Shown piece after piece: positions 1-64,000 of a stretch of DNA of 64,000 bases (its first letter is position 1; each line of letters starts with the position of its first letter). Position numbers and translations under genes: made by a program. Source of the DNA: Castellaniella denitrificans (GTDB lineage Bacteria; Pseudomonadota; Gammaproteobacteria; Burkholderiales; Burkholderiaceae_B). The notes beneath the pieces are model-generated. The model ran no database searches. It had not been told where the DNA came from and was given only the letters and a program-made list of their open reading frames with translations. The DNA lies in NCBI RefSeq assembly GCF_027214045.1, contig NZ_JAPWHE010000001.1, forward strand, positions 728,946 to 792,945. Direction: 5' to 3'.

Positions 1-1
1 G

Positions 2-301
2 TGGCGCGGCATCGTGCTGCGCGCGGCGACGGGCACGCCCGTGCGCGCCGTGGCCGCCGGTCGCGTGGTGTTCGCCCATTGGCTCAGCGGCTTCGGCAAT
101 CTGCTGATCATCGACCACGGCAGGCAATACCTCAGCATCTACGCCTACAACCAGTCCCTGTTGCGTCAGGTCGGGGACGTGGTGGCGCGTGGCGACGAAG
201 TGGCGCGGGTCGGCGCCACGGGCGGCCAGGTCGAGCCCGGTCTGTATTTCGAATTACGGCATCAGGGGGCGCCCATCAACCCCGAAGTCTGGTTGAAATA
301 G
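2..301 (+). CDS. M23 family peptidase (EnvC-type murein hydrolase activator), C-terminal end only
   Basis: The reading frame enters from the left edge and ends with TAG at 299-301. About 99 residues are visible. They match the end of a LytM/M23 domain: GNLLIIDHG, then a YLSIYAYNQ stretch, GDxVxxGxxVAxVG, and the closing PGLYFELRHQGxPINPxxWL pattern. EnvC-type proteins of this family activate cell-wall amidases in the periplasm at division. Placement directly before a C-terminal processing protease (ctpA, 110 bases downstream, same strand) is the usual beta- and gammaproteobacterial order envC-ctpA. The N-terminal coiled coil lies outside the window, so EnvC cannot be told from NlpD-like relatives by sequence alone; neighbourhood favours EnvC. 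Confidence 0.85.
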   Translation, partial: WRGIVLRAATGTPVRAVAAGRVVFAHWLSGFGNLLIIDHGRQYLSIYAYNQSLLRQVGDVVARGDEVARVGATGGQVEPGLYFELRHQGAPINPEVWLK

Positions 302-411
302 GGCCGGATTCCCGCGGACCATTCCCGTTTTAATTTCTGTACTATGTATCCTTCATCGCCCGATACGCGCCGGCGCTGTCGCGGCGATCTGATCATCGCT
401 TAGGAACGTGC

Positions 412-1929
412 ATGAGCACTCGCAAAAATCGATCGTTGAGCTGGATCCTGACGGGCTTTCTCGGGGGCGTCCTGGTCAGTCTCGGGATTTCGGCGGTCGC
501 CCAGAAGGGCGAACCGCTGCCGCTCAAGGCGCTCCAGCAGTTCGCCAACGTATACGGCGCGATCAAATCCAGCTACGTCGAGCCGGTGCCCGACCAGACG
601 CTGATCGACGACGCGATCAAGGGCCTGTTCGCCGACCTGGATCCGCATTCGGTGTACCTGGACGAGGAAGCCTACAAGCAGATGCAGGACATCACGCGTG
701 GCGGCTTCGGCGGCCTGGGCATCGAGATCGGCACCCAGGACGGCATGCCCAAGGTCATCGCACCGATCGAGGACACCCCGGCGGCGCGCGCCGGCATCCT
801 GACGGGCGACCTGATCACCGGGATCGACGGCGAACCCACCAAGGGCATGAGCCTGAACGATGCCGTGAAGAAGATGCGCGGCGAGCCCGGCACCCCCATC
901 GACCTGACCATCCGGCGCGCCGGCAGTTCCAAGCCCCTGAAATTCCACATCGTCCGGGAAATGATCAAGACCCGCAGCGTGCGCGGCAAGATGCTCGATC
1001 ACGATATCGCCTATGTGCGCATCAGCCAGTTCCAGGACCGCACCACGTCCGACATGGTCCGGATGCTGGCCAGCCTGTCCAAGAAGCAGGCGCCCAAAGG
1101 CCTGGTGCTGGATCTGCGCAACGACCCGGGCGGGCTGCTGGATGGCGCCATCGGCGTCGCCTCCGCCTTCCTGGAACCGGGCAAGCTGGTCGTTTCCACC
1201 AAGGGCCGCATTCCGTCTTCGAACGAGGAGTTCTACGCCCGTCCCCTGGACGGCAGCCATGGCGTGGAGGACGGCGGGCAGTTGCCCGCCTGGACGCGCA
1301 CGGTGCCGATGGTGGTGCTGGTCAACGTCGGTTCGGCCTCGGCCTCTGAAATCGTGGCCGGCGCCCTGCAGGATTACAAGCGCGCCCGCATCATCGGCAA
1401 CCGCACGTTCGGCAAGGGGTCCGTACAGTCCGTCCTGCAACTGGACAAGGACACGGGCATCAAGCTCACCACGGCGCGTTATTACACGCCCAGCGGCCGT
1501 TCGATCCAGAATACGGGGGTGGAGCCCGACTATGTCGTGGACGACAGCGCCGCCGGCAACCTGTTCCGTATGCAGCGCGAGGTCGACCTGCGGCACCATC
1601 TGGAAAACCAGCCCGGCGCCCAGGGCGCGGATGATTCGGCCGATGGCGATTTCGTCCAGGGCGAGATCAAGATGTTCGAATTCGGCGGCGCCGACGACTG
1701 GCAGTTGCGGCAAGCCGTCAATGCCCTGCAGGGGCGCCCGGTCCAGAAGTCCGATCCCGTTCAGGTGAAGCAGGCGCGCGCCGAGGCCCGGAACGGGGAC
1801 GCGGGGGCGGATGCGGCGACCGGAGAGGCCCGGAAACCCGGGCAGGCGGAAAAAAAAACCCTGAATGATGCCGGTGACGGGGTTGAACGCTATCGTGTCA
1901 CCCCGGAAGGACTGATCAGGATTCCGTGA
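412..1929 (+). CDS. ctpA: S41 family C-terminal processing peptidase
   Basis: 505 residues. A signal anchor at about residues 10-28 places the enzyme in the periplasm. A PDZ domain follows at roughly 95-175 (GGLGIEIG, GxxxGDLITGIDG), then the S41 protease domain. The catalytic dyad is visible as Ser310 in GSASASE and Lys335 in RTFGKGS; their spacing of 25 equals that of Ser430/Lys455 in E. coli Prc. Such enzymes trim or degrade periplasmic substrates from the C-terminus, often to control cell-wall hydrolases, which fits the preceding M23 gene. The C-terminal 60 residues are low-complexity, rich in Ala, Gly and Lys. The stop codon shares one base with the next start (TGATG), suggesting coupling. 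Confidence 0.95.
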   Translation: MSTRKNRSLSWILTGFLGGVLVSLGISAVAQKGEPLPLKALQQFANVYGAIKSSYVEPVPDQTLIDDAIKGLFADLDPHSVYLDEEAYKQMQDITRGGFGGLGIEIGTQDGMPKVIAPIEDTPAARAGILTGDLITGIDGEPTKGMSLNDAVKKMRGEPGTPIDLTIRRAGSSKPLKFHIVREMIKTRSVRGKMLDHDIAYVRISQFQDRTTSDMVRMLASLSKKQAPKGLVLDLRNDPGGLLDGAIGVASAFLEPGKLVVSTKGRIPSSNEEFYARPLDGSHGVEDGGQLPAWTRTVPMVVLVNVGSASASEIVAGALQDYKRARIIGNRTFGKGSVQSVLQLDKDTGIKLTTARYYTPSGRSIQNTGVEPDYVVDDSAAGNLFRMQREVDLRHHLENQPGAQGADDSADGDFVQGEIKMFEFGGADDWQLRQAVNALQGRPVQKSDPVQVKQARAEARNGDAGADAATGEARKPGQAEKKTLNDAGDGVERYRVTPEGLIRIP

Positions 1930-2726
1930 TGGGGGACGAATCCGTCCTGGACGACGCGCGGCTGACGCGCTATGCCCGGCACATCCTGCTCGACGAGTTC
2001 GGCATCGAAGGCCAGGAGCGCCTGCTGGCGGCCCATGCGCTGATTGTCGGCGCGGGCGGCCTGGGATCGCCGGCGGCGTTGTACCTGGCTGCCGCGGGCG
2101 TGGGGCGGATCACGCTGGTGGACGACGACATCGTCGAGCTCAGCAACCTGCAGCGCCAGATCCTGCATGACATGGCGGGCCTGGGGCGGCCCAAGGCCGA
2201 ATCGGGGCGGGACGCCTTGCGAGCGTTGAACCCCGATGTCCAGGTGCGGGCGCTGGTGGAGCGACTGGACGAGACCCGCCTGCGTGAACGGGTGCTGGAT
2301 GCCGACGTGGTTCTGGATTGCAGTGACAATTTCGCCACCCGTCATGCCATCAACCGCGCGTGCGTGGCGGCCCGCAAGCCGCTGGTGTCGGGGGCGGCGA
2401 TCAAGTTCTCGGGGCAGGTCAGCGTCTATGACCTGCGGGACGAGACCGCGCCCTGCTATCACTGCCTGTTTCCCGAGTCCGACGACGTCGAGGAACTGCG
2501 TTGCGCCACCACGGGCGTGCTGGGGCCCCTGGTGGGCATGGTGGGCAGCGTTCAGGCCGCGGAGGCCATCAAGGTGATCACCGGCATGGGCGAAACCCTG
2601 GTCGGGCGGTTGCTGTCGGTCGATGCCTTGCGCATGCAGTGGCACACGATCCGCTTCAGGCGCGATCCCGATTGCCCGGCATGCGCCCGGCGCGCGCCTG
2701 CAGCAGCAGCGTCCCCAGGCGGTTGA
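1929..2726 (+). CDS. MoeB/HesA/ThiF family adenylyltransferase
   Basis: 265 residues, starting at the ATG that overlaps the ctpA stop. A Rossmann nucleotide-binding loop is seen at about 40-50 (VGAGGLGSPAALYLA), followed by the acidic DDDIVELSNLQRQ segment and the LDCSDNFATR motif. Two CxxC pairs (CYHC and CPAC) match the structural zinc site of E. coli MoeB. The family adenylates the C-terminal Gly-Gly of a small sulfur-carrier protein (MoaD or ThiS) during molybdopterin or thiazole synthesis. No carrier gene sits beside it, so MoeB versus ThiF is not decided here; overall layout favours MoeB/HesA. Its last 71 bases overlap the end of the convergent downstream gene. Confidence 0.9.
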   Translation: MGDESVLDDARLTRYARHILLDEFGIEGQERLLAAHALIVGAGGLGSPAALYLAAAGVGRITLVDDDIVELSNLQRQILHDMAGLGRPKAESGRDALRALNPDVQVRALVERLDETRLRERVLDADVVLDCSDNFATRHAINRACVAARKPLVSGAAIKFSGQVSVYDLRDETAPCYHCLFPESDDVEELRCATTGVLGPLVGMVGSVQAAEAIKVITGMGETLVGRLLSVDALRMQWHTIRFRRDPDCPACARRAPAAAASPGG

Positions 2727-3396
2727 TCCGCGCGTCCACGTAAAGGTCGCGGCCATTGCGCTGGCGGGAAAACGGCGTGCCCGGATGGTACAGCCACACG
2801 GTGCGCATGCCGACCTGGCGGGCGGACTTCAGATTGCGTTCGGTGTCCTCGACCAGGATGATCCGGCGAGCGGGCACGCCCAGCCGGGCGACCACCATGC
2901 GCATCAGGCCGGGCGATGGCTTGGGCCGCGCCAGACCCATGGGCATCATGTGGTCGATGGCCCACAGGCCGTCGAATTCCTGCAGGATGCCCAGGGCGTT
3001 CAGCACGCGGCGGGCGTAGTGGGCCGGGGCGTTGGTCAGCACGATGCGCCTGCCCGGCAGGCCGCGCAGGCGGGCCGCCAGGCCGGTTTCCGCATGCACC
3101 AGCGGGGCAATGTCGAAATCGTGGCAGGTTGCCAGGAATTGGCGCAAGCTCACACCATGGTGGCGCGCCAGGCCGATGGCGGTGGCGCCATAGCGTTGCC
3201 AGTAATGCAGACGCAGGGCGTCGGCCTGGTCCTGGGGCAGATCCAGGGCCTGGGCCACGGCGGCGCCCATGCGCCGGTCGATGGCGCGGAAGATGCCGCG
3301 CGAGGCGTCGTGCAGGGTGTTGTCCAGATCGAACAGCCAGACCGGTTCGTCGGGCCGGACGGCCCGCCGGCGCCGCAAGGGGCTGGGCGCTTTCAC
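2656..3396 (-). CDS. HAD-superfamily pyrimidine 5'-nucleotidase
   Basis: 246 residues. HAD motifs appear in order: FDLDNTLHD near residue 22 (nucleophile Asp), LTNAP near 120, a RPKPSP lysine near 160, and VEDTERNL near 178. This arrangement matches the SDT1/PpnN-type pyrimidine 5'-nucleotidase subgroup common in Burkholderiales, which removes phosphate from UMP/CMP-like substrates in the cytoplasm. It lies upstream of argB in the reverse direction with about 100 bases between them, and its 3' end overlaps the MoeB-like gene convergently. Substrate specificity is inferred from family membership only. Roughly 40 residues at the C-terminus lie beyond the core fold and are arginine-rich. Confidence 0.85.
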   Translation of the reverse strand: MKAPSPLRRRRAVRPDEPVWLFDLDNTLHDASRGIFRAIDRRMGAAVAQALDLPQDQADALRLHYWQRYGATAIGLARHHGVSLRQFLATCHDFDIAPLVHAETGLAARLRGLPGRRIVLTNAPAHYARRVLNALGILQEFDGLWAIDHMMPMGLARPKPSPGLMRMVVARLGVPARRIILVEDTERNLKSARQVGMRTVWLYHPGTPFSRQRNGRDLYVDARINRLGTLLLQARAGRMPGNRDRA

Positions 3397-3495
3397 GCGG
3401 CCCTCTTGGCGCCTGGCGCCAGCCGCATTCCCCCGGGGGGAAACGTTTGCCTGGAGCGCCCCGGTGATCGCGGCGGGGTCATGCGGGCCGATGCA

Positions 3496-4893
<1,398 letters not shown>

Positions 4894-4897
<4 letters not shown>

Positions 4898-5604
4898 TGC
4901 ACAGGCATGGTCTGGGCGCCATCACCGTTGCCCGCGGGCGGCGGTGAGGAAGCGCCGGATGAACTGGAATCGGTGACGGGCGCGGCGCCCTGCGTGCCGG
5001 GCTCGGTGAGCAGGGTTTCGCGCGCCACGATCGTGAACAATTTTACGACTTTGTTGACCCCCGAGATGCCGGAGGCGACGGAGGCGGCGCGGCGGCCTTC
5101 GTCGTCGGTGACTTTGCCCATCAGGTAGACGACGCCGCGTTCGGTCGTGACCTTGATGGTGCGGAAGGGCACGTGCTCGGTGGCGACAAGCTGGCTCTTG
5201 ACCTTGGAAGTCAGCCAGGTGTCGTTGGTGCGTACGCTGAGGGGCGTGATGTCCCCGACCCGGATGTAGTTGTCCACCGCGCGGACCTTGGTGATGTCCC
5301 GGGCGATGGTCTCGGCCCGTTGCCGGTCGGCGTCGGTGGGGACGTCGCCCACCAGCAGCAGCCGGCCCGCGTAGGACGTGCCCAGGACGCGCGCCTTGTC
5401 GCCGAAGGCCTTGTTCATTTCGCTGGAGACGCGCAGTTCGATCGTCTGGTCGTCGACCTGCTCGCCGGCGGTGCGCCGGTCCGTGGCCACGGCGGCGGAG
5501 GTGGCGGCGGCGCCGCCCACGACGAACAGGCCGCAGCCCGACAGGGAGGCCAGGCAGGCCAGGCCGATCAGGAGGCGGGCGAGGGGGCGGGCGGGCACGG
5601 GCAT
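4894..5604 (-). CDS. dolP: BON-domain outer-membrane lipoprotein (DolP/YraP family)
   Basis: 236 residues from the ATG at 5604, which overlaps the diaA stop (ATGA); an earlier in-frame start inside diaA is rejected. The signal peptide ends in a lipobox LSGC near residue 24. Two BON domains follow: one around 55-125 (ELRVSSEMNKAF, VLLVGDVPTDADR-like) and one around 130-200 (LTSKVKSQLVA, VVYLMGKVTDDEGR). A Ser/Pro/Gly-rich tail of about 35 residues closes the protein. In E. coli, DolP binds anionic phospholipids at the division site and supports outer-membrane integrity and BAM function. The rsmI-yraN-diaA-dolP neighbourhood is conserved with enterobacteria, supporting the name. Confidence 0.9.
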
Positions 5605-6197
5605 CAGAGGGGGTCTCCCAGGAGCAGTGCGTCGATGCCGTCGCACAGCGCGTGCAGCAGCAGGATGTGGACTTCCTGGATGCGCATGGTGCGGTCGTGC
5701 GGGACGCAGAGGTGGATGTCGGTCTCGTAGAGCAGGGAATTGATCTGGCCGCCGCCCTTGCCGGTCAGGGCGATGATCTGCATGTCGCGTTCGTGTGCGG
5801 CCTCGATCGCGCGCAGGACGTTGGGCGAATTGCCGCTGGTGGTGATGGCCACCAGGATGTCGCCGGGCTGTCCCAGGGCGGCCACCTGGCGTTCGAAAAC
5901 GGCGTTGAAGCCGTAGTCGTTGCCCACGGCGGTCATGATGGAGGTGTCGGTGTTCAGCGCGATGCCGGCCAGCGGCAGGCGGTCGCGCTCGAAGCGTCCG
6001 ACGAGTTCGGCGACGAAATGCTGGGCGTCGGCGGCGGAGCCGCCGTTGCCGCAGGCGAGGATGCGGGCGTTGTTGGTCAGCGCGCCGAAAAGCAGGTCGA
6101 CCGCGGCCGCCAGGGCCGGGGCCAGGTCGCGGGCGCTGGAGCGGAACGCGTCGACGGCGTCGTCGAAATGCGACGTCATGCGGGAGGTCATGTCCAT
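5604..6197 (-). CDS. diaA: SIS-domain DnaA initiator-associating protein (DiaA) / phosphoheptose isomerase-like
   Basis: 197 residues forming a single SIS domain. The phosphosugar-binding loop ACGNGGSAADAQHF is present, as are VAITTSGNSPNV and LTGKGGGQI. The C-terminal RIQEVHILLLHALCD helix is shared by GmhA and DiaA. Sequence alone does not separate sedoheptulose-7-phosphate isomerase (GmhA) from the replication regulator DiaA. The position between yraN and dolP is that of diaA in E. coli, and length (196 in E. coli) agrees. Two further in-frame ATGs occur at 6191 and 6176-6178; the first was taken. Its end overlaps the dolP start by four bases. Confidence 0.8.
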   Translation of the reverse strand: MDMTSRMTSHFDDAVDAFRSSARDLAPALAAAVDLLFGALTNNARILACGNGGSAADAQHFVAELVGRFERDRLPLAGIALNTDTSIMTAVGNDYGFNAVFERQVAALGQPGDILVAITTSGNSPNVLRAIEAAHERDMQIIALTGKGGGQINSLLYETDIHLCVPHDRTMRIQEVHILLLHALCDGIDALLLGDPL

Positions 6198-6268
6198 GGA
6201 GCCGATTATCGCATGAGCGCGCGACCCCGGCGCCGCCGAACGTAACAGTTTGCGGGTCGCACCGGGGC

Positions 6269-6760
6269 TCAGGCGCGGAAGGCGTCGCGGATCCAGTGGG
6301 GCTGGTCCGTGTCGAAGGCCACCACGTCGAAGCGGCAGGCCGGCGCGTCGCCGCCGAAATGCAGGCGGACGAGCCGGGGCAGGAAGTGGCGTGCGGCCCG
6401 GATCAGCCGGGCCTGCTTGGCGCGGTTTACACTGGCGGCGGCGCCGCCGAAGGACGGGTTGCGGCGTTCCCGCACTTCGATGAACAGCAGCAGGCCGCCT
6501 TCGCGGGCCGCCAGGTCGATTTCCCCGGCGCGGCAGCGCAGGTTGGTCGCCAGGATGCGGACGCCGTGCGCCCGCAGGTGGCGCGCCGCGCGGGCCTCGG
6601 CCTCGCGGCCCTGGCGCTGGGTCGGAGACCCCGTCGGCGGTTCGTCGCCGGCCGCGCCGGCGCGGCCGGGAGACGTACCGGATCGCCGGGCATGGCGCCG
6701 GCGGCGCGTCGCCGCGCGGCGTTGGGCCTGCAGGGCGGTTTCGTAAGGATCGGCGGGCAT
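6269..6760 (-). CDS. yraN: UPF0102 family YraN protein
   Basis: 163 residues from the ATG at 6760. The conserved core begins near residue 50 with GREAEARAARHL and contains the nuclease-like residues of the family: AGEIDLAAREGGLLLFIEVRER, where Asp and Glu-x-Arg resemble the PD-(D/E)XK pattern of Holliday-junction resolvase-like folds. The first 45 residues are an unusual Arg-rich basic extension (RRAATRRRRHARR) not needed for the fold; the start could lie further in. Molecular role is unknown for the family. It is divergent from rsmI with only 41 bases between start codons, so promoters overlap there. Confidence 0.85.
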   Translation of the reverse strand: MPADPYETALQAQRRAATRRRRHARRSGTSPGRAGAAGDEPPTGSPTQRQGREAEARAARHLRAHGVRILATNLRCRAGEIDLAAREGGLLLFIEVRERRNPSFGGAAASVNRAKQARLIRAARHFLPRLVRLHFGGDAPACRFDVVAFDTDQPHWIRDAFRA

Positions 6761-6801
6761 GGCTGGACATCCAATCCGCAAGAAAAGAGGAAGCAACGAG
6801 T

Positions 6802-7728
6802 ATGACGGACAGCGCAGACTGGGAAAAGACCGGGCCGACATGGAAACGTCACGCCGAGCAGGTGGCGGGCCAGTCGTGGCCGGCGGGCTGTCTGTACGTG
6901 GTCGCCACGCCGATCGGCAATCTGGGCGACCTGAGCCTGCGGGCCTGGGAGGCCCTGCGCCGCTGCGACGCGATTGCCGCCGAGGATACCCGCACCACCC
7001 GGGCGTTGCTCGACGCCTGGGGGATCGATACGCCACTGCTGGCGGCCCACCGCCACAACGAGCGCGAGGCGGCCGGCGCCGTGATCCGGCGGCTGTCCCT
7101 GGGCGAGCGCATCGCCCTGGTGTCCGACGCAGGCGCACCCGCGGTGAGCGATCCGGGGGCGCGGGTGGTGCGTGAAGTCCAGGCGGCCGGCTATCGGGTC
7201 GTGCCGCTGCCGGGGCCCAGCGCCGTCGTGGCCGCCCTCATGGCGAGCGGAGCCACCCGCGACGATGCGCCCGGCTTCGCCTTTGCCGGGTTCATGCCGT
7301 CCAAGGCCCAGGCGCGGCGCAAGTGGCTGGACCAGTGGCTCGCCTGGCCGGTGCCGGTGGTGATGTTCGAGACACCGCACCGCCTGCGGGCCGCGCTCAT
7401 GGACTTGTCGATGGCGGCCGGGCCGGACCGGCGGGTGACTGTGGCGCGCGAACTGAGCAAACGTTTCGAGGAAATCCGGACGTTGGCGGCGGGCGATGCC
7501 CTCGCCTGGCTGGACGAGGACGCTCACCGGGAACAGGGGGAGTTCGTGCTGGTGGTGCATGCCGACGAGTCGGCGCGCGAGCCGGACGAGGACTTGTCAC
7601 CCGAGCAACGCCGGGTCATGGAAGCGCTGCTGGAGGAATTGTCGGTGCGCGACGCGGCGCGGATCGGCGCCCGGGCCACGGGCCTGGCGCGTGACCGGCT
7701 GTACGCCTGGGCCCTGGCGCAGGCATGA
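6802..7728 (+). CDS. rsmI: 16S rRNA (cytidine1402-2'-O)-methyltransferase
   Basis: 308 residues. The tetrapyrrole-methylase (SAM-dependent) fold is marked by LYVVATPIGNLGDLSLRA near residue 33, EDTRTTRALLD near 70, the ALVSDAGAPAVSDPG loop, and LPGPSAVVAALMASG. These are signature segments of RsmI, which 2'-O-methylates C1402 in the ribosomal P site together with RsmH. The start at 6802 gives about 30 residues before the first motif, slightly longer than E. coli; the RBS-like AGGAAG at 6788-6793 supports it. The gene diverges from yraN and ends just before a strong hairpin. Confidence 0.95.
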   Translation: MTDSADWEKTGPTWKRHAEQVAGQSWPAGCLYVVATPIGNLGDLSLRAWEALRRCDAIAAEDTRTTRALLDAWGIDTPLLAAHRHNEREAAGAVIRRLSLGERIALVSDAGAPAVSDPGARVVREVQAAGYRVVPLPGPSAVVAALMASGATRDDAPGFAFAGFMPSKAQARRKWLDQWLAWPVPVVMFETPHRLRAALMDLSMAAGPDRRVTVARELSKRFEEIRTLAAGDALAWLDEDAHREQGEFVLVVHADESAREPDEDLSPEQRRVMEALLEELSVRDAARIGARATGLARDRLYAWALAQA

Positions 7729-7731
7729 GTC

Positions 7732-7779
7732 CGGACGCCGATCAGTCCCTGCGGACTGATCGGCGCCTGACGAATCGGA
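7732..7779 (+). repeat. palindromic repeat element, copy A (acts as hairpin after rsmI)
   Basis: A perfect 11-base inverted repeat (7738-7748 and 7753-7763, loop CTGC) follows the rsmI stop by nine bases. No T-run follows, so it is only a possible terminator for rsmI or, on the other strand, rlpA. The surrounding 48 bases match the sequence at 8733-8780 in reverse orientation at about three quarters of positions, including CAGTCC, TGCGGACTG, GCGCCTG and CGAA. It is therefore one copy of a diverged palindromic repeat that brackets rlpA. Confidence 0.7.
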
Positions 7780-7788
7780 GCACGCTGA

Positions 7789-8706
7789 TCAAAGCCCTTG
7801 GTCCAGCGCGATCACGGGGTTCAGGCCGGCGGATTCCGCCAGACGCGAGGCGGTGTGCGCGGCTTCGTCGCGCGACAGGTAGGGGCCCATGCGGACCTTG
7901 TAGAGCGGCGGCTGGTGGATGACGGTGGCGGGGCCGGCCTGGCCGGCGGCCTCGGTGTTGACGCGCTGGGCCAGCGACTGGGCGTTCTGGGCCGAGGAGA
8001 AGGCGCCGAACTGCAGGTAGATGCCGCCCGGCCCGGATGCCTCGGAAACCGTGGGAACGGGCGCCAGGGGCTCGAGGGGGGCGGCGGGCAGACCGACCGG
8101 CCTGGCCTGGACCGCGTCGGGCGGCGGGGACGCCGGGGCCGAGGCCATCAGGGGCGCCGCCGGATAGCGGCCGGCGCGGATGTCGGTGTTGGTGATGGCC
8201 TGCACGACCACGCGGCCGCTGCCGGGGCCGATCAGGCCGAGTTTGGCGGCGGCCACGTAGGACAGGTCGATGATCCGGCCTGGATGGAAGGGACCCCGGT
8301 CGTTGATGCGCACGACCACCGAGCGATTGGTGCCCGCCCGGGTCACCCGCGCATAGCTTGGGATGGGCAGGGTCGGGTGCGCCGCCGTCATCGCGTACAT
8401 GTCGTAGGTTTCGCCGTTGGCGGTCTTTTCGCCATGGAACTTGCGGCCGTACCAAGAGGCCACGCCTTCCTGGCGGTAGGGCCGATCCTCGGCGATGGGG
8501 ACATAGCGCACGCCGAAGACTTCGTAGGGGCGGAAATTGGCCGGGGCGTGCCGCTCGATACGCGGGACGGCGTCGGGAATGGAGGCGATGTCGGCCGGGA
8601 TGTCGCGGCCGGGGCCGTCGTCCTTGTAGTAGCCGCCCGAGCGCGAGGCGCAGCCCGCCAGGACCACCAGCGTGGCGCCCAGCAGGACGAGCGTCAGGTG
8701 GCGCAT
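7789..8706 (-). CDS. rlpA: septal ring lytic transglycosylase, RlpA family lipoprotein
   Basis: 305 residues from the ATG at 8706. The signal peptide ends in lipobox LAGC near residue 18. The double-psi beta-barrel shows GVASWYGRKFHGEKTANGE, then RINDRGPFHPGRIIDLS, with the catalytic-type Asp and Glu of RlpA. A SPOR domain occupies the last 80 residues (YLQFGAFSSAQNA), which binds denuded septal glycan. RlpA enzymes cleave naked glycan strands during daughter-cell separation. An alternative start at 8799 overlaps the rapZ stop (ATGA) but would put 31 residues, encoded largely by a palindromic repeat, before the signal peptide; the 8706 start is preferred. Confidence 0.9.
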   Translation of the reverse strand: MRHLTLVLLGATLVVLAGCASRSGGYYKDDGPGRDIPADIASIPDAVPRIERHAPANFRPYEVFGVRYVPIAEDRPYRQEGVASWYGRKFHGEKTANGETYDMYAMTAAHPTLPIPSYARVTRAGTNRSVVVRINDRGPFHPGRIIDLSYVAAAKLGLIGPGSGRVVVQAITNTDIRAGRYPAAPLMASAPASPPPDAVQARPVGLPAAPLEPLAPVPTVSEASGPGGIYLQFGAFSSAQNAQSLAQRVNTEAAGQAGPATVIHQPPLYKVRMGPYLSRDEAAHTASRLAESAGLNPVIALDQGL

Positions 8707-8732
8707 CGTCCACTTCGCGGCCTGCAAGGCGC

Positions 8733-8780
8733 CCGGGTTCGCCAGGCGCAGGCCAGTCCGCAAGGACTGCCCCGCGTCCG
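8733..8780 (-). repeat. palindromic repeat element, copy B (between rapZ and rlpA)
   Basis: Inverted relative to copy A at 7732-7779. The core CAGTCC-GCAA-GGACTG hairpin is at 8754-8769. Reading the minus strand, GGACGC, CAGTCC, TGCGGACTG, GCGCCTG and CGAA align in the same order and spacing with copy A. It lies in the 89 bases between the rapZ stop and the preferred rlpA start. Confidence 0.65.
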
Positions 8781-8795
8781 CGCGCATCCCGGCGC

Positions 8796-9671
8796 TCATG
8801 GCCGGGTCTCCTGCAGTTTGGGGTTTCGATGGCGCACCAGCAGGGGGGAGTGGTCCGCGAAACGCCGAGCGAGCTGTTCGGTGACGTAGACCGAACGGTG
8901 CTGGCCGCCGGTACAGCCGATGGCCACGGTCAGGTAGTTGCGTGTGTCCTGCATGTACAAGGGCAGCCATTTGCGGATGAAGGCGGCGATGTCGTCGATC
9001 ATGGATTCGACGCTGCCGAACTGGGCCAGCCAGGCGGCGACCGGAGCGTCGCGCCCCGTCAACGGGCGCAACTGCGCGTCGTAGTGGGGATTGGGCAGGC
9101 AGCGCACGTCGAAGACCAGATCGGCATCGTGCGGAACGCCGCGCTTGTAGGCGAAAGACTCGAAGGTCAGAATGACCGAGGGGCGGTCCGTCTGGACCAG
9201 GTCACGGACCCAGGCGCGCAGTTGCCCGGGCGCCAGGTCCGACGTGTCGATGACGTGTTCCTGGTTGCGCAGGGGGGCCAGCAGTTCCCGTTCGCGGGTG
9301 ATGCAGTCCTGCAGCGAGGCTTCCAGGCCTTCGTGCTGCAGGCGGTCGGTCAGCGGATGGCGGCGCCGGGATTCGGAATAGCGCTGCATCAGGGTATGGT
9401 CGTCGGCTTCCAGGAAGATCACGTGCAGCGCCGTGCCCATGGCGCGCAGGCTGGTCAGGATGCCGGGCAGGTCGTCCAGATCGCCCGGCGTGCGCACATC
9501 GATGGCGACCGCCACCCGTTCCAGGCCGCTGTCCTGGGTGCTGGCGATGAATTCGTGCAGGAAACGCACCGGCAGGTTGTCGATGCAGGTATAGCCGGTG
9601 TCCTCCAGCATGCGCAGGGCCACGGACTTGCCAGAGCCGGAGATTCCGGTGATGAGGACGATGTTCAGCAT
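8796..9671 (-). CDS. rapZ: RNase adapter protein RapZ
   Basis: 291 residues. An N-terminal P-loop GISGSGKSVALRMLED (about 8-23) and Walker B-like segment VIFLEADD are present. The C-terminal half carries VFDVRCLPNPHYDAQLRPLTG and AIGCTGGQHRSVYVTEQLARRF, both hallmark segments of RapZ (formerly YvcJ/YhbJ). In E. coli RapZ guides RNase E to the GlmZ small RNA and so tunes GlmS and amino-sugar supply. It lies directly after hprK with 28 bases between and is part of the conserved nitrogen-PTS gene group. The small RNA partners were not identified in this window. Confidence 0.95.
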   Translation of the reverse strand: MLNIVLITGISGSGKSVALRMLEDTGYTCIDNLPVRFLHEFIASTQDSGLERVAVAIDVRTPGDLDDLPGILTSLRAMGTALHVIFLEADDHTLMQRYSESRRRHPLTDRLQHEGLEASLQDCITRERELLAPLRNQEHVIDTSDLAPGQLRAWVRDLVQTDRPSVILTFESFAYKRGVPHDADLVFDVRCLPNPHYDAQLRPLTGRDAPVAAWLAQFGSVESMIDDIAAFIRKWLPLYMQDTRNYLTVAIGCTGGQHRSVYVTEQLARRFADHSPLLVRHRNPKLQETRP

Positions 9672-9699
9672 GGCGTGCGCAACGAGGGGGGGCGCGTCG

Positions 9700-10638
9700 T
9701 CATGATCGGGCCTCCCGGGAGTTCTCCATGATGGCCAGGGCCTGGCGTTCGATGAATTCGCCCATGGTGTCGATGCCGCGCAGGCTGAGGATGGTATTGC
9801 GCACGGCGGCCTCGACCAGCACGGCCAGGTTGCGGCCCGCCGCGACCTGCAGCATCACCCGGCGGATCGGGATGCCCAGGATGTCCTGGTATTCGTCCTG
9901 GGTCGGCAGCCGCTCGAAGTTGTCGGGCGTCAGGCGCACCAGGTGGACGATCAGCTTGATCTTCATCTTGCGCCGCACCGAGGTCTCGCCGAAGATCGTG
10001 CGGATGTCCAGCAGTCCGAGGCCGCGGACCTCCAGCAGGTTCTGGAGCAGAGGCGGGCATTGGCCCTCGATGAAGTTCGGCGCGGTGCGCGAGAGTTCGA
10101 CGGCGTCGTCGGCCACCAGTCCGTGCCCCCGGGAAATCAGTTCCAGGGCCAGTTCGCTCTTGCCCAGTCCCGATTCCCCGGTGATCAGGACGCCCAGGCC
10201 CAGGACATCCATGAAGACGCCGTGCACCGTGGTCTTGGGCGCCATCCGCTTGCCCAGGTAGATGCGCAGCAGGTCGATCAGGAGGGCTGCGTCGGTGGCC
10301 GTGGACAGCAGCGGGATTTCGTGCGCCAGGCAGTAGGCCCGGAGATCCTCGGGCGTCTGGGTGCCCGCCGCCATGACGATGGCGGGGACGCCTCCGGAGA
10401 CCAGCTCGTCCATGTGGTGCTGGCGGCGGCGCGGGTCGAGCCGCAGATAGTAGGACACTTCCTCCGCGCCGAAGACCTGGATGCGCCCCGGATGAATCAG
10501 GTTCAGGTGGCCGATCAGGTCGGCGGCGGCGCCGCTGGTGTCGGGAATCAGACGCCGGTCGGCGGCGTCCTGGCCAGCGATCCAGGAGAAACGGATCTTC
10601 TCGGTGTTGTCACGAATCAGCTCTTGGATGGTCAGCAT
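9700..10638 (-). CDS. hprK: HPr kinase/phosphorylase
   Basis: 312 residues. The N-terminal domain (about 1-130) is followed by the kinase domain with P-loop GESGLGKSELALELI and VADDAVELSR. The HprK signature EVRGLGLLDI is present, and the C-terminal IPIRRVMLQVAAGRNLAVLVE completes the family pattern. The enzyme phosphorylates and dephosphorylates a serine of HPr, linking carbon/nitrogen status to PTS activity. No HPr gene is in the window. Its first 29 bases overlap the end of ptsN, which suggests translational coupling. The gene order lptB-hpf-ptsN-hprK-rapZ is typical of betaproteobacteria. Confidence 0.95.
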   Translation of the reverse strand: MLTIQELIRDNTEKIRFSWIAGQDAADRRLIPDTSGAAADLIGHLNLIHPGRIQVFGAEEVSYYLRLDPRRRQHHMDELVSGGVPAIVMAAGTQTPEDLRAYCLAHEIPLLSTATDAALLIDLLRIYLGKRMAPKTTVHGVFMDVLGLGVLITGESGLGKSELALELISRGHGLVADDAVELSRTAPNFIEGQCPPLLQNLLEVRGLGLLDIRTIFGETSVRRKMKIKLIVHLVRLTPDNFERLPTQDEYQDILGIPIRRVMLQVAAGRNLAVLVEAAVRNTILSLRGIDTMGEFIERQALAIMENSREARS

Positions 10639-11116
10639 GTTCAGGGGCCGGGGCGCTCGCGCCAGTCAGGATCAGGTGATGGACTTCCTGGGGGTCCGCA
10701 GATTGCGTCAACGCCTGGCGGATGCCGGCGTCGGACATCAGGCGGGCGATGCCGGCCAGCAGGTCCAGATGGGTCTGGGTGGCGGTTTCCGGGATCAGCA
10801 GGAAGAACAGCAGGCGGGCCGTGCGGCCGTCGTTGGCATCGAATCGGACGGGCTCGGCCAGCCGGATGAAGGCGGCGTGAGGCTCGCGCAGGTCCTTGAG
10901 GCGTCCGTGCGGGATGGCGACCTCGTGGCCCAGCGCGGTCGATCCAAGCCGTTCGCGGGCCAGCAGGCTGTGGAACACCGCCGTGCGCGCGACGCCCTGG
11001 TGGTTCTCGAACAGCAGCCCGGCGTGTTCGAAGGCGCGTTTCTTGCTGGTCGCGGCCAGATCCAGGACGATATTGTCGGGCGGCAGGATGCGGGGAGTGA
11101 GATTCATGGCGTCCAT
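10610..11116 (-). CDS. ptsN: PTS IIA-like nitrogen regulatory protein
   Basis: 168 residues from the ATG at 11116, or 165 from the ATG at 11107. A single EIIA domain is seen, with the phosphorylatable histidine in GHEVAIPHGRL near residue 75, preceded by LLARERLGSTALG. EIIA-Ntr receives phosphate through EI-Ntr and NPr/HPr and controls potassium uptake, stress sigma factors and other regulators rather than sugar transport. About 15 residues beyond the domain at the C-terminus overlap the hprK start. A GC-rich 92-base gap separates it from hpf upstream. Confidence 0.93.
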   Translation of the reverse strand: MDAMNLTPRILPPDNIVLDLAATSKKRAFEHAGLLFENHQGVARTAVFHSLLARERLGSTALGHEVAIPHGRLKDLREPHAAFIRLAEPVRFDANDGRTARLLFFLLIPETATQTHLDLLAGIARLMSDAGIRQALTQSADPQEVHHLILTGASAPAPEHADHPRADS

Positions 11117-11208
11117 TATAGGTAAATGGGCCCCACAACAATATGGCCCCGGACGGAAGTCTCGAGGCCATGTGTGGTCCCGGGCCGGAGACCGGCCCGC
11201 GCGTGCCG

Positions 11209-11535
11209 TCAGACGGTCACTTCCTGGCGTTTCGGGGGTTCGTGGACGACGTGATCCTGAGCCTTGGTCTTGTACTTGATGACCTGGCGGTCGGCCTTGT
11301 CGACCAGCAGATCGATGGCCGCATACAGGTTTTCGTCCGAGGCTTCGCAGTGCAGGTCCTTGCCACGCAGGCGCATGGTGATTTCGGCGGTGTGCTTCAG
11401 GGGCTCGATCGAGAGCATGACCTGGGTGTCGATGACCTGATCGAAGTGCCGCAGGACACGCGCCGTCTTGGTGAGGACGTATTCGCGGATGGCCGGGGTG
11501 ATTTCCAGATTGCGACCGGTGATTGTCAGGCTCAT
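11209..11535 (-). CDS. hpf: ribosome hibernation-promoting factor, short form
   Basis: 108 residues, matching the short HPF/YfiA class. Conserved features include the N-terminal MSLTITGRNLEITPAI strand and the basic helix region (RGKDLHCEASDENLYAAIDLLVDKADRQ spread over the second half). The protein binds the 30S subunit in the decoding channel and promotes 100S dimers in stationary phase. An AAGGAG-like RBS lies just before the start (CAAGGAGTCTGCATATG on the minus strand). Upstream is a 198-base gap before lptB with no gene; many relatives carry rpoN there. Confidence 0.93.
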   Translation of the reverse strand: MSLTITGRNLEITPAIREYVLTKTARVLRHFDQVIDTQVMLSIEPLKHTAEITMRLRGKDLHCEASDENLYAAIDLLVDKADRQVIKYKTKAQDHVVHEPPKRQEVTV

Positions 11536-11733
11536 ATGCAGACTCCTTGCGGAAAGACGGGGAGGGTTCGGAGGGAACCGGGGATGGACGGGATGGATCT
11601 CCTTTTCTGACAGTTCGATGACAGGTCCAGTTTACCCATTGCATCCGCAACATCAAGCGCCTGTTTTCGGTGTAGGATACCGGGATCGGCCCGGACGCGG
11701 CGCAGTCTTCGCGGACCTCCCGCGCCGGTCGCC

Positions 11734-12527
<794 letters not shown>

Positions 12528-12528
<1 letters not shown>

Positions 12529-13127
12529 TACGACCGGCCCGCTTTCTTGGCCTTGCACCGGGCGATCGCCTGGTCGATGCGGGACTGGGGCTGTGCCAGG
12601 GACCGGACGCGCCCGCCGGCGGCGGCCGAGTTCTGTCCGCCGAACGCCTCGTAGGTGCCGGATTTTTCGTGATAGATGATCCGGGCGCCGCGGACGTTGT
12701 CGAAGGCCTGGCCGCAGATCAGGCGGGTCACGGTGGCCTGGCCCGTCAGGGTGATGTCGCCCGAGGATCCGGCGTAGTCGGCCTGCAGGCCGGTGGCGAT
12801 GATCGTCTCGAATTTCTCGGGGTTTTCCTGGCGGATGGTGACGACCCGGCCTTTGTCGGCCGTGGCGGTGCCGAACTGGTTGCCCTGAGCGTCCTCGCGG
12901 GTGACGAGCTTGTCGCCGCGCAGGGTCATCGCGCCCCGGGTCAGGATCACATTGCCGGTGAAGGTGCTGGTCTTGTTGACGTCGTCGTAGTGCAGGGTGT
13001 CGGACAGGATGACCGTGTCGGGCTCGTCCTTGGGCGCGGGCGTGTCCTGGGCGGCGGCCGCCAGGGAAGCCAGGGACAAGAGGCCGGCGGCGATCGCCGC
13101 GATCAGGGCGGAAGACGGGATTTTCAT
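12528..13127 (-). CDS. lptA: LPS transport periplasmic protein LptA
   Basis: 199 residues with a Sec signal peptide (about 1-26, ending LAAAAQ). The beta-jellyroll OstA/LptA domain shows [31 protein letters not shown]-type repeats between residues 42 and 90. LptA forms the periplasmic filament carrying LPS to LptDE. A basic tail (CKAKKAGRS) closes the protein, and the last 35 residues are less typical. The start overlaps the lptC stop by four bases (ATGA), and the stop overlaps lptB. Confidence 0.93.
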
Positions 13128-13741
13128 GGTTGAGCGTTCTTTTTGGGTGCGGCGTTGCGGGCGGCCTGGTCTTCGCCCGAAATCTTGACGTCGCTGGCCG
13201 CCGTGACGGTCAGTTGGCGGGTGCGGTTATCGTAGCGCATGCCCTTGCCGCGCAGCGTGGAATGGCCGTTGACGACCAATGCCGGGCGGTCCGTGTGGAC
13301 AAGGTCCCGGTTGGGTTCGATGACGAGCTGGGAACTGCGCACGTCCAGCAGTTGGTGATTGGCGTCCGGCAGGCGTTTGAGGTGGGCGTTGCCGTTGAGC
13401 ACGATGCGGTCGCCGCGCTCGTCCAGCGTGCCGTGATCGGCGGTGCCCTCGGTGATGGGGGCGCCGGGCTGGTGGCCGACCGCGCGCGGCGAGGTGATTT
13501 CGTAGGCGTCGGTGTCCGGGAAGTGTTCCATGGCTGAACCTTCCAGGCGGTTGATGGCGCGTCCGGCGGGGTCCGTGCGCACCATCGTGAACCGGTCCGA
13601 CCAGGAGTCGCGTTCGTGGGTGACGCGCCGGGGCGGGTCGACCTGGATCGAGCGCAGGGTGTAGTCGGACGCCCACCAGGTGCCCAGCACCAGCAGGCCG
13701 AGCAGCAGCACGGCGACGAGGCTGGGCAGGCGGTCCTTCAC
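13124..13741 (-). CDS. lptC: LPS export system protein LptC
   Basis: 205 residues from a GTG at 13741 that overlaps the kdsC stop (GTGA). No ATG occurs early enough to keep the membrane anchor, so the GTG is strongly favoured. One N-terminal transmembrane segment (about 8-24, [17 protein letters not shown]) is followed by a periplasmic LptC jellyroll. LptC is the inner-membrane bitopic partner of LptBFG that passes LPS to LptA. Its C-terminal repeat region resembles LptA, as is normal for the family. Confidence 0.9.
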
Positions 13742-14340
13742 TGGATGGCTCCGCCCAGCGTGGACAGGGAGGCCGTGAAGCAGGCGCCCAGGCGGCCCTG
13801 GGCCGCCAGGATCAGGTCGCAGCATTCGCGCACGGCGCCCGCGCCGCCGCGCAGGGTACTGGTCCAGTGGGCCGCCTGGCCGACATAAAAGGGCGCGTTG
13901 GGCACGCTGGCGGCGAAGCCGACCCGCTGCAGCACGGGCAGATCGATGATGTCGTCGCCCATGTAGCCCAAGTCCTGCAGGGACAGGCCGGCCTCGCGGG
14001 CAAGGTCTTCGACCGTGTTGATCTTGTCGCGGACACCCTGGAGGATGGGCGAGATGCCCAGTTCGGCCGCCCGGCGGGCCGTGATGGCGCTTTTCCGGCC
14101 GCTGACCCAGGCGACGTGGATGCCCTGCTCGCGCAGCAGCCGCAGGCCGTGGCCATCCAGCGCATTGAAGGGCTTGACGGCCTCGCCGTGTTCGCCATAC
14201 CAGAGACTGCCATCGGTCAGGATGCCGTCGACGTCGAACACCATCATGCGCACCGCGCGAGCCCGATCGCGGACCGCTTCCGGGATGCGGGCCAGGATCT
14301 GGGCTTCGGCGGGATGGGAGAAACCGGGCAATTCGTTCAT
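13738..14340 (-). CDS. kdsC: 3-deoxy-D-manno-octulosonate 8-phosphate phosphatase
   Basis: 200 residues. This cap-less HAD enzyme shows MMVFDVDGILTDGSLWY (nucleophile and acid Asp), WVSGRKSAITARRAAELG, and GYMGDDIIDLPVL, the typical KdsC pattern. It hydrolyses Kdo-8-phosphate to Kdo in the cytoplasm, the last step before CMP activation. It overlaps kdsD upstream (ATGA) and lptC downstream (GTGA), so Kdo supply and LPS export are translated as one block. The N-terminal 30 residues before the first motif are slightly longer than in E. coli. Confidence 0.95.
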   Translation of the reverse strand: MNELPGFSHPAEAQILARIPEAVRDRARAVRMMVFDVDGILTDGSLWYGEHGEAVKPFNALDGHGLRLLREQGIHVAWVSGRKSAITARRAAELGISPILQGVRDKINTVEDLAREAGLSLQDLGYMGDDIIDLPVLQRVGFAASVPNAPFYVGQAAHWTSTLRGGAGAVRECCDLILAAQGRLGACFTASLSTLGGAIQ

Positions 14341-15326
14341 CAGATGACCTTTGCGGCGAGGAGGTCGTGCATGTGCAGAGCCCCCAATAATAGCCCGTCG
14401 CCATCCAGGACCAGCATCTGGTTGAGTTTGTGCTCGTCCATGATCGTGGCGGCCTCGATGGCGGGCGCGTCGGCCGCGATCGAGCGCGGGTGGCGGCTCA
14501 TGCCGGCCGAGACCGGCAGGGCGCGGATGTCGCCGTGCTGGGCGATCATGCGGCGCAGGTCGCCGTCGGTGAACAGGCCCACGGGGCGTCCGGCTTCCAG
14601 GACGATGGTCATCCCCATGCCCTTGGCCGACATTTCGGTCAGGGCGTCGGGGATCAGGGTGTCGGGGGCGACGCGCGGCAGGGCCGCGCCGCTGCGCATG
14701 ATGTCGGCCACGGAGGTCAGCAGCCGCCTGCCCAGGGCGCCGCCGGGATGCGATCGGGCGAAATCGTCGCGGTTGAAGCCGCGCGCCTCCAGGCAGGCGA
14801 CGGCGATGGCGTCGCCCAGCACCAGGGCGGCCGTGGTGCTGGCGGTGGGGGCGAGGTTCAGGGGGCAGGCTTCCTGGTCCACTGCGGCGTCCAGCGTCAG
14901 GTCGGCGCTGATGGCCAGTTCGGAACCGGCGTGGCCGGTCAGGGCGATGATGCGCGTGCCCATGCGTTTGGCCACGGAAATGATGGTGATCAGTTCCTGG
15001 GCCGAGCCGGAATAGGAGATCGCCAGCAGGATGTCCTGGCCGGTGAGCATGCCCAGATCGCCGTGGATGGCTTCGGCCGCGTGCATGAAGAAGGCGGGCG
15101 TGCCGGTGGATGCCAGGGTGGCGGCGATCTTGCGGGCGACGTGGCCGGATTTGCCGATGCCGGTGACCACGACGCGGCCCGGACAGTCCAGGATCAGGCC
15201 GACCGCCTGGGCGAAGCGCGCGTCGATGCGGCCTTGCAGGGCTTGCAGGGCCTGGATCTCGATGCCGAAGGTGCGGTCGGCGCTGGCACGGATCGCCTCC
15301 GGGCTGGGTCTGGGGTGGGCATGCAT
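14340..15326 (-). CDS. kdsD: arabinose-5-phosphate isomerase
   Basis: 328 residues. An N-terminal SIS domain carries [20 protein letters not shown] and [10 protein letters not shown]. Two C-terminal CBS domains follow, the first with [13 protein letters not shown] and the second from about residue 275. The enzyme converts ribulose-5-phosphate to arabinose-5-phosphate for Kdo synthesis. It is the first gene of the leftward kds-lpt-pts block; its promoter must lie in the 89 bases shared with the divergent apt gene. Confidence 0.95.
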
Positions 15327-15415
15327 CCCGCGATTTTAAGCGGAATGGGCACCCCGGTGAGAGGGCGGGCTTGTTAAACTGTGCCCGCCTCATGCTCCCG
15401 CCACAGGACCCCGCC

Positions 15416-15979
15416 ATGCAAACCGATCCGGCCCAGTACATCCGCGACACGATCCGCACCGTGCCCGATTGGCCGAAACCCGGTGTGCAGTTCCGGGACA
15501 TCACCCCGGTGCTGCAGGATCCGCGCTCGTTCCGCGTGCTGATCGATTTGTTCGTCTACCGCTACATGCGCCAGCGTCTGGACCTGGTGGCGGGGATCGA
15601 CGCGCGCGGCTTCATCGTGGGCTCGGTGCTGGCCTACGAACTGAACCTGGGTTTCGTGCCGGTGCGCAAGCAGGGCAAGCTGCCGTTTCGCACGGTGGCC
15701 GAGGAATACGCCCTGGAATACGGCAATGCCGCGGTGGAGATGCACACGGATTCGGTGCGGCCCGGCCAGCGCGTGCTGTTGATCGATGACCTGATCGCCA
15801 CCGGCGGCACGATGCTGGCGGCGTCCCGCCTGTTGCAGCGCCTGGGGGCCAACGTGGCCGAGGCCGCCGCCATCATCGACCTGCCCGACCTGGGCGGCTC
15901 GAAGGCCGTCCGGGATTCGGGTCTGCCGGTGTATACGGTCTGCGAATTCGAGACGGGTCCGGAGCATCCAGAGCCATAG
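15416..15979 (+). CDS. apt: adenine phosphoribosyltransferase
   Basis: 187 residues from the ATG at 15416; an in-frame TTG-type start at 15371 would add 15 residues not found in relatives. The PRPP-binding motif [17 protein letters not shown] is intact, with the family segments [15 protein letters not shown] and [14 protein letters not shown]. Apt salvages adenine to AMP. The last 107 bases overlap, on the opposite strand, the end of cydC. The upstream sequence TTGTTAAACT (15371-15380) may belong to its promoter. Confidence 0.95.
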
Positions 15980-17681
15980 TCTGATCCACGACCCCGGGAG
16001 GCAGGGGCGCATGCGTGGCCAGCACGACGGTGCGGCCCCGGGTCGCCCGAGGCAGGTCGGCCAGGAACTCCGCCTCCGTGTCGGCGTCCAGACCCGCGGT
16101 TGGCTCGTCGAGCAGCAAGATTTCTGCGGGTGACAACAGGATCCGTGCCAGGGCCAGCCTGCGTGCCTGGCCGACGGAAAGGCAGGCCCCCGTTTCTCCG
16201 ATCCAGGTATCCAGGCCGTGCGGCAGGCTGCGGACGAAGGCGCCCAGACGCGCGGCGTCGAGGGCGTGCCACAACGACGCGTCATCGGCCTGCGGGTCGC
16301 CGATCAGCAGGTTGGTCCGTATCGTGCCGAGGAACAGTGGCGCATCCTGCGCCAGCAGCGCCATGCGCGCATGCAGCGTGGCCTGGGCGCATGCGCGCAG
16401 ATCGATGCCGCCATAGAAAATGTGGCCAGCCTGGGGATCGTCCAGGCGCAGCAACAGGTGCAGCAGCGTGGATTTGCCCGCGCCGCTGGCCCCCGTCAGC
16501 GCGGTGCGGCTGCCGGGCGGGAGGTCGAGATCGAGACCGTCCAGGACCGGCCTGTCCGGAGCCTCCGGATAGGCGTAATGCAGCCCCCGGACCTGCAAGG
16601 CGCTCCCGGCTGGCGGCATCCGGGGCGCAGGGGGATCGCGCAGGTCGGTTTCCACCGATGTAATGGCTTCGATGCGCACCAGGGCGGCCAGCGCGGCACC
16701 CATGCGGGTCGCGCCGCGCATGACGGGGCCGATGGTTTCGAACAGGCCCAGGGTCCCCAGCAGCAGGCCGGCCATCACGGGCGGGGCCAGCTGGCCGCGG
16801 TCGACGGCATCCAGGCCGGTCCACAGGATCGCCAGCAGGGCGATGCCGGTGGCGGCCTGGATCAGGCCCTGGCCACCGGCGCTCAGGTTGGCCTGGGCAT
16901 TGCGGGCGCGGGCGGCGCGACCGCAGGCTTGATCGAAATGCTCCAGGATGTGTCCCGAAAGCGCCAGGGACAGGATGTCCGCATGGCCTTCGGTCGCTTC
17001 CTGGACTGCTGCGCGCAATTGGGCGGCGCTGTCCTGGATGGCCTGGCCGGGCGCTTTGGCCTGGTGAAGCAGGATGGCCGGGACCAGCAGACAGGCCGCA
17101 AGAAAAACCGCGGCGACGGCGCCGGCGGCTGCCGGCAACTGCCAGGCCAGGATGGCCGTCATGGCCAGGCCGGCCAGCAGGGCGCTCAGCAGCGGCGCCA
17201 TCAGAGTCAGGAACAGGGTATCGAGCGCATCGACATCCGATGTCAGGCGCGCCACCAGGTCGCCCGAGCGATAACGGGCCAATTGACGGGGTGACAACCG
17301 GGCCAGCGCTCGGAAAAGCGTGCTGCGCAGTTCCGCGAGCAGGTGCAGGGTCGCCGTGTGACCGGCCAGGCGTTCCGCGTAGCGGGCGCCGATGCGGATG
17401 AACGAGAACCCGCGCACCAGCGCCGAGGGTGCGAACAGGTTGAAGGCCTGGGCCGCGCTCGCCGAGGCGGCTCCGGCCAGGGCCGCGCCGGTCAGGAACC
17501 AGCCGGCGACGCCCAGCAGGCCCGCGCCGGCCAGCGCCGTCAGCAGGGCCAGGGCCACGGTGGCGGCCAGGCTTGGCCAATGACGCCGGTAGATCTGTGC
17601 CAGCAGGCGCCCTCGGCCCATCGGGCGGTCGCCCTGTTGCGCATCCGTGGGCAGGCTGCCGGGGTTGTGTGGTGCTGTCAT
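15873..17681 (-). CDS. cydC: thiol reductant ABC exporter subunit CydC
   Basis: 602 residues from the ATG at 17681. Six transmembrane segments lie in the first 320 residues. The nucleotide-binding domain has Walker [19 protein letters not shown], Walker [15 protein letters not shown] and the switch histidine ATHAPL. The signature [13 protein letters not shown] carries Val where Gly is usual (LSGGQ). CydDC exports glutathione and cysteine to the periplasm and is required to assemble cytochrome bd. The C-terminal 30 residues (Pro/Arg-rich) continue past the domain into sequence antisense to apt. Its ATG overlaps the cydD stop by four bases. Confidence 0.93.
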
Positions 17682-19450
17682 GTTGCCGCCCCGATGCGGC
17701 CGTTCTCCAGCCGGAGGCGGCGCGGCAGCCGGCGCGCCACCTCGACGGAGTGGGTGACGAGCAGCAGGGTGCGGCCGCGCGCGAAATCCAGGAGCCCATC
17801 CAGTACGGCGTTGCGCGTGGCTTCGTCCAGATGGGCGGTGGGCTCGTCGAGCAGGATCAGGCCGGGGGCGCGCAGGTACAGCCGAGCCAGGGCGACGCGC
17901 TGCGCCTGCCCACCAGACAGGCTGTGTCCGCGCGGGTCGAGCCGGCTGTCCAGACCGTGAGGCATGTGTTGGGAAAACTCGGTCACGCAGGCCCGTTGCG
18001 CGGCGCGGGAGATTTCCGCGGCGCTTGCCTCGGGGCGTCCGAGACGGATGTTGTCTGCGATCGAGCCCTGGAGCAGACAGGGGCGCTGGCCGATCAGGAT
18101 GACCCGTTCGCGCAGCCTGGATTCCGGCCATTCGGCCAGCGGGCGTCCATCGAGTCTCAGGGGGCCTTCGGCGGTCTGGAGCCGCGCCAGGACTTCGAGC
18201 AAGGTTGTCTTGCCGACACCGCTGCCACCCAGCAAGGCGACGTGCTCGCCCGGCTGGATCGACAAGGAAAGCCCATCCAGGACGGGCCTGGATCGTTCTG
18301 GCAGAATCAGCCGCAATGGGCCCGCCTGCACGGCCAGGCCCGATGCCTGCGGGGCCGTGGGCGGGGCTTCGGTATCCGTGTCCCGGCCGGGGTCGGGCGG
18401 TTGCGGCATCGCGGCGCCGAGGGGAGGCAGGACGCCAAAGGTTGCTTCGATCTGCACAGCGGCGGCCCGCGCGGCCGCGCGGTCGTGATAGTGGGCGGCG
18501 AACTGGCGCAGGGGCGCGTAGACTTCCGGCGCCATCAGCAAGCAGAAGAATCCCGCCTGGAGCGTCAGGGGCTGGGTGCGCAGATCCAGGTAGCCCAGGT
18601 AGCTCAGGCCGATGTAGACGGCGACACCCGCCACGCCCAGGGCGGCGAAGAACTCCAGCACGGCGGAGGACAGGAACGCGATGCGCAGGACGGCCAGGGT
18701 GCGGTCGCGCAGCGTATCGCTGGCCTGGGCGACCGTTTCCGATTCGGCCTGCGCCCGGCCGTGCAATTTCAGGGTGGACAGGCCGCGCAGCCGGTCGGCG
18801 AAGAAACCCGACAGGCGGGCGAACGTCCGCAGGTGGCGCCGGCTGGCCGCCTCCGCGCCCCAGCCGACCAGTGCCATGAAAAGCGGAATCAGCGGGGCGG
18901 TCGCCAGCAGCAGGAGGCCGGCGACGAGGTCGACGGGCAGGACGACGAGGGAAAATGCGATCGGCAGCACGAGGGCGGCCGCCATGGAAGGCAGATAACG
19001 GGAAAAATAGCCGTCCAGGGCTTCGGTCTGCTCAACGACCGCGCCCGCCAGTTCGCCGGATGCCTGGCGCCGTGTCCATGCGGGACCGGCCGCCAGCAGC
19101 GTGCGCATCAGCATCTGGCGGACGGCGCGTTTGATGCGTTCGGCGGCAAGGGCGCCCGCCCGTTCCGCCATCCAGGCCAGGGCCGCGCGGGCCAGGATCA
19201 GCGCGGCGATCCAGGCGAGCGGCTGCAGCAGGGCGTCGCGGCCGACCCTTTGGATGAATCCGGCTTCCAGGGTGTGCGCCAGCAGCCAGGACTGGAAGAC
19301 CAGCAGGCATCCGGCCAGCAGAGGGGCCGCCGATGCCAGGGCCAGTGGCACCCGGGCCTGGCGCGCCAGACCCCGCAGCCATCGGGCCTGGTCCGGCGTT
19401 GAGGGCTGGACGATGGCCGGATCGTATTCCAGGCTGGAGCGATCGTTCAC
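17678..19450 (-). CDS. cydD: thiol reductant ABC exporter subunit CydD
   Basis: 590 residues from a GTG at 19450 that overlaps the cydX stop (GTGA); a longer in-frame reading through cydX is rejected because that stretch codes for CydX in another frame. There are six transmembrane segments before residue 330. The ATPase domain has Walker A LGGSGVGKTTLLEVLARL, signature LSGGQAQRVALARLYL, Walker B LILLDEPTAHLD and VTHSVEVA. It pairs with CydC to export reductants needed for haem d insertion and maturation of cytochrome bd. The two half-transporters are co-translated. Confidence 0.93.
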   Translation of the reverse strand: MNDRSSLEYDPAIVQPSTPDQARWLRGLARQARVPLALASAAPLLAGCLLVFQSWLLAHTLEAGFIQRVGRDALLQPLAWIAALILARAALAWMAERAGALAAERIKRAVRQMLMRTLLAAGPAWTRRQASGELAGAVVEQTEALDGYFSRYLPSMAAALVLPIAFSLVVLPVDLVAGLLLLATAPLIPLFMALVGWGAEAASRRHLRTFARLSGFFADRLRGLSTLKLHGRAQAESETVAQASDTLRDRTLAVLRIAFLSSAVLEFFAALGVAGVAVYIGLSYLGYLDLRTQPLTLQAGFFCLLMAPEVYAPLRQFAAHYHDRAAARAAAVQIEATFGVLPPLGAAMPQPPDPGRDTDTEAPPTAPQASGLAVQAGPLRLILPERSRPVLDGLSLSIQPGEHVALLGGSGVGKTTLLEVLARLQTAEGPLRLDGRPLAEWPESRLRERVILIGQRPCLLQGSIADNIRLGRPEASAAEISRAAQRACVTEFSQHMPHGLDSRLDPRGHSLSGGQAQRVALARLYLRAPGLILLDEPTAHLDEATRNAVLDGLLDFARGRTLLLVTHSVEVARRLPRRLRLENGRIGAAT

Positions 19451-19575
19451 TCGGTGTCCGGGGGCGGCATGGGCGGCGCGTGCGCATGGCCCTCGCGCAG
19501 TTCGAACCACATTGCATTCAGGATGCCGAATGCGCAGGCCAGGCCCAGGCCCAGGATCCAAGAAAAATACCACAT
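19447..19575 (-). CDS. cydX: cytochrome bd oxidase small subunit CydX
   Basis: A 42-residue reading frame translated by hand from the minus strand. It starts MWYFSWILGLGLACAFGILN and continues AMWFELREGH, then a His/Pro-rich tail ending DTE. The N-terminal W-Y-F-W-I-L-G transmembrane helix and the following N-A-x-W-x-E segment are the CydX/YbgT signature. It lies 10 bases after cydB and its TGA overlaps the cydD GTG. CydX stabilises the haem groups of the CydAB complex. It is easily missed because of its size. Confidence 0.93.
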   Translation of the reverse strand: MWYFSWILGLGLACAFGILNAMWFELREGHAHAPPMPPPDTE

Positions 19576-19585
19576 GTCCGGTGCC

Positions 19586-20743
19586 TCAATAAGCGTGGGG
19601 GGCGGTGTCGATCGATTCCGCCGTGACCTTGCCCCGCATGACGCGGTAGACCCAGGCGGTATAGGCGGTGACGATGGGCAGCAGGATCAGGGTCGCGAGC
19701 AGCATGATCCACAGGGTCAGATGGCTGGATGACGCGTCCCAGACGGTCAGCCCCGCCGCAGGTTGGCTCGACGAGGGCAGGATGAAGGGAAACAGCGCGA
19801 AGCCCGCGGTCAGGATCACGCCGGCGAACGAGGCGGATGAAGCCAGGAACGACAGGAGGCCGGCGCGGCCGATGGACAGCAGGATGGCCGTGAGCAGTGC
19901 CCCGCACGCGCCGGCGGCCGGAGCGAGCCACATCGCGGGCCAGATCGTGAAATTGCGCAGCCAGCCGCCGGTCTGCAGCGCGACGCTCTTGGTCAGCGGG
20001 TTGGAGGGGGCGCCGGGGTCGACGAGGCTGGTGATGGCATGGCCCTGGATGCCGTACGCCACCCAGAAGCCCCCGATCAGGAACAGCGCGAGCGACAGCA
20101 GGGCCGCCCTCGCTCCCCAGCGACGCGCCCGGGCGGCCACCCTGTCTTCCGTGCGCCAGGCCAGCAGCGCGGCGCCATGCATGGCCACCAGCGTGACGCT
20201 CAGGACGCCCGCCAGCAGGGCGAAGGGTGTGAACAACTGGAAGAAGTGGCCCGAGTAGACGGGGCGCATGGTGTCCGGGTCGAATCCCGAAGGCACGCCC
20301 AGGATCACATTGCCCATGGCCACACCGAACACCAGGGCCGCGATGGTTCCGGAAAAGCATAGCGCGGCGTCCCAGCTGCCGCGCCAGCGCGGGTTTTCGA
20401 GCTTGCTGCGGTACTTGAAGCCGACCGGCCGCAGGATCAGTGCCAGCAGTGCCAGCATCATGGCGAGATAGAAGCCCGAGAAGGATGCCGCGTACAGGAG
20501 GGGCCAGGCGGCGAAGATGGCACCGCCCGCCGTGATCAGCCAGACCTGGTTGCCTTCCCAGACCGGACCGACGAGGTTCAGCGCCACGCGTCGCTCGGCG
20601 TCGGTGTGAGCGACCAGGGGCAGCAGCGCGGCCACGCCCAGATCGAAGCCGTCCATGATTGCGAAGCCGATCAGCAGGGCGCCCAGCAGGGCCCACCAGA
20701 TCACGCGCAGCGTGCCATAGTCCAGAGGAATCAAAGTTTCCAT
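19586..20743 (-). CDS. cydB: cytochrome d ubiquinol oxidase subunit II
   Basis: 385 residues from the ATG at 20743, 13 bases after cydA. The N-terminus METLIPLDYGTLRVIWW resembles family starts; GFAIMDGFDLGVAALLPL and VWEGNQVWLI are hallmark segments. Eight to nine transmembrane helices are apparent. CydB is the structural partner of CydA in the quinol oxidase that reduces oxygen at low tension without pumping protons. Length agrees with E. coli CydB (379). Confidence 0.96.
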   Translation of the reverse strand: METLIPLDYGTLRVIWWALLGALLIGFAIMDGFDLGVAALLPLVAHTDAERRVALNLVGPVWEGNQVWLITAGGAIFAAWPLLYAASFSGFYLAMMLALLALILRPVGFKYRSKLENPRWRGSWDAALCFSGTIAALVFGVAMGNVILGVPSGFDPDTMRPVYSGHFFQLFTPFALLAGVLSVTLVAMHGAALLAWRTEDRVAARARRWGARAALLSLALFLIGGFWVAYGIQGHAITSLVDPGAPSNPLTKSVALQTGGWLRNFTIWPAMWLAPAAGACGALLTAILLSIGRAGLLSFLASSASFAGVILTAGFALFPFILPSSSQPAAGLTVWDASSSHLTLWIMLLATLILLPIVTAYTAWVYRVMRGKVTAESIDTAPHAY

Positions 20744-20756
20744 TGTGCTCTCCCGT

Positions 20757-22334
20757 TCAGGCCTGCAGGGGGATCCGTCCGGGCACGCCGGGTGCCGCTG
20801 GATCCAGAGGGTCGCTCGCATCTCCGGGGCCCTTCCGGATGGCACGCAGCATGACTTTCACGCCGATGACCAGCAGTGCGGTGTACAGCACCAGGAAGAC
20901 CGCCAGACTGATGGCCAGGTCCGCGAGTGTCAGACCGGAGGCCGCGTAGTAGGTGGGCAGCACGCCTTCGATGACCCAGGGCTGGCGGCCGTATTCGGCC
21001 ACGAGCCAGCCGCATTCGATGGCCACCCAGGGTAGGGGAAGGCTCCAGAGCGCGATCTTCAGCATCCGGGGACTGACGTCCAGGCGTCCGCGCGAAGCGA
21101 GCAGGAAGGCGGTGGCGAAGAACAGGATCAGATAAAAGCCGACGGTCACCATGATGCGGAATGTCCAGAACAGGGGTGCCACGTTCGGGACGGTGTCGAA
21201 TGCCGCCTGGCGGATCTGGTCGTCTGTCGCCTTGGAGAGATCCTGTGTATAGCGCTTGAGCAGCAGCCCGTAGCCGAGATCGGGCCAGATTTCCTCGAAA
21301 CGCTTGCGGGCGGCCTGATCGTCCGGATGGGCGCGGATGTGACGCAGGGTTTCGTAGGCAACGATGCCGTTGCGCACGCGCGTCTCGGCCCGCGCAACCA
21401 GTTCGTTGATGCCCAGCAGGGGCGTTGTGAGCGAGCGCGTGCCGATGATACCCATCACGTAGGGGATCTCCAGGGCGAAATCATTCTTGCGTTCCGCCTG
21501 ATTGGGGATGGCGATCAGATTGAAGCTGGCGGGCGGGGGCTCCGTCTGCCACATGGATTCTATGGCCGCGATCTTCATTTTCTGGTGCTCGGTGGTCAGG
21601 TAGCCGCTCTCGTCGCCCAGCACGACCACGGACAGCGACGCGGCCAGGCCGAAGCTTGCGGCCACGACCATCGAGCGCTTGGCCAGGTCGATGTGCCGCT
21701 TGCGCAGCAGGTACCAGGCGCTGATCGCCATGACGAACATGGCGCCCGCGGTGTAGCCGGCGCTGACGGTATGCACGAACTTGGCCTGGGCCACCGGATT
21801 GAACAGCACGGCGGCGAAGTCGGTCATTTCCATGCGCATGGTGTCGGGGTTGAACACTGCGCCGACGGGATTCTGCATCCAGCCGTTGGCGATCAGGATC
21901 CACAGGGCGGAAAGATTCGTGCCCAACGCGACGAGCCAGGTCACGACGAGATGGCCGAGCTTGGACAGTCTGTCCCAGCCGAAGAAGAACAGGCCGACGA
22001 ACGTGGCTTCGAGGAAGAAGGCCATCAGGCCCTCGATGGCCAGCGGCGCACCGAAGATGTCGCCGACGTAGTGGCTGTAGTAGGACCAGTTCATGCCGAA
22101 CTGGAACTCCATCACGATGCCGGTAGCCACGCCGAGCGCGAAATTGATGCCGAACAGCGAGCCCCAGAACATCGTCATGCGCTTCCAGATTGCGCGGCCG
22201 GTCATGACGTAGACGCTTTCCATGATCGCCAGCAGGAAGGACAGGCCCAGCGTGAGCGGCACGAACAGGAAGTGATACAGGGCGGTGGCGGCGAACTGGA
22301 ACCGCGACAGGTTGACGACGTCGAAGTCGATCAT
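20757..22334 (-). CDS. cydA: cytochrome d ubiquinol oxidase subunit I
   Basis: 525 residues. The N-terminal LSRFQFAATALYHFLFVPLTLG contains the haem b595 histidine; EATFVGLFFFGWDRL carries the conserved Glu. VHTVSAGYTAGAMFV supplies the haem b558 histidine. The periplasmic Q-loop is the long type (about residues 245-390, from GYLTTEHQ to WTFRIM), like E. coli CydA. The C-terminal hydrophilic tail of about 30 residues is Pro/Asp-rich. The start overlaps the regulator stop (ATGA), so regulator and oxidase are cotranscribed. Confidence 0.97.
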   Translation of the reverse strand: MIDFDVVNLSRFQFAATALYHFLFVPLTLGLSFLLAIMESVYVMTGRAIWKRMTMFWGSLFGINFALGVATGIVMEFQFGMNWSYYSHYVGDIFGAPLAIEGLMAFFLEATFVGLFFFGWDRLSKLGHLVVTWLVALGTNLSALWILIANGWMQNPVGAVFNPDTMRMEMTDFAAVLFNPVAQAKFVHTVSAGYTAGAMFVMAISAWYLLRKRHIDLAKRSMVVAASFGLAASLSVVVLGDESGYLTTEHQKMKIAAIESMWQTEPPPASFNLIAIPNQAERKNDFALEIPYVMGIIGTRSLTTPLLGINELVARAETRVRNGIVAYETLRHIRAHPDDQAARKRFEEIWPDLGYGLLLKRYTQDLSKATDDQIRQAAFDTVPNVAPLFWTFRIMVTVGFYLILFFATAFLLASRGRLDVSPRMLKIALWSLPLPWVAIECGWLVAEYGRQPWVIEGVLPTYYAASGLTLADLAISLAVFLVLYTALLVIGVKVMLRAIRKGPGDASDPLDPAAPGVPGRIPLQA

Positions 22335-22894
22335 GATGGATTCCCCGAGGGTTTGGGACTGCGAAGCTTGCCGGCGAAATCGAGCACCTTCTGGACCCGG
22401 GCGCCGAGCCGCATCAGGTTTTGCAGGGTTTCTGGCGGAAGGCGCTGGACCTCGTCGAACCAGTCGGTGGACAGTTCGATCAGCTCCAGCATGGACTGCA
22501 TGCGCTGGCGGGCCTGGGCCTCGTCCTCGCTTTTGGGTTCCTCAAGGAGCATGTCGCGCAGCAGGCTGAGGGTCGGATCGATCTCCCGCCTGCGTTTTTC
22601 TTCCATGAGGACGCGGAAGATTTCCCAGACATCGCCCAGTGATTCGTAGTAATCGCGCCGGTCGCCGACGCGGTTCGCCTGGCGGACCAGGCGCCATGAT
22701 TGCAGCTCCTTGAGTCCCATGCTGACGTTGGATCGCGAGAATTTCAGTGTTTCGGCGATTTCGTCCGCGTGCAGGGGATGCGGCGCGATGAACAGGAGTG
22801 CGTAGATCTGACCGACGGTACGGTTCACGCCCCAGCGGCTGCCCATTTCGCCGAAGTGCAGGATGAAGCGCTCGGATTGTGAAGAGAGCGGCAT
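22331..22894 (-). CDS. GbsR/MarR-type transcriptional regulator heading the cyd operon
   Basis: 187 residues. A winged helix-turn-helix is visible at about 25-95 (TVGQIYALLF, LHADEIAETLKFSRSNVSMGLKELQSWRLV), matching the GbsR branch of the MarR superfamily. The C-terminal half is helical (RQRMQSMLELIELSTDWFDEV). It overlaps cydA and lies just downstream of an AT-rich promoter region with two inverted repeats, so it may repress or activate its own operon in response to an unknown signal. This replaces the ArcA/FNR control known from enterobacteria, an inference from position. Confidence 0.85.
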   Translation of the reverse strand: MPLSSQSERFILHFGEMGSRWGVNRTVGQIYALLFIAPHPLHADEIAETLKFSRSNVSMGLKELQSWRLVRQANRVGDRRDYYESLGDVWEIFRVLMEEKRRREIDPTLSLLRDMLLEEPKSEDEAQARQRMQSMLELIELSTDWFDEVQRLPPETLQNLMRLGARVQKVLDFAGKLRSPKPSGNPS

Positions 22895-22915
22895 GGTATT
22901 CGTTTGTTCTTGTGA

Positions 22916-22969
22916 TTTCAGTATTTTCTGAAAATTCAGAGCAAAAACAAATTTAGATCAATTTTGATC
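22916..22969 (-). promoter_or_regulatory. AT-rich promoter/operator region of the cyd operon with two inverted repeats
   Basis: Two perfect inverted repeats stand out in an otherwise GC-rich region: TTTCAG-N6-CTGAAA at 22916-22933 and GATCAA-TT-TTGATC at 22956-22969. The first is 22 bases before the regulator start. They could be operators for the GbsR-like protein. The second is not a standard FNR/ANR box, which has TTGAT before ATCAA with four bases between. Confidence 0.5.
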
Positions 22970-23046
22970 GTTTGCCAATACCCACTCTGAAAAAGTGGTT
23001 ATCCAGCCGTGGTTCTCCCGCGTGGCGAAGCGGCCACGGTGCCCGG

Positions 23047-26000
23047 TTACACCAGCACCCGCTCGATGCCGCCCGCGTTGGCGGCCTTCACGTAATCCGG
23101 CATCCAGTTCTCGCCCAGCAGGTGCCGGGCCATTTCGACCACGATGTAGTCGGCCGACAGGCCGGTGTCCTGCTCGTAGCGCGACAGGCCCTGCAGGCAG
23201 GACGGACAGGATGTCACCATCTTCACTTCGCCCTGGAAGCCGTCGGCGCGGATGGCGGCGGTGTTCTTCGCCAGTTCCTCCTGTTTGCGGAAGCGGATCT
23301 GGGTGGAGATGTCCGGGCGCGAAACCGCCAGCGTGCCGGATTCGCCGCAGCAGCGGTCGGTCTTGATGGCCTTGTCCGAGCCCAGCAGGGACTTCACGGT
23401 CTTCATCGGATCCTGCTGCTTCATGGGCGTGTGGCAGGGGTCGTGGTAGATGTAGCGCACGCCCTGCACGCCGGCGATGTCCACGCCCTTTTCCAGCAGG
23501 TATTCGTGGATGTCGATCAGCCGGCAACCCGGGAAGATCTTGTCGAACTGGTAGCTTTCGAGCTGGTCGTAGCAGGTGCCGCAACTGACCACCACGGTCT
23601 TGATGTCCAGGTAGTTCAGCGTCGTGGCCATGCGGTGGAACAGCACGCGGTTGTCCGTGACCATCTGCTCGGCCTTGTCGGCCAGGCCATTGCCGCGCTG
23701 CGGATATCCGCAGCATAGGTAGCCGGGGGGCAGCACGGTCTGCACGCCCACGTGCCACAGCATCGCCTGTGTCGCCAGGCCCACCTGGGAAAACAGGCGC
23801 TCGGATCCGCAACCCGGGAAATAGAACACCGCCTCGCTGTCGGGGGCGGTGGCGGCCGGGTCGCGGATGATCGGGATGATGTGCGGGTCCTCGATGTCCA
23901 GCAGCTTGCGGGCGGTCTGCTTGGGCAGGCCGCCGGGCATCTTCTTGTTGACGAAGTGGATCACCTGTTCGCGCACCGGGGCCTTGCCCACTGTGGCGGG
24001 TGGCTGCGCCACCTGTTTTTTCGTCACGGGCGCCAGCAAGTCGTGGGCCAGGCGCTGGGCCTTGTAGCCCATGCCGATCATGGCGGTGCGGGTGGCCTTG
24101 ATGACGCGCGGATCCTTCGCGTTCAGGAAGAACATCGAAGCCGCCGTGCCGGGGTTGAAGGACTTTTTCCCCATGCGGCGAAGCAGGGAGCGCATTTCCA
24201 TGGATACGTCGCCGAAATCGATGTCCACCGGGCAGGGGTTGAAGCACTTGTGGCACAGTGTGCAGTGATCGCCGACGTCCTCGAATTCCTCCCAGTGGCG
24301 GATGCTGACGCCGCGCCGGGTCTGTTCCTCGTACAAGAAGGCCTCGATCAGCAGCGAGGTCGCCAGGATCTTGTTGCGCGGCGAATAGAGCAGGTTGGCG
24401 CGCGGCACGTGGGTGGCGCAGACCGGCTTGCACTTGCCGCAGCGCAGACAGTCCTTGATGGCGTTGGAGATGGCGCCGATCTCGGTGCGCTGCATGATCA
24501 GCGATTCGTAGCCCAGCAGGTTGAAGCTGGGCGTCCAGGCGCGCGTCAGGTCGGCGCCGGGCATCAGTTTGCCGGCGTTGAAGCGGCCCTCCGGGTCGAT
24601 GCGGCGCTTGTAGTCCTGGAAGGGCGCCAGTTCGGCCTCGCTGAGGAATTCGTATTTCGTCAGGCCGATGCCGTGTTCGCCCGAGATCACGCCGTCCAGA
24701 CTGCGGGCGATGTCCATGATGCGGGCGACGGCGTCGTTGGCCTCGCGCAGCATCTCGTAGTCGTCGGAGTTGACGGGGATGTTGGTGTGGACGTTGCCGT
24801 CGCCCGCATGCATGTGCAGCGCGACGAACACCCGGCTTTTCAGGATGCGGTCGTGGGTGGCCTGCAGGCCGGCCAGGATCGCGGCGCATTCGGCGCCGGC
24901 GAAATGGCGCTCCATGGCGCCGCGGATCTCGGTTTTCCAGGAAATCCGCAGGGTATGGTCCTGGACCAGGTCGATGATGCGTGCGTCCGGCTGGGTGGCC
25001 AGGCGTTCTTCGAGTTCGGCGCGGCGTTCGTCCAGGCCCAGTGAGGACAGCGTGTCCAGGCTGTCGGCCAGCGGCGCGTCCAGGTGGTCCAGCAGCCAGG
25101 CCCAGCGCCTGCGCACCGCGGTCAGGGTGTCCAGGGCGTCGCGGCGGCGCGCGGACAGGATGGTGTCGCGGGTGTGTGCCGCGTCGTCGGCATCCTCGGC
25201 CTTGCCGATCGGCAGGTCGCCGTCCAGATAGGCTTCCAGCGCGTCCGCCAGGCGCAGTTTGTTGCGGGTGGACAGCTCGATGTTGATGCGTTCGATGGCA
25301 TCGGTGTATTCGCCCATGCGTGCCAGCGGGATCACCACGTCCTCGTTGATCTTGAAGGCATTGGTGTGGCGGGCGATGGCGGCTGTTCGGGCGCGGTCCA
25401 GCCAGAATTTCTTGCGGGCTTCCGGGCTGGCGGCGATGAATCCCTCGCCGTGGCGCGAATTGGCGATGCGCACGACTTCGCTGGCGGCCAGCGCCACGGC
25501 ATGCTCGTCGTCGCCGACGATGTCGCCGATCAGGACCATCTTGGGCAGCGTGCCGCGTTTGCTCTTGGTGGCGTAGCCGACCGCGCGCAGGTAGCGCTCG
25601 TCCAGGTGTTCCAGGCCGGCCAGCAGCACGCCCCGGGCGCGGCCCCGGGTGTCCAGATATTGCTTCACCTCGACGATGGAGGGCACGGCCAGCTTCGCCT
25701 GGCCGAAGAATTCCATGCAGACGGTGCGCGTGTGCGTCGGCATGCGGTGCAGGATCCAGCGCGCGGCCGTGATCAGGCCGTCACAGCCTTCCTTTTGCAC
25801 GCCGGGCAGGCCGGCGAGGAACTTGTCGGTGACGTCCTTGCCCAGGCCGGCCTTGCGGAATCGCCGGCCTTCGATGGCCAGGATTTCGCTCTTGAGCGGG
25901 GCCTGTCCGGGTTGCCTGGCGCCATCGAACCACTGGAGCTCGAAACGGGCCTCGTCGACCTCGTGGATCTTGCCCAGGTTGTGATCCAGGCGGGTGACCT

Positions 26001-26979
26001 CCAGCCAGTTGCCCTGGGGGTCCACCATGCGCCACCAGGCCAGGTTGTCCAGCGCCGTGCCCCAGAGCACGGCTTTTTTCCCTCCGGCGTTCATGGCGAC
26101 GTTGCCGCCCACGCACGACGCGTCGGCCGATGTCGGGTCCACGGCGAAGACGCGCCCGGCGGCCTCTGCGGCCTCGGCCACGCGGCGCGTCACCACGCCC
26201 GCGCCGGTCAGGACCGTGTGGACGGGAGCCTCGACCCCCGGCAGCGTGACGGCCTCGACCGGGCCGATGGCGTCGAGCTTTTCGGTGTTGATGACCACCG
26301 ACCGCCAGGTCAGCGGGATGGCGCCGCCGGTGTAGCCGGTGCCGCCTCCGCGCGGGATGATGGTCAGGTCCAGCCGGATACAGGCCCGCACCAGGGCGGC
26401 GATCTCGTCCTCGGTGTCGGGCGTCAGCACGACGAAGGGATACTCCACGCGCCAGTCGGTGGCGTCGGTGACGTGCGAGACGCGCGACAGGCCGTCGAAG
26501 CGGATATTGTCGCGGCGGGTCAGGCGGGACAGTTTCCTCAGGGTCGCCTGGCGCAATTCGGCCGTTTCGACGAAGCGGGCCTCGAAGTCCGCGACGGCGC
26601 CCCGGGCCGCCGCCAGCAGCTTCTGGACCTGGGCGTCGCGCGGACCATGATCGTCGTCGCGGCGGTGGTCGATCTCGGCCAGCCGGTGGTTCAGGGCCTC
26701 GATCAGCAGGTGCCGGCGCTTCGGGTCGTCCAGCAGGTCATCCTGGAGGTAAGGGTTGCGCAGCACCACCCAGATATCGCCCAGCACCTCGAACAGCATC
26801 CGGGCCGAGCGGCCGGTGCGTCGTTGCGAGCGCAGTTCGGACAGCACCCGCCAGGACGCCTCGCCCAGCAGCCGGCAGACGATTTCGCGGTCCGACCAGG
26901 AGGTGTAGTTGTAGGGGATTTCACGCAGGCGCGGCGCCTGGGGAGATGCGAGCAGTTCGCGGGCGACAGGGGCGTTCAT
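23047..26979 (-). CDS. fused FAD-linked oxidase / 4Fe-4S / CCG-domain dehydrogenase (D-lactate dehydrogenase-like)
   Basis: 1,310 residues with several enzyme modules in one chain. After an N-terminal DUF3683-like region (to about 170), a PCMH FAD-binding domain carries [17 protein letters not shown] near 205. The FAD-oxidase C-terminal domain carries [15 protein letters not shown] near 720 and [13 protein letters not shown]. Two 4Fe-4S clusters follow ([11 protein letters not shown] near 843, [14 protein letters not shown] near 905). Two CCG domains close it ([10 protein letters not shown] near 1088, [18 protein letters not shown] near 1210). The layout combines what GlcD plus GlcF or LutA do separately, and implies oxidation of a D-2-hydroxyacid such as D-lactate with electrons passed to quinone. 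The substrate is not proven by sequence. It stands alone in its transcription unit. Confidence 0.9.
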
Positions 26980-27103
26980 GAGGGTGTCGAGATATCGGTG
27001 CCCCTGGAGTCCGTAGGGGCAATCTCTTAGTTTAAGGGCAAAACGCCCCCGGTTCGGGATGAGCTTATGTCTGGAAGTTTTGAGCGGTGAGGGGATCCGT
27101 CGC

Positions 27104-27673
27104 TCACAGCCACCCGCTCAGCCACGGCCATGCGTGCAGCAGGGCGGCCGTCATGACGATGTAGCGCAGCCATTTGCCGATGGCCATGAAGGCGACGCAG
27201 GGCCAGAAAGGCAGGCGCAGCCAGCCGGCGACGGCGCACAGCGGGTCGCCGACGCCGGGCAACCAGGACAGCAGCAGCGCGGGCGGGCCGAAGCGCTGGA
27301 ACCAGCGGGTGGTCAGGGCGTGCCAGCGGCCGCCGGGAGACGGGGTGTCGCCGCCAGCGGTCCGGGGGGGCGGAGGGGCGTCGTCGGCGTGGTCCGGCTG
27401 GCTGGCGCGCCAGCGGTGCCAGGCGGCTTCCGCCCCGGCGCCCATGGCGTAGCTGATGGCGCCGCCGAGCGTATTGCCCGCGGTGGCGACCAGGACGGCG
27501 GGCCAGAACATGGAGGGCGCGACCTGCACATAGGCGAAGACGGCCGGCTCCGACCCCAGCGGCAGCAGCGTGGCCGAGACCAGGCTGACGAGGAATATCG
27601 CCGGCAGGCCGACCTTGGGCAGCGCGAACAGGGCCAGCAGGGTGTGGATCGAGGATTGCAGCCAGGCTTCCAT
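27104..27673 (-). CDS. YqaA family membrane protein (DedA/VTT-like)
   Basis: 189 residues with four hydrophobic segments. The first half carries the VTT/DedA-like motif [17 protein letters not shown] and [13 protein letters not shown]; the second has [24 protein letters not shown] hydrophilic loop of about 35 residues (Asp/Pro/Gly-rich, about 92-125) separates them and is longer than in E. coli YqaA (142 residues). Relatives are thought to move lipids between leaflets, but the role of YqaA is unknown. It stands between the fused dehydrogenase and a diguanylate cyclase, both on the same strand with 30-124 base gaps. Confidence 0.85.
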
Positions 27674-27703
27674 GGTGTGTGGAGTGTAGCCCGGCCGGGG
27701 CGG

Positions 27704-29653
27704 CTATGAACGGCTCGTGGAGATGTGCCGGTTCTCGGGCGCGTCGGGCAGGGGTTCCCAGCGGAACCGGTTCTTGCCGGAATGCTTGGCCGCGTACATG
27801 GCGGCGTCGGCATGGGCCACCAGGGCGTCCGGATCCTGGCCGTGCCGGGGATGGATCGCCGCGCCGATGCTGGCCGAGATCCGTACCTGGATGCCATCGG
27901 CCAGGTCGAAGGGCTGGATGAGCGCGTCCAGGATCGTGAGTGCGACGCGCTCGCAGCCTTCGGGGCTGTCCAGCCCCGACAGGACGATGCCGAACTCGTC
28001 GCCGCCGAAACGGGACACGGTGTCCTCGGATTCGGCGCGGACGCAGTGCTCCAGGCTGCCGGCCACCTGCTGCAGCAGAATGTCGCCCATGGCGTGTCCG
28101 TAGCTGTCGTTGACTTCCTTGAAGCCGTCCAGATCCAGGTACAGCACGGCCGCCAGGCCATGGTGCCGGTTCGCGGATTCCAGGGCGCGGGCGCAACGGT
28201 CCTGGAACATGATGCGGTTGGGCAGGCCGGTCAGCGCATCGTGCAGGGCATCGTGCGCGAGGCGGGTCTCCAGGTCCTTGCGGGCGGTGATGTCCTGCAC
28301 CACGGCCACCAGGAAATCCGGTAGGCCCGCGGCATTGCGCACGATGCTGAGTGCTTCGCAGACCCAGAGCACGCCGCCATCGCGACGTCGGTAGGTTTTC
28401 TCGACCTCGGGCGGCGGCCCCAGGAAATGCGCCGTCAGCCGGGCTTTCAGGAAGGCGCGCGCACCGTCCCTGTCGCCGGGATCCGCCAGATCGAACAGGG
28501 TCCGTTCCAGCAATTCGGGCGCGTCGTAGCCCAACATCCGGCAGAGTTTTTCGTTGACTTCCAGAAAGCGGCCGTCCGGCGCGATGCGGGCGATGCCCAT
28601 GGCCGCCTGATGGAACGTGGCCCGGAACAGCGCTTCGTTGGCCTCCAGGGCTTCGGTGGCCGCCCGCTGGCGCAGGGACAGAAGGAGAAACAGGGCGATG
28701 AGGCCGGCCAGGGCGGCCGTCACGCCGGAGGCGATGAACAGATAGGTCGTGCGCCGCCGCTGGGCGGAACGCAGGACCTCGGCATAATCCGAACCGACCG
28801 TGATCATCAACGGATAGTCGGCCATCGTGCGGTAGCTGATGATGCGGGTCACGCCGTCGATGGATCCGCCGTCGTCCACGAACGCGCCCTCGGGCTGGGT
28901 GGCCTGGCGCAGGTTCCAGGCGTGCTTGCCCTGGTCCAGGCCGTACGTGGGGCGGGTGCCGATCAGGCGGCTGCGAAGAATGCCGTCCAGGCCGGCGATT
29001 TCCAGCATGTCGGCGGGCCCCAGCTCGATTCCCTCATGAAGATGGGCGAGATTGGCGGGCGCCACCGACAGGACGACCACGCCGCCGAAGCCGCCGTCCG
29101 GTTGACGGATGCGCAGGGACATGGGGATGCGCCATTGGCCCGAGATCCGCCCCAGCACGGGGCGGTCCAGGTAAAGCGAGTCTTCCCGGCTGTCGCGCTG
29201 TTTCGTGAAGAAGTCGCGGTCGGCGTAGTTGACGCGACTGGCGCCTTGCGTACTGGTGACGATGTCGCCGTTCTCGTCGACGATGCTGAGGATGGTGAAG
29301 GCCCCATCGCGGATGATGCGCTGTTCGACCCAGTGCCGCAGGTCCAGGCGCTTGCCGTCGCGCAGGTATTCCTGGCGGGCGAAGGCGGCGATCTGCTCGG
29401 CTTCTTTCAGGGTGCGGGCCACCTGCTGCTCGAAGGCGAGCGCCAGGTTGGCGTTGGAGCGCATGGCGGCGGTCACGGCCTGGGCGCGTTCGAAGGTGAT
29501 GCGCTGCAGGGTGGTGATCCAGACCAGGGCGATGGCGGCCATGCCGGCCAGCAGGATCGACAATTGCAGGAGCGACAGGCTGGGCGACCGGAAGCCAGCC
29601 CCACCGGTGATCGGGGACTTGCGGGGACTGTCCGGCTTGACGGACAGTGTCAT
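27704..29653 (-). CDS. membrane-bound diguanylate cyclase with Cache, PAS and GGDEF domains
   Basis: 649 residues from the ATG at 29653. TM1 lies at about 28-48, followed by a periplasmic dCache-like sensor (about 50-300; WVEQRIIRDGAFTILSIVD, VNYADRDFF, RPVLGRISGQWRIPMSLRI pattern). TM2 lies near 302-322, then a PAS domain (about 340-460; GRFLEVNEKLCRMLGYD) and a GGDEF domain (about 475-635) with SRFGGDEFGIVL. The catalytic motif is intact, so c-di-GMP synthesis is expected. The four residues at the usual I-site position, five before GGDEF, read ESED rather than RxxD, so product inhibition may be lost. No EAL domain. The ligand is unknown. Confidence 0.92.
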   Translation of the reverse strand: MTLSVKPDSPRKSPITGGAGFRSPSLSLLQLSILLAGMAAIALVWITTLQRITFERAQAVTAAMRSNANLALAFEQQVARTLKEAEQIAAFARQEYLRDGKRLDLRHWVEQRIIRDGAFTILSIVDENGDIVTSTQGASRVNYADRDFFTKQRDSREDSLYLDRPVLGRISGQWRIPMSLRIRQPDGGFGGVVVLSVAPANLAHLHEGIELGPADMLEIAGLDGILRSRLIGTRPTYGLDQGKHAWNLRQATQPEGAFVDDGGSIDGVTRIISYRTMADYPLMITVGSDYAEVLRSAQRRRTTYLFIASGVTAALAGLIALFLLLSLRQRAATEALEANEALFRATFHQAAMGIARIAPDGRFLEVNEKLCRMLGYDAPELLERTLFDLADPGDRDGARAFLKARLTAHFLGPPPEVEKTYRRRDGGVLWVCEALSIVRNAAGLPDFLVAVVQDITARKDLETRLAHDALHDALTGLPNRIMFQDRCARALESANRHHGLAAVLYLDLDGFKEVNDSYGHAMGDILLQQVAGSLEHCVRAESEDTVSRFGGDEFGIVLSGLDSPEGCERVALTILDALIQPFDLADGIQVRISASIGAAIHPRHGQDPDALVAHADAAMYAAKHSGKNRFRWEPLPDAPENRHISTSRS

Positions 29654-29876
29654 CGAAGGATTCTCCCGTCTGTGTCCTGCACGGTCCGCGCCTGAGATCT
29701 GCTTGTCTATAAGTGACAGAACTTTACGGCGCGCGCCCCGGTTTGTCGAGCCGCCGGCCCCCTGGCGGAAGGCGCTTCCTGGCTCGCGGGCCGCAGGCCG
29801 TCCATATTCGACGGGCATGGGGCGTCCGAGGCCTATGATATTCTTTTCGATTACCTGTCCTCCCGCCATTCGCGCC

Positions 29877-31385
29877 ATGTCCGTCGATTATCTGAAACGC
29901 ATCCTGACGTCCAAAGTCTATGACGTCGCACACGAGACTTCTCTGGACCCGGCGCCCCGAATTTCCAAGCGGATCGGCAACACCGTGCTGCTCAAGCGCG
30001 AGGACACGCAGCCCGTGTTCAGCTTCAAGCTGCGCGGCGCCTACAACAAGATGGCGCACCTGAGCGGGGACGAACTGAAGCGTGGCGTCATCGCCGCATC
30101 GGCCGGCAATCACGCCCAGGGGGTCGCCCTGTCGGCCAGCCGTCTGAAGTGCCGGGCGGTGATCGTCATGCCGGTGACCACGCCCCAGGTCAAGATCGAC
30201 GCCGTGCGCGCCCTGGGTGGCGAGGTCGTGCTCTTCGGCGACAGCTTCACCGACGCCGCCGAACATGCCGCCGAACTGCAGGCGCGCGAAGGGCTGACCT
30301 TCGTGCATCCCTTCGACGATCCCGACGTCATCGCGGGCCAGGGGACCGTGGGCATGGAGATCCTGCGCCAGCACCCAGGCCCCATCGACGCGGTCTTCGT
30401 CGCCATCGGCGGCGGCGGCCTGATCGCCGGGGTGGCGGCCTACATCAAGCAGTTGCGCCCGGAAATCAAGATCATCGGCGTCCAGACTGTGGATTCGGAC
30501 GCCATGGTGCGCAGCGTCCAGGCCGGCCGCAGGGTCCGGCTGGCCGATGTGGGGCTGTTCTCCGACGGGACGGCGGTCAAGCAGGTGGGCCAGGAAACCT
30601 TCCGGCTGGCGCGCGAATATGTCGATGACTATGTCACCGTCGATACCGACGCCGTCTGTGCCGGCATCAAGGACGTATTCCAGGATACGCGCAGCGTCCT
30701 GGAGCCGGCCGGCGCGCTGGCGCTGGCCGGAGCCAAGCGTTATGCCGCCCAGCACAAATGGAAGGGCAAGACGCTGGTGGCCATCACCTGCGGCGCCAAC
30801 ATGAATTTCGACCGGCTGCGTTTCGTGGCCGAGCGCGCCGACGTCGGCGAGGCGCGCGAGGCCCTGTTCGCCATCACCCTGCCGGAAAAGCGCGGCAGTT
30901 TCCTGCGCTTGTGCGAAGCCGTGGGGCAGCGGGCCGTGACGGAGTTCAACTACCGGATCTCCGATGCCGAACAGGCGCATGTCTACGTGGGTTTGCAGAT
31001 CCGTTCCGAACCTGAAATCGAGAAACTGGCGGCGCATTTCCGCAAGCTGGATTTCCCCACCCTGGACCTGACCGGCAACGAAATGGCCAAGACCCACCTG
31101 CGCTACATGGTGGGGGGGCGTTCGGGCCTGGCCGAAAACGAAGTCCTGTACCGTTTCGAATTTCCCGAACGTCCCGGCGCCTTGATGAAGTTCCTGGGGG
31201 CCATGAATCCGGACTGGAACATCAGCCTGTTCCATTACCGCAATCAGGGCGACGACTACGGACGCATTCTGGTCGGCATTCAGGTGCCGCCCGCCGACAA
31301 GAAGGCCTTCAAGGAATTCCTGTCCACGCTGGGCTATCCCTGCTGGAACGAGACCGAGAATCCGGCCTACCGCCTGTTCCTGTAG
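29877..31385 (+). CDS. ilvA: threonine ammonia-lyase, biosynthetic
   Basis: 502 residues from the ATG at 29877; a longer open frame upstream is rejected because it runs antisense to the cyclase gene. The PLP domain has the Schiff-base lysine in SFKLRGAYNKM near 55, ASAGNHAQGVALSA and GGGGLIAGVA. Two ACT-like regulatory domains follow after about residue 325 (FAITLPEKRGSFLRL and YRFEFPERPGALMKFL), giving the isoleucine-inhibited long form. The enzyme deaminates threonine to 2-oxobutyrate for isoleucine. Length matches E. coli IlvA (514). Confidence 0.96.
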   Translation: MSVDYLKRILTSKVYDVAHETSLDPAPRISKRIGNTVLLKREDTQPVFSFKLRGAYNKMAHLSGDELKRGVIAASAGNHAQGVALSASRLKCRAVIVMPVTTPQVKIDAVRALGGEVVLFGDSFTDAAEHAAELQAREGLTFVHPFDDPDVIAGQGTVGMEILRQHPGPIDAVFVAIGGGGLIAGVAAYIKQLRPEIKIIGVQTVDSDAMVRSVQAGRRVRLADVGLFSDGTAVKQVGQETFRLAREYVDDYVTVDTDAVCAGIKDVFQDTRSVLEPAGALALAGAKRYAAQHKWKGKTLVAITCGANMNFDRLRFVAERADVGEAREALFAITLPEKRGSFLRLCEAVGQRAVTEFNYRISDAEQAHVYVGLQIRSEPEIEKLAAHFRKLDFPTLDLTGNEMAKTHLRYMVGGRSGLAENEVLYRFEFPERPGALMKFLGAMNPDWNISLFHYRNQGDDYGRILVGIQVPPADKKAFKEFLSTLGYPCWNETENPAYRLFL

Positions 31386-31402
31386 CGGGGCGGCCTTTCA
31401 GG

Positions 31403-32746
31403 TCAGGCGGCCTGGGCGGGCGAGGACGGCTGAGCCGGTGCCCGAAGAAGGTCATCGGGCCGACAGACGCGCGCCGCCGGAAACAGGATGCTGAAGACGC
31501 TGCCCTTGCCCGGGGTGCTTCGGATGTCCAGCGTGGCTTCGTGGCGCATGGCGACGTGCTTGGCGATGGCCAGTCCCAGGCCCGTGCCGCCGGTGGCGCG
31601 CGACCGTCCCCGGTCGACCCGGAAGAAGCGTTCCGTGAGGCGCGGGATATCGGCCGGCTCGATGCCGATGCCGGTGTCCCTGACCCGGTAGGCCGCGCCT
31701 CCGTCGGGCGTCGATTCCCACAGGACCGTGATGGCGCCGCCCGCCGGGGTGTAGCGCACGGCGTTGGTCAGCAGATTGCCGACCGCCGAGGCCAGTTCGG
31801 TGTCCTGTCCAAGGATGCGGAGGGTTTCGTCCAGCCGGACGTCGAACGTGTGCTGTCCGGCGGACAGCGCCTGGGCCTGAGCCAGGGCGGTGCGCACCAG
31901 GGCCGTGACCAGGACGGGAGCGCCTTCGCGGTTGGGCGTCGATTCCAGTGAAGACAGGGTCAGCAGGTCGGCCACCAGCGCCTGCATGTTGTGGGCCTGT
32001 TGCGCCATCAGGTCCAGGTAGTGGCGTCGTTGTTCGTCCGTCAGGGCATCGCCCGGCATGTCCTGCAGGGTCTCCACGAAACCCGACAGCACGGTCAGCG
32101 GCGTGCGCATTTCGTGGGACACGTTGGCGACGAAATCCTTGCGGGTGTTTTCCAGCCGTTCAATCTGGGTGATGTCGCGCGTGACCATCAGGAACTGGCC
32201 GACCCCATAGGGGGCCAGATGCAGCGACAGCGTACGGGCCAGGCCGCCGCGCTCCAGGTGCAGGATCAGGGGGCGGTCCCAGGTGTCCTGGTCGGCATAG
32301 CGGGCAAATTCCGGCGCGCGTACGATGTTGAGGATGCTGTGGCCACGGTCGCGGTCCAGGTCCAGCCCCAGGTGGCCGGCCGCCATCTGATTGCACCATT
32401 GCAGGGATTTGTCCGGGGCGAGCGTCAGGGCGCCGTCGGGCAGGGCCTCGGCGGCCAGCAGGGCGCGGTGGAAGTTGCGCGCGCGGTCCTGAAGGTCCAG
32501 GCGGTTCTGCTTCAGCTTGCGGTAGATGGGCGCCAGGATCTCGTCCCATGGGCCGACCGAGGGCGGCGGCGGTTCGTCGATGGCGCTCACCCAGCGGGCG
32601 ATGCGCGACAACTGCAGGCCGCTGATGAGGACCATCAGCAGCAGGCCCAGGGCGAAGAAGGCCCAGCCGGTGGCGGGGCCCAGCCAGGCGCCCAGCAGCC
32701 AGCCGCCCAGTGCCCAGAGCGCGATGGAAACGAGAGTCTTGCTCAT
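31403..32746 (-). CDS. phoR: phosphate regulon sensor histidine kinase
   Basis: 447 residues from the ATG at 32746, overlapping the phoB stop (ATGA). One or two N-terminal transmembrane segments (about 5-45), a PAS-like region (about 95-200), then HisKA with VSHEMRTPLTVLSGF (phospho-His) and HATPase with RVRDTGIGIEP and GGTGLGLAIAKH. The absence of a large periplasmic domain is typical of PhoR, which senses phosphate through the Pst transporter and PhoU rather than directly. No pst or phoU genes are in the window. Confidence 0.93.
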   Translation of the reverse strand: MSKTLVSIALWALGGWLLGAWLGPATGWAFFALGLLLMVLISGLQLSRIARWVSAIDEPPPPSVGPWDEILAPIYRKLKQNRLDLQDRARNFHRALLAAEALPDGALTLAPDKSLQWCNQMAAGHLGLDLDRDRGHSILNIVRAPEFARYADQDTWDRPLILHLERGGLARTLSLHLAPYGVGQFLMVTRDITQIERLENTRKDFVANVSHEMRTPLTVLSGFVETLQDMPGDALTDEQRRHYLDLMAQQAHNMQALVADLLTLSSLESTPNREGAPVLVTALVRTALAQAQALSAGQHTFDVRLDETLRILGQDTELASAVGNLLTNAVRYTPAGGAITVLWESTPDGGAAYRVRDTGIGIEPADIPRLTERFFRVDRGRSRATGGTGLGLAIAKHVAMRHEATLDIRSTPGKGSVFSILFPAARVCRPDDLLRAPAQPSSPAQAA

Positions 32747-33438
32747 TGCGGGTGTGTGATGCTGAAACGATAGCCCGCCCCGCGCGAGGTCTGGATGGCG
32801 CCTTCCAGGCCGGCGGGCGACAGGGCCTTGCGCAGGCGGCGGATGTGGACGTCCACGGTGCGTTCCTCGACGAAGACGTGATCGCCCCAGACCTGATCCA
32901 ATAGTTGGCTGCGGCTGTACACACGCTCCGCATGCGTCATCAGGAAGTGTAGCAGGCGGAATTCCGTCGGCCCCATGGACAGGGGCTGGCCGTTGCCGGA
33001 CACGCGCCGGGAGTCGGGTTCCAGACGCAGCCCGCCCGCCTCGATCGGGTCGGGAGTGAGTTGCGGCGCCCGGCGGCGCAACAGGGATTTGACGCGCGCC
33101 AGCAATTCGCGCGGAGAAAAGGGTTTGGTGATGTAGTCGTCGGCACCGGCCTCGAGGCCGTCCACCTTGTCCTGCTCGGCGCTGCGCGCGGTCAGCATGA
33201 TCAGCGGGATGTCCCGGGTGCGGGCGTCGCCGCGCAACTGGCGGGCCAGACGGATGCCGGGCTGGTCTGGCAGCATCCAGTCCAGCAGGATCAGGTCGGG
33301 CAGTACCTGCTGGATCTGTTCCAGCGCCTGCTGCGCGTCCAGCGCGCTGCGCACGCCATAACCGGCGTGTTTCAGGTTGACGGTCAGCAGTTCCTGGATG
33401 GCGGGTTCGTCTTCGATGAGCAGGATGGTGGCGGGCAT
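32743..33438 (-). CDS. phoB: phosphate regulon response regulator
   Basis: 231 residues from the ATG at 33438; the upstream in-frame ATG at 33459 lacks family support. The receiver domain has ILLIEDEPAI, phosphoacceptor Asp in LLDWMLPDQPG, LTARS and ITKPFSPRELLAR. The C-terminal winged helix has GPTEFRLLHFLMTHAERVYSR and VDVHIRRLRKAL with RGAGYRF. It activates phosphate-starvation genes. It is followed directly by phoR. A possible Pho box lies about 80 bases upstream of its start. Confidence 0.95.
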   Translation of the reverse strand: MPATILLIEDEPAIQELLTVNLKHAGYGVRSALDAQQALEQIQQVLPDLILLDWMLPDQPGIRLARQLRGDARTRDIPLIMLTARSAEQDKVDGLEAGADDYITKPFSPRELLARVKSLLRRRAPQLTPDPIEAGGLRLEPDSRRVSGNGQPLSMGPTEFRLLHFLMTHAERVYSRSQLLDQVWGDHVFVEERTVDVHIRRLRKALSPAGLEGAIQTSRGAGYRFSITHPQ

Positions 33439-33518
33439 AGGGCGGGTCTCGTCTCGCAAGGCGGCGTGGCCCGGAGAGGACCGCGCCGTTCCGGCCGCGG
33501 GATGATCGGTCCGGTACG

Positions 33519-33540
33519 GTTGTCATCATACGGTCGCATT
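33519..33540. promoter_or_regulatory. possible Pho box in the phoB/ubiE divergent region
   Basis: The sequence GTTGTCATCATACGGTCGCA has a TTGTCAT half-site at 33520-33526, and eleven bases further a weaker CGGTCGC. A third TTGTCAT occurs near 33565. Pho boxes are CTGTCAT repeats spaced by 11 bases. The second half-site is degenerate, so this is only a candidate for phoB autoregulation. Confidence 0.35.
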
Positions 33541-33620
33541 ATTTCACTGATGTGACGTTGTCATATAGGGCGAAGCCCGCGCGTCGTGGGGCTCTGCTGC
33601 GGTGGTACGATACGGGGATC

Positions 33621-34385
33621 ATGAGCACACCCGTATCAGACGCCGGCCAGGAGCCGCAGACCCATTTCGGCTTCGAGACCGTCCAGGAGACGGACAAGGC
33701 GCGCCGCGTGGCCGAAGTCTTCCATTCCGTGGCCTCGCGCTACGATGTGATGAACGACCTGATGTCGGCCGGACTGCATCGCGTCTGGAAAGCCTTCACC
33801 ATTGGACGCGCCCAGGTGCGGCCAGGCATGCGGGTGCTGGATATCGCCGGGGGAACCGGTGACCTGGCGCGCGCCTTTGCCCGCCGCGCCGGTCCCGAGG
33901 GCGAGGTCTGGCTGACCGACATCAACGATTCCATGCTGCGTGTGGGCCGCGACCGCCTGCTGGACCGTGGCGTGGTCGCGCCGGTGGCGGTCTGCGATGC
34001 CGAGTGCCTGCCGTTTCCGGACCGGTACTTCGATCGGGTGTCGGTGGCGTTCGGTCTGCGCAACATGACGCACAAGGACCGCGCCCTGGCGGAAATGCGT
34101 CGCGTGCTGAAGCCGGGCGGGAAACTGCTGGTACTGGAATTCTCCCGCGTGACGCCGGCCCTGGCGCCCGCGTACGATTGGTATTCCTTCAACATTCTGC
34201 CGAAGATGGGCCAGCTGGTGGCGGGCGACGAGGCCAGCTACCGTTACCTTGCGGAATCCATCCGCATGCATCCGGACCAGGAGACCCTGGCCGGCATGAT
34301 GCGCGAGGCCGGCCTGGACCGTGTGCGGTACTTCAATATGACGGCCGGCGTGGTCGCGCTGCACGAGGGGGTTCGGCTGGACTGA
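33621..34385 (+). CDS. ubiE: ubiquinone/menaquinone C-methyltransferase
   Basis: 254 residues from the ATG at 33621; an upstream in-frame start at 33552 would add 23 untypical residues. Family segments [24 protein letters not shown], the SAM loop [15 protein letters not shown], and [13 protein letters not shown] are intact. UbiE methylates the ring carbon of demethylmenaquinone and 2-polyprenyl-6-methoxybenzoquinol. It opens a rightward ubi cluster with ubiJ and ubiB, separated here by a Tim44-like gene and a strong terminator. Confidence 0.96.
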
Positions 34386-34430
34386 TCCGTAGCCGTCCTC
34401 AGGGCGGCGCATGTCGCCGTTCCCGCGAAT

Positions 34431-34465
34431 CACACAGGCCGCCTTCGGGCGGCCTGTGTGTATTT
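34431..34465 (+). terminator. Rho-independent terminator after ubiE
   Basis: A perfect 13-base stem (34431-34443 with 34448-34460) closes on a TTCG tetraloop, followed by TATTT. It lies 45 bases after the ubiE stop and should separate ubiE from the Tim44-like gene. Confidence 0.88.
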
Positions 34466-34587
34466 CGATGCGTAAAAAGAACATTTCCGCCCAGCGGATC
34501 AGCGGGTTCTATGGTAATTTACAGGTTCATTCAGCTTTCTGTCAGGTTGCCGGAATACGCATCGGTCCTGACCCTCCAGGAGACTCC

Positions 34588-35559
34588 ATGAACCTTCGTC
34601 TACCCCGCTGGGCCGCCGCCTCTGTGCTGCTGATGGCGGCTGCGACCATGATGACCGTGACCCAGGATGCGGAAGCCCGCCGCATGGGCGGCGGCCTGAG
34701 CTTCGGCCGCCAGTCCACCAACGTCGTCAAGCAGCGCCAGGCCGTGACGCCGCCGGCCGCCCAGACCACACAGCGCGCGGCCGCCCCGGCCGCCGGTGCG
34801 GCGGGCACGGCCGCCGCGGGCGCCGCCGCCAAGTCGGGCATGTCCCGCTGGTTGGGCCCCATCGCCGGCATCGCCGCCGGCCTGGGGATCGCCGCCCTGT
34901 TGTCCAGCATGGGCCTGTCCGGCGCCTTCCTGGAATTCCTCTCCAGCGCCTTGCTGATCGGCCTGGTGGTCTTCGCCGTCATGTTCCTGGTGCGCCGCCT
35001 GCGCGGGGCCCAGCGGCCGCTGGCCGCCGCGGGCGCCACGGCTTCGGGCAACAGCTATCGACAGTCCGAGCCCCAGGATCGTGGCTTCGATCCGTCCGGT
35101 GCCCACCCGGCGTCTGCGTCGGCCTCGTCCGCCGCGCCGGTGATCGAGTCCGCGCCCTCTGTCCAGGTCCAGGATCCATCCTGGTTCATCCCGGAAGGCT
35201 TCGACGTGCCGGCCTTCCTGGATCAGGCCAAGCAGCAGTTCACGCGTGTGCAAACCCTGTGGGATGCGGGCAACCGCGACAGTTTGCGTGAATTCCTGAC
35301 CGATGATCTTCTGGTGGAAATCACTCCCCGCCTGCCCAGCCCCGAAGAGGGCAACCGCACTGATGTCGTGCTGCTGAACGCCGAACTGCTGGGCATCGAG
35401 ACCGTGGCTGGAGGCCACCTGGCCAGTGTGCGCTATTCCGGCATGCTGCGCGAGTCGGCGGGGTCCGAGGCCTTCCACTTCGAAGAAGTCTGGAACCTGT
35501 ACAAAGCCGATGACGCCGGCTGGTTGCTGGCCGGCATCCAGCAGACCAACGCGCGCTGA
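34588..35559 (+). CDS. Tim44-like domain protein, membrane anchored
   Basis: 323 residues from the ATG at 34588, preceded by CCAGGAGACTCC as RBS. An N-terminal signal peptide (about 1-30) is followed by an Ala/Gln/Thr-rich stretch. Two adjacent hydrophobic segments (about 95-128; GPIAGIAAGLGIAALL, FLSSALLIGLVVFAVMFLV) come next. The C-terminal Tim44-like domain runs from about 205 to 320 (FDVPAFLDQAKQQFTRVQTLWDAGN and FHFEEVWNLYKA). The bacterial members of this family have no settled function; the mitochondrial namesake helps protein import. The position between ubiE and ubiJ recurs in Burkholderiales, hinting at a membrane or quinone role. Confidence 0.88.
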   Translation: MNLRLPRWAAASVLLMAAATMMTVTQDAEARRMGGGLSFGRQSTNVVKQRQAVTPPAAQTTQRAAAPAAGAAGTAAAGAAAKSGMSRWLGPIAGIAAGLGIAALLSSMGLSGAFLEFLSSALLIGLVVFAVMFLVRRLRGAQRPLAAAGATASGNSYRQSEPQDRGFDPSGAHPASASASSAAPVIESAPSVQVQDPSWFIPEGFDVPAFLDQAKQQFTRVQTLWDAGNRDSLREFLTDDLLVEITPRLPSPEEGNRTDVVLLNAELLGIETVAGGHLASVRYSGMLRESAGSEAFHFEEVWNLYKADDAGWLLAGIQQTNAR

Positions 35560-35582
35560 TCCGCCGCGTCCGGCCTGTTTTC

Positions 35583-35617
35583 GCGGCCGCCCGCCCGTTC
35601 CCGGGGCGGGCGGCCGC
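35583..35617 (+). terminator. GC-rich hairpin, probable terminator after the Tim44-like gene
   Basis: A 14-base perfect stem (35583-35596 with 35604-35617) with a seven-base loop, 23 bases after the stop. No clear T-run follows, but four T residues precede it, so it may serve either strand. Confidence 0.6.
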
Positions 35618-35749
35618 TTGCGTTGCGGCCCCCTCGGGAGCACACGGGACAGGGTCCGACGCGCTTTTCCGGCCCGCCTGCGCGATGCGCAAAACCGGTA
35701 AACTGGGGCCTGCCCTGCGCCCGACCTGGCGCGTCCGGTCCCGTCGTCC

Positions 35750-36376
35750 ATGATCATGCCCCTTCCCTTGCCCTTTCCTTCCCCCTCCGATGTCCTGCTC
35801 CGGGGGCTGAACGCGTTGCTGCGCCGTGAGCGCTGGGCGTGTGAAAAGCTGGCGGGCCATGCCGGCAAATCGATTCGCCTGACGGCGGGCGAACCCTGGA
35901 CGCTGCAATGCGCGATCGCTTCCGACGGCACGTTGCGGGCGTGCGACCGGGCCGTGGTGCCCGATGTGATCCTGTCCATCCCGCCCGACCGCCGCCGCGA
36001 CCTGCCCGGCGCCTGGCGCGACGAAGGCCTGGCTGGCATCACCGGTCTGGCGCATATCCAGGGGGACGCCGGACTGGCGCACCTGGTGTCCGACCTGGCA
36101 CGCGGTTTGCGCTGGGATGTCGAGGACGACCTGTCGCGCGTCGTGGGCGATGTGGCGGCCGTGCGCCTGACCCGGGGCGCGCGCGAACTCGCCGGCGGCC
36201 TGCGGCGGGCCGCGCGCCGCGCGCAGGACAATCTGACGGAATATCTGGGCGAGGAATCCGGCCTGGGCGTCCGGGAAACGGACTTGAGGGCCTGGACGGA
36301 GGGGCGTCGGGCCCTCGAAGTCCGTCTGGAACGCCTTGACGTCCGTCTGCGGCGGCTGGAGGGCGGGACATGCTGA
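35750..36376 (+). CDS. ubiJ: ubiquinone biosynthesis accessory factor UbiJ
   Basis: 208 residues. An SCP2 sterol-carrier domain covers about 20-115 ([27 protein letters not shown] and [18 protein letters not shown]). The C-terminal helical region is rich in Arg/Glu ([22 protein letters not shown] pattern), as in UbiJ. The protein helps assemble the Ubi metabolon and binds lipid intermediates. Start at 35750 or 35756 cannot be separated. Its last seven bases overlap ubiB, so the pair is coupled. Confidence 0.9.
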
Positions 36377-37935
36377 CGTTCCTGCGCCTGGTCTACATCC
36401 TGTGGATCGGCTTGCGCTACCGGCTCGACGAACTGGTCCTGTCCGGCATCCAGCACCCCTGGGCGCATGCGCTGCTGAAGATCGTCTGCCTGGGCCGCCG
36501 GCCACGTCGCCCGCGCGGCGAACGCCTGCGCCTGGCCCTTGAAACCCTGGGGCCGATCTACGTCAAGTTCGGCCAGGTCCTGTCCACGCGCCGCGACCTG
36601 GTGCCTCAGGACATCGCCGACGAACTGGCCCGGCTCCAGGATCGGGTGCCCCCCTTTCCGTCCGATCAGGCGGCCGACATCATTCGCGAGTCCCTGGGCG
36701 ACGCGCCCCAGAACCTGTTCGCCCGTTTCGACCGGGATCCCGTGGCCTCGGCGTCCATCGCCCAGGTGCACTTCGCCGTGCTGCACGACGGCCGAGAGGT
36801 TGCGGTCAAGGTCCTGCGCCCCGGGATGCGGGAAGCCATCGAGCGCGACCTGACGCTGCTGCGCGCGCTGGCCGGGCTGGTCGAGCGGCTGGCGCCCGAC
36901 GGGCGGCGCCTGAAGCCGCGCGAGGTCGTGGCCGAATTCGACAAATACCTGCACGATGAACTGGACCTGATCCGCGAGGCCGCGAACTGCAGCCAGCTGC
37001 GGCGCAATTTCGGTCCCGACACCGGTCGCGCCCACCTGTTGCGGGTGCCCGAGGTCGTCTGGGAATATTGCGCCAGCCAGGTCTTCACCATGGAACGCAT
37101 GCGCGGCGTGCCAGTCAGCCAGGTCGAACGCCTGCGCGCGCTGGGTGTGGACATCCCCCTGCTGGCGCGCCAGGGGGTCGAGATCTTCTTCATGCAGGTG
37201 TTCACGGACGGCTTTTTCCACGCCGACATGCACCCGGGCAACATCTACGTGTCCGACGATCCGGATACCCTGGGGCGCTACATCGCCCTGGACTTCGGCA
37301 TCGTCGGCTCACTGTCGGAATTCGACAAGAACTACCTGGCGCAGAATTTCCTCGCCTTTTTCCAGCGGGACTATCGTCGGGTCGCCCAGTTGCACATTGA
37401 GTCCGGCTGGGTGCCGCCCACCACCCGCGAAGAGGAACTCGAAGGCGCCGTGCGCGCCGTCTGCGAACCCTATTTCGATCGGCCGCTGGCTGAAATCTCC
37501 CTGGGGCAGGTGTTGCTGCGCCTGTTCCAGACCTCGCGGCGCTTCAATGTGGAAATCCAGCCCCAACTGGTGCTGCTGCAGAAGACCCTGCTGAACGTCG
37601 AGGGCATGGGCCGCGAACTGGATCCGAGCCTGGACCTGTGGCGGACGGCCAAGCCCTTTCTGGAAAAATGGATGCACCAGCGCGTCGGCTTGCGCGGCCT
37701 GCGCCAGCGTCTGGACCAGGAGGCCAGCCAGTGGGCGCAGATCCTGCCGCAGATTCCCCGACTGGTCTACACCCGCCTGAACCATCCCGATCCCGGGCCG
37801 GCGATGCGGGCCGAAATCGAACGGTTGCGCCGCGCCCAGGATCGTTCCAACGCCTTGCTGGCCGTGCTGTGCGGCATCCTGGCGACCGGACTGGCCGTGG
37901 CGGTCTGGGCGTTGACGCGTGGGGGGGGGCTCTGA
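36370..37935 (+). CDS. ubiB: ubiquinone biosynthesis protein kinase/ATPase UbiB
   Basis: 521 residues of the ADCK/ABC1 atypical kinase family. The KxGQ motif is [16 protein letters not shown] near 60; the invariant lysine is in EVAVKVLRP near 150. [13 protein letters not shown] and ALDFGIVG form the catalytic and metal sites. Two C-terminal transmembrane helices are compressed into the last 35 residues ([21 protein letters not shown]). UbiB supports aerobic ubiquinone synthesis by ATPase-driven extraction of intermediates. A run of nine G residues sits just before its stop, which overlaps the next start (TGATG). Confidence 0.96.
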
Positions 37936-38420
37936 TGGCGGCCGCGCGTTTCGAGTCCAAGGTCCTCGACCGCGCGACCTGCGAGCGGGCCGTGCGCGAA
38001 GGACGCCTTCCGCGTCCGCTGGTGTTCACCAACGGCGTGTTCGATATTTTGCATCGCGGTCATGTCACTTACCTGGATCAGGCCGCCCGGCTGGGGGCAT
38101 CGCTGATCGTGGGTGTGAACACGGACGATTCCGTGCGCCGCCTGGGCAAGGGCGACGACCGGCCTCTGAATGGTCAGGACGATCGGGCCGCCCTGCTGGC
38201 CGCGCTGGCCTGTGTGGACGCGGTGGTGCTGTTCACCGAGGACACGCCGCTGGAGCTGATCCGGGCGCTGCGGCCCGACGTGATCGTCAAGGGCGGCGAC
38301 TACGAGATGGACGCGCTGCCGGAAACCGCCGTGGTGCGCGGATGGGGCGGCCGGGCTGTTGCGATCCCGTTCGAGCACCAGCGCTCGACCACGGCGCTGC
38401 TGCGCAAGATCAGAACTTGA
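37935..38420 (+). CDS. rfaE2: D-glycero-beta-D-manno-heptose 1-phosphate adenylyltransferase (separate HldE C-terminal domain)
   Basis: 161 residues. The nucleotidyltransferase HxGH motif is TNGVFDILHRGHVTYL near 35; VIVKGGDYEMDALPE and EHQRSTTALLRKI close the fold. In enterobacteria this activity is fused to a kinase (HldE); here only the adenylyltransferase is encoded, as in other betaproteobacteria with split HldA/HldC. It activates heptose-1-phosphate for LPS inner core. The start shares a base with the ubiB stop. Its last 11 bases overlap the convergent pcm gene. Confidence 0.95.
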   Translation: MAAARFESKVLDRATCERAVREGRLPRPLVFTNGVFDILHRGHVTYLDQAARLGASLIVGVNTDDSVRRLGKGDDRPLNGQDDRAALLAALACVDAVVLFTEDTPLELIRALRPDVIVKGGDYEMDALPETAVVRGWGGRAVAIPFEHQRSTTALLRKIRT

Positions 38421-39090
38421 AGCGCGAACGCGCCGTGCCGCGCAGGGGTTTCACGTAGGTGTCGAACAGATACGCGGTGTCGAAGTTCGCGGCGCTGGTG
38501 CGCGTGATGCGGCACACCGTCATGATCGGGCTGTGGCCGACGATGGCCACCATGCGGCCGCCCACGGCCAGCTGGTATTTCAGCGCATCGGGCACCGAGG
38601 GCACCGAGCCGGTGATCAGGATGGCGTCGTATTCGGCGGTGCCCCAGCCGGCGTGCGCGTCGCCCGTTTCCAGGGCGACATTGGCGACCTGGCTGCGCGC
38701 GAGATTCGCCTGGGCGAAGGCCGACAGGCGGCTTTCGAGTTCGATGCTGGTGACCTGCTGGCACAGCCGCGACAGCAGGGCGGCCTGGTAGCCCGAGCCT
38801 GTGCCGATTTCCAGCACGCAGTCGGTGGGCTGAAGCCGCAGTTCCTCGGCCAGCTTGGCCTCGACTTTCGGGGACAGCATGGTTTCGCGGGTATCGACGC
38901 CGTCGATCACCAGCGGCAGTTCCGTGTCCGCGAAGGCCAGGGCGCGCAGATGCGGCGGAACGAAGCGTTCGCGGGGCATGTCGAAGACGGCCTGCAGCAC
39001 CCGTTCGTCCTGGACGTTCCAGGGACGGATCTGCTGTTCGACCATGTTGAAACGGGCACGATCGGCGTCTGTGATGTCGTTGACGTTCAT
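38410..39090 (-). CDS. pcm: protein-L-isoaspartate O-methyltransferase family protein
   Basis: 226 residues. The family entry motif MVEQQIRPWNVQDERVL is followed by RERFVPPHLRALAFADTELPL and the SAM loop VLEIGTGSGYQAALLSRL. It lacks the usual Thr-Ser dipeptide of classical PIMT near residue 60, where DTRETMLSP is found, so repair of isoaspartate should not be assumed. The pattern matches the Burkholderiales subgroup often located before tolC. A TATAAT box on the minus strand at 39124-39129, 34 bases from the start, may be its promoter. Confidence 0.85.
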   Translation of the reverse strand: MNVNDITDADRARFNMVEQQIRPWNVQDERVLQAVFDMPRERFVPPHLRALAFADTELPLVIDGVDTRETMLSPKVEAKLAEELRLQPTDCVLEIGTGSGYQAALLSRLCQQVTSIELESRLSAFAQANLARSQVANVALETGDAHAGWGTAEYDAILITGSVPSVPDALKYQLAVGGRMVAIVGHSPIMTVCRITRTSAANFDTAYLFDTYVKPLRGTARSRFKF

Positions 39091-39130
39091 GTCGCGAAGA
39101 TACCTGAGGTTGATTCGAGTCCGATTATAG

Positions 39131-39151
39131 GCCAGCGGCCCGGCCGCTGGC
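39131..39151 (-). terminator. hairpin between thiD and pcm
   Basis: Ten-base arms (39131-39140 and 39142-39151) form a GC-rich palindrome 11 bases after the thiD stop. No T-run. It immediately precedes the candidate -10 box of pcm, so it could act as terminator of thiD. Confidence 0.5.
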
Positions 39152-39162
39152 TTTGATAGGGG

Positions 39163-39987
39163 TCAGTCTTGGGGCTTGGGCCACAGGGCGTGGAAGTGAT
39201 GCACCGGCCCGTGACCGGAGCCGACCTGAAGCTGACCGGCGGCGGCGATGGCGCGTTCCAGCCAGGCCTTGGCGTGGCGGGCGGCCTCGGGCACGTCCGG
39301 GGCGCGCGGCAGCAGGGCGGCCATCGCCGCCGACAATGTGCAGCCGGTGCCGTGCGTGTTGGGCGTATCGATGCGCCGGCCCGGCAGTTCGATCAGCCGG
39401 TCGCCGTCGTGCAGCAGGTCGATGGTGTCGTCGCCGGGCAGGTGGCCGCCCTTCAGGAAGACCCAGCGCTCGCCATCGTCGGCCAGCAGCCGGCGCAGGC
39501 GTTCGGCGACGCGGCGCATGTCCTTCAGGTTGTCGGCCGGGCTCTGGCCCAGCAGCACGCCGGCTTCCGGCAGGTTGGGCGTGATGACGGTGGCCAGCGG
39601 GATCAGGCCTTCGCGCAAGGCGACCACCGCCTGGCGTTCCAGCAGATGGTCGCCGCTCTTGGCGACCATGACGGGGTCCAGCACCAGATGCGCCGGTTTC
39701 CAATATTCCAGGCGGTCGGCCACGACGCGGGTGACGCCGGCCTGGCCCAGCATGCCGATCTTGACGGCGTCCACGCGCACATCGGCGAACAGGGTGTCGA
39801 TCTGGGCGGCGACGAATTCCGGCGGCACAGGGGAAATTCCCGTGACCGCCCGGGTATTCTGCGCGGTCAGGGCGGCGATCACGGCCATGCCGTAGGCGCC
39901 CAGCGCGCTCATGGTCTTGACGTCGGCCAGGACACCGGCGCCCCCCGAGGGGTCCACGCCGGCAATCGACAGGGTATTGGGAATCAT
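39163..39987 (-). CDS. thiD: bifunctional hydroxymethylpyrimidine kinase/phosphomethylpyrimidine kinase
   Basis: 274 residues. LSIAGVDPSGGAGVLADVKTM opens the ribokinase-like fold; VLDPVMVAKSGDHLL, ITPNLPEAGVLLG and the anion-hole motif NTHGTGCTLSAAMAAL are intact. ThiD phosphorylates HMP twice for thiamine synthesis. It follows thiG by 57 bases on the same strand. No thiE or thiC is visible nearby, and no TPP riboswitch was recognised. Confidence 0.95.
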   Translation of the reverse strand: MIPNTLSIAGVDPSGGAGVLADVKTMSALGAYGMAVIAALTAQNTRAVTGISPVPPEFVAAQIDTLFADVRVDAVKIGMLGQAGVTRVVADRLEYWKPAHLVLDPVMVAKSGDHLLERQAVVALREGLIPLATVITPNLPEAGVLLGQSPADNLKDMRRVAERLRRLLADDGERWVFLKGGHLPGDDTIDLLHDGDRLIELPGRRIDTPNTHGTGCTLSAAMAALLPRAPDVPEAARHAKAWLERAIAAAGQLQVGSGHGPVHHFHALWPKPQD

Positions 39988-40044
39988 CGCAGGCTCCGTG
40001 CGGATGGGGGCGGGGCGGGTCGCCCCGGCGTGCGCGGGATCGGG

Positions 40045-40848
40045 TCAGGCCGCCCGGGTCGAGGGCAGCAGGCCTTCGGCCGGCGAACTGGGGTCGGCGT
40101 CGTAGTATTTGCGCTTGATGCGGCCGGCCAGGTAGGCTTCGCGCCCGGCCTCGACGCCCAGGCGCATGGCGCGCGCCATCCGGATCGGGTCGCGCGCGCC
40201 GGCGATGGCGGTGTTCATCAGGATCGCGTCGCAGCCCAGTTCCATGGCGATGGCGGCGTCCGAGGCCGTGCCCACGCCGGCGTCCACCAGCACGGGGACG
40301 CGGGACTGGTCGATGATCAGGCGCAGGTTCCAGGGGTTGACGATGCCCATGCCCGAGCCGATCAGCGAGGCCAGTGGCATCACCGCCGCCACGCCGATGT
40401 CTTCCAGCATGAGGCACTGGATCGGGTCGTCGCTGCAATACACCATGACCTGGAAACCGTCGGCCACCAGCGTGCGCGCGGCGTCCAGCGTTTCCGGCAT
40501 GTTGGGGAACAGGTTGCCGGCGTCGCCCAGGACTTCGAGTTTGACCAGATTGTGGCCGTCCAGCAGTTCGCGCGCCAGGCGCAGCGTGCGCACGGCGTCG
40601 TCGGCGGTGTAGCAGCCGGCCGTGTTCGGCAGGATGGTGTAGCGGTCCGGCGACAGGAAATCCAGCAGATTCGGTTCGCCCGGGTTCTGGCCGATGTTGG
40701 TGCGGCGGATGGCGACGGTGACGATTTCCGTGCCGCTGGCCTCGATGGCCTCGCGGGTCTGTTCGAAATCACGGTACTTGCCGGTGCCGACCAGCAGGCG
40801 GGAATGGAAGACGCGGTCGGCGATGGTGAGGGTGTCTGGGGCGGTCAT
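40045..40848 (-). CDS. thiG: thiazole synthase
   Basis: 267 residues from the ATG at 40848; a longer open frame to 41118 is rejected as it has no family match and runs antisense to the CHASE2 gene start. [15 protein letters not shown] and [11 protein letters not shown] start the TIM barrel. The Schiff-base lysine is in [10 protein letters not shown], and [15 protein letters not shown] and [13 protein letters not shown] complete it. ThiG joins deoxyxylulose phosphate, dehydroglycine and ThiS-thiocarboxylate. thiS is not directly upstream, unlike in many relatives. Confidence 0.95.
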
Positions 40849-40990
40849 GGAGTGTCGTGGGCGTGCCTGTAACGGATGCGGCCGCTCGGGGCGGCGCCTG
40901 TGTAAGGATAATCCATAAACGCGGGCCGCATGGCCGGGCGGGCGAGAAGGCGCCGCAGCGGAACGGTGGCTGATCGCTGGCACACCGCTA

Positions 40991-41018
40991 TTGTCACTTA
41001 TATTCATACAATGATAAT
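40991..41018 (+). promoter_or_regulatory. probable sigma-70 promoter of the CHASE2-M48 unit
   Basis: TTGTCA (40991-40996), 16-base spacer, GATAAT (41013-41018), each one base off consensus. It lies in a 45-base AT-rich island, unusual in this window, 53 bases before the CHASE2 start. The AT-richness might also reflect transferred DNA. Confidence 0.55.
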
Positions 41019-41070
41019 AAATATTGTTAAATGATACATTCGCCAGATTGTCAGTCTTGTCGCTCCCACG

Positions 41071-42507
41071 ATGATCCGCCGTCCGACATCCCTCAGGAAA
41101 ACCCGGTTTTTCGCACAACTCCTGCTTTTGTGGGCTTTGGGCGCATGGGTGATCTGGGCGGATCCTTTCGGTCTGTCCTCGGCTGGCGAGCGGGCGCTGG
41201 CGGAGGACGTCAGTCGCTCACGAGCCTATTTCCAGCCGGTTGCGCCCGCTCCGATCACGGTCGTGAACATCGATTACGAGAGCATCCGGGCTTTGCATGA
41301 GGCGCATCGGCTCGACGCCAACGACTGGCCCCTGACCTATGACGACCATGCGCGCATCTTGAGCAGGCTGGTCTCGCGCCCGGGGGCGGACAGGCGTCAG
41401 GGACGGGAAGACGTGCCCGCCGCAGTGTTCTACGACGTTTTCTTTGAACGGCCCCGGACGGCCAGCGGGGACATGCGGCGGCTTGCCAGGGCACTGGGCC
41501 GCATCGAGCAGGGGCGGGGCGGTCAGTCTTACCCGTCCGTCTATCTGGCGGGCGGGGGCGGGAGAGTGCCGATGTCGGACGAGAGCTACGCCTTGTTGAA
41601 TCGCCCCAGGCTGGCGGTTTCCGCGTGGGACGGCCTGGGTGACGACTATCCGCTTAGTCACGACCTGCATGGTGCCGATCTCGAGACCGCCGTCCCCTCC
41701 TCGGCGCCTAGCGCGGCATGGGCGCTGTATCAGGCATTGTGCCGGGCGCGCCAGGAGGACTGCAGCGGCATCCAGGCGCACGACGTCCTGTCGCCGCAGT
41801 GGGTGCTCCGTGGGGACAAAGCGTCGTGCGGCGATTGGGCCGCCAGGGTGCCCGGCTACGTTCTGCGGACCATTTTTCGCTATCTGGGTTTCGGCGGTGC
41901 GCCGGTGATGGCTTCGGCCGACTGCCTGCCGGTGCATCAGGTCAATCTGTCCGAGCTGTTCTTGCCCGATGGGGGGCGTCTCAGGCCGCCGTATCTCGAC
42001 CCCGGCAAACCGTTCGTCGTGCTGGTCGGCGTGGTCATGCCCAGCCTGAACGATTATCACGCGACGCCGCTCTACGAACGGTTGGCGGGCGTCTACCTCC
42101 ATGCCCTGGCGCTGGAAAATCTTGATCGTCTGGGTAGCGACTATCTTCGTGTGCGCGAGATCAGGCATGTCTCCCTGCTGGTGTGGCTGGCGTTGACCGC
42201 CCTGGTCTGCTGCTGGCGCGAGTGCGTTCAGGAGAAAACCACGCGCTGGCGCCGCAGTTCGATCCTGTCGGAGCGAGTTCTGCGGTTTCTGGCCGTTCCG
42301 GTCTCCATGCGGCCGGGCATCCGGCGCGGAACCGTTCGCATTGTGCGGCGCGCCGTGTGGCTGCTGATCTGGACCTTGATGGTGCTGCTGATTTATGCGC
42401 TGTGCTATTCGGTCCTGGATATTGCGCTGCAAGGGTGGCTGTTCATGATCGGCTTGGTGTCCTTGCTGTTGTTTTGGGATGGCGCGCCGCCGGGGCGGCG
42501 GTCGTGA
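41071..42507 (+). CDS. CHASE2-domain membrane protein
   Basis: 478 residues. TM1 (about 14-32) precedes a long extracytoplasmic region. Its start, [36 protein letters not shown], matches the CHASE2 sensor, including the conserved D/N-W-P segment. A second match is [40 protein letters not shown], the usual closing element. Two or three C-terminal transmembrane helices end the protein (about 367-384 and 428-472). No kinase, cyclase or other output domain follows, unlike most CHASE2 proteins, so it must signal through a partner or act otherwise. First gene of a three-gene unit with the two following genes. Confidence 0.82.
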
Positions 42508-42524
42508 GTTCACGAGGAGGCATT

Positions 42525-42899
42525 ATGTGGAAAACCGGCTTGAAGAGGCTGGGAGCGGGGTGGATCGCTTTATTGTGTCTTGGCGTCCAGGCAAAGACCT
42601 TGACCGTAGTGCAGGTGGCCAGTCCCGAGTTCGTGGAAGTGATCCGGCTTTCGGATGGCGCGGATTTGTGGTGGTCTGATGTCGACGGCCTGCAGCCCCC
42701 GGTTCGCGCGGCCAGCGTGCCGGGCGACCGGCTGCGATTCCGGTTTCGCGGGGAACAGTATGAAATTGATCGGGCGGATGTCACCCTCTCCGATGAAGAC
42801 GCGCTCGTGGTGGATGCCTGCGGTACTGTGCCGGTGTCTCTTCCTTACGATCATAAGCAGGCCAGCGTCAAGGGCGCGGGCGAAGGATGCGGGAAATGA
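42525..42899 (+). CDS. small secreted protein of unknown function
   Basis: 124 residues with a strong RBS (CGAGGAGG ending eight bases before ATG). A signal peptide spans about 1-23 (KRLGAGWIALLCLGVQAK). The mature part is about 100 residues, acidic, with two cysteines (VVDACGTVP and EGCGK) that could pair. Beta-rich appearance (TLTVVQVASPEFVEVIRL, DRLRFRFRGEQYEI) recalls a small SH3-like or FecR-like sheet, but I do not recognise a family. It starts 17 bases after the CHASE2 stop and its stop overlaps the M48 start, so the three are cotranslated. Confidence 0.7.
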   Translation: MWKTGLKRLGAGWIALLCLGVQAKTLTVVQVASPEFVEVIRLSDGADLWWSDVDGLQPPVRAASVPGDRLRFRFRGEQYEIDRADVTLSDEDALVVDACGTVPVSLPYDHKQASVKGAGEGCGK

Positions 42900-44242
42900 T
42901 GCGTGTGTTTTCGGCGCTTCTTCTGCTTCTGGCATTGGCAGGGTGTGCGGGCATCCCGGGGACCGGGAAAGGCAAGGAGATCGCCGGCTATGACCGGCAG
43001 GTGAATGTCATTGACACCCAGTATCTGCACCAGATGGACCGCACCATGGTCGGCGATCCCGCGTTGGCCTCCTACGTCCAGGGAATTCGCGGCAAACTGG
43101 AGGCGGCTCATGGTGACCCCTGCGACTGTGTGGTGCTCGTGGATTCGTTCGGCGGTTACGAGGCCTATTCGATTTCGACGAAGACGGCCGTAGTGTCGGC
43201 CGGTGTCGTGGCTCAGGTCGACTCGGAAGACGAACTCGCGGCGATCATTGCGCATGAGTTGGGCCATGTCTATTCCCTGGATGCAGTCAAGGGGATGTTC
43301 CAGGACGCCACGATATTCGCCATCAATGCGGCAGGATGGGCAGCGGGGGCTGGTGGCTACTCGATCATGCTGGAGGACTATGTCGATGACGTGTCCCGGG
43401 GTTTGATTTACAGACGCTGGAATGTCGAGCAGGAAATGGATGCGGATCTTTTCGCGATGGACCTCCTGGTAAAAGCTGGTTATTCCGTCAGCGGCCTGAA
43501 GATGGCGGTCAGGAAATTGGCACAGTATGGCGCGCACGCGTCACATCCGTCATCCGCAGCCGCCGTGTGCGCCGCCGGCGGCCGACGGTTCGACGACAAA
43601 AGGCTGAAGGCCTGCAGCAAGATCTGGACGGGGGCGCAGGACAGTGTTTATCAGGATCGTGACAGCCGTTTGAAGGCGATCCTCGCGGCATCCAGACGCC
43701 TGACCTCCGAGGAGCGCCGACGGGTTCAGGGCAAGGCGCCGCCGCGCTTCGCGTCGGTGGATTATCTGTTCAGAATGAACAATCTGGTGGCGACGGATGC
43801 AGCCAGGCTCCGGCGCGGCCTGGCGGCCGTCGAGCGGATGTCGATGCCGCCGAGTCTGGAAGGCAACGTGTCGGTCACGAACCGGCTGGCCATGGCGCAC
43901 CGCTTGCTGGGCGACGAGGCAAAGGCGCAGGCTTATTTGGCTCGCAGCTATTTCAGTCCCAATCGGACTGTCTGGACGTTCGCTCAATATTATCGCCACT
44001 TGAGCGGCAGTCGGGATCCGGATCTGGTCCGGAGAACCATCAATCAGTCACATGCCGAGGTCGGGCCAAATCAGGCCTTGTTGCCCATGGAGGCCTATCT
44101 GGCCAAGCGCCACAGGCTGCCGGGCATTCGTCTGGAGACTACCGGGCGGTGCCTGCTGTCCTTGGTGGGGGACGCGAAGACCCTGAATCTGTGTGGCGAG
44201 TTCGAGAAACGGGCCGATGCCGGCGGGCCGGCGCCCTGGTGA
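42896..44242 (+). CDS. M48 family metallopeptidase lipoprotein
   Basis: 448 residues from the ATG at 42896, which overlaps the previous stop (ATGA); 42887 and 42899 are alternatives. A short signal peptide ends in lipobox LAGC (Cys17). The zinc site HELGH is near residue 120, with the third ligand in VEQEMDADLFAMDLL near 180. Three cysteines near the domain may form disulfides. The C-terminal half (about 250-430) looks helical with repeat-like features (NRLAMAHRLLGDEAKAQAYLARSYF). It resembles BepA/LoiP-type periplasmic proteases, which act in outer-membrane protein quality control. The CHASE2 and small-protein neighbours suggest a signalled or regulated protease. Substrate unknown. Confidence 0.82.
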   Translation: MMRVFSALLLLLALAGCAGIPGTGKGKEIAGYDRQVNVIDTQYLHQMDRTMVGDPALASYVQGIRGKLEAAHGDPCDCVVLVDSFGGYEAYSISTKTAVVSAGVVAQVDSEDELAAIIAHELGHVYSLDAVKGMFQDATIFAINAAGWAAGAGGYSIMLEDYVDDVSRGLIYRRWNVEQEMDADLFAMDLLVKAGYSVSGLKMAVRKLAQYGAHASHPSSAAAVCAAGGRRFDDKRLKACSKIWTGAQDSVYQDRDSRLKAILAASRRLTSEERRRVQGKAPPRFASVDYLFRMNNLVATDAARLRRGLAAVERMSMPPSLEGNVSVTNRLAMAHRLLGDEAKAQAYLARSYFSPNRTVWTFAQYYRHLSGSRDPDLVRRTINQSHAEVGPNQALLPMEAYLAKRHRLPGIRLETTGRCLLSLVGDAKTLNLCGEFEKRADAGGPAPW

Positions 44243-44252
44243 TTCCCGACAT

Positions 44253-45110
44253 TCAGCGGCTGTCCCGCAGATCCGCGCAGATCGCCTCCGCCGCGTCCAC
44301 CAGGCGCGGCCCCGGCCGGTGCAGCAGATCCGGATCGATGGCGTAGATGCGGCCCGCGCGGGCCGCCGCCAGGCCGTGCCGGGACCACCAGGCTCTCCGG
44401 ACGGCCAGCGTGTCGCGGCCATAGGGCGACAGGATCAGCACCCGGGGATTCAGGCGCAGCACCGATTCCACACTGACCTGCGGCGCGGCGATGGCGCCCT
44501 CGGCATAGGGGTTGACGCCGCCACAGCGCGCCAGCAGATCGTTGGTCAGTGGATCGCGGCCCAGCGTGTACAGCGGGTCGGCGCCGATTTCGATGAAGAC
44601 GGTCTGCGGCGGGGGCGCCGCCGGCCGCAGGGCGTGGATGCGGCGCTCCAGGCCACGCGCGGCGGCGTTGGCCGCCGCCCGGGTGCCCAGGCGCTCGCCC
44701 AGGTCACGGACCAGCGCCGGGATGTCGTCCAGCGATTTCGGGTCGGCATAGATCAGGGGCACGCCCAGCGGGGCCAGGTGCTGCGCCAGGGATCGCGTGC
44801 CGTCGGAAGGCTGCCAGCCGACCACCAGGGTCGGATGCAGGGCCAGGATGCTTTCCTCGCTGAGCTGGATGCCGTCGCCGACGCGCGGAATGGCGCGTGC
44901 CGCAGGCGGATAGTCGCTGCGCAGGACAGTTCCGACGATGGCGCCGCCGGCGCCGGCGGCGTAGACCAGTTCCGTGGCGTTGGGCGCCAGGGTGACGATG
45001 CGCGGCGGGGTGCCTGCCCCCCGGGCCGGGCCGGCGCACAGGCAGGCGGCGGCCGCCAGGCCCAGGATGCGCCGACGCATCCCGCCGAAGCCGTCCGCCG
45101 CGCGCTTCAT
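44253..45110 (-). CDS. btuF: periplasmic cobalamin-binding protein (BtuF-like)
   Basis: 285 residues. A signal peptide ends near residue 31 (CAGPARGAG). The type III periplasmic-binding fold shows [32 protein letters not shown] and [14 protein letters not shown]. BtuF delivers vitamin B12 to BtuCD. The gene starts two bases after the btuB stop, and the whole unit lies under a cobalamin riboswitch, which supports B12 rather than haem or siderophore. The permease and ATPase genes btuC and btuD are not in the window. Start could alternatively be 45080. Confidence 0.85.
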
Positions 45111-45112
45111 CG

Positions 45113-47023
45113 CTACATCCGCCAGGACAGATTCACGAACACGTTGGAGCCCGGCGTGTTGTAGCCGTCCACGAGCACGTAGTCCTTGTCCAGCACGTTG
45201 TTCCAGCGCACCTGTACGCCCAGCGACTTGCTGAAGTCGTAGGCGGCGGTCAGGTTGACCAGGGAATAACCGCCCAGGCGGGTCTTGTTGGCGAGATCGT
45301 CATAGCGGTTCCCCGTGTACTGGTATTCCGCGCCCAGTTTCCATGCCTGGATGCGGTGCTCGACGCCCAGGTGGAAGACCTGGCGGGCGCGGCGGCTGAG
45401 TTGCGAGCCTTCCCCAGGTCTGGGGTCGTCGTTGCGCGGGTCCAGGAAATCGGCGCTGGCGCGCAGGGTCGTGGCGCCGAAGTCGTGTTCGCCGGCCAGG
45501 GTCAGGCCGCGAATGGTGGCCCGGTTGATGTTCTGGATCGTCGTTTCGTAGAACCAGGGGGCGGTTTCCACGGTGTTGGTGGCGATCAGATTGCGGATTT
45601 TGTTCGTGAATGCAGTCACTCTGACGCGGCTGTGCTCAGTGCGGTATTGCAGATGGGCCTCGACGTTCCTGGATTTTTCAGGCTTCAGGTCGGGATTGCC
45701 GCCATAGGAGCCCCATGCCGACACTTCAAGGGGCCAGTACAGGTCATTGAAGGTCGGTGCGTGGAAACCCGTGTTGCCCGCGATCCCGACCTGCCAGGTG
45801 TCCGTCAGATCGAAATCCAGCCCCAGGCTGCCTGTCGTCTGGTTGCCATAACCCGAGATATTGTCGTTACGGACGCTGGCCTGCGCGTGCAGGCGGTCGA
45901 TGCGGCCCTTGTAGATCAATGCCGCCGCGTTGGTGTTGCGTGCGTCCCGGTCATATTGCGTCGTCGTGCCCCGGACGCGTTCCTCCTGACGTTCCAGCAG
46001 GACGGAAATCCGGTGATCGGCGTGCGGCCTGAAGGTCTGGGTCCAGCTGTAATGGCGCTTGAGGGTATTGAATACGCTGGATGTGTCGCTGCGATTGTCG
46101 TTGTCGTCCTTGGTGAAACCGAAGCGCAGGTCGCTTTCCCACCAATCCGTGATCCTGTCGGTGCTGCTCAGGCTGTAGGCTTGCTGTCGGTAGATGGCGT
46201 GGGTATCCGGGTAGCGCGTGAATTCATTGTCATAGTCGCCATCCAGATATCCGTTGTAGGCGGTCAATCCGATGCGGTGGCCCTCGGCCCAGCGATAGCC
46301 CAGCGTGCCGGAGACCGAGTGGCTGCGATAGCCGTCCTTGTCCGGGTAGTGACCTGTGATGGCGGTGTTGTTGGCCTTGTGGCGCCGGAGCGCGTCGAAG
46401 CCCTTGCTGGTTGCCGCGCTGGTGGAAAAGCTGTAGTCCCAGCCATGGTCGGCGCCCGACAGGCCCAGACTGGACTTGGCGGTTTCGTAGGTGCCGTAGC
46501 CGATATTGGCCCAGGCGGACAGCGGCCGGTCCTGCGCACCTTTTTTCGTGATGATGTTGACCACGCCGCCGATGGCGTCCGACCCATACAGGCTGCTGGC
46601 CGATCCGCGCAGGATTTCGACCCGTTCGATCACGGCGGGGTCGATGGCCGGAAATGCGGTGCCGCCGCTGGTGGCGCCATTGATCCGCATGCCATCGATC
46701 AGGATCAGGGCATGGGTGGAGTTCGTGCCACGCAGGAACAGGCCGGTTTGTGTTTGCGGGCCGCCATACGTCGTGAACTGCGCGCCGGGCTGGCGCCCGA
46801 TGATCTCGGCGATGCTGTCGCCGCGCGCCTCGGCCAGTTGTTCCGAGTCGATGACGGTGACGTCGCCGACCACGTCCGACAGAGGTTCTGGACTGCGGCT
46901 GGCGGTGACGACGATGTCCCGCAGCGTTGGCACGGTGGCAGCGGAGGCGGTGGGTTGGGCCATGGCGGCCAATGGAAGCAGACAGCAGGCGGCCGCGAGG
47001 CGGCGCGGGAGAGAGGCAGACAT
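45113..47023 (-). CDS. btuB: TonB-dependent vitamin B12 receptor
   Basis: 636 residues. After the signal peptide (about 1-23), a TonB-box-like [13 protein letters not shown] and a plug domain are present ([66 protein letters not shown]). A 22-strand barrel follows and ends in [10 protein letters not shown], with an aromatic close to the C-terminus. The plug sequence and length (E. coli BtuB 614) match BtuB. The receptor imports cobalamin across the outer membrane with TonB energy. Expression should be switched off by B12 through the upstream riboswitch. Confidence 0.93.
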
Positions 47024-47061
47024 GACGAGGCCCTGTGTGGCGCGCGTCCCCGCACGCCGTT

Positions 47062-47090
47062 ATCGAAAAACGCCCGAGGGCCTCGATCCG
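47062..47090 (-). terminator. possible attenuator hairpin before btuB
   Basis: On the minus strand GATCGAGGCCCTCGGGCG is followed by TTTTT (complement of 47064-47068). The CGAG/CTCG stem is short but the T-run and location between riboswitch and btuB fit transcription attenuation. Confidence 0.5.
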
Positions 47091-47109
47091 CTGTTTGGGA
47101 ATGCCGATG

Positions 47110-47265
47110 GCCACGTCGTGCGGGATCAGGTGTCGAAGCAGGCCGGTATCGGGCTGGCATGGAGGCATGCGCACCGTTGCGGGGGCAGCACAGCCGGGCT
47201 CGGGGGCGAGCCGTCTGTTTCCCGTTTGAATGCGCCGGCGCGTGTGGCGCGGCGCATACCTGTTT
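47110..47265 (-). promoter_or_regulatory. cobalamin riboswitch upstream of btuB
   Basis: Reading the minus strand from about 47265: GGTATGCGC, then CAAACGGGAAACAGACGG, the invariant core GCTGCCCCCGCAACGGT, and the B12 box AGCCCGATACCGGCCTGC (complement of 47138-47155). These occur in the order and spacing of the cobalamin riboswitch. Boundaries are approximate. It controls btuB-btuF by B12 availability. Confidence 0.92.
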
Positions 47266-47448
47266 CGTCGCGGACTATAGCACGCGCTGTCGGGGGCAAG
47301 AACGATACCCTTGCTGGCCGCGAGGGCGTTGCCTGGTGGAGTGTCAGGCGCGCGCGGTGGACGGGCGGCGGACGGACTGGGCGAATCGAAGGCCGGGCCG
47401 GCATGCGGATCGTGCCGGTCGCCCGCGTCCCGGCGCGACGTGCAACGA

Positions 47449-47454
47449 TACAAT
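47449..47454 (+). promoter_or_regulatory. candidate -10 box of metH
   Basis: TACAAT lies 35 bases before the chosen GTG start of metH. No convincing -35 was found. An in-frame ATG at 47453 overlaps this box and is therefore unlikely to be the start. Confidence 0.4.
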
Positions 47455-47488
47455 GTGGCCTTCCCTCTGTTTCCGTCCGGATCGCCCT

Positions 47489-49410
47489 GTGACCTACCCC
47501 ACCTTGCCCCATCCCATCGAGTCCTATACGCGCGGGGCCGAGTTCGTGCGCCTGCTGGGCCGGCGCATCGTGGTGCTGGACGGGGCCATGGGCACCATGA
47601 TCCAGCGCTACAAGCTGACCGAGGCGGATTTCCGGGGCGAGCGCTTCGCCGGTCATGACCGCGACCTGAAGGGCGACAACGAACTGCTGTCCCTGGTGCG
47701 GCCCGACGTCATCCGGGAAATTCACCGGGCCTATCTGGACGCCGGGGCCGACGTGGTCGAGACCAACACCTTCGGCGCCACGCGGGTGGCTCAGGGCGAC
47801 TATGGCCTCCCGGAGCTGGCCTACGAGCTGAACGTGGCTTCGGCGCGGCTGGCGCGCGAGGCCTGCGACGCGGTGTCGACGCCCGATCATCCCCGCTTCG
47901 TGGCCGGGGCCGTCGGGCCGCAGCCCAAGACGGCCTCCCTGTCGCCGGACGTGAACGATCCGGGCGCGCGCAACGTCACCTTCGAGGAATTGCGCGTGGC
48001 CTATACCGAACAGGTCAATGGCCTGATCGACGGCGGCGCGGACCTGTTGCTGATCGAGACCATCTTCGACACGCTGAACGCCAAGGCGGCCATCTTCGCC
48101 ATCGAAACCATTTTCGAGGAACGCGGCATCCGGTTGCCGGTCATGATCTCCGGCACGGTGACCGACGCGTCCGGGCGCATCCTGTCGGGCCAGACGGTCG
48201 AGGCCTTCTGGAATTCCGTGCGCCACGCGCGCCCCGTCACCATCGGCCTGAATTGCGCGCTGGGCGCGGCGCTGATGCGCCCCTACGTGGCCGAGCTGTC
48301 CAAGATCTGCGACACCTATGTCTGCGTCTACCCGAATGCCGGGCTGCCCAATCCGATGGCCGAGACCGGCTTCGACGAGACGCCCTCGGACACCTCCGGC
48401 CTGCTGGAGGAATTCGCCCAGGCCGGGCTGGTGAACGTGGTGGGCGGCTGCTGTGGCACCACGCCGGACCACATCCGGGAAATCGCCCGCAAGGTGCGCG
48501 CCCTGCCGCGTCGCCAGCCGCCGGTCATTCCGGTCAGGACGCGCCTGTCGGGTCTCGAGCCGCTCAATTTCGACCGCGAGACGCTGTTCATCAACGTGGG
48601 CGAGCGCACCAACGTCACCGGCAGCAAGATGTTCCTGCGCCTGATCCGCGAGGAAAAATTCGACGAGGCCCTGTCCGTGGCCCGCCAGCAGGTGGAAAAC
48701 GGCGCCCAGATCATCGACGTGAACATGGACGAGGGCATGCTCGACGCCTTGTCCATCATGCCGCGCTTCCTGAACCTGCTGGCGTCCGAACCGGACATCT
48801 CGCGCGTGCCGGTGATGATCGACAGCTCGAAGTGGCCGGTGATCGAGGCCGGCCTGCGCTGCGTTCAGGGCAAGTGCGTGGTCAATTCGATTTCCATGAA
48901 GGAAGGCGAAGGTCCCTTCATCGAGCAGGCCAGGCTGTGCCGGAAATACGGCGCGGCGGTGGTGGTCATGGCATTCGACACAGACGGCCAGGCCGACACC
49001 CTGCAGCGCCGCATCGACATCTGTTCCAGGGCCTACGACATCCTGGTGAACCAGGTGGGGTTCCCGCCCGAGGACATCATCTTCGATCCCAACGTCTTCG
49101 CCATCGCCACCGGGATCGACGAACACAACCACTACGCCGTGGACTTCATCGAGGCCACGAGCTGGATCACGGAAAACCTGCCGCACGCGCGCGTGTCGGG
49201 CGGGATTTCGAACGTCAGTTTCTCGTTCCGCGGGAATGAGGCCATGCGCGAGGCCATCCACGCGGTGTTTCTGTATTACGCCGTGCAACGCGGCCTGACC
49301 ATGGGCATCGTCAACGCCGGCCAGTTGGGGGTGTATTCCGACCTGGACAAGCAGGTGCGCGACCTGGTCGAGGACGTGGTGCTCGACCGGCCCGAACCGG
49401 TCGGGCGGGC
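47489..49410 (+). CDS. metH: cobalamin-dependent methionine synthase, 5' portion only (truncated at a G/C tract)
   Basis: About 640 residues from a GTG at 47489. The homocysteine domain shows [43 protein letters not shown] and the zinc cysteines [11 protein letters not shown]. The pterin-binding domain follows from about 355 ([38 protein letters not shown]). Family similarity stops near [14 protein letters not shown] at about 49400; then the frame runs into a Gly/Pro-only stretch encoded by poly-C/poly-G. The B12-binding and activation domains (roughly 600 residues in E. coli) are absent. As drawn the product could not complete the reaction. The open frame continues meaninglessly to 49864, which I exclude. 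Neighbouring btuB/btuF fits its need for B12. Confidence 0.92.
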
Positions 49411-49423
49411 CGGGCCGGCCGCC

Positions 49424-49461
49424 GGGGGCCCCCCCCCCCCCCCCCGGGGGGGGGGGGGGGG
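49424..49461. other. G5-C17-G16 homopolymer palindrome; probable assembly junction
   Basis: Five G, seventeen C and sixteen G in a row, flanked by GGCCGCC and CGGCG. Nothing comparable occurs elsewhere in the window. It breaks metH on the left and an apparent gene tail on the right. Such tracts are typical of read-end artefacts joined by an assembler, though a real GC hairpin cannot be excluded. Confidence 0.8.
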
Positions 49462-49463
49462 CG

Positions 49464-49535
49464 GCGATTCTGGCCGCGTGGCCGGCCAACGAAGCATCCT
49501 CCGCAGACCCGCCCGGGCCCGCGCAGCCTCTTTGA
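49464..49535 (+). CDS. possible C-terminal end of a gene upstream of the needle gene
   Basis: Directly after the G tract one frame reads [20 protein letters not shown], then QPL and TGA at 49533-49535, 30 bases before the needle start. The composition looks like a genuine protein tail with a Pro-rich end, and the spacing suits an operon. Family cannot be told from 23 residues; by neighbourhood it may be a type III secretion gene. Confidence 0.35.
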
Positions 49536-49565
49536 TCCTTTTTTCACCCTCGCCAGGAGCCCATC

Positions 49566-49832
49566 ATGGCAATCAGCGGTCTTTCCGGCTCGTCCGAACT
49601 GAACTTCAACACCGTCAACAACACGGTCTACAGCGCCATCCGCACCCAGGAAAACAAGCTGCGCGACACACTCTCCAATGTGCAGACGGACGCCGACGGC
49701 AACATCTCGCAAACCGACCTGTTGATGCTGCAGCAGCAGACACAACAATGGACGATGCTGATCGAGTTGCAGAGCAACATCACCAAACAGATTTCCGATT
49801 CGCTCAAAGGCATCATCCAGAAGTCGTCCTGA
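49566..49832 (+). CDS. type III secretion system needle subunit (EscF/YscF/PrgI family)
   Basis: 88 residues, preceded by CCAGGAGCCCATC as RBS. The two-helix hairpin of needle proteins is seen: an N-terminal helix ([20 protein letters not shown]) with a central polar turn near DADGN, then a C-terminal helix ending [13 protein letters not shown]. The QxxLxxWT-type segment ([17 protein letters not shown]) and I-I-Q-K-S terminus are typical. About 100 copies form the hollow filament through which effectors pass. No apparatus genes are visible to its left because of the junction. Downstream is a convergent chaperone gene. Confidence 0.85.
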
Positions 49833-49867
49833 GGGCGCGAAGACGGGTCTCATCCGTCTCCTGACGA

Positions 49868-49889
49868 CCCGCCCGGCACCGGGGCGGGA
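49868..49889. terminator. hairpin between convergent needle and chaperone genes
   Basis: CCCGCC and GGCGGG arms enclose CGGCACCGG between the two converging stops (49832 and 49891). A weaker GACGG/CCGTC hairpin precedes it. No T-run is evident; likely bidirectional. Confidence 0.45.
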
Positions 49890-49890
49890 C

Positions 49891-50325
49891 TCAGACCGAC
49901 TGCAGGAAGAACGCGGGATCCCGCGAGGTGGACGCTTCGGCTGCGCCCGCCCGGGTCCAGTCATCGGCCCGGTCCAGCAGGGACTCCACCACCGAGCAAA
50001 GCATGGAGGCGGTGCATTCGGACAGACTCAGGGCCACCTGCATGTGCGGCCGTCCATCCGGGGCCAGACACAGCACCGCGCCATGCCCCGCCTGCATGAA
50101 ATTGGCCCGGGCCATGCGGTCGGCCTGGCGGGCGTCGATTCCGTGATCGGCCAGCCGGCACGAGACCAGCACCTGTCCATGCGCGCTCACGTGCACCACT
50201 TGCACGATCTGGCGGCCGTCGAACACCAGTTGGCAGACCCCCTCGGCCGAGGGCGCCAGACCGGCGATGCCCAGCGTCCGACCCAGTTCGGCGATCAGAT
50301 GGGCATAGGAAGAGTCGACGGACAT
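49891..50325 (-). CDS. CesT-like type III secretion chaperone, second copy
   Basis: 144 residues from the ATG at 50325; 50343 would add six. The N-terminus (YAHLIAELGRTLGIAGL) is nearly the same as that of the neighbouring chaperone (YQALIAELGRTLGMADM), so the two are paralogues. The fold follows CesT/SycE class I chaperones: LVFDGRQIVQVVHVS, VLVSCRLADHG, ANFMQAGHGAVLCLAPDG, VALSLSECTASML. Such dimers bind the N-terminal region of effectors before secretion. A Rho-independent terminator stands between it and the first chaperone gene, so it may be expressed separately or by read-through. Confidence 0.8.
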   Translation of the reverse strand: MSVDSSYAHLIAELGRTLGIAGLAPSAEGVCQLVFDGRQIVQVVHVSAHGQVLVSCRLADHGIDARQADRMARANFMQAGHGAVLCLAPDGRPHMQVALSLSECTASMLCSVVESLLDRADDWTRAGAAEASTSRDPAFFLQSV

Positions 50326-50407
50326 GAACGATACGTCCCGCATGAGCGGGTTTCTTGGATTGCGGACTGTTAAAGGTACGCCAGACCGGCGCGATTGAAC
50401 AGATGGC

Positions 50408-50440
50408 AAAAACCAGAGGGCGCACAGGCGCCCCCTGGTT
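50408..50440 (-). terminator. Rho-independent terminator after the first chaperone gene
   Basis: On the minus strand CCAGGGGGCGC-CTGT-GCGCCCTCTGG is an 11-base stem with one mismatch, followed by TTTTT (complement of 50408-50412). It ends the effector-chaperone unit 19 bases after the chaperone stop. Confidence 0.85.
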
Positions 50441-50458
50441 CGGATCCCGGGAAACGGC

Positions 50459-50944
50459 TCAGGCCAGGGAATCGCCGGGCGGCATGCCGTCCAGGTCGCC
50501 CGGCGCCGCATCCGCCATGTCGCCGGTGCGCAAAGGGCCGCCGTCGTTGGCGTCCTCGATGCGCGTGCGCCAATGGGCGGCCACGCTGGCGAATCGCTCG
50601 ATCCAGACCGACAGCGATTCCACATCCAGGGCTGCGCACGCGCGCCGATCCGCCAGGAAGACACGTCCCGTGTCGAAATCGGCGCTGAAGGTCGCCCCAC
50701 GGGTGCCCTGCCAGAACATGTTGGCCGCCAGCAGCATGGCGTAGATCCCCTCCCGGCGATCGGGGTCGACCTCGGGCAGGCGGGCGAACAGGATGACTTC
50801 GTCATCCTCCGCCTCATGCTGGATGTGGATTTCGTGACCGTCGATCACGAGCCCCACGTAGCCGTCCTCGCCCGCAGCCATGTCGGCCATGCCCAGCGTC
50901 CGGCCCAGTTCGGCGATCAAGGCCTGGTATGAAGAAAGAGACAT
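50459..50944 (-). CDS. CesT-like type III secretion chaperone, first copy
   Basis: 161 residues from the ATG at 50944, preceded by AGGAG at good spacing; an upstream in-frame ATG at 50977 lacks an RBS. Class I chaperone pattern: YQALIAELGRTLGMA, VGLVIDGHEIHIQH, VILFARLPEVDPDRREGIYAMLLAANMFWQGTRGATFSAD segments, then RVFLADRRACAALDVESLSVWIERF. A Gly/Asp/Pro-rich tail of about 30 residues follows. It lies 42 bases after the effector gene on the same strand, mirroring sopB-sigE and ipgD-ipgE, so it is the likely cognate chaperone. Confidence 0.85.
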   Translation of the reverse strand: MSLSSYQALIAELGRTLGMADMAAGEDGYVGLVIDGHEIHIQHEAEDDEVILFARLPEVDPDRREGIYAMLLAANMFWQGTRGATFSADFDTGRVFLADRRACAALDVESLSVWIERFASVAAHWRTRIEDANDGGPLRTGDMADAAPGDLDGMPPGDSLA

Positions 50945-50986
50945 GCGGTACTCCTGTGATTCAGTGGATTGGGTCATGGATCGTGA

Positions 50987-53782
50987 TCAGGCTTTGGCGA
51001 ACTTGCCCAGCCCGCAAAGGAATTGGCGGACTTCGGGATCGGGCAACCGGTCCTTCAGGTGGCCGGCTTCCTTGCTGCCGGCCATCCCCGTATTCCAGCG
51101 CTGGTTTTCGAGCTGACCGGAACTGGCGCTGACCGTATAGTAGACGCCCTGGTCGTCGCCTTCCAGGCGCTCGTCGGGGTTCATCTCGCCCCCCAGATCG
51201 CGCAGGATCAGCTTGGACTTCAGTTCGACGTCGGTGACACCGCCGCGATCCTTGTCGCTCTTGCAGCCCTTGGACATCGTGCCCGCCAGATCGGTGGCAC
51301 CCACCAGGCCCAGACCCTGCTCGGCCAGCCCCTGCAGAACCAGGATCTCGCGCCCCATCTTGGCGGTATCGCCATTGCCCGTGCGGAAGGCTTCCTCGGT
51401 GAACATGCTGCGCACCAGGTCGGTCTGGCCACGCAGTTGAGCCATGAGGCCCTCCGCCTTGGCCAGTTGATCGGGCGGCGTGGTCGGGTCGTTGACCACG
51501 GTCTCGAGGCGGTCATAGACCTCGCCCACGAAGCCGCCCGGCCGCACGCCCCGGGCGCCGAAGGTGCCTTCGCCCAGGTCGCCCACCAGCTTGATCATGT
51601 TGGTGGTGTTGTGCTCGTGGACATTGTTCCAGACACGCATGAGCATTTCGCGTCCGCCTGTGGAAATGGCGTTGATGCCGAAAGAGAACGTGATGGCGTC
51701 CACATCCACCGTCCGCGCCTCGCCCTGCCGCTCCGGATGGTCCGGATCGAACACCCGCAGGGTCTGTCCCTGCCCCGAATTGGCCTCGAAGGCCCGGAAC
51801 TGGTTCTGCGTGTAGGTGCGTTCCTGGTAATCCTGGATGCCCAGATTGTCGCGCAGCGAATCGGGCGAGATCAGGTTGACGCTGACGTGCACCAGCCGGG
51901 GCGGCGGGGCATCCTGCGGCCGGTCCGGATCGGTCAGCACGCCGCGCAGGCGGTCGTTGCTGGTCAGGGCGACCTCGAGCACTTCGCGCGCGCCGCGTTC
52001 ATTGGAGGTCTGACGATCGCCGCCGTCCTCCACGCCCCACATGTCCAGCACGCCATGGCCCACCACCGTGGTCATCACCTGACCCTCGGGATCGCGCAGA
52101 CGGCTGACCTTGAGATTGCGGGCATGATCCTCGCTGTCCTTGACGCCAGCGGACACCCCGCCGATCCGGCCCTGACCCAGATCGACACCCAATTCATGGC
52201 CGATGAACTGGGCCGGCACGACCTCGCTTTTGTAGGTGCGCATCACACCATCGCGCATCACCGGCATGTCGCGCATCACGGGCTGCCAGGTTTCCAGCCC
52301 CGCCAACGCCTGACGTTCGCTGCGCGTCATGCTGGATTTGGAGAACAACGCGTCGAGCGTGCCACGGGGAATGCCGATGTCCTCGAGGCGGGTGCGCAAG
52401 TCCTGCATCGTGTCGCGCTTGCCCTGGACGACGGGGTGCGTGTCCTTGTTCGATTTGCTGGGCGCCTCGATGGGTTGCAGGGTATTCACATCGACACTGT
52501 CCCGGTAGGCCTGGCTGCGCGCTTCGCACAGTTCCGTCCACTGGCCGCGGACCTGCGCCAAGGCGCCCAACTGCTCTTCGGTGAGCGCGGGATCGCCCCC
52601 CTGGGCATCCTCGCTCAGGCGATCCAGCAGGTGGTTGCCCGCCTGGGCCCAGATCAGGTCGCTGTGCTTGACGGAGCGGTTGGTCAGGGGATCGGTCAGG
52701 CGCATTTCATCGACATAGTCGCTCTTGGCATCGAGCAGACCGATCTGTCGGTCCATATCGTGAACCAGCGCCTGACCGACGGACAGCTTTTCATTGCGGA
52801 ACCGGATCTGGCCCTCGAGCTCGCCCTTGCGTGTCTGCAACGTTTTCGCCTCGTTGGAGCCCTCGCGCGCAGCCTGAAGATCCCGGTCGACCTCGTTCAG
52901 TTCTTCCTTCAGCGCGCCCAGCTCATTCCGAAGCGTCTGGATGCCATCGCGCAAACCGCCCTGGCAGACTTCCAGGTCGTCGCGCTGATGACCCAAGGCC
53001 TCGGACAGGCCCCGCAGGCTGTCCTGGTTCCAGGCCTGCCGTCCCAGCAATTCCGTGGTCCGGTCGATCTGGTCCAGCGCGCCCGTCACCTGGGGGTCGT
53101 GTCTCGGGCCGCCGCCATAAATCTGGCGCAGTTCCTGGCTCAGGCGGCCGGGATCGAGCCCGACCCGCGACAGCGGACTGCCCTGGGGCGCATTGCGGAC
53201 CAGGTCCGTGAGCGCGGGGAAGCGCTCCTCGCATTGCCGGGCGCGCTGTTCACGCACCTCGGTTTCGGCCCGGGTCCGCAGGGACTGGACGTCCACCCGG
53301 CTCAGGGGGGTATTGCCATAGCGGGAGTCGTTGCGCACTTCCCGGATGACCGCCGCCCGCACATCGCGCAGTTCGGGGCCTTCCAGGCCTTTCAGCGTCT
53401 CGCCCAGCAAGGATTCATTGTGCCGCACCACCTGCAGCCGGTATTCCTGGGCCTTGCCCAGGATCTTGCCAACCTGGTGGTTGGTCAAAGGGCGGTCATT
53501 GGTCGCCCAGCCCTGTGGCAGTCCGCAGGCCCTCAGGGCCCGCTGCGCCCCCGCCTGCCCTTCGGTCTTCTCGAGCAGGCCGAGGAATGCCTGCTTGACC
53601 TGGACGCGTTCCTGGACACGCGCCTGCTGTTCCTGGGGCGACCGGAACCAGCCCTGGATGCGGCTCGCCAGGCGCGACAGGCCGCTTTGGCGCACGCCCT
53701 CCTGCCCTTGGGGATTCTGGCGGATTTCCCGCTCGAAGAATCCACCGCTCAATTGCCTGAAATTGCTGAGACCAATTGCCAT
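50987..53782 (-). CDS. type III secretion effector, SopB/IpgD-like inositol phosphate phosphatase
   Basis: 931 residues from the ATG at 53782 (RBS GGAGAGACAG); an upstream ATG at 53797 is less likely. No signal peptide or transmembrane segment. A helical N-terminal half contains a coiled coil (about 280-345). Near residue 685 FSFGINAIS recalls the FNFGVNE segment of SopB. Near residue 839 CKSDKDRG fits the CX5R phosphatase loop and resembles SopB CKSGKDRT; Cys and Arg are kept, Gly becomes Asp and Thr becomes Gly. About 92 residues follow the cysteine, close to the roughly 100 in SopB. Members dephosphorylate host phosphoinositides. The chain is much longer than SopB (561), so extra domains are likely. 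Followed by two chaperone genes. Confidence 0.75.
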   Translation of the reverse strand: MAIGLSNFRQLSGGFFEREIRQNPQGQEGVRQSGLSRLASRIQGWFRSPQEQQARVQERVQVKQAFLGLLEKTEGQAGAQRALRACGLPQGWATNDRPLTNHQVGKILGKAQEYRLQVVRHNESLLGETLKGLEGPELRDVRAAVIREVRNDSRYGNTPLSRVDVQSLRTRAETEVREQRARQCEERFPALTDLVRNAPQGSPLSRVGLDPGRLSQELRQIYGGGPRHDPQVTGALDQIDRTTELLGRQAWNQDSLRGLSEALGHQRDDLEVCQGGLRDGIQTLRNELGALKEELNEVDRDLQAAREGSNEAKTLQTRKGELEGQIRFRNEKLSVGQALVHDMDRQIGLLDAKSDYVDEMRLTDPLTNRSVKHSDLIWAQAGNHLLDRLSEDAQGGDPALTEEQLGALAQVRGQWTELCEARSQAYRDSVDVNTLQPIEAPSKSNKDTHPVVQGKRDTMQDLRTRLEDIGIPRGTLDALFSKSSMTRSERQALAGLETWQPVMRDMPVMRDGVMRTYKSEVVPAQFIGHELGVDLGQGRIGGVSAGVKDSEDHARNLKVSRLRDPEGQVMTTVVGHGVLDMWGVEDGGDRQTSNERGAREVLEVALTSNDRLRGVLTDPDRPQDAPPPRLVHVSVNLISPDSLRDNLGIQDYQERTYTQNQFRAFEANSGQGQTLRVFDPDHPERQGEARTVDVDAITFSFGINAISTGGREMLMRVWNNVHEHNTTNMIKLVGDLGEGTFGARGVRPGGFVGEVYDRLETVVNDPTTPPDQLAKAEGLMAQLRGQTDLVRSMFTEEAFRTGNGDTAKMGREILVLQGLAEQGLGLVGATDLAGTMSKGCKSDKDRGGVTDVELKSKLILRDLGGEMNPDERLEGDDQGVYYTVSASSGQLENQRWNTGMAGSKEAGHLKDRLPDPEVRQFLCGLGKFAKA

Positions 53783-53823
53783 TCTGTCTCTCCACATCCT
53801 GATAGAAACTTATCACAGGCAAT

Positions 53824-53850
53824 GAGTAACGCCCTCCGGCGCCAGGTTCC
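53824..53850 (-). promoter_or_regulatory. candidate ECF-type (hrp-box-like) promoter of the effector operon
   Basis: On the minus strand GGAACC (complement of 53845-53850) is followed after 15 bases by TTACTCA. HrpL-type promoters read GGAACC-N15/16-CCACNNA. The -35 part is perfect and the -10 part partial. It lies about 45 bases before the effector start. Confidence 0.4.
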
Positions 53851-54041
53851 CTCTCTCGACACGATCGACCCTTCGATGAATACGGCCATTGGCTTGAACA
53901 CGGTCCATGTGTATAGTTTCTGGTGGCGGCGCTATTGCACGCCGGCCGACTACCGATCGACGCCCCCCGACATTCATCCCCGTGGGCGGGCACTCATGCG
54001 GCGGACGGTTTCCACTCTGCCAGGCCTTCAACGCCACCACC

Positions 54042-54566
54042 ATGCACCTGAATACCCGTTTCCTCGCCCCTTTCCTGATGGCTACTCTGCTGGGCCTCGC
54101 GGGATGCCAGAATCTCCCTTCGGCATCCCGGCCGGCATCGTCCGATACGCGCACCACCACCGGCCCGGACACCAATGCCAGCCGCATCGTGCAACCGGTC
54201 GCCATCTATCTGGCGCAATCGGCGCCCGGCGATCAACTGGTCGCCGTTCCGGTGCCCGACGGCATGGTCTACCTCCATGCCCGCCCCATGCTCGCCCGCG
54301 AGGACCTGACCGACGCGGCAGCCCTCTCCGACCGCCAGGGCGGACACTTCGTCGGCCTGCGGCTGACGCCCGCAGGCGCCGAAAGGCTGGGCGCCGTCAG
54401 CCGCCAGAACGTCGGCAATCTGCTGGCCTTGGTCATCGGCCGCGAACTGGTGGCCGCGCCCCGTATATCGGGCGCGCTGGATCGCGGTATCCTGGCGTTC
54501 GAAGTCCCGTCGGCCGAGGTGGCTGCCGACCTGGCCGCGCGCATCCGGGGCGATGCGCCTCAGTGA
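54042..54566 (+). CDS. lipoprotein resembling the SecD/SecDF P1 head domain
   Basis: 174 residues from the ATG at 54042. A signal peptide ends in lipobox LAGC near residue 19. After a Ser/Thr-rich linker, residues about 50-170 resemble the periplasmic P1 head of SecD: LTDAAALSDRQGGHFVGLRLTPAGAERLGAVSRQNVGNLLALVIGRELVAAPRI follows the SecD order (ADLTDA, VxLxLxxxGAxxFxxLTxxNVGxxLAIVLDGxVxSAPxI). Only this domain is present, anchored as a lipoprotein. Its role is unknown; position 24 bases before the kinase gene suggests a link to secretion or its control. Confidence 0.72.
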   Translation: MHLNTRFLAPFLMATLLGLAGCQNLPSASRPASSDTRTTTGPDTNASRIVQPVAIYLAQSAPGDQLVAVPVPDGMVYLHARPMLAREDLTDAAALSDRQGGHFVGLRLTPAGAERLGAVSRQNVGNLLALVIGRELVAAPRISGALDRGILAFEVPSAEVAADLAARIRGDAPQ

Positions 54567-54590
54567 GCATCGGTCCGCACCGGATATCCC

Positions 54591-55016
54591 ATGACCGACA
54601 GTCACGACACGCTCTATCTGCCCGCCGACCTGGGCGCGGTACCGCTTGCCCTGCAATGGATCGAGGGCCTTGCCGAGCGGCTCCAATGGCCTTCCCGCGT
54701 CACTTTCGGGCTGACGCTATCGCTGGACGAAGCACTGACCAACGTGCTGTCCTATGCCTTCGATCCACCCGGGCCGGAAACGCCGGCCATTGCCGTTTCG
54801 TGCCAGGCGGACGGCGCACGCATCACCATCGAACTGCGCGACAATGGCCGCCCTTATGATCCGACGGCGGGCGACCCACCGCCCCTGGTCGCCTGCCTGG
54901 ACGAGGCCTACATCGGCGGACAGGGCGTACGGCTGATGCGGCATTACCTGGAAACGCTCTCGTATCGGCGCCAGGACGGCTGGAACTGCCTGACCATGGT
55001 CATGACGGCGGCCTGA
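54591..55016 (+). CDS. RsbW/BtrW-like anti-sigma serine kinase
   Basis: 141 residues of the GHKL HATPase_c_2 type. The N box is LDEALTNVLSYAF near 46-58, G1 is RDNGRPYDP near 84-92, and G2 is GGQGVRLMRHYLE near 107-119. The rest is compact with no sensor or transmembrane part. Such kinases bind a sigma factor and phosphorylate a STAS-domain antagonist. In Bordetella, BtrW with BtrU and BtrV controls type III secretion through the ECF factor BtrS. Here a SpoIIE phosphatase lies convergently downstream; no STAS protein or sigma factor is within the window. Confidence 0.87.
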   Translation: MTDSHDTLYLPADLGAVPLALQWIEGLAERLQWPSRVTFGLTLSLDEALTNVLSYAFDPPGPETPAIAVSCQADGARITIELRDNGRPYDPTAGDPPPLVACLDEAYIGGQGVRLMRHYLETLSYRRQDGWNCLTMVMTAA

Positions 55017-55041
55017 GACCCCGCCCGCGACGGGTGGGGTC
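55017..55041. terminator. hairpin between convergent kinase and phosphatase genes
   Basis: GACCCCGCCCG pairs with CGGGTGGGGTC (one G-T wobble) around a CGA loop, starting right after the kinase stop at 55016. Likely a bidirectional terminator; no T-run. Confidence 0.55.
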
Positions 55042-55063
55042 TCAGGCCGTCACCCGCCGCCGC

Positions 55064-57892
55064 TCAGCCCCGATAACGCAGGCACAGGCTGGTGACGTCG
55101 TCGGTCGGATCGGTGCCGTCCTCGAACGTGCGCACGTCGGCGATCACCGCATCGGTCAAGACATCCAGCGGCACATTCGCAGGCTGCGCACGCAGCAGGC
55201 CGGCCAGCCGTTCTTCGCCGAATACCTGCCCAGCCGGGTTGAAGGCTTCGGTAATGCCATCGGTATACAGGTACAGCAGGTCGCCCGGTCGCAGATACAG
55301 CGTCTTCTGGGTGTAAGGCATGTCCTCCTCGATCCCCACGGCGATGCCATGCGTCGGCGCCAAGGCCGACAATTCGCCCTGGGCATCGATCAGCCAGGGC
55401 ATATGGTGCCCCGCATTGACATAATCCAGCCGACCATCGCGCAGATCCAGCGTGGCATAGAACAAAGTCACGAACAGCATCTGCTCGTTCTCGGCGGCCA
55501 GCAGCGCATTGACACGCTGGACGCAGTCGGCCGGCCGACGCACGAAGCGCGCCGTGGATTTCAGCAAGGTGCGCGAAATGGCCATGAACAGGGCGGCGGG
55601 GATGCCCTTGCCCGAAACATCGGCGATGACGAACCCCAGATGATGCTCATCGAGCATGTAGAAATCGTAGAAATCTCCTCCCACGTCGCGAGCCGGGAAG
55701 ATCCGGCAGTCGATCTCCATGCGCGGGTCGTCCGGCATGGTGCGCGGCAGGATGCTGAGCTGCACGGCACTGGCGATCTGCAGTTCCTGCTGCAGCCCGG
55801 CCAGCTTGGTCTTGGTGATCAGGGCGTCGCGCAGTTCAATCACCATGTCGGACAACCGCTGGTATTGCTCGACCAGCCGACGGCGCAGGTCCCCCATGAC
55901 TTCGGCCAGGCGCCGCAGGCCATCGCCATCATCGTCCGAGTGGTGCTGGCGGTCGATCAGCGCCTGGACTTCCTGGCGGCTGATCGAGTCCATCGACTCG
56001 GCCAGCGCACGGAGCTCGCCCGCCATGACGGTTTCATGCAGTCGCCGGACGCGCGCCTGCTGAGACTGATCGCGGACGAGCTGCAGGGTCTTGTGCCGGA
56101 AGGCGGCGATGCTGCGTCCCAGGCGCTCGATCTCGTCCTGATGACCCACGCCGGAACGCCGGGCCGCGCCGGCCTGCGGACCGCTGAGCTCGTCCAGCGT
56201 CTCGAGCGAGTCCTGCAACGGCCGGAAGCTGCGCCAGATGATCAGGTGGATCAGCAACAGCCCCATAATGGCCAGGCCGGCGGCAAGCAACAGCGCCAGC
56301 CGGCCCAAGGTCAGGCTGGGCTTCATCAGGGTCGTGACGTCCTTGAGCGTCACGAGCAAGCCGCCAGCGCTTCCGGAGATGCTGATGACGGGCGTCGCCG
56401 TCAAAAGCAGGATTTTGTCCCGGTCCTCCAGGGTCCGGTATTGCGCATCCTGCACGGTCAGCGTCAGGTCGAGACGCGACCACTGACCGGGACTGGTACT
56501 GGCGACAAGGTGCCCGCGGGAATTCAGGAAGTGAACGCTATATCTTTCGTCATCCCGGATCGGATCGATCTGCTGCGCCGCCCGTTCCAGGGTGCGTCCA
56601 CCGATCAACCCCCAGGTCGCACCCTGAAGCCGGACAGGCTGAGCGGCCATCAGCATGGTCAGGTTGCCGTCCAGATTGCGCAATCCCCTGGCTTTCTTTC
56701 CGGACAGCACATTGTCCAGCGTTCCGGCATCCAGCGGGTCGGCCTCGGTGTCAGCGCCCTGCAGGACATACACCTCGCGATTGGGATCGACGAGCGCCAG
56801 GTAGTCCAGCGAGGGTTCCGGTCCGGGCAGCGCATTCGAGGGGCCGCGCGAAACATCCAGCCGGGGGGTCAGGGCATGCAACCGTCCGGAGATGTCCTTC
56901 GTCTGGGATACCAGGAACTGCGCCCAAAGGGCGCTCTGGTCTTCCAGGCCGAGATTGGCGGCCTGCTGGCGCAGCAAGTGTTCCCGCAGGGCCTGCAGGC
57001 CTGACAGCGCCCCGATCACCAAGGCGAAGCCCAAAGCGATGATGAGCGGCAGGCGCAGGCGCAGCGACAGACGGCGTGAGCGGTCCGGCGGAACGATCTG
57101 CACGCTCGGCGCGGGCCCCGGGGGCAGGATGTCCAGTGCTTCGAGCCGAGGCCGCACCCGGCCATCGAAATCGACGGACAGCAAGGACTCGACCTGATGC
57201 GTCAAGTCGGCTCTTTGCTGCGCGACGTCGGTCGCCATCGCCTGCAAACTGTCCCAGGCCTGGCCCAGGATGTCCTGGGGATCGGGACGCGGCCCCGGGA
57301 CCGGCGGCACAAGATCATCGGGCGCCTGCCCGAGCAAGGCCAACAAGGCGCGCCGATGTTGCTGGATACGGGCGCCGTAGAGCGCGGTGAACAGACCGCC
57401 CAGCAACGCCAGCGGCAGGATCAGCAACAACATGCCGGTCAGCAGGGTCGCGTGCGAACCGCTCAGGACGGGAGGCGCCGCCTCGACTTCGAGGGTGCCG
57501 ATCCGCTGCGAACCGGTCTGCAGTTCCGTACTCACGGACGCCGATATCTCGGCGCCGGGACGTTGCGCGAACCCCAGGACCCTGCCATCGACATCGGTCA
57601 GCATGATGCGGTTCAGTTGGGGGACATGCTCCAGCGTGCCCTTCAAGCTGCGGCTGATGGCCGGAATCTCATTGAGAGGGACGCCGAGCTGGCTCGCCCG
57701 AATGAATTGCCGTCCCAGCGCGCGACCGACCGAAGAGGCCAGCTCGCGGGATTGCTCCTGGACGGCGGACGCCACGGTCCCCTGAAGACGTGCGAGCAGG
57801 ATGCCGCTGGTCAGACCGGCCGCGACCAGAACAATCAGAAAGCCGCTGGCGGCATCGCGCAGCCGGGCACGGATACCGTGATCAATCGACAT
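55064..57892 (-). CDS. SpoIIE/RsbU-type protein phosphatase with two extracytoplasmic sensors (BtrU-like)
   Basis: 942 residues. TM1 (about 17-35), a first periplasmic sensor (about 40-140; LGVPL at 69-73), TM2 (about 148-172), a cytoplasmic linker, TM3 (about 280-300). Then a second, larger sensor (about 305-525), TM4 (about 535-560), HAMP (to about 620), a helical linker, and the phosphatase domain (about 715-940). Metal and catalytic residues appear in ARDVGGDFYDF, FVIADVSGKGIPAALFM, LYTDGITEAF and DPTDDVTSLCL. It should dephosphorylate a STAS antagonist, opposing the kinase encoded convergently. Two stacked sensors are unusual for RsbU/BtrU types. Its first 11 bases overlap the preceding gene. 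Confidence 0.92.
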   Translation of the reverse strand: MSIDHGIRARLRDAASGFLIVLVAAGLTSGILLARLQGTVASAVQEQSRELASSVGRALGRQFIRASQLGVPLNEIPAISRSLKGTLEHVPQLNRIMLTDVDGRVLGFAQRPGAEISASVSTELQTGSQRIGTLEVEAAPPVLSGSHATLLTGMLLLILPLALLGGLFTALYGARIQQHRRALLALLGQAPDDLVPPVPGPRPDPQDILGQAWDSLQAMATDVAQQRADLTHQVESLLSVDFDGRVRPRLEALDILPPGPAPSVQIVPPDRSRRLSLRLRLPLIIALGFALVIGALSGLQALREHLLRQQAANLGLEDQSALWAQFLVSQTKDISGRLHALTPRLDVSRGPSNALPGPEPSLDYLALVDPNREVYVLQGADTEADPLDAGTLDNVLSGKKARGLRNLDGNLTMLMAAQPVRLQGATWGLIGGRTLERAAQQIDPIRDDERYSVHFLNSRGHLVASTSPGQWSRLDLTLTVQDAQYRTLEDRDKILLLTATPVISISGSAGGLLVTLKDVTTLMKPSLTLGRLALLLAAGLAIMGLLLIHLIIWRSFRPLQDSLETLDELSGPQAGAARRSGVGHQDEIERLGRSIAAFRHKTLQLVRDQSQQARVRRLHETVMAGELRALAESMDSISRQEVQALIDRQHHSDDDGDGLRRLAEVMGDLRRRLVEQYQRLSDMVIELRDALITKTKLAGLQQELQIASAVQLSILPRTMPDDPRMEIDCRIFPARDVGGDFYDFYMLDEHHLGFVIADVSGKGIPAALFMAISRTLLKSTARFVRRPADCVQRVNALLAAENEQMLFVTLFYATLDLRDGRLDYVNAGHHMPWLIDAQGELSALAPTHGIAVGIEEDMPYTQKTLYLRPGDLLYLYTDGITEAFNPAGQVFGEERLAGLLRAQPANVPLDVLTDAVIADVRTFEDGTDPTDDVTSLCLRYRG

Positions 57893-58628
57893 GGTCCAGC
57901 TCCTTCAACTGCTGCCGCTGCCGGTCCAGGGCCTGCAGGCTGGCCTGGTGGCGTTCTCTGGCACGCCGGGCGGCGGCGACCAGCGGGTCCCGATTTCCGC
58001 CGGGCGCGTCCTCGCCCCGCAGAATCCTGCCGGCCCACAGGAACGGCCGCAGACGCCGGCGAGCCAGCCAGACCGCTCCCAGGCCCGCGACCAGAGAGGC
58101 TATCACTGCCAACGCCAGCGTGGGCAGCCCCCGTGCAAGCCAGGCCTGAAGGCTGTAGGCCCGCGCCGTATGCGGCGCAGCCAGAACCAGACCGCCCGCC
58201 GTCCGCCCCAGTTCGTCCTGCAGGGCAATGCCGCAGCTACGCACAGTGTCGTCGTCGATGCACCAGACGCCTTCGGCGCCGGCCGCCCGCGCCCAGTCGG
58301 TCGGAATGGGGCGGCCCTGCCTTCCCTGATCCGTGCTGTAGAGCACCTGACCGGACGCGCCATAGACACTGATGTCACGAATGTCCGGCATGCCGGATTT
58401 TTCGCGCTCGATCAGCTGTTGCAGGCTCGAACTCTGTTCCAGTGTCAAACCCAGGGTCAGATTGGCCTCGATGACGCTGCGCAGGTTTCCAAGCACGTAT
58501 GTTTCGTGTGACTGGCGCGTCTGGTCGATGGCCTGCTGTTCGATGCGCACGGTCAGCCATGTGGCGCCGAATACAGCGGTCAGCGCGCAGCAGACCAGGG
58601 CCAGGATCAGGATCAGGGGCGTTCTCAT
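57882..58628 (-). CDS. membrane sensor protein without output domain
   Basis: 248 residues. TM1 (about 4-24), a periplasmic domain (about 30-155), TM2 (about 168-188), then a short cytoplasmic helical tail (DPLVAAARRARERHQASLQALDRQRQQLKELD, about 210-246, likely coiled coil). The periplasmic part has LTLGLTLEQ near 57-65 and DISVYGASGQVLYSTD near 85-100, the same pattern seen in the phosphatase and MFS proteins of this operon. It starts in the alanine racemase stop (ATGA) and overlaps the phosphatase by 11 bases. I do not recognise a named family; it may modulate the phosphatase directly. Confidence 0.8.
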   Translation of the reverse strand: MRTPLILILALVCCALTAVFGATWLTVRIEQQAIDQTRQSHETYVLGNLRSVIEANLTLGLTLEQSSSLQQLIEREKSGMPDIRDISVYGASGQVLYSTDQGRQGRPIPTDWARAAGAEGVWCIDDDTVRSCGIALQDELGRTAGGLVLAAPHTARAYSLQAWLARGLPTLALAVIASLVAGLGAVWLARRRLRPFLWAGRILRGEDAPGGNRDPLVAAARRARERHQASLQALDRQRQQLKELDHVD

Positions 58629-59752
58629 GGCAGACTTTCCGACAAGCGGGATGCGAGGGGCTGTTCAGGATGGAGAGCATGGTAGCGCCTGCCGCACCCG
58701 GCTGCGGTCGCGCTCAGCAAGGCGTTGGCGGGCAGGCCGGCGATGTCGGCCAGGGTTTCGAGGCGCTGTTGCTCGCCGAAGACCTCGGCCCATTGCCCGG
58801 GGGCGGTCAGCCGGGGCGGCAGCCCGCTCACGTCCACGCTGGTCAGGCCCATGGAAATGCCCCCCACGATGGGCGCGCGATGCGGGCCGAAATACACGGC
58901 GCCCCGGTTCATCAGGGCATAGGGCAAGCCGTGGGCATAACCGATACCCAAGGTCGCGATGCGCATGGGAGCCGGACAACGGAATTGCTGATCGTAGCCG
59001 ATCTCGGCCCCGGCGGGCAGGTCGGCGACCCGCAGAACCGGCGCATGCACGCTGGCCACGGGTTTCAGCGGCAAGGTCCGCGAGGGGGTGGTGTCCACAC
59101 CATACAAGGCACTGCCCACGCGCGCCATGTCGAGATGGTGCCCGGGGCAGGCAAAGACGCTGGCCGAAATGGCCAGGCTGCGGGATGCCGCAGGCAACGG
59201 CGCGATCAACGCCAGAAAACGGTCATGTGGATTCAGCCGGTCCGGACTCTCGGGCCTGCTGAAACTGGACGGCTGGGTGATCCAGGCCCGCACGCGCAGC
59301 GGCGACAGGTCCTGCGCCGCCAGGCGCGCCACCGCTTCGGGCCTCAGGCCGAGGCGGCCCAGGCCGGTATCCAGCGCGACGGCGACCGTCAAGGCCCCCG
59401 CGCGACGCGCTTGTGCGATTTCGTCCAGGTCGTTGAGCACGGGAATCAGTCGCTGGATATGACAATCCCGCGCCGAAGCGCCGCGCAGGCCGTTCAGGAT
59501 GAAGACCTCTGCGGCGGGTGCCAGCGCGCGCACGCGGCAGGCCTCGTCATAGCCAAGCGCCCAGTATTGCAGACAGCCCTGAGCCGACAAGGTGTTGACG
59601 ACGGGCTCCAGCCCCAGTCCGTAGGCATTGCATTTGACCACGGCGCCCAGGTCGTTTCCCGTGTAGCGGCCGCGAACGGTCCGCCAATTGCCTGCCAGGC
59701 GAGCCAGGTCGATGTCCATGACGGGGGAATCGGCATGCGCGGTGGCGTTCAT
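58625..59752 (-). CDS. alr: alanine racemase
   Basis: 375 residues from the ATG at 59752. Fold type III PLP enzyme: the cofactor lysine is Lys40 in AVVKCNAYGLG (usual form AVVKANAYGHG, so Ala and His are replaced), ALDTGLGRLGL, SRVGSALYG-like MARVGSALYGV, and the catalytic tyrosine in EIGYDQQF near 253. The C-terminal beta domain (VDVSGLP, VFGEQ) is complete. It interconverts L- and D-alanine. Its place inside a signalling operon, with ATGA overlaps to the GNAT gene and the sensor gene, is unusual. It might supply or sense D-amino acids, or act on a related substrate. Whether this is the only Alr of the cell is unknown. Confidence 0.9.
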   Translation of the reverse strand: MNATAHADSPVMDIDLARLAGNWRTVRGRYTGNDLGAVVKCNAYGLGLEPVVNTLSAQGCLQYWALGYDEACRVRALAPAAEVFILNGLRGASARDCHIQRLIPVLNDLDEIAQARRAGALTVAVALDTGLGRLGLRPEAVARLAAQDLSPLRVRAWITQPSSFSRPESPDRLNPHDRFLALIAPLPAASRSLAISASVFACPGHHLDMARVGSALYGVDTTPSRTLPLKPVASVHAPVLRVADLPAGAEIGYDQQFRCPAPMRIATLGIGYAHGLPYALMNRGAVYFGPHRAPIVGGISMGLTSVDVSGLPPRLTAPGQWAEVFGEQQRLETLADIAGLPANALLSATAAGCGRRYHALHPEQPLASRLSESLP

Positions 59753-60423
59753 GTCTCGACGACCTCCGGAGGCACGAGGGCGCAGACGGCCGGCGCCACG
59801 AACCGTCCACGCCATCCATGGGACAACAACCGGTCCTGCTCGTCCAGCGGCAATCCATCGAGCGGACGTGCGGCCTCCTCATCCGTGGGCGCGAGGGGCG
59901 TGGCCGCCGTCCGTGCCGGGCGAGCCAGGATGTAGCGCAAAGAATTCTGATAGACCCGACGCAACAGCCGGATCTCGAAGCCCTCTCGCAACAGGCTGCG
60001 CCAACTGGCCGGATTCGACGGCGCGGCCGTAGCGTAAAGGCAGGCGTCCGGATCGGCCAGTTCGACGCGGCGGCGAATCAGCTCGCATTGCAGACGCCGG
60101 CCCCGGTAGGCCTCGGCGACCGAGGAGCCGGCCAGTTTCTGGATCCGCGCATCCGCTGGCCAGCCCAGCCAGAGATCCGGGCGGGTGCCCGGGTCGGGGC
60201 CATCCTGCAGCACGCCGTAGGCCACCAGATCCCCGGCCGGCGCACGGGCGCCGATGATCCGCCCCGCCCCGTCCAGCAGCGCGGCGAAGAACTCGGGGTG
60301 CTCGGGCTTGACCTGGTCGGAGCCCATGCCGCGGATCGCGCGCGCATGCAGGTCGACGATCCGGTCGAGATCCGCCGGGCCGAGCATGTCCCAATGCAAG
60401 TCGACAGGCACGCGGCGGGTCAT
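59749..60423 (-). CDS. GNAT-family acetyltransferase-like protein
   Basis: 224 residues. The region about 60-150 follows the GNAT order: GRIIGARAPAGDLVAYGVL, then a V/A-x-x-x-x-R-G-R-x-L pattern in SVAEAYRGRRLQCELIRRRVEL (acetyl-CoA loop) and YATAAPSNPASWRSLLREGFEI (the late N-x-x-x-x-x-x-x-x-x-G-F segment). The last 60 residues are untypical. Substrate unknown. It overlaps the racemase downstream and the substrate-binding protein upstream by four bases each, so it belongs to the six-gene operon; an amino acid or cell-wall-derived substrate would fit. Confidence 0.75.
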   Translation of the reverse strand: MTRRVPVDLHWDMLGPADLDRIVDLHARAIRGMGSDQVKPEHPEFFAALLDGAGRIIGARAPAGDLVAYGVLQDGPDPGTRPDLWLGWPADARIQKLAGSSVAEAYRGRRLQCELIRRRVELADPDACLYATAAPSNPASWRSLLREGFEIRLLRRVYQNSLRYILARPARTAATPLAPTDEEAARPLDGLPLDEQDRLLSHGWRGRFVAPAVCALVPPEVVET

Positions 60424-61481
60424 CCGACATGCCTCGTCGACGCCGGAGCCTGGGTGATCACGTCGGCGTAGTTCAGCATTTCGATGGGTGGATAGAAGCC
60501 TCCCAGTGCCTTGGCCGTATGCAGATTGACCAGCAAGGCGAAGCGCTTCAGGGTTTCGATGGGAATCCGGTCGGCGGGCACGTCTTCATAAAGGATGGCC
60601 TCTGCCTTCACGGCGGCCAGCCGGCCGACGGAACGATAGCGGCTGACCAGACCGGTCAGTGCGGAGTATTCCCGGACGGCGAGTTCGGTCACGCCGAACG
60701 TCGGCAGTCGCTGCTCGATGCTGGCGGGAATCACCTGGTCATAGACGGAGCCCAGGAAAGTATCGGGCACCAGATAGAACCATTGCGCGCCCTCTTCACG
60801 CAACTCGGCGACCAGCCGGCCAAGGCCATCCGCGGAGGGACGGCCCGCCGCATCGAGGCTGAAATGGCGGTGGATGGCCGTCCGCTGCGTGGCGGCGCAC
60901 AAGGCATCCATTTCGGAGGCGATCGCCCTGGAATTGGGCTCCGTGGTCGAGTACAGCAGACCGACCCGGTTGAATTCCCTGTAGGCGGCCATGGCCTTGA
61001 CCTGGGTTTCAGTGGGGACCACGTGCACGGCCCCTGTGACGTCTCGCCCCTGCTGCGTGAGGGAAGGCACGATGCCGGCGGCCACCGGCGCGCTCACCAG
61101 GGCGAAGACGACGGGGATGGAGCCCACCTTGCCGGACGGATCGGGATCGCGCCAGGTGCCCGTCACCCCCAGGGTCACGGGCGTGCCCCAGGTGTAGATC
61201 AGGTCGGGGGCCAGCGCGGGGATCTCGTCCAGAATGGCGGGCAGCCGACGGATGTCCTGCCCGACGTCCCGGTGGACGATATCCGGTTCACGGCCCTGCG
61301 ACCGCAGGTATTCCAGAAAGCCGTCCTCGACTTCCGTGCGTCCACGATACGTGATCATCAGGATACGGCGCCGGGCCGTCGCGCGCGCCACCAGGGGGGC
61401 GGCCCCCCCCAGAAGCCCGGTGGACAGGGCGGCGCGCAACAGGCGCCGGCGGACAGGAGACGAAGGAGCGTGAGCGTTCAT
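60420..61481 (-). CDS. ABC-type substrate-binding protein (ABC_sub_bind family)
   Basis: 353 residues. A twin-arginine-like N-terminus (RRRLLRAALSTGLLGGA, about 11-30) suggests export. The mature part shows ILMITYRGRTEVEDGF, DLIYTWGTPVTLGVTG, IPVVFALVSAPVAAGIV, VTGAVHVVPTETQVKAM and VGLLYSTTEPNSR, the periplasmic-binding-like fold related to TrpX and other PF04392 proteins. No permease or ATPase gene accompanies it, so it may deliver its ligand to the membrane sensors or the MFS protein instead. Start at 61481 overlaps the MFS stop (ATGA). Confidence 0.87.
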   Translation of the reverse strand: MNAHAPSSPVRRRLLRAALSTGLLGGAAPLVARATARRRILMITYRGRTEVEDGFLEYLRSQGREPDIVHRDVGQDIRRLPAILDEIPALAPDLIYTWGTPVTLGVTGTWRDPDPSGKVGSIPVVFALVSAPVAAGIVPSLTQQGRDVTGAVHVVPTETQVKAMAAYREFNRVGLLYSTTEPNSRAIASEMDALCAATQRTAIHRHFSLDAAGRPSADGLGRLVAELREEGAQWFYLVPDTFLGSVYDQVIPASIEQRLPTFGVTELAVREYSALTGLVSRYRSVGRLAAVKAEAILYEDVPADRIPIETLKRFALLVNLHTAKALGGFYPPIEMLNYADVITQAPASTRHVG

Positions 61482-63739
61482 GAGAGACTGCCGGAAGCAT
61501 TGGAAACGGAGCGCCATTGCCCATAACCGTAGAGCAGGGCGCCACCGGTGGTCAACAAACCGAATAGGGCCAGCGTGGCCGCCGGACCGGCCAGCCCCAG
61601 CGCCGCGCCGGCCAGTGCCGGACCGGCGGCCGATCCGCCGCGCTCGACCAGGCGGAACAGCCCGAGCACTTGCGCGGAATGGCGGCCCTGCCCATGATGA
61701 GCATAGGTGGCCATCATGGACGACTGGGGGGTGATCGACAAAGCCTGGCCCAGTCCCAGAAAGAACAGGAAAACCATGATGGCGCCCAGGCCGGGCCAGA
61801 ACAGGACGGGCACCACGGCCAGGCCGGCGATGAGCCCGCCCAGGATGATCTTGCGGGGCCGGAAATCGTGTTCCGGCGTCTCGCCCCAATGGGCGAAGAG
61901 CGGGACGCACAGGACCATCATCAGCGGATAAATCATCTGCACGCGACCGATGCTGGACAACGAATGGCCTTCGTTGGACAGAATGAGCGGCACCAGAAAG
62001 AAACACAAGGCCGTCAGGATCAGCTTGGCCGGCACCGCGCACCCCAGCAACAGGGAACGCATGCCGGGAATGCGCCAGGCCTCCCGAAGCGCATCGGATG
62101 TCGGCCAGGCGGTGCGCGGTCGATCCGACGGCCGGGCCGCGGACATCATGGCCCGCGCCAGGCACAGCGCGACCAGGCACAGGCCGGCGGCGGCAAGGAA
62201 CGCCGTGCCGCCGCCGAAGTGTTCGGCCAGGAAACCGCCAAGAGGCGGAGCACACAAGGCGGCGGTCAGGATGGCGCGGATGAAGACGGCAAGCCCCGCC
62301 GTGCGGGCCGCAGGATCCGCCTGGTCGACGATATACCCCTGTGCCGACGTGAAGACCAGGGTGAAACCGAGGGCGCTGAGCGCCCGGGCCAGCAACAGGC
62401 CAGAATAAGAATCGGCAAAGGCGCACAGGCCATAGCCGATACCGGCCACGGCGGCGCCCAGCATCAATCCGCGGCGTCTGCCCAGGTGTTCGGACCAGAG
62501 CGCCATGGGGATCTGCCCCAGCGCGACGATCGCCATGAAGACGACGATGGGCAAGCTGACGAGCAGCGGCGCATGCGCCACACCGGCCGGCAGCAGATTC
62601 GCGGTCAGACTGGGAAGAAAAGGGCGGTTCAGTTCTTCGGCCATCATGAACACGAACAGCACGCCCCGGATCTGCTCGGCCGGGAGTGGGCCCGTGTCGC
62701 GCATGCCGGACGCATCGGAGGATTTCCGGAAGACGCTTGTCTGCGTCAAAAGCGACAGCAGTTCGAAACCGACCAGCAAGGCGACCAGGCCCAGGAAGGC
62801 CGTATCCAGCAGCAGGCCGTGGATCTGGGCGGCCGCATGGCGATTGTCGGGCACCACTTCCAGCGCGGCCTGCGCGGGCCCCCGGGCCGGTATCGGCAAC
62901 AGCAGGCCGCCCGCCGCCGGAGTGGCCTCGACACCGGACGGCGGAACCGCGATGAGCTTGATCTGTTCCAGCTCCGGATAATGCCGCCGAAGCGACGCCA
63001 AATATTCGGGCACCCCCTGCATCTGATCGAGCGGAATCCCCAAGGCCAGCGCCTTGTCGATCAATGATCGGGCGCCGTTGCCGATCGATTCGACCTTGGT
63101 TTCGATCAGGGGGTTCAAGGTACGGTCGATGATGCGCAGCGCCTGATGGTCGATCAGGAACAGGCCGCCCCCCAGAATGAGCGCCAGTGCCAGGGGCAGG
63201 CGCAGCCTGCCGCGCCCGTCGCGCCCGGCGCGCAGCGCGAGTGCGGCCAGCAGGCCCAGAAAGGCCGCGCCCGCCACGATGGGCAAGGCATGCCGGCGCA
63301 TGTCCTGGCGGATTTCCGCCGAGGGCGCCTCCAGGGCGCGGCGATCGTAGCGCAGCAGGATCCGCCCGGAGGGCAACCCGAGATCGTCGTGGAGGGTCTG
63401 CCCGAGCGTGCCGGGTGGCGCCGGATCCGGCAAGAGGCCGTCGCCATAGAGCCGCCGTCCCTGCGCATCCTGGACGGCCATGCCGAGGATGTCGGCATCC
63501 AGGGCTCGTTCGCGCCCCAGGGCGGCGCCCAGGGTCGCTTCCTGGCTTTCCAGCCCCACCCCCAAGGAGGCGGCATGCGTGGCGCCTTCGGCGACGCGGT
63601 CCAATGCGATGGCAAAACGGGATTCGAGGATGCCGCGATAAGCCTTGAGCAGCGATCCCTCCGTCATCCATGCGCCTGCGGCCAGGCATGCCGCAATCAA
63701 CAGGCTGAACAGAAATGCTGGAATCAGCGGAAATCGCAT
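61478..63739 (-). CDS. MFS transporter fused to an N-terminal double extracytoplasmic sensor
   Basis: 753 residues from the ATG at 63739; 63784 is an alternative. TM1 (about 5-24), sensor copy 1 (about 28-150; LGVGL at 59-63, AVQDAQGRRLY), TM2 and TM3 (about 152-170 and 181-198), sensor copy 2 (about 200-300; LGIPL at 233-237), TM4 (about 312-332). A 12-helix MFS domain follows from about 350 (MAEELNRPFLPSL, ALWSEHLGRRRGLMLGA loop 2-3 motif, and LGFTLVFTSAQGYI). First gene of the operon ending in the SpoIIE phosphatase. A transporter joined to a sensor is uncommon and suggests transport-coupled signalling. Substrate unknown. Confidence 0.85.
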   Translation of the reverse strand: MRFPLIPAFLFSLLIAACLAAGAWMTEGSLLKAYRGILESRFAIALDRVAEGATHAASLGVGLESQEATLGAALGRERALDADILGMAVQDAQGRRLYGDGLLPDPAPPGTLGQTLHDDLGLPSGRILLRYDRRALEAPSAEIRQDMRRHALPIVAGAAFLGLLAALALRAGRDGRGRLRLPLALALILGGGLFLIDHQALRIIDRTLNPLIETKVESIGNGARSLIDKALALGIPLDQMQGVPEYLASLRRHYPELEQIKLIAVPPSGVEATPAAGGLLLPIPARGPAQAALEVVPDNRHAAAQIHGLLLDTAFLGLVALLVGFELLSLLTQTSVFRKSSDASGMRDTGPLPAEQIRGVLFVFMMAEELNRPFLPSLTANLLPAGVAHAPLLVSLPIVVFMAIVALGQIPMALWSEHLGRRRGLMLGAAVAGIGYGLCAFADSYSGLLLARALSALGFTLVFTSAQGYIVDQADPAARTAGLAVFIRAILTAALCAPPLGGFLAEHFGGGTAFLAAAGLCLVALCLARAMMSAARPSDRPRTAWPTSDALREAWRIPGMRSLLLGCAVPAKLILTALCFFLVPLILSNEGHSLSSIGRVQMIYPLMMVLCVPLFAHWGETPEHDFRPRKIILGGLIAGLAVVPVLFWPGLGAIMVFLFFLGLGQALSITPQSSMMATYAHHGQGRHSAQVLGLFRLVERGGSAAGPALAGAALGLAGPAATLALFGLLTTGGALLYGYGQWRSVSNASGSLS

Positions 63740-63902
63740 GGAAAAGCCGGGGCCCTTGAGCGCCCACCCGGGGTTGGGGAGCATATGATGGATACTGAGT
63801 CACGACATCGCCCCGAAAGTTCCATCTCCCGCGAGGCTCGCCGGATGGAATCCCCAGGCGCGCCCGTGCCGCCGCGGCCGGACGACGATGGGCCGATGGC
63901 CA

Positions 63903-64000
63903 CTAACGTCCCGCCCGCACGACCCCGGCGCTGGCGGCGACCACCAGACCGGTACCCAGCATCTGGGCGGCGCTCATGCCCTGGCCCAGGAAGACCCAGC
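63903..64000 (-). CDS. EamA/DMT-type transporter, C-terminal end only
   Basis: Translated by hand from the right edge: WVFLGQGMSAAQMLGTGLVV, then AASAGVVRAGR and TAG (complement of 63903-63905). This matches the last helix of EamA transporters (W-x-F-L-G-E-x-x-S-x-x-Q-x-x-G-x-x-L). Most of the gene lies beyond the window. The 163 bases between it and the MFS start hold no gene I can support and should contain the operon promoter. Confidence 0.65.
   Translation of the reverse strand, partial: WVFLGQGMSAAQMLGTGLVVAASAGVVRAGR

What the first reader, a model, noticed from the sequence alone, without database searches (positions are those of the whole stretch)
55064..63739. Six-gene overlapping operon joining a sensor-fused MFS transporter, a binding protein, GNAT, alanine racemase, a sensor and a SpoIIE phosphatase
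Seen: six minus-strand genes with ATGA overlaps (11 bases for the last pair) and no gaps. Known: SpoIIE/RsbU phosphatases control sigma factors through STAS antagonists, and in Bordetella the BtrUVW system controls type III secretion. Inference: a small molecule, perhaps an amino acid or cell-wall fragment, is bound, transported and modified, and its level sets phosphatase activity and thus secretion. I know of no described system with this set of parts.
Basis: partly seen in the sequence, partly recalled or inferred. Interest (0 to 1): 0.85.

Follow-up and report, generated by a model that had tools for sequence, protein, structure and literature searches.

The report
Bordetella-like secretion switch with new sensor
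A relative of Bordetella carries, at the edge of its type III secretion island, a variant of the Bordetella "btr" regulatory locus whose uncharacterised transporter, binding-protein and racemase genes look like the sensing end of a protein-phosphatase switch, a reading that can now be tested.

Summary
The six overlapping genes are real and conserved. The window holds a second, reordered version beside a BtrW-type kinase, chaperones and an IpgD-like effector. The genome's one stand-alone STAS gene, a BtrA homologue and a BtrS-like sigma gene sit at the far end of the T3SS island (one contig in a close relative). New here: (1) one sCache-like periplasmic domain recurs in sens, twice in the MFS and in the phosphatase; (2) the locus Alr is an extra paralogue with altered active site (R136 equivalent lost in 32 of 32 Bordetella-type copies, kept in 21 of 21 canonical ones); (3) 18 of 31 complete Bordetella-type loci lie in genomes without a T3SS secretin over cut-off, so secretion looks like a recruited output; (4) kinase and STAS are Bordetella-type while SBP, Alr and MFS belong to another lineage: an exchanged input. 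Best reading: an SBP/MFS/sCache receptor sets phosphatase activity. Ligand and signal flow are inferred. The window is probably misassembled near 49.4 kb.

The parts
61478..63739 (-). MFS protein with two N-terminal sCache-like periplasmic domains (BtrO-like)
   Evidence: Pfam MFS_1 1.6e-37; both periplasmic parts related to sens by profile comparison, 97.9% each
60420..61481 (-). periplasmic binding protein, PF04392, TrpX-like (BtrN-like); Tat-like signal by eye only
   Evidence: Pfam 7.8e-17; NCBIfam TrpX 1.2e-17, far below its cut-off; PDB 3lkv 4.2e-11, 6hni 5.6e-9, 3lft 4.6e-8
59749..60423 (-). GNAT-like protein, seen only in this version of the locus and more weakly elsewhere
   Evidence: no Pfam family; alignment A3; weak PDB acetyltransferase matches
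58625..59752 (-). alanine racemase paralogue with D313-equivalent G and K129-equivalent A
   Evidence: Pfam; PDB 3kw3 2.4e-44; residue counts
57882..58628 (-). sens: membrane sCache-like sensor without a recognised output domain
   Evidence: AF2 mean pLDDT 76, pTM 0.52, 3 rows; Foldseek: WalK 7.6e-5, KinD 8.6e-5, CitA 1.6e-4, DcuS 1.1e-3, Chlamydia RsbU periplasmic domain 1.2e-3
55064..57892 (-). SpoIIE-type phosphatase with two extracytoplasmic regions, the first related to the MFS sensor domain (BtrU-like)
   Evidence: Pfam SpoIIE 5e-49; only SpoIIE match in the genome; first region against MFS copy 2 97.6%, against sens 56.3%
54591..55016 (+). stand-alone RsbW/BtrW-type kinase, convergent with the phosphatase gene
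   Evidence: Pfam HATPase_c_2 2.3e-17; tree
55010..55048 (.). 13-bp inverted repeat between the convergent gene ends, terminator-like
   Evidence: read by eye from the sequence printed
54042..54566 (+). small lipoprotein-like gene with SecD-head-like domain, next to the kinase gene
   Evidence: Pfam SecDF_P1_head 1.8e-11 on the longer frame 53907-54566; also in L003 and L004
50987..53797 (-). IpgD-like effector candidate
   Evidence: Pfam IpgD 9.7e-17
50459..50977 (-). CesT-type secretion chaperone
   Evidence: Pfam 3.8e-22
49891..50343 (-). second CesT-type chaperone
   Evidence: Pfam 5e-14 on the longer frame 49891-50817
49566..49832 (+). T3SS needle gene, 88 codons
   Evidence: Pfam T3SS_needle_F 1.1e-12; homologous stretch in UBA6218

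Best explanation
The operon is the signal-input and phosphatase half of a btr-type partner switch tied to the T3SS island. Proposed working: the periplasmic binding protein captures a small, perhaps amino-acid-like ligand and presents it to a membrane complex of the MFS protein, sens and the phosphatase, which share one sCache-like domain (four copies in three proteins). The MFS part acts as receptor or transporter-receptor. The complex sets the activity of the cytoplasmic SpoIIE domain, which removes phosphate from the STAS protein (BtrV type); the RsbW/BtrW-type kinase puts it back; the balance, with the BtrA-type and BtrS-type proteins, sets secretion. The Alr and GNAT-like proteins make, modify or sense the ligand inside the cell. 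Shown by computation: gene set, order and conservation, domain sharing, Alr residue changes, lineage of the kinase and antagonist, T3SS context. Inferred: complex formation, ligand class, direction of every signal step.
For: Same gene kinds in the published btr locus. All five of RsbW, Alr, MFS, SpoIIE and SBP lie together in 33 of 42 loci examined, 31 in the Bordetella-type order and 2 (UBA6218, C. defragrans) in the window's order. One SpoIIE, one stand-alone STAS and one stand-alone HATPase_c_2 protein in the genome, so they are the likely partners. STAS 67%, kinase 53%, BtrA 58%, sigma 75%, secretin 71% identical to a btr-type sibling. One island in UBA6218. Shared periplasmic domain, with no sequence common to the two sides compared other than rows of one genome: sens against MFS copies 97.9% and 97.9%, phosphatase region 1 against MFS copy 2 97.6%, sens against phosphatase region 1 56.3%; column-shuffled controls at most 0.4%. 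BtrO-type MFS proteins carry it too: 97.2% and 97.8% to MFS copy 2, 97.4% and 91.2% to sens. sCache-like fold for sens. The sens-MFS-SBP set recurs elsewhere, mostly without SpoIIE and RsbW: of 26 stretches 25 have an SBP relative, 22 a sens match, 5 SpoIIE and RsbW.
Against: No expression, binding or interaction data. MFS model unusable (pLDDT 35). MFS and Alr are missing from some loci with T3SS genes nearby (L171, L196) and from L193, so they are not indispensable. Phosphatase region 1 and MFS copy 1 do not match each other (3.7%), and the direct match of region 1 to sens is only 56.3% from a 3-row alignment. The phosphatase domain alone does not decide its lineage (AU p 0.458 and 0.585). 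In Bordetella, passages say that U, W and V are all needed and none is a negative regulator, and that phosphorylated BtrV binds BtrW better, unlike canonical switches: the simple scheme may not hold. No conserved promoter was seen in the one upstream alignment made. GNAT assignment is weak.
Confidence: 0.6

Rival explanations
1. A metabolic operon: the MFS exports or imports an amino acid or wall fragment, Alr and GNAT convert it, and the phosphatase gene is merely co-transcribed.
For: Two enzyme-like genes and a transporter-like gene in one operon; a xanthine/uracil-type permease gene lies between STAS and kinase genes in relatives (two scanned: L187; L174) and a GCS2-type gene beside the SBP gene of L187.
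Against: The set stays with SpoIIE and RsbW in two different gene orders; Alr copies carry active-site changes; sens has no recognised enzymatic domain and shares its domain with the MFS.
Confidence: 0.2
2. A general stress or nutrient partner switch whose link to T3SS in this genus is only neighbourhood; its target is not secretion.
For: 18 of 31 complete Bordetella-type loci are in genomes with no secretin over the family cut-off; G502 has the window's version without such a secretin.
Against: In the window's genus the 3 genomes seen with this version all have the secretin and the 1 with the Bordetella-type version has not; STAS lies beside BtrA and sigma homologues and the secretin operon; only one stand-alone STAS and kinase exist in the genome.
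Confidence: 0.2

Closest known systems
Bordetella btr locus (BtrV, BtrW, alr, BtrO, BtrU, BtrN, BtrM, BtrA, BtrS; review table)
   Same: SpoIIE phosphatase, RsbW-type kinase, STAS, MFS (sensor-fused in the siblings scanned), PF04392 binding protein, Alr, BtrA, ECF sigma, T3SS
   Different: gene order; genes at the two ends of the island; extra sens and GNAT-like genes; different phosphatase sensor (dCache_2 in the sibling L106); Alr from another paralogue clade; SBP 26% and MFS 29% identical to L106
RsbU-RsbW-RsbV / SpoIIE partner switches; SiaABC of Pseudomonas
   Same: membrane PP2C phosphatase, kinase, STAS antagonist (recalled; SiaA NCBIfam match 5e-14 with 51.8 bits against a cut-off of 700; Sia papers seen as a search listing only)
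   Different: MFS-sensor, binding protein, Alr and GNAT-like genes in the operon; no diguanylate cyclase gene noticed beside it
UhpBC type transporter-like receptors (recalled, no paper read)
   Same: an MFS homologue proposed as receptor
   Different: output is a phosphatase, not a histidine kinase; the MFS carries its own sCache-like domains and has a binding protein gene beside it

Membership tests
btr-type partner switch | SpoIIE/PP2C phosphatase with extracytoplasmic sensor | tested here: met
btr-type partner switch | BtrW-type stand-alone kinase of the same lineage | tested here: met
   tree, 12-row group support 89; grouping with the L089 kinase rejected, AU p 0.00066
btr-type partner switch | BtrV-type STAS, BtrA and sigma gene by the T3SS operon | tested here: met
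   on contig C22 in this assembly, same contig in UBA6218
btr-type partner switch | BtrU sensor, BtrN, alr and BtrO of the same lineage | tested here: not met
   SBP and Alr groups separate with support 100; SpoIIE sensor differs; MFS compared by identity only; PP2C part inconclusive
btr-type partner switch | phosphatase acts on STAS; needed for secretion | not testable with these tools
   none
alanine racemase | PLP lysine, PLP-contact Arg, catalytic Tyr (numbers recalled) | tested here: met
   5 of 5 window-type and 32 of 32 Bordetella-type rows
alanine racemase | substrate-site K129, R136, D313 (numbers recalled, placed by motif) | tested here: not met
   window type 5 of 5 keep R136 but have G at D313 and no K129; Bordetella type 32 of 32 keep D313 but lack K129 and R136; canonical 21 of 21 keep all three
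MFS transporter | MFS_1 domain | tested here: met
   transport itself not testable
GNAT acetyltransferase | profile match to the family | tested here: inconclusive

The most novel reading that the evidence does not exclude
A new kind of bacterial receptor: a binding protein, an MFS protein with two sCache-like domains, a free sCache subunit and a phosphatase with the same domain form one sensing complex, and a PLP-bound, altered Alr paralogue serves as the cytoplasmic amino-acid gauge. The input half can be exchanged as a block between partner switches, and in Bordetella relatives the same kind of input (BtrO, BtrN, alr) awaits a function.
Probability: 0.3. Interest if true: 0.82.

Novelty: new variant of a known kind. 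Interest (0 to 1): 0.62.

Why it matters
The review passages read here list BtrO, BtrN and alr of Bordetella as of unknown function and call the mechanism of the Btr switch unknown. The comparison shows these genes to be a conserved block found also without secretion genes, names a shared domain and altered Alr residues to test, and points to a relative outside Bordetella (C. defragrans) in which to do so.

Tried and rejected
Rejected: a genuine split of the T3SS island over two places of the genome. Contig C22 ends in GC-rich filler just where UBA6218 continues to the needle and chaperone genes; window 49401-49450 is 98% GC and joins the first part of metH (Pfam S-methyl_trans 6.6e-97, Pterin_bind 1.2e-59) to the needle gene; the last part of metH (PF02965) is at the end of contig C11, also behind filler. 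A misjoin is more likely than a rearrangement; not proven.

Rejected: the locus Alr as the housekeeping enzyme. 24 of 28 genomes examined have two or more Alr; but G448 and G496 have two without a BtrW relative, so a second copy alone is not proof.

Corrected on checking: my first sensor-domain comparison had rows of the separate phosphatase-sensor gene of L089, L104 and L105 in the sens alignment, and the same L089 row in the phosphatase alignment, which inflated sens against phosphatase to 98.3%. Without them it is 56.3%, while phosphatase against MFS copy 2 is 97.6% and sens against the MFS copies 97.9% each. The four-copy reading stands, its sens-phosphatase leg is weaker; I left the odds as they were.

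Led nowhere: 78 distant SpoIIE loci (L005-L082, the best 80 of 358 less two Castellaniella) often have STAS or RsbW matches but no MFS, SBP, Alr, sens or GNAT match at E 1e-4; many are short contigs. The GNAT profile found only the window genome in the class, 1 of 369. MFS model. Upstream alignment of the MFS gene, 3 species. PMC11418112 held none of the terms sought. Two paper searches gave listings that I did not follow. Whether the two Alr clades were recruited once or twice is not resolved (no outgroup).

Dropped rows: L003 and L004 left out of trees and counts as copies of L159 and L088 (equal contig lengths); the rumen rows (all but three, all); L196 and L198 in both AU runs, and L193, L110, L091 in the SpoIIE one. 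In one search four wrong frames of L117 were in the Alr tree as outgroup; that tree is not used, one search replaces it.
Full report
Observation. The six minus-strand genes exist at the stated place and overlap by 4, 4, 4, 4 and 11 bases. The GNAT name rests on a motif seen by eye and on weak profile matches to five PDB acetyltransferases, E 0.11-0.86. The gene next door, convergent across a 13-bp inverted repeat (read), is a stand-alone RsbW-type kinase; beyond it lie a SecD-head lipoprotein-like gene, an IpgD-like effector candidate, two CesT chaperone genes and a needle gene.

Where it is. The closest named records are Castellaniella sp. UBA6218 (91% for the phosphatase) and C. defragrans DSM 12141 (76%). 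The window's genome has one SpoIIE match; two STAS matches, one in a 121-residue frame and one in a 549-residue frame that I take for a sulfate-type transporter from recall; and ten HATPase_c_2 matches, of which the window kinase is the best and the other nine lie in frames of 375 to 956 residues. The short STAS gene is on another contig beside a BtrA homologue, a sigma-70-family gene (Pfam Sigma70_r2 1.9e-13, r4_2 1.4e-15) and a T3SS operon with secretin and FHIPEP genes. In UBA6218 (G571, taken for it because of the equal contig length of 60,352) STAS, BtrA, sigma, apparatus, needle region, chaperones, effector, kinase and the six genes follow on one contig. The separation in the window's assembly is probably a misjoin at about 49.4 kb.

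Is it described? A review table read in passages (PMC7498569) lists the Bordetella pertussis btr locus: BtrV STAS, BtrW kinase, alr (unknown), BtrO MFS (unknown), BtrU phosphatase, BtrN "ABC transporter" (unknown), BtrM, BtrA, BtrS. The passages say that U, W and V are all required for secretion and none acts as a negative regulator; a second review, also read in passages (PMC8256260), says that phosphorylation of BtrV promotes its binding to BtrW, the reverse of canonical systems. The primary papers (2004, 2005) were not read. A search for the words BtrO, BtrN and Bordetella, two of three needed, found that one paper; a search for SpoIIE, alanine racemase, major facilitator, substrate-binding protein and partner switching found none with 4 of 5 terms; of the six papers listed none has such a set in its title. 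Most subscription papers are not in that library.

Conservation. A relative of the window kinase at E 1e-10 is in 61 of 250 genomes of the family. I fetched 40 stretches of up to 20 kb from 39 of these 61 genomes, chosen for spread of genera (G463 gave two, and for G627 the weaker of its two matches was taken), and added L088 (G352) and L106 (G138), 42 in all. Within them at E 1e-4: kinase 42, SpoIIE 38, SBP 37, Alr 35, MFS 34, STAS 33; all five of kinase, Alr, MFS, SpoIIE and SBP in 33 of 42. Of these, 31 have the Bordetella-type order of the five and 2 the window's. The nine others lack one or more genes in the stretch (L166, L170, L171, L172, L184, L193, L194, L196, L198); L194 has its SpoIIE just outside it (L219). 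The sigma count of 8 includes two weak matches (L162, L170). A Bordetella-type binding protein at E 1e-40 was found in 2 of 399 genomes of the order, both in this family.

Link to secretion. The T3SS secretin model TIGR02516 passes its cut-off in 32 of 62 genomes (the 61 plus G240); weaker matches, as other secretins give, are in all 62. Matching this list by hand, 18 of the 31 complete Bordetella-type loci are in genomes without a secretin over the cut-off (one of these, G413, is only 75% complete) and 13 in genomes with one. In the window's own genus, G000, G352 and G571 have the window's version and the secretin, and G474 has the Bordetella-type version and none; at least six other sampled genomes of the genus have no kinase relative. 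So the module is wider than its use in secretion, while in this genus the window's version goes with T3SS, on four genomes.

Chimera of two lineages. The kinase tree puts the window with siblings of its own family, in a 12-row group, support 89; holding it with the L089 kinase is rejected, AU p 0.00066. STAS, kinase, BtrA, sigma and secretin are 67, 53, 58, 75 and 71% identical to the btr-type sibling L106. In contrast SBP groups with L089, L194 and the sens-MFS-SBP sets of other families, and all 34 Bordetella-type rows are one side of a branch, support 100; the five window-type Alr rows are one side of a branch, support 100, and the 32 Bordetella-type rows another; MFS is 39% identical to L089 over 794 columns and 29% over 545 to L106 (no MFS tree was built). 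For the phosphatase the catalytic part alone cannot tell (AU p 0.458 held with Bordetella-type rows, 0.585 with L089 and L219), but similarity to L089 covers the second sensor part too, 39% over 699 columns, while that to L106 is essentially the catalytic part, 41% over 242. I read this as an exchange of the input half.

A shared sensor domain. Profile comparison of the soluble parts, with 22 sens rows: sens against the two MFS copies 97.9 and 97.9%, against the first phosphatase region 56.3% (3 Castellaniella rows); that region against MFS copy 2 97.6%, against copy 1 3.7%; MFS copy 1 against copy 2 75.1%. The second phosphatase region matches none (6.4% or less). Column-shuffled controls gave 0.4% or less. 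Bordetella-type MFS proteins (22 rows) have two copies as well: 97.4 and 91.2% to sens, 97.2 and 97.8% to MFS copy 2; these cuts include some membrane-spanning residues. The Bordetella-type phosphatase has a dCache_2 domain (7.8e-20) that does not match (0.2% or less). The sens model (3 rows, mean pLDDT 76, pTM 0.52) matches sCache/PDC domains of WalK, KinD, CitA, DcuS and the Chlamydia RsbU periplasmic domain. The MFS model failed.

The trio without the switch. In 399 genomes of the order, 23 have an MFS relative at E 1e-10, the window's own among them. I fetched 26 stretches from the other 22 genomes: 25 have an SBP relative, 22 a sens match (in L101 it is the MFS frame itself), and 5 SpoIIE and RsbW relatives (L088, L089, L104, L105, L106), at E 1e-3. 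In L092 the trio is divergent from a Ser/Thr kinase gene with dCache_1 and HAMP and lies near an FHA-cyclase gene. This supports a sensing role for sens-MFS-SBP with more than one kind of output.

The racemase. The window type (5 of 5 rows) keeps the PLP lysine, the PLP-contact arginine, the catalytic tyrosine and R136, but has G for D313 and A or H for K129. The Bordetella type (32 of 32) keeps D313 but has R for K129 and never R at 136 (H 19, L 6, S 2, M 2, N, Y, F 1 each). Canonical copies (21 of 21: own genome and 20 fetched) keep K129, R136 and D313. Residue numbers are recalled from the Geobacillus enzyme and placed by motif. 24 of 28 genomes have at least two Alr. An altered PLP protein kept next to a phosphatase in two lineages suggests a changed substrate or a sensing role; neither is shown.

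Verdict. The set is a new variant of the btr-type switch. Its working as a receptor complex is the best-supported reading at about 0.6; the ligand, the order of signals and the part played by Alr and the GNAT-like protein are open.

Noticed in passing
window 49401-49462: 98% GC filler joins the first part of metH (left) to the T3SS needle gene (right); the last part of metH is at the end of contig C11 and C22 ends in similar filler. Probable assembly misjoin.
   Followed up: partly
L187:8101-9864 and L174:8020-9774: A xanthine/uracil-type permease gene (Pfam 1.5e-37 and 5e-45) lies between STAS and kinase genes in Bordetella-type loci without T3SS secretin.
   Followed up: partly
L187:17147-18610: A GCS2-type gene (Pfam 8.6e-6) beside the binding-protein gene, perhaps the BtrM of the review table.
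   Followed up: no
L221:91-2852: Four tandem related genes of about 201-223 codons between apparatus genes of the UBA6218 T3SS island; three in L224 of the window genome.
   Followed up: no
L222:2295-4742: In C. defragrans an 815-codon gene with its own CesT-like neighbour sits between the sigma gene and the secretin gene; not there in the window genome.
   Followed up: no
window 53907-54566: A lipoprotein-like gene with a SecD-head-like domain next to the kinase gene in the window, UBA6218 and C. defragrans.
   Followed up: no
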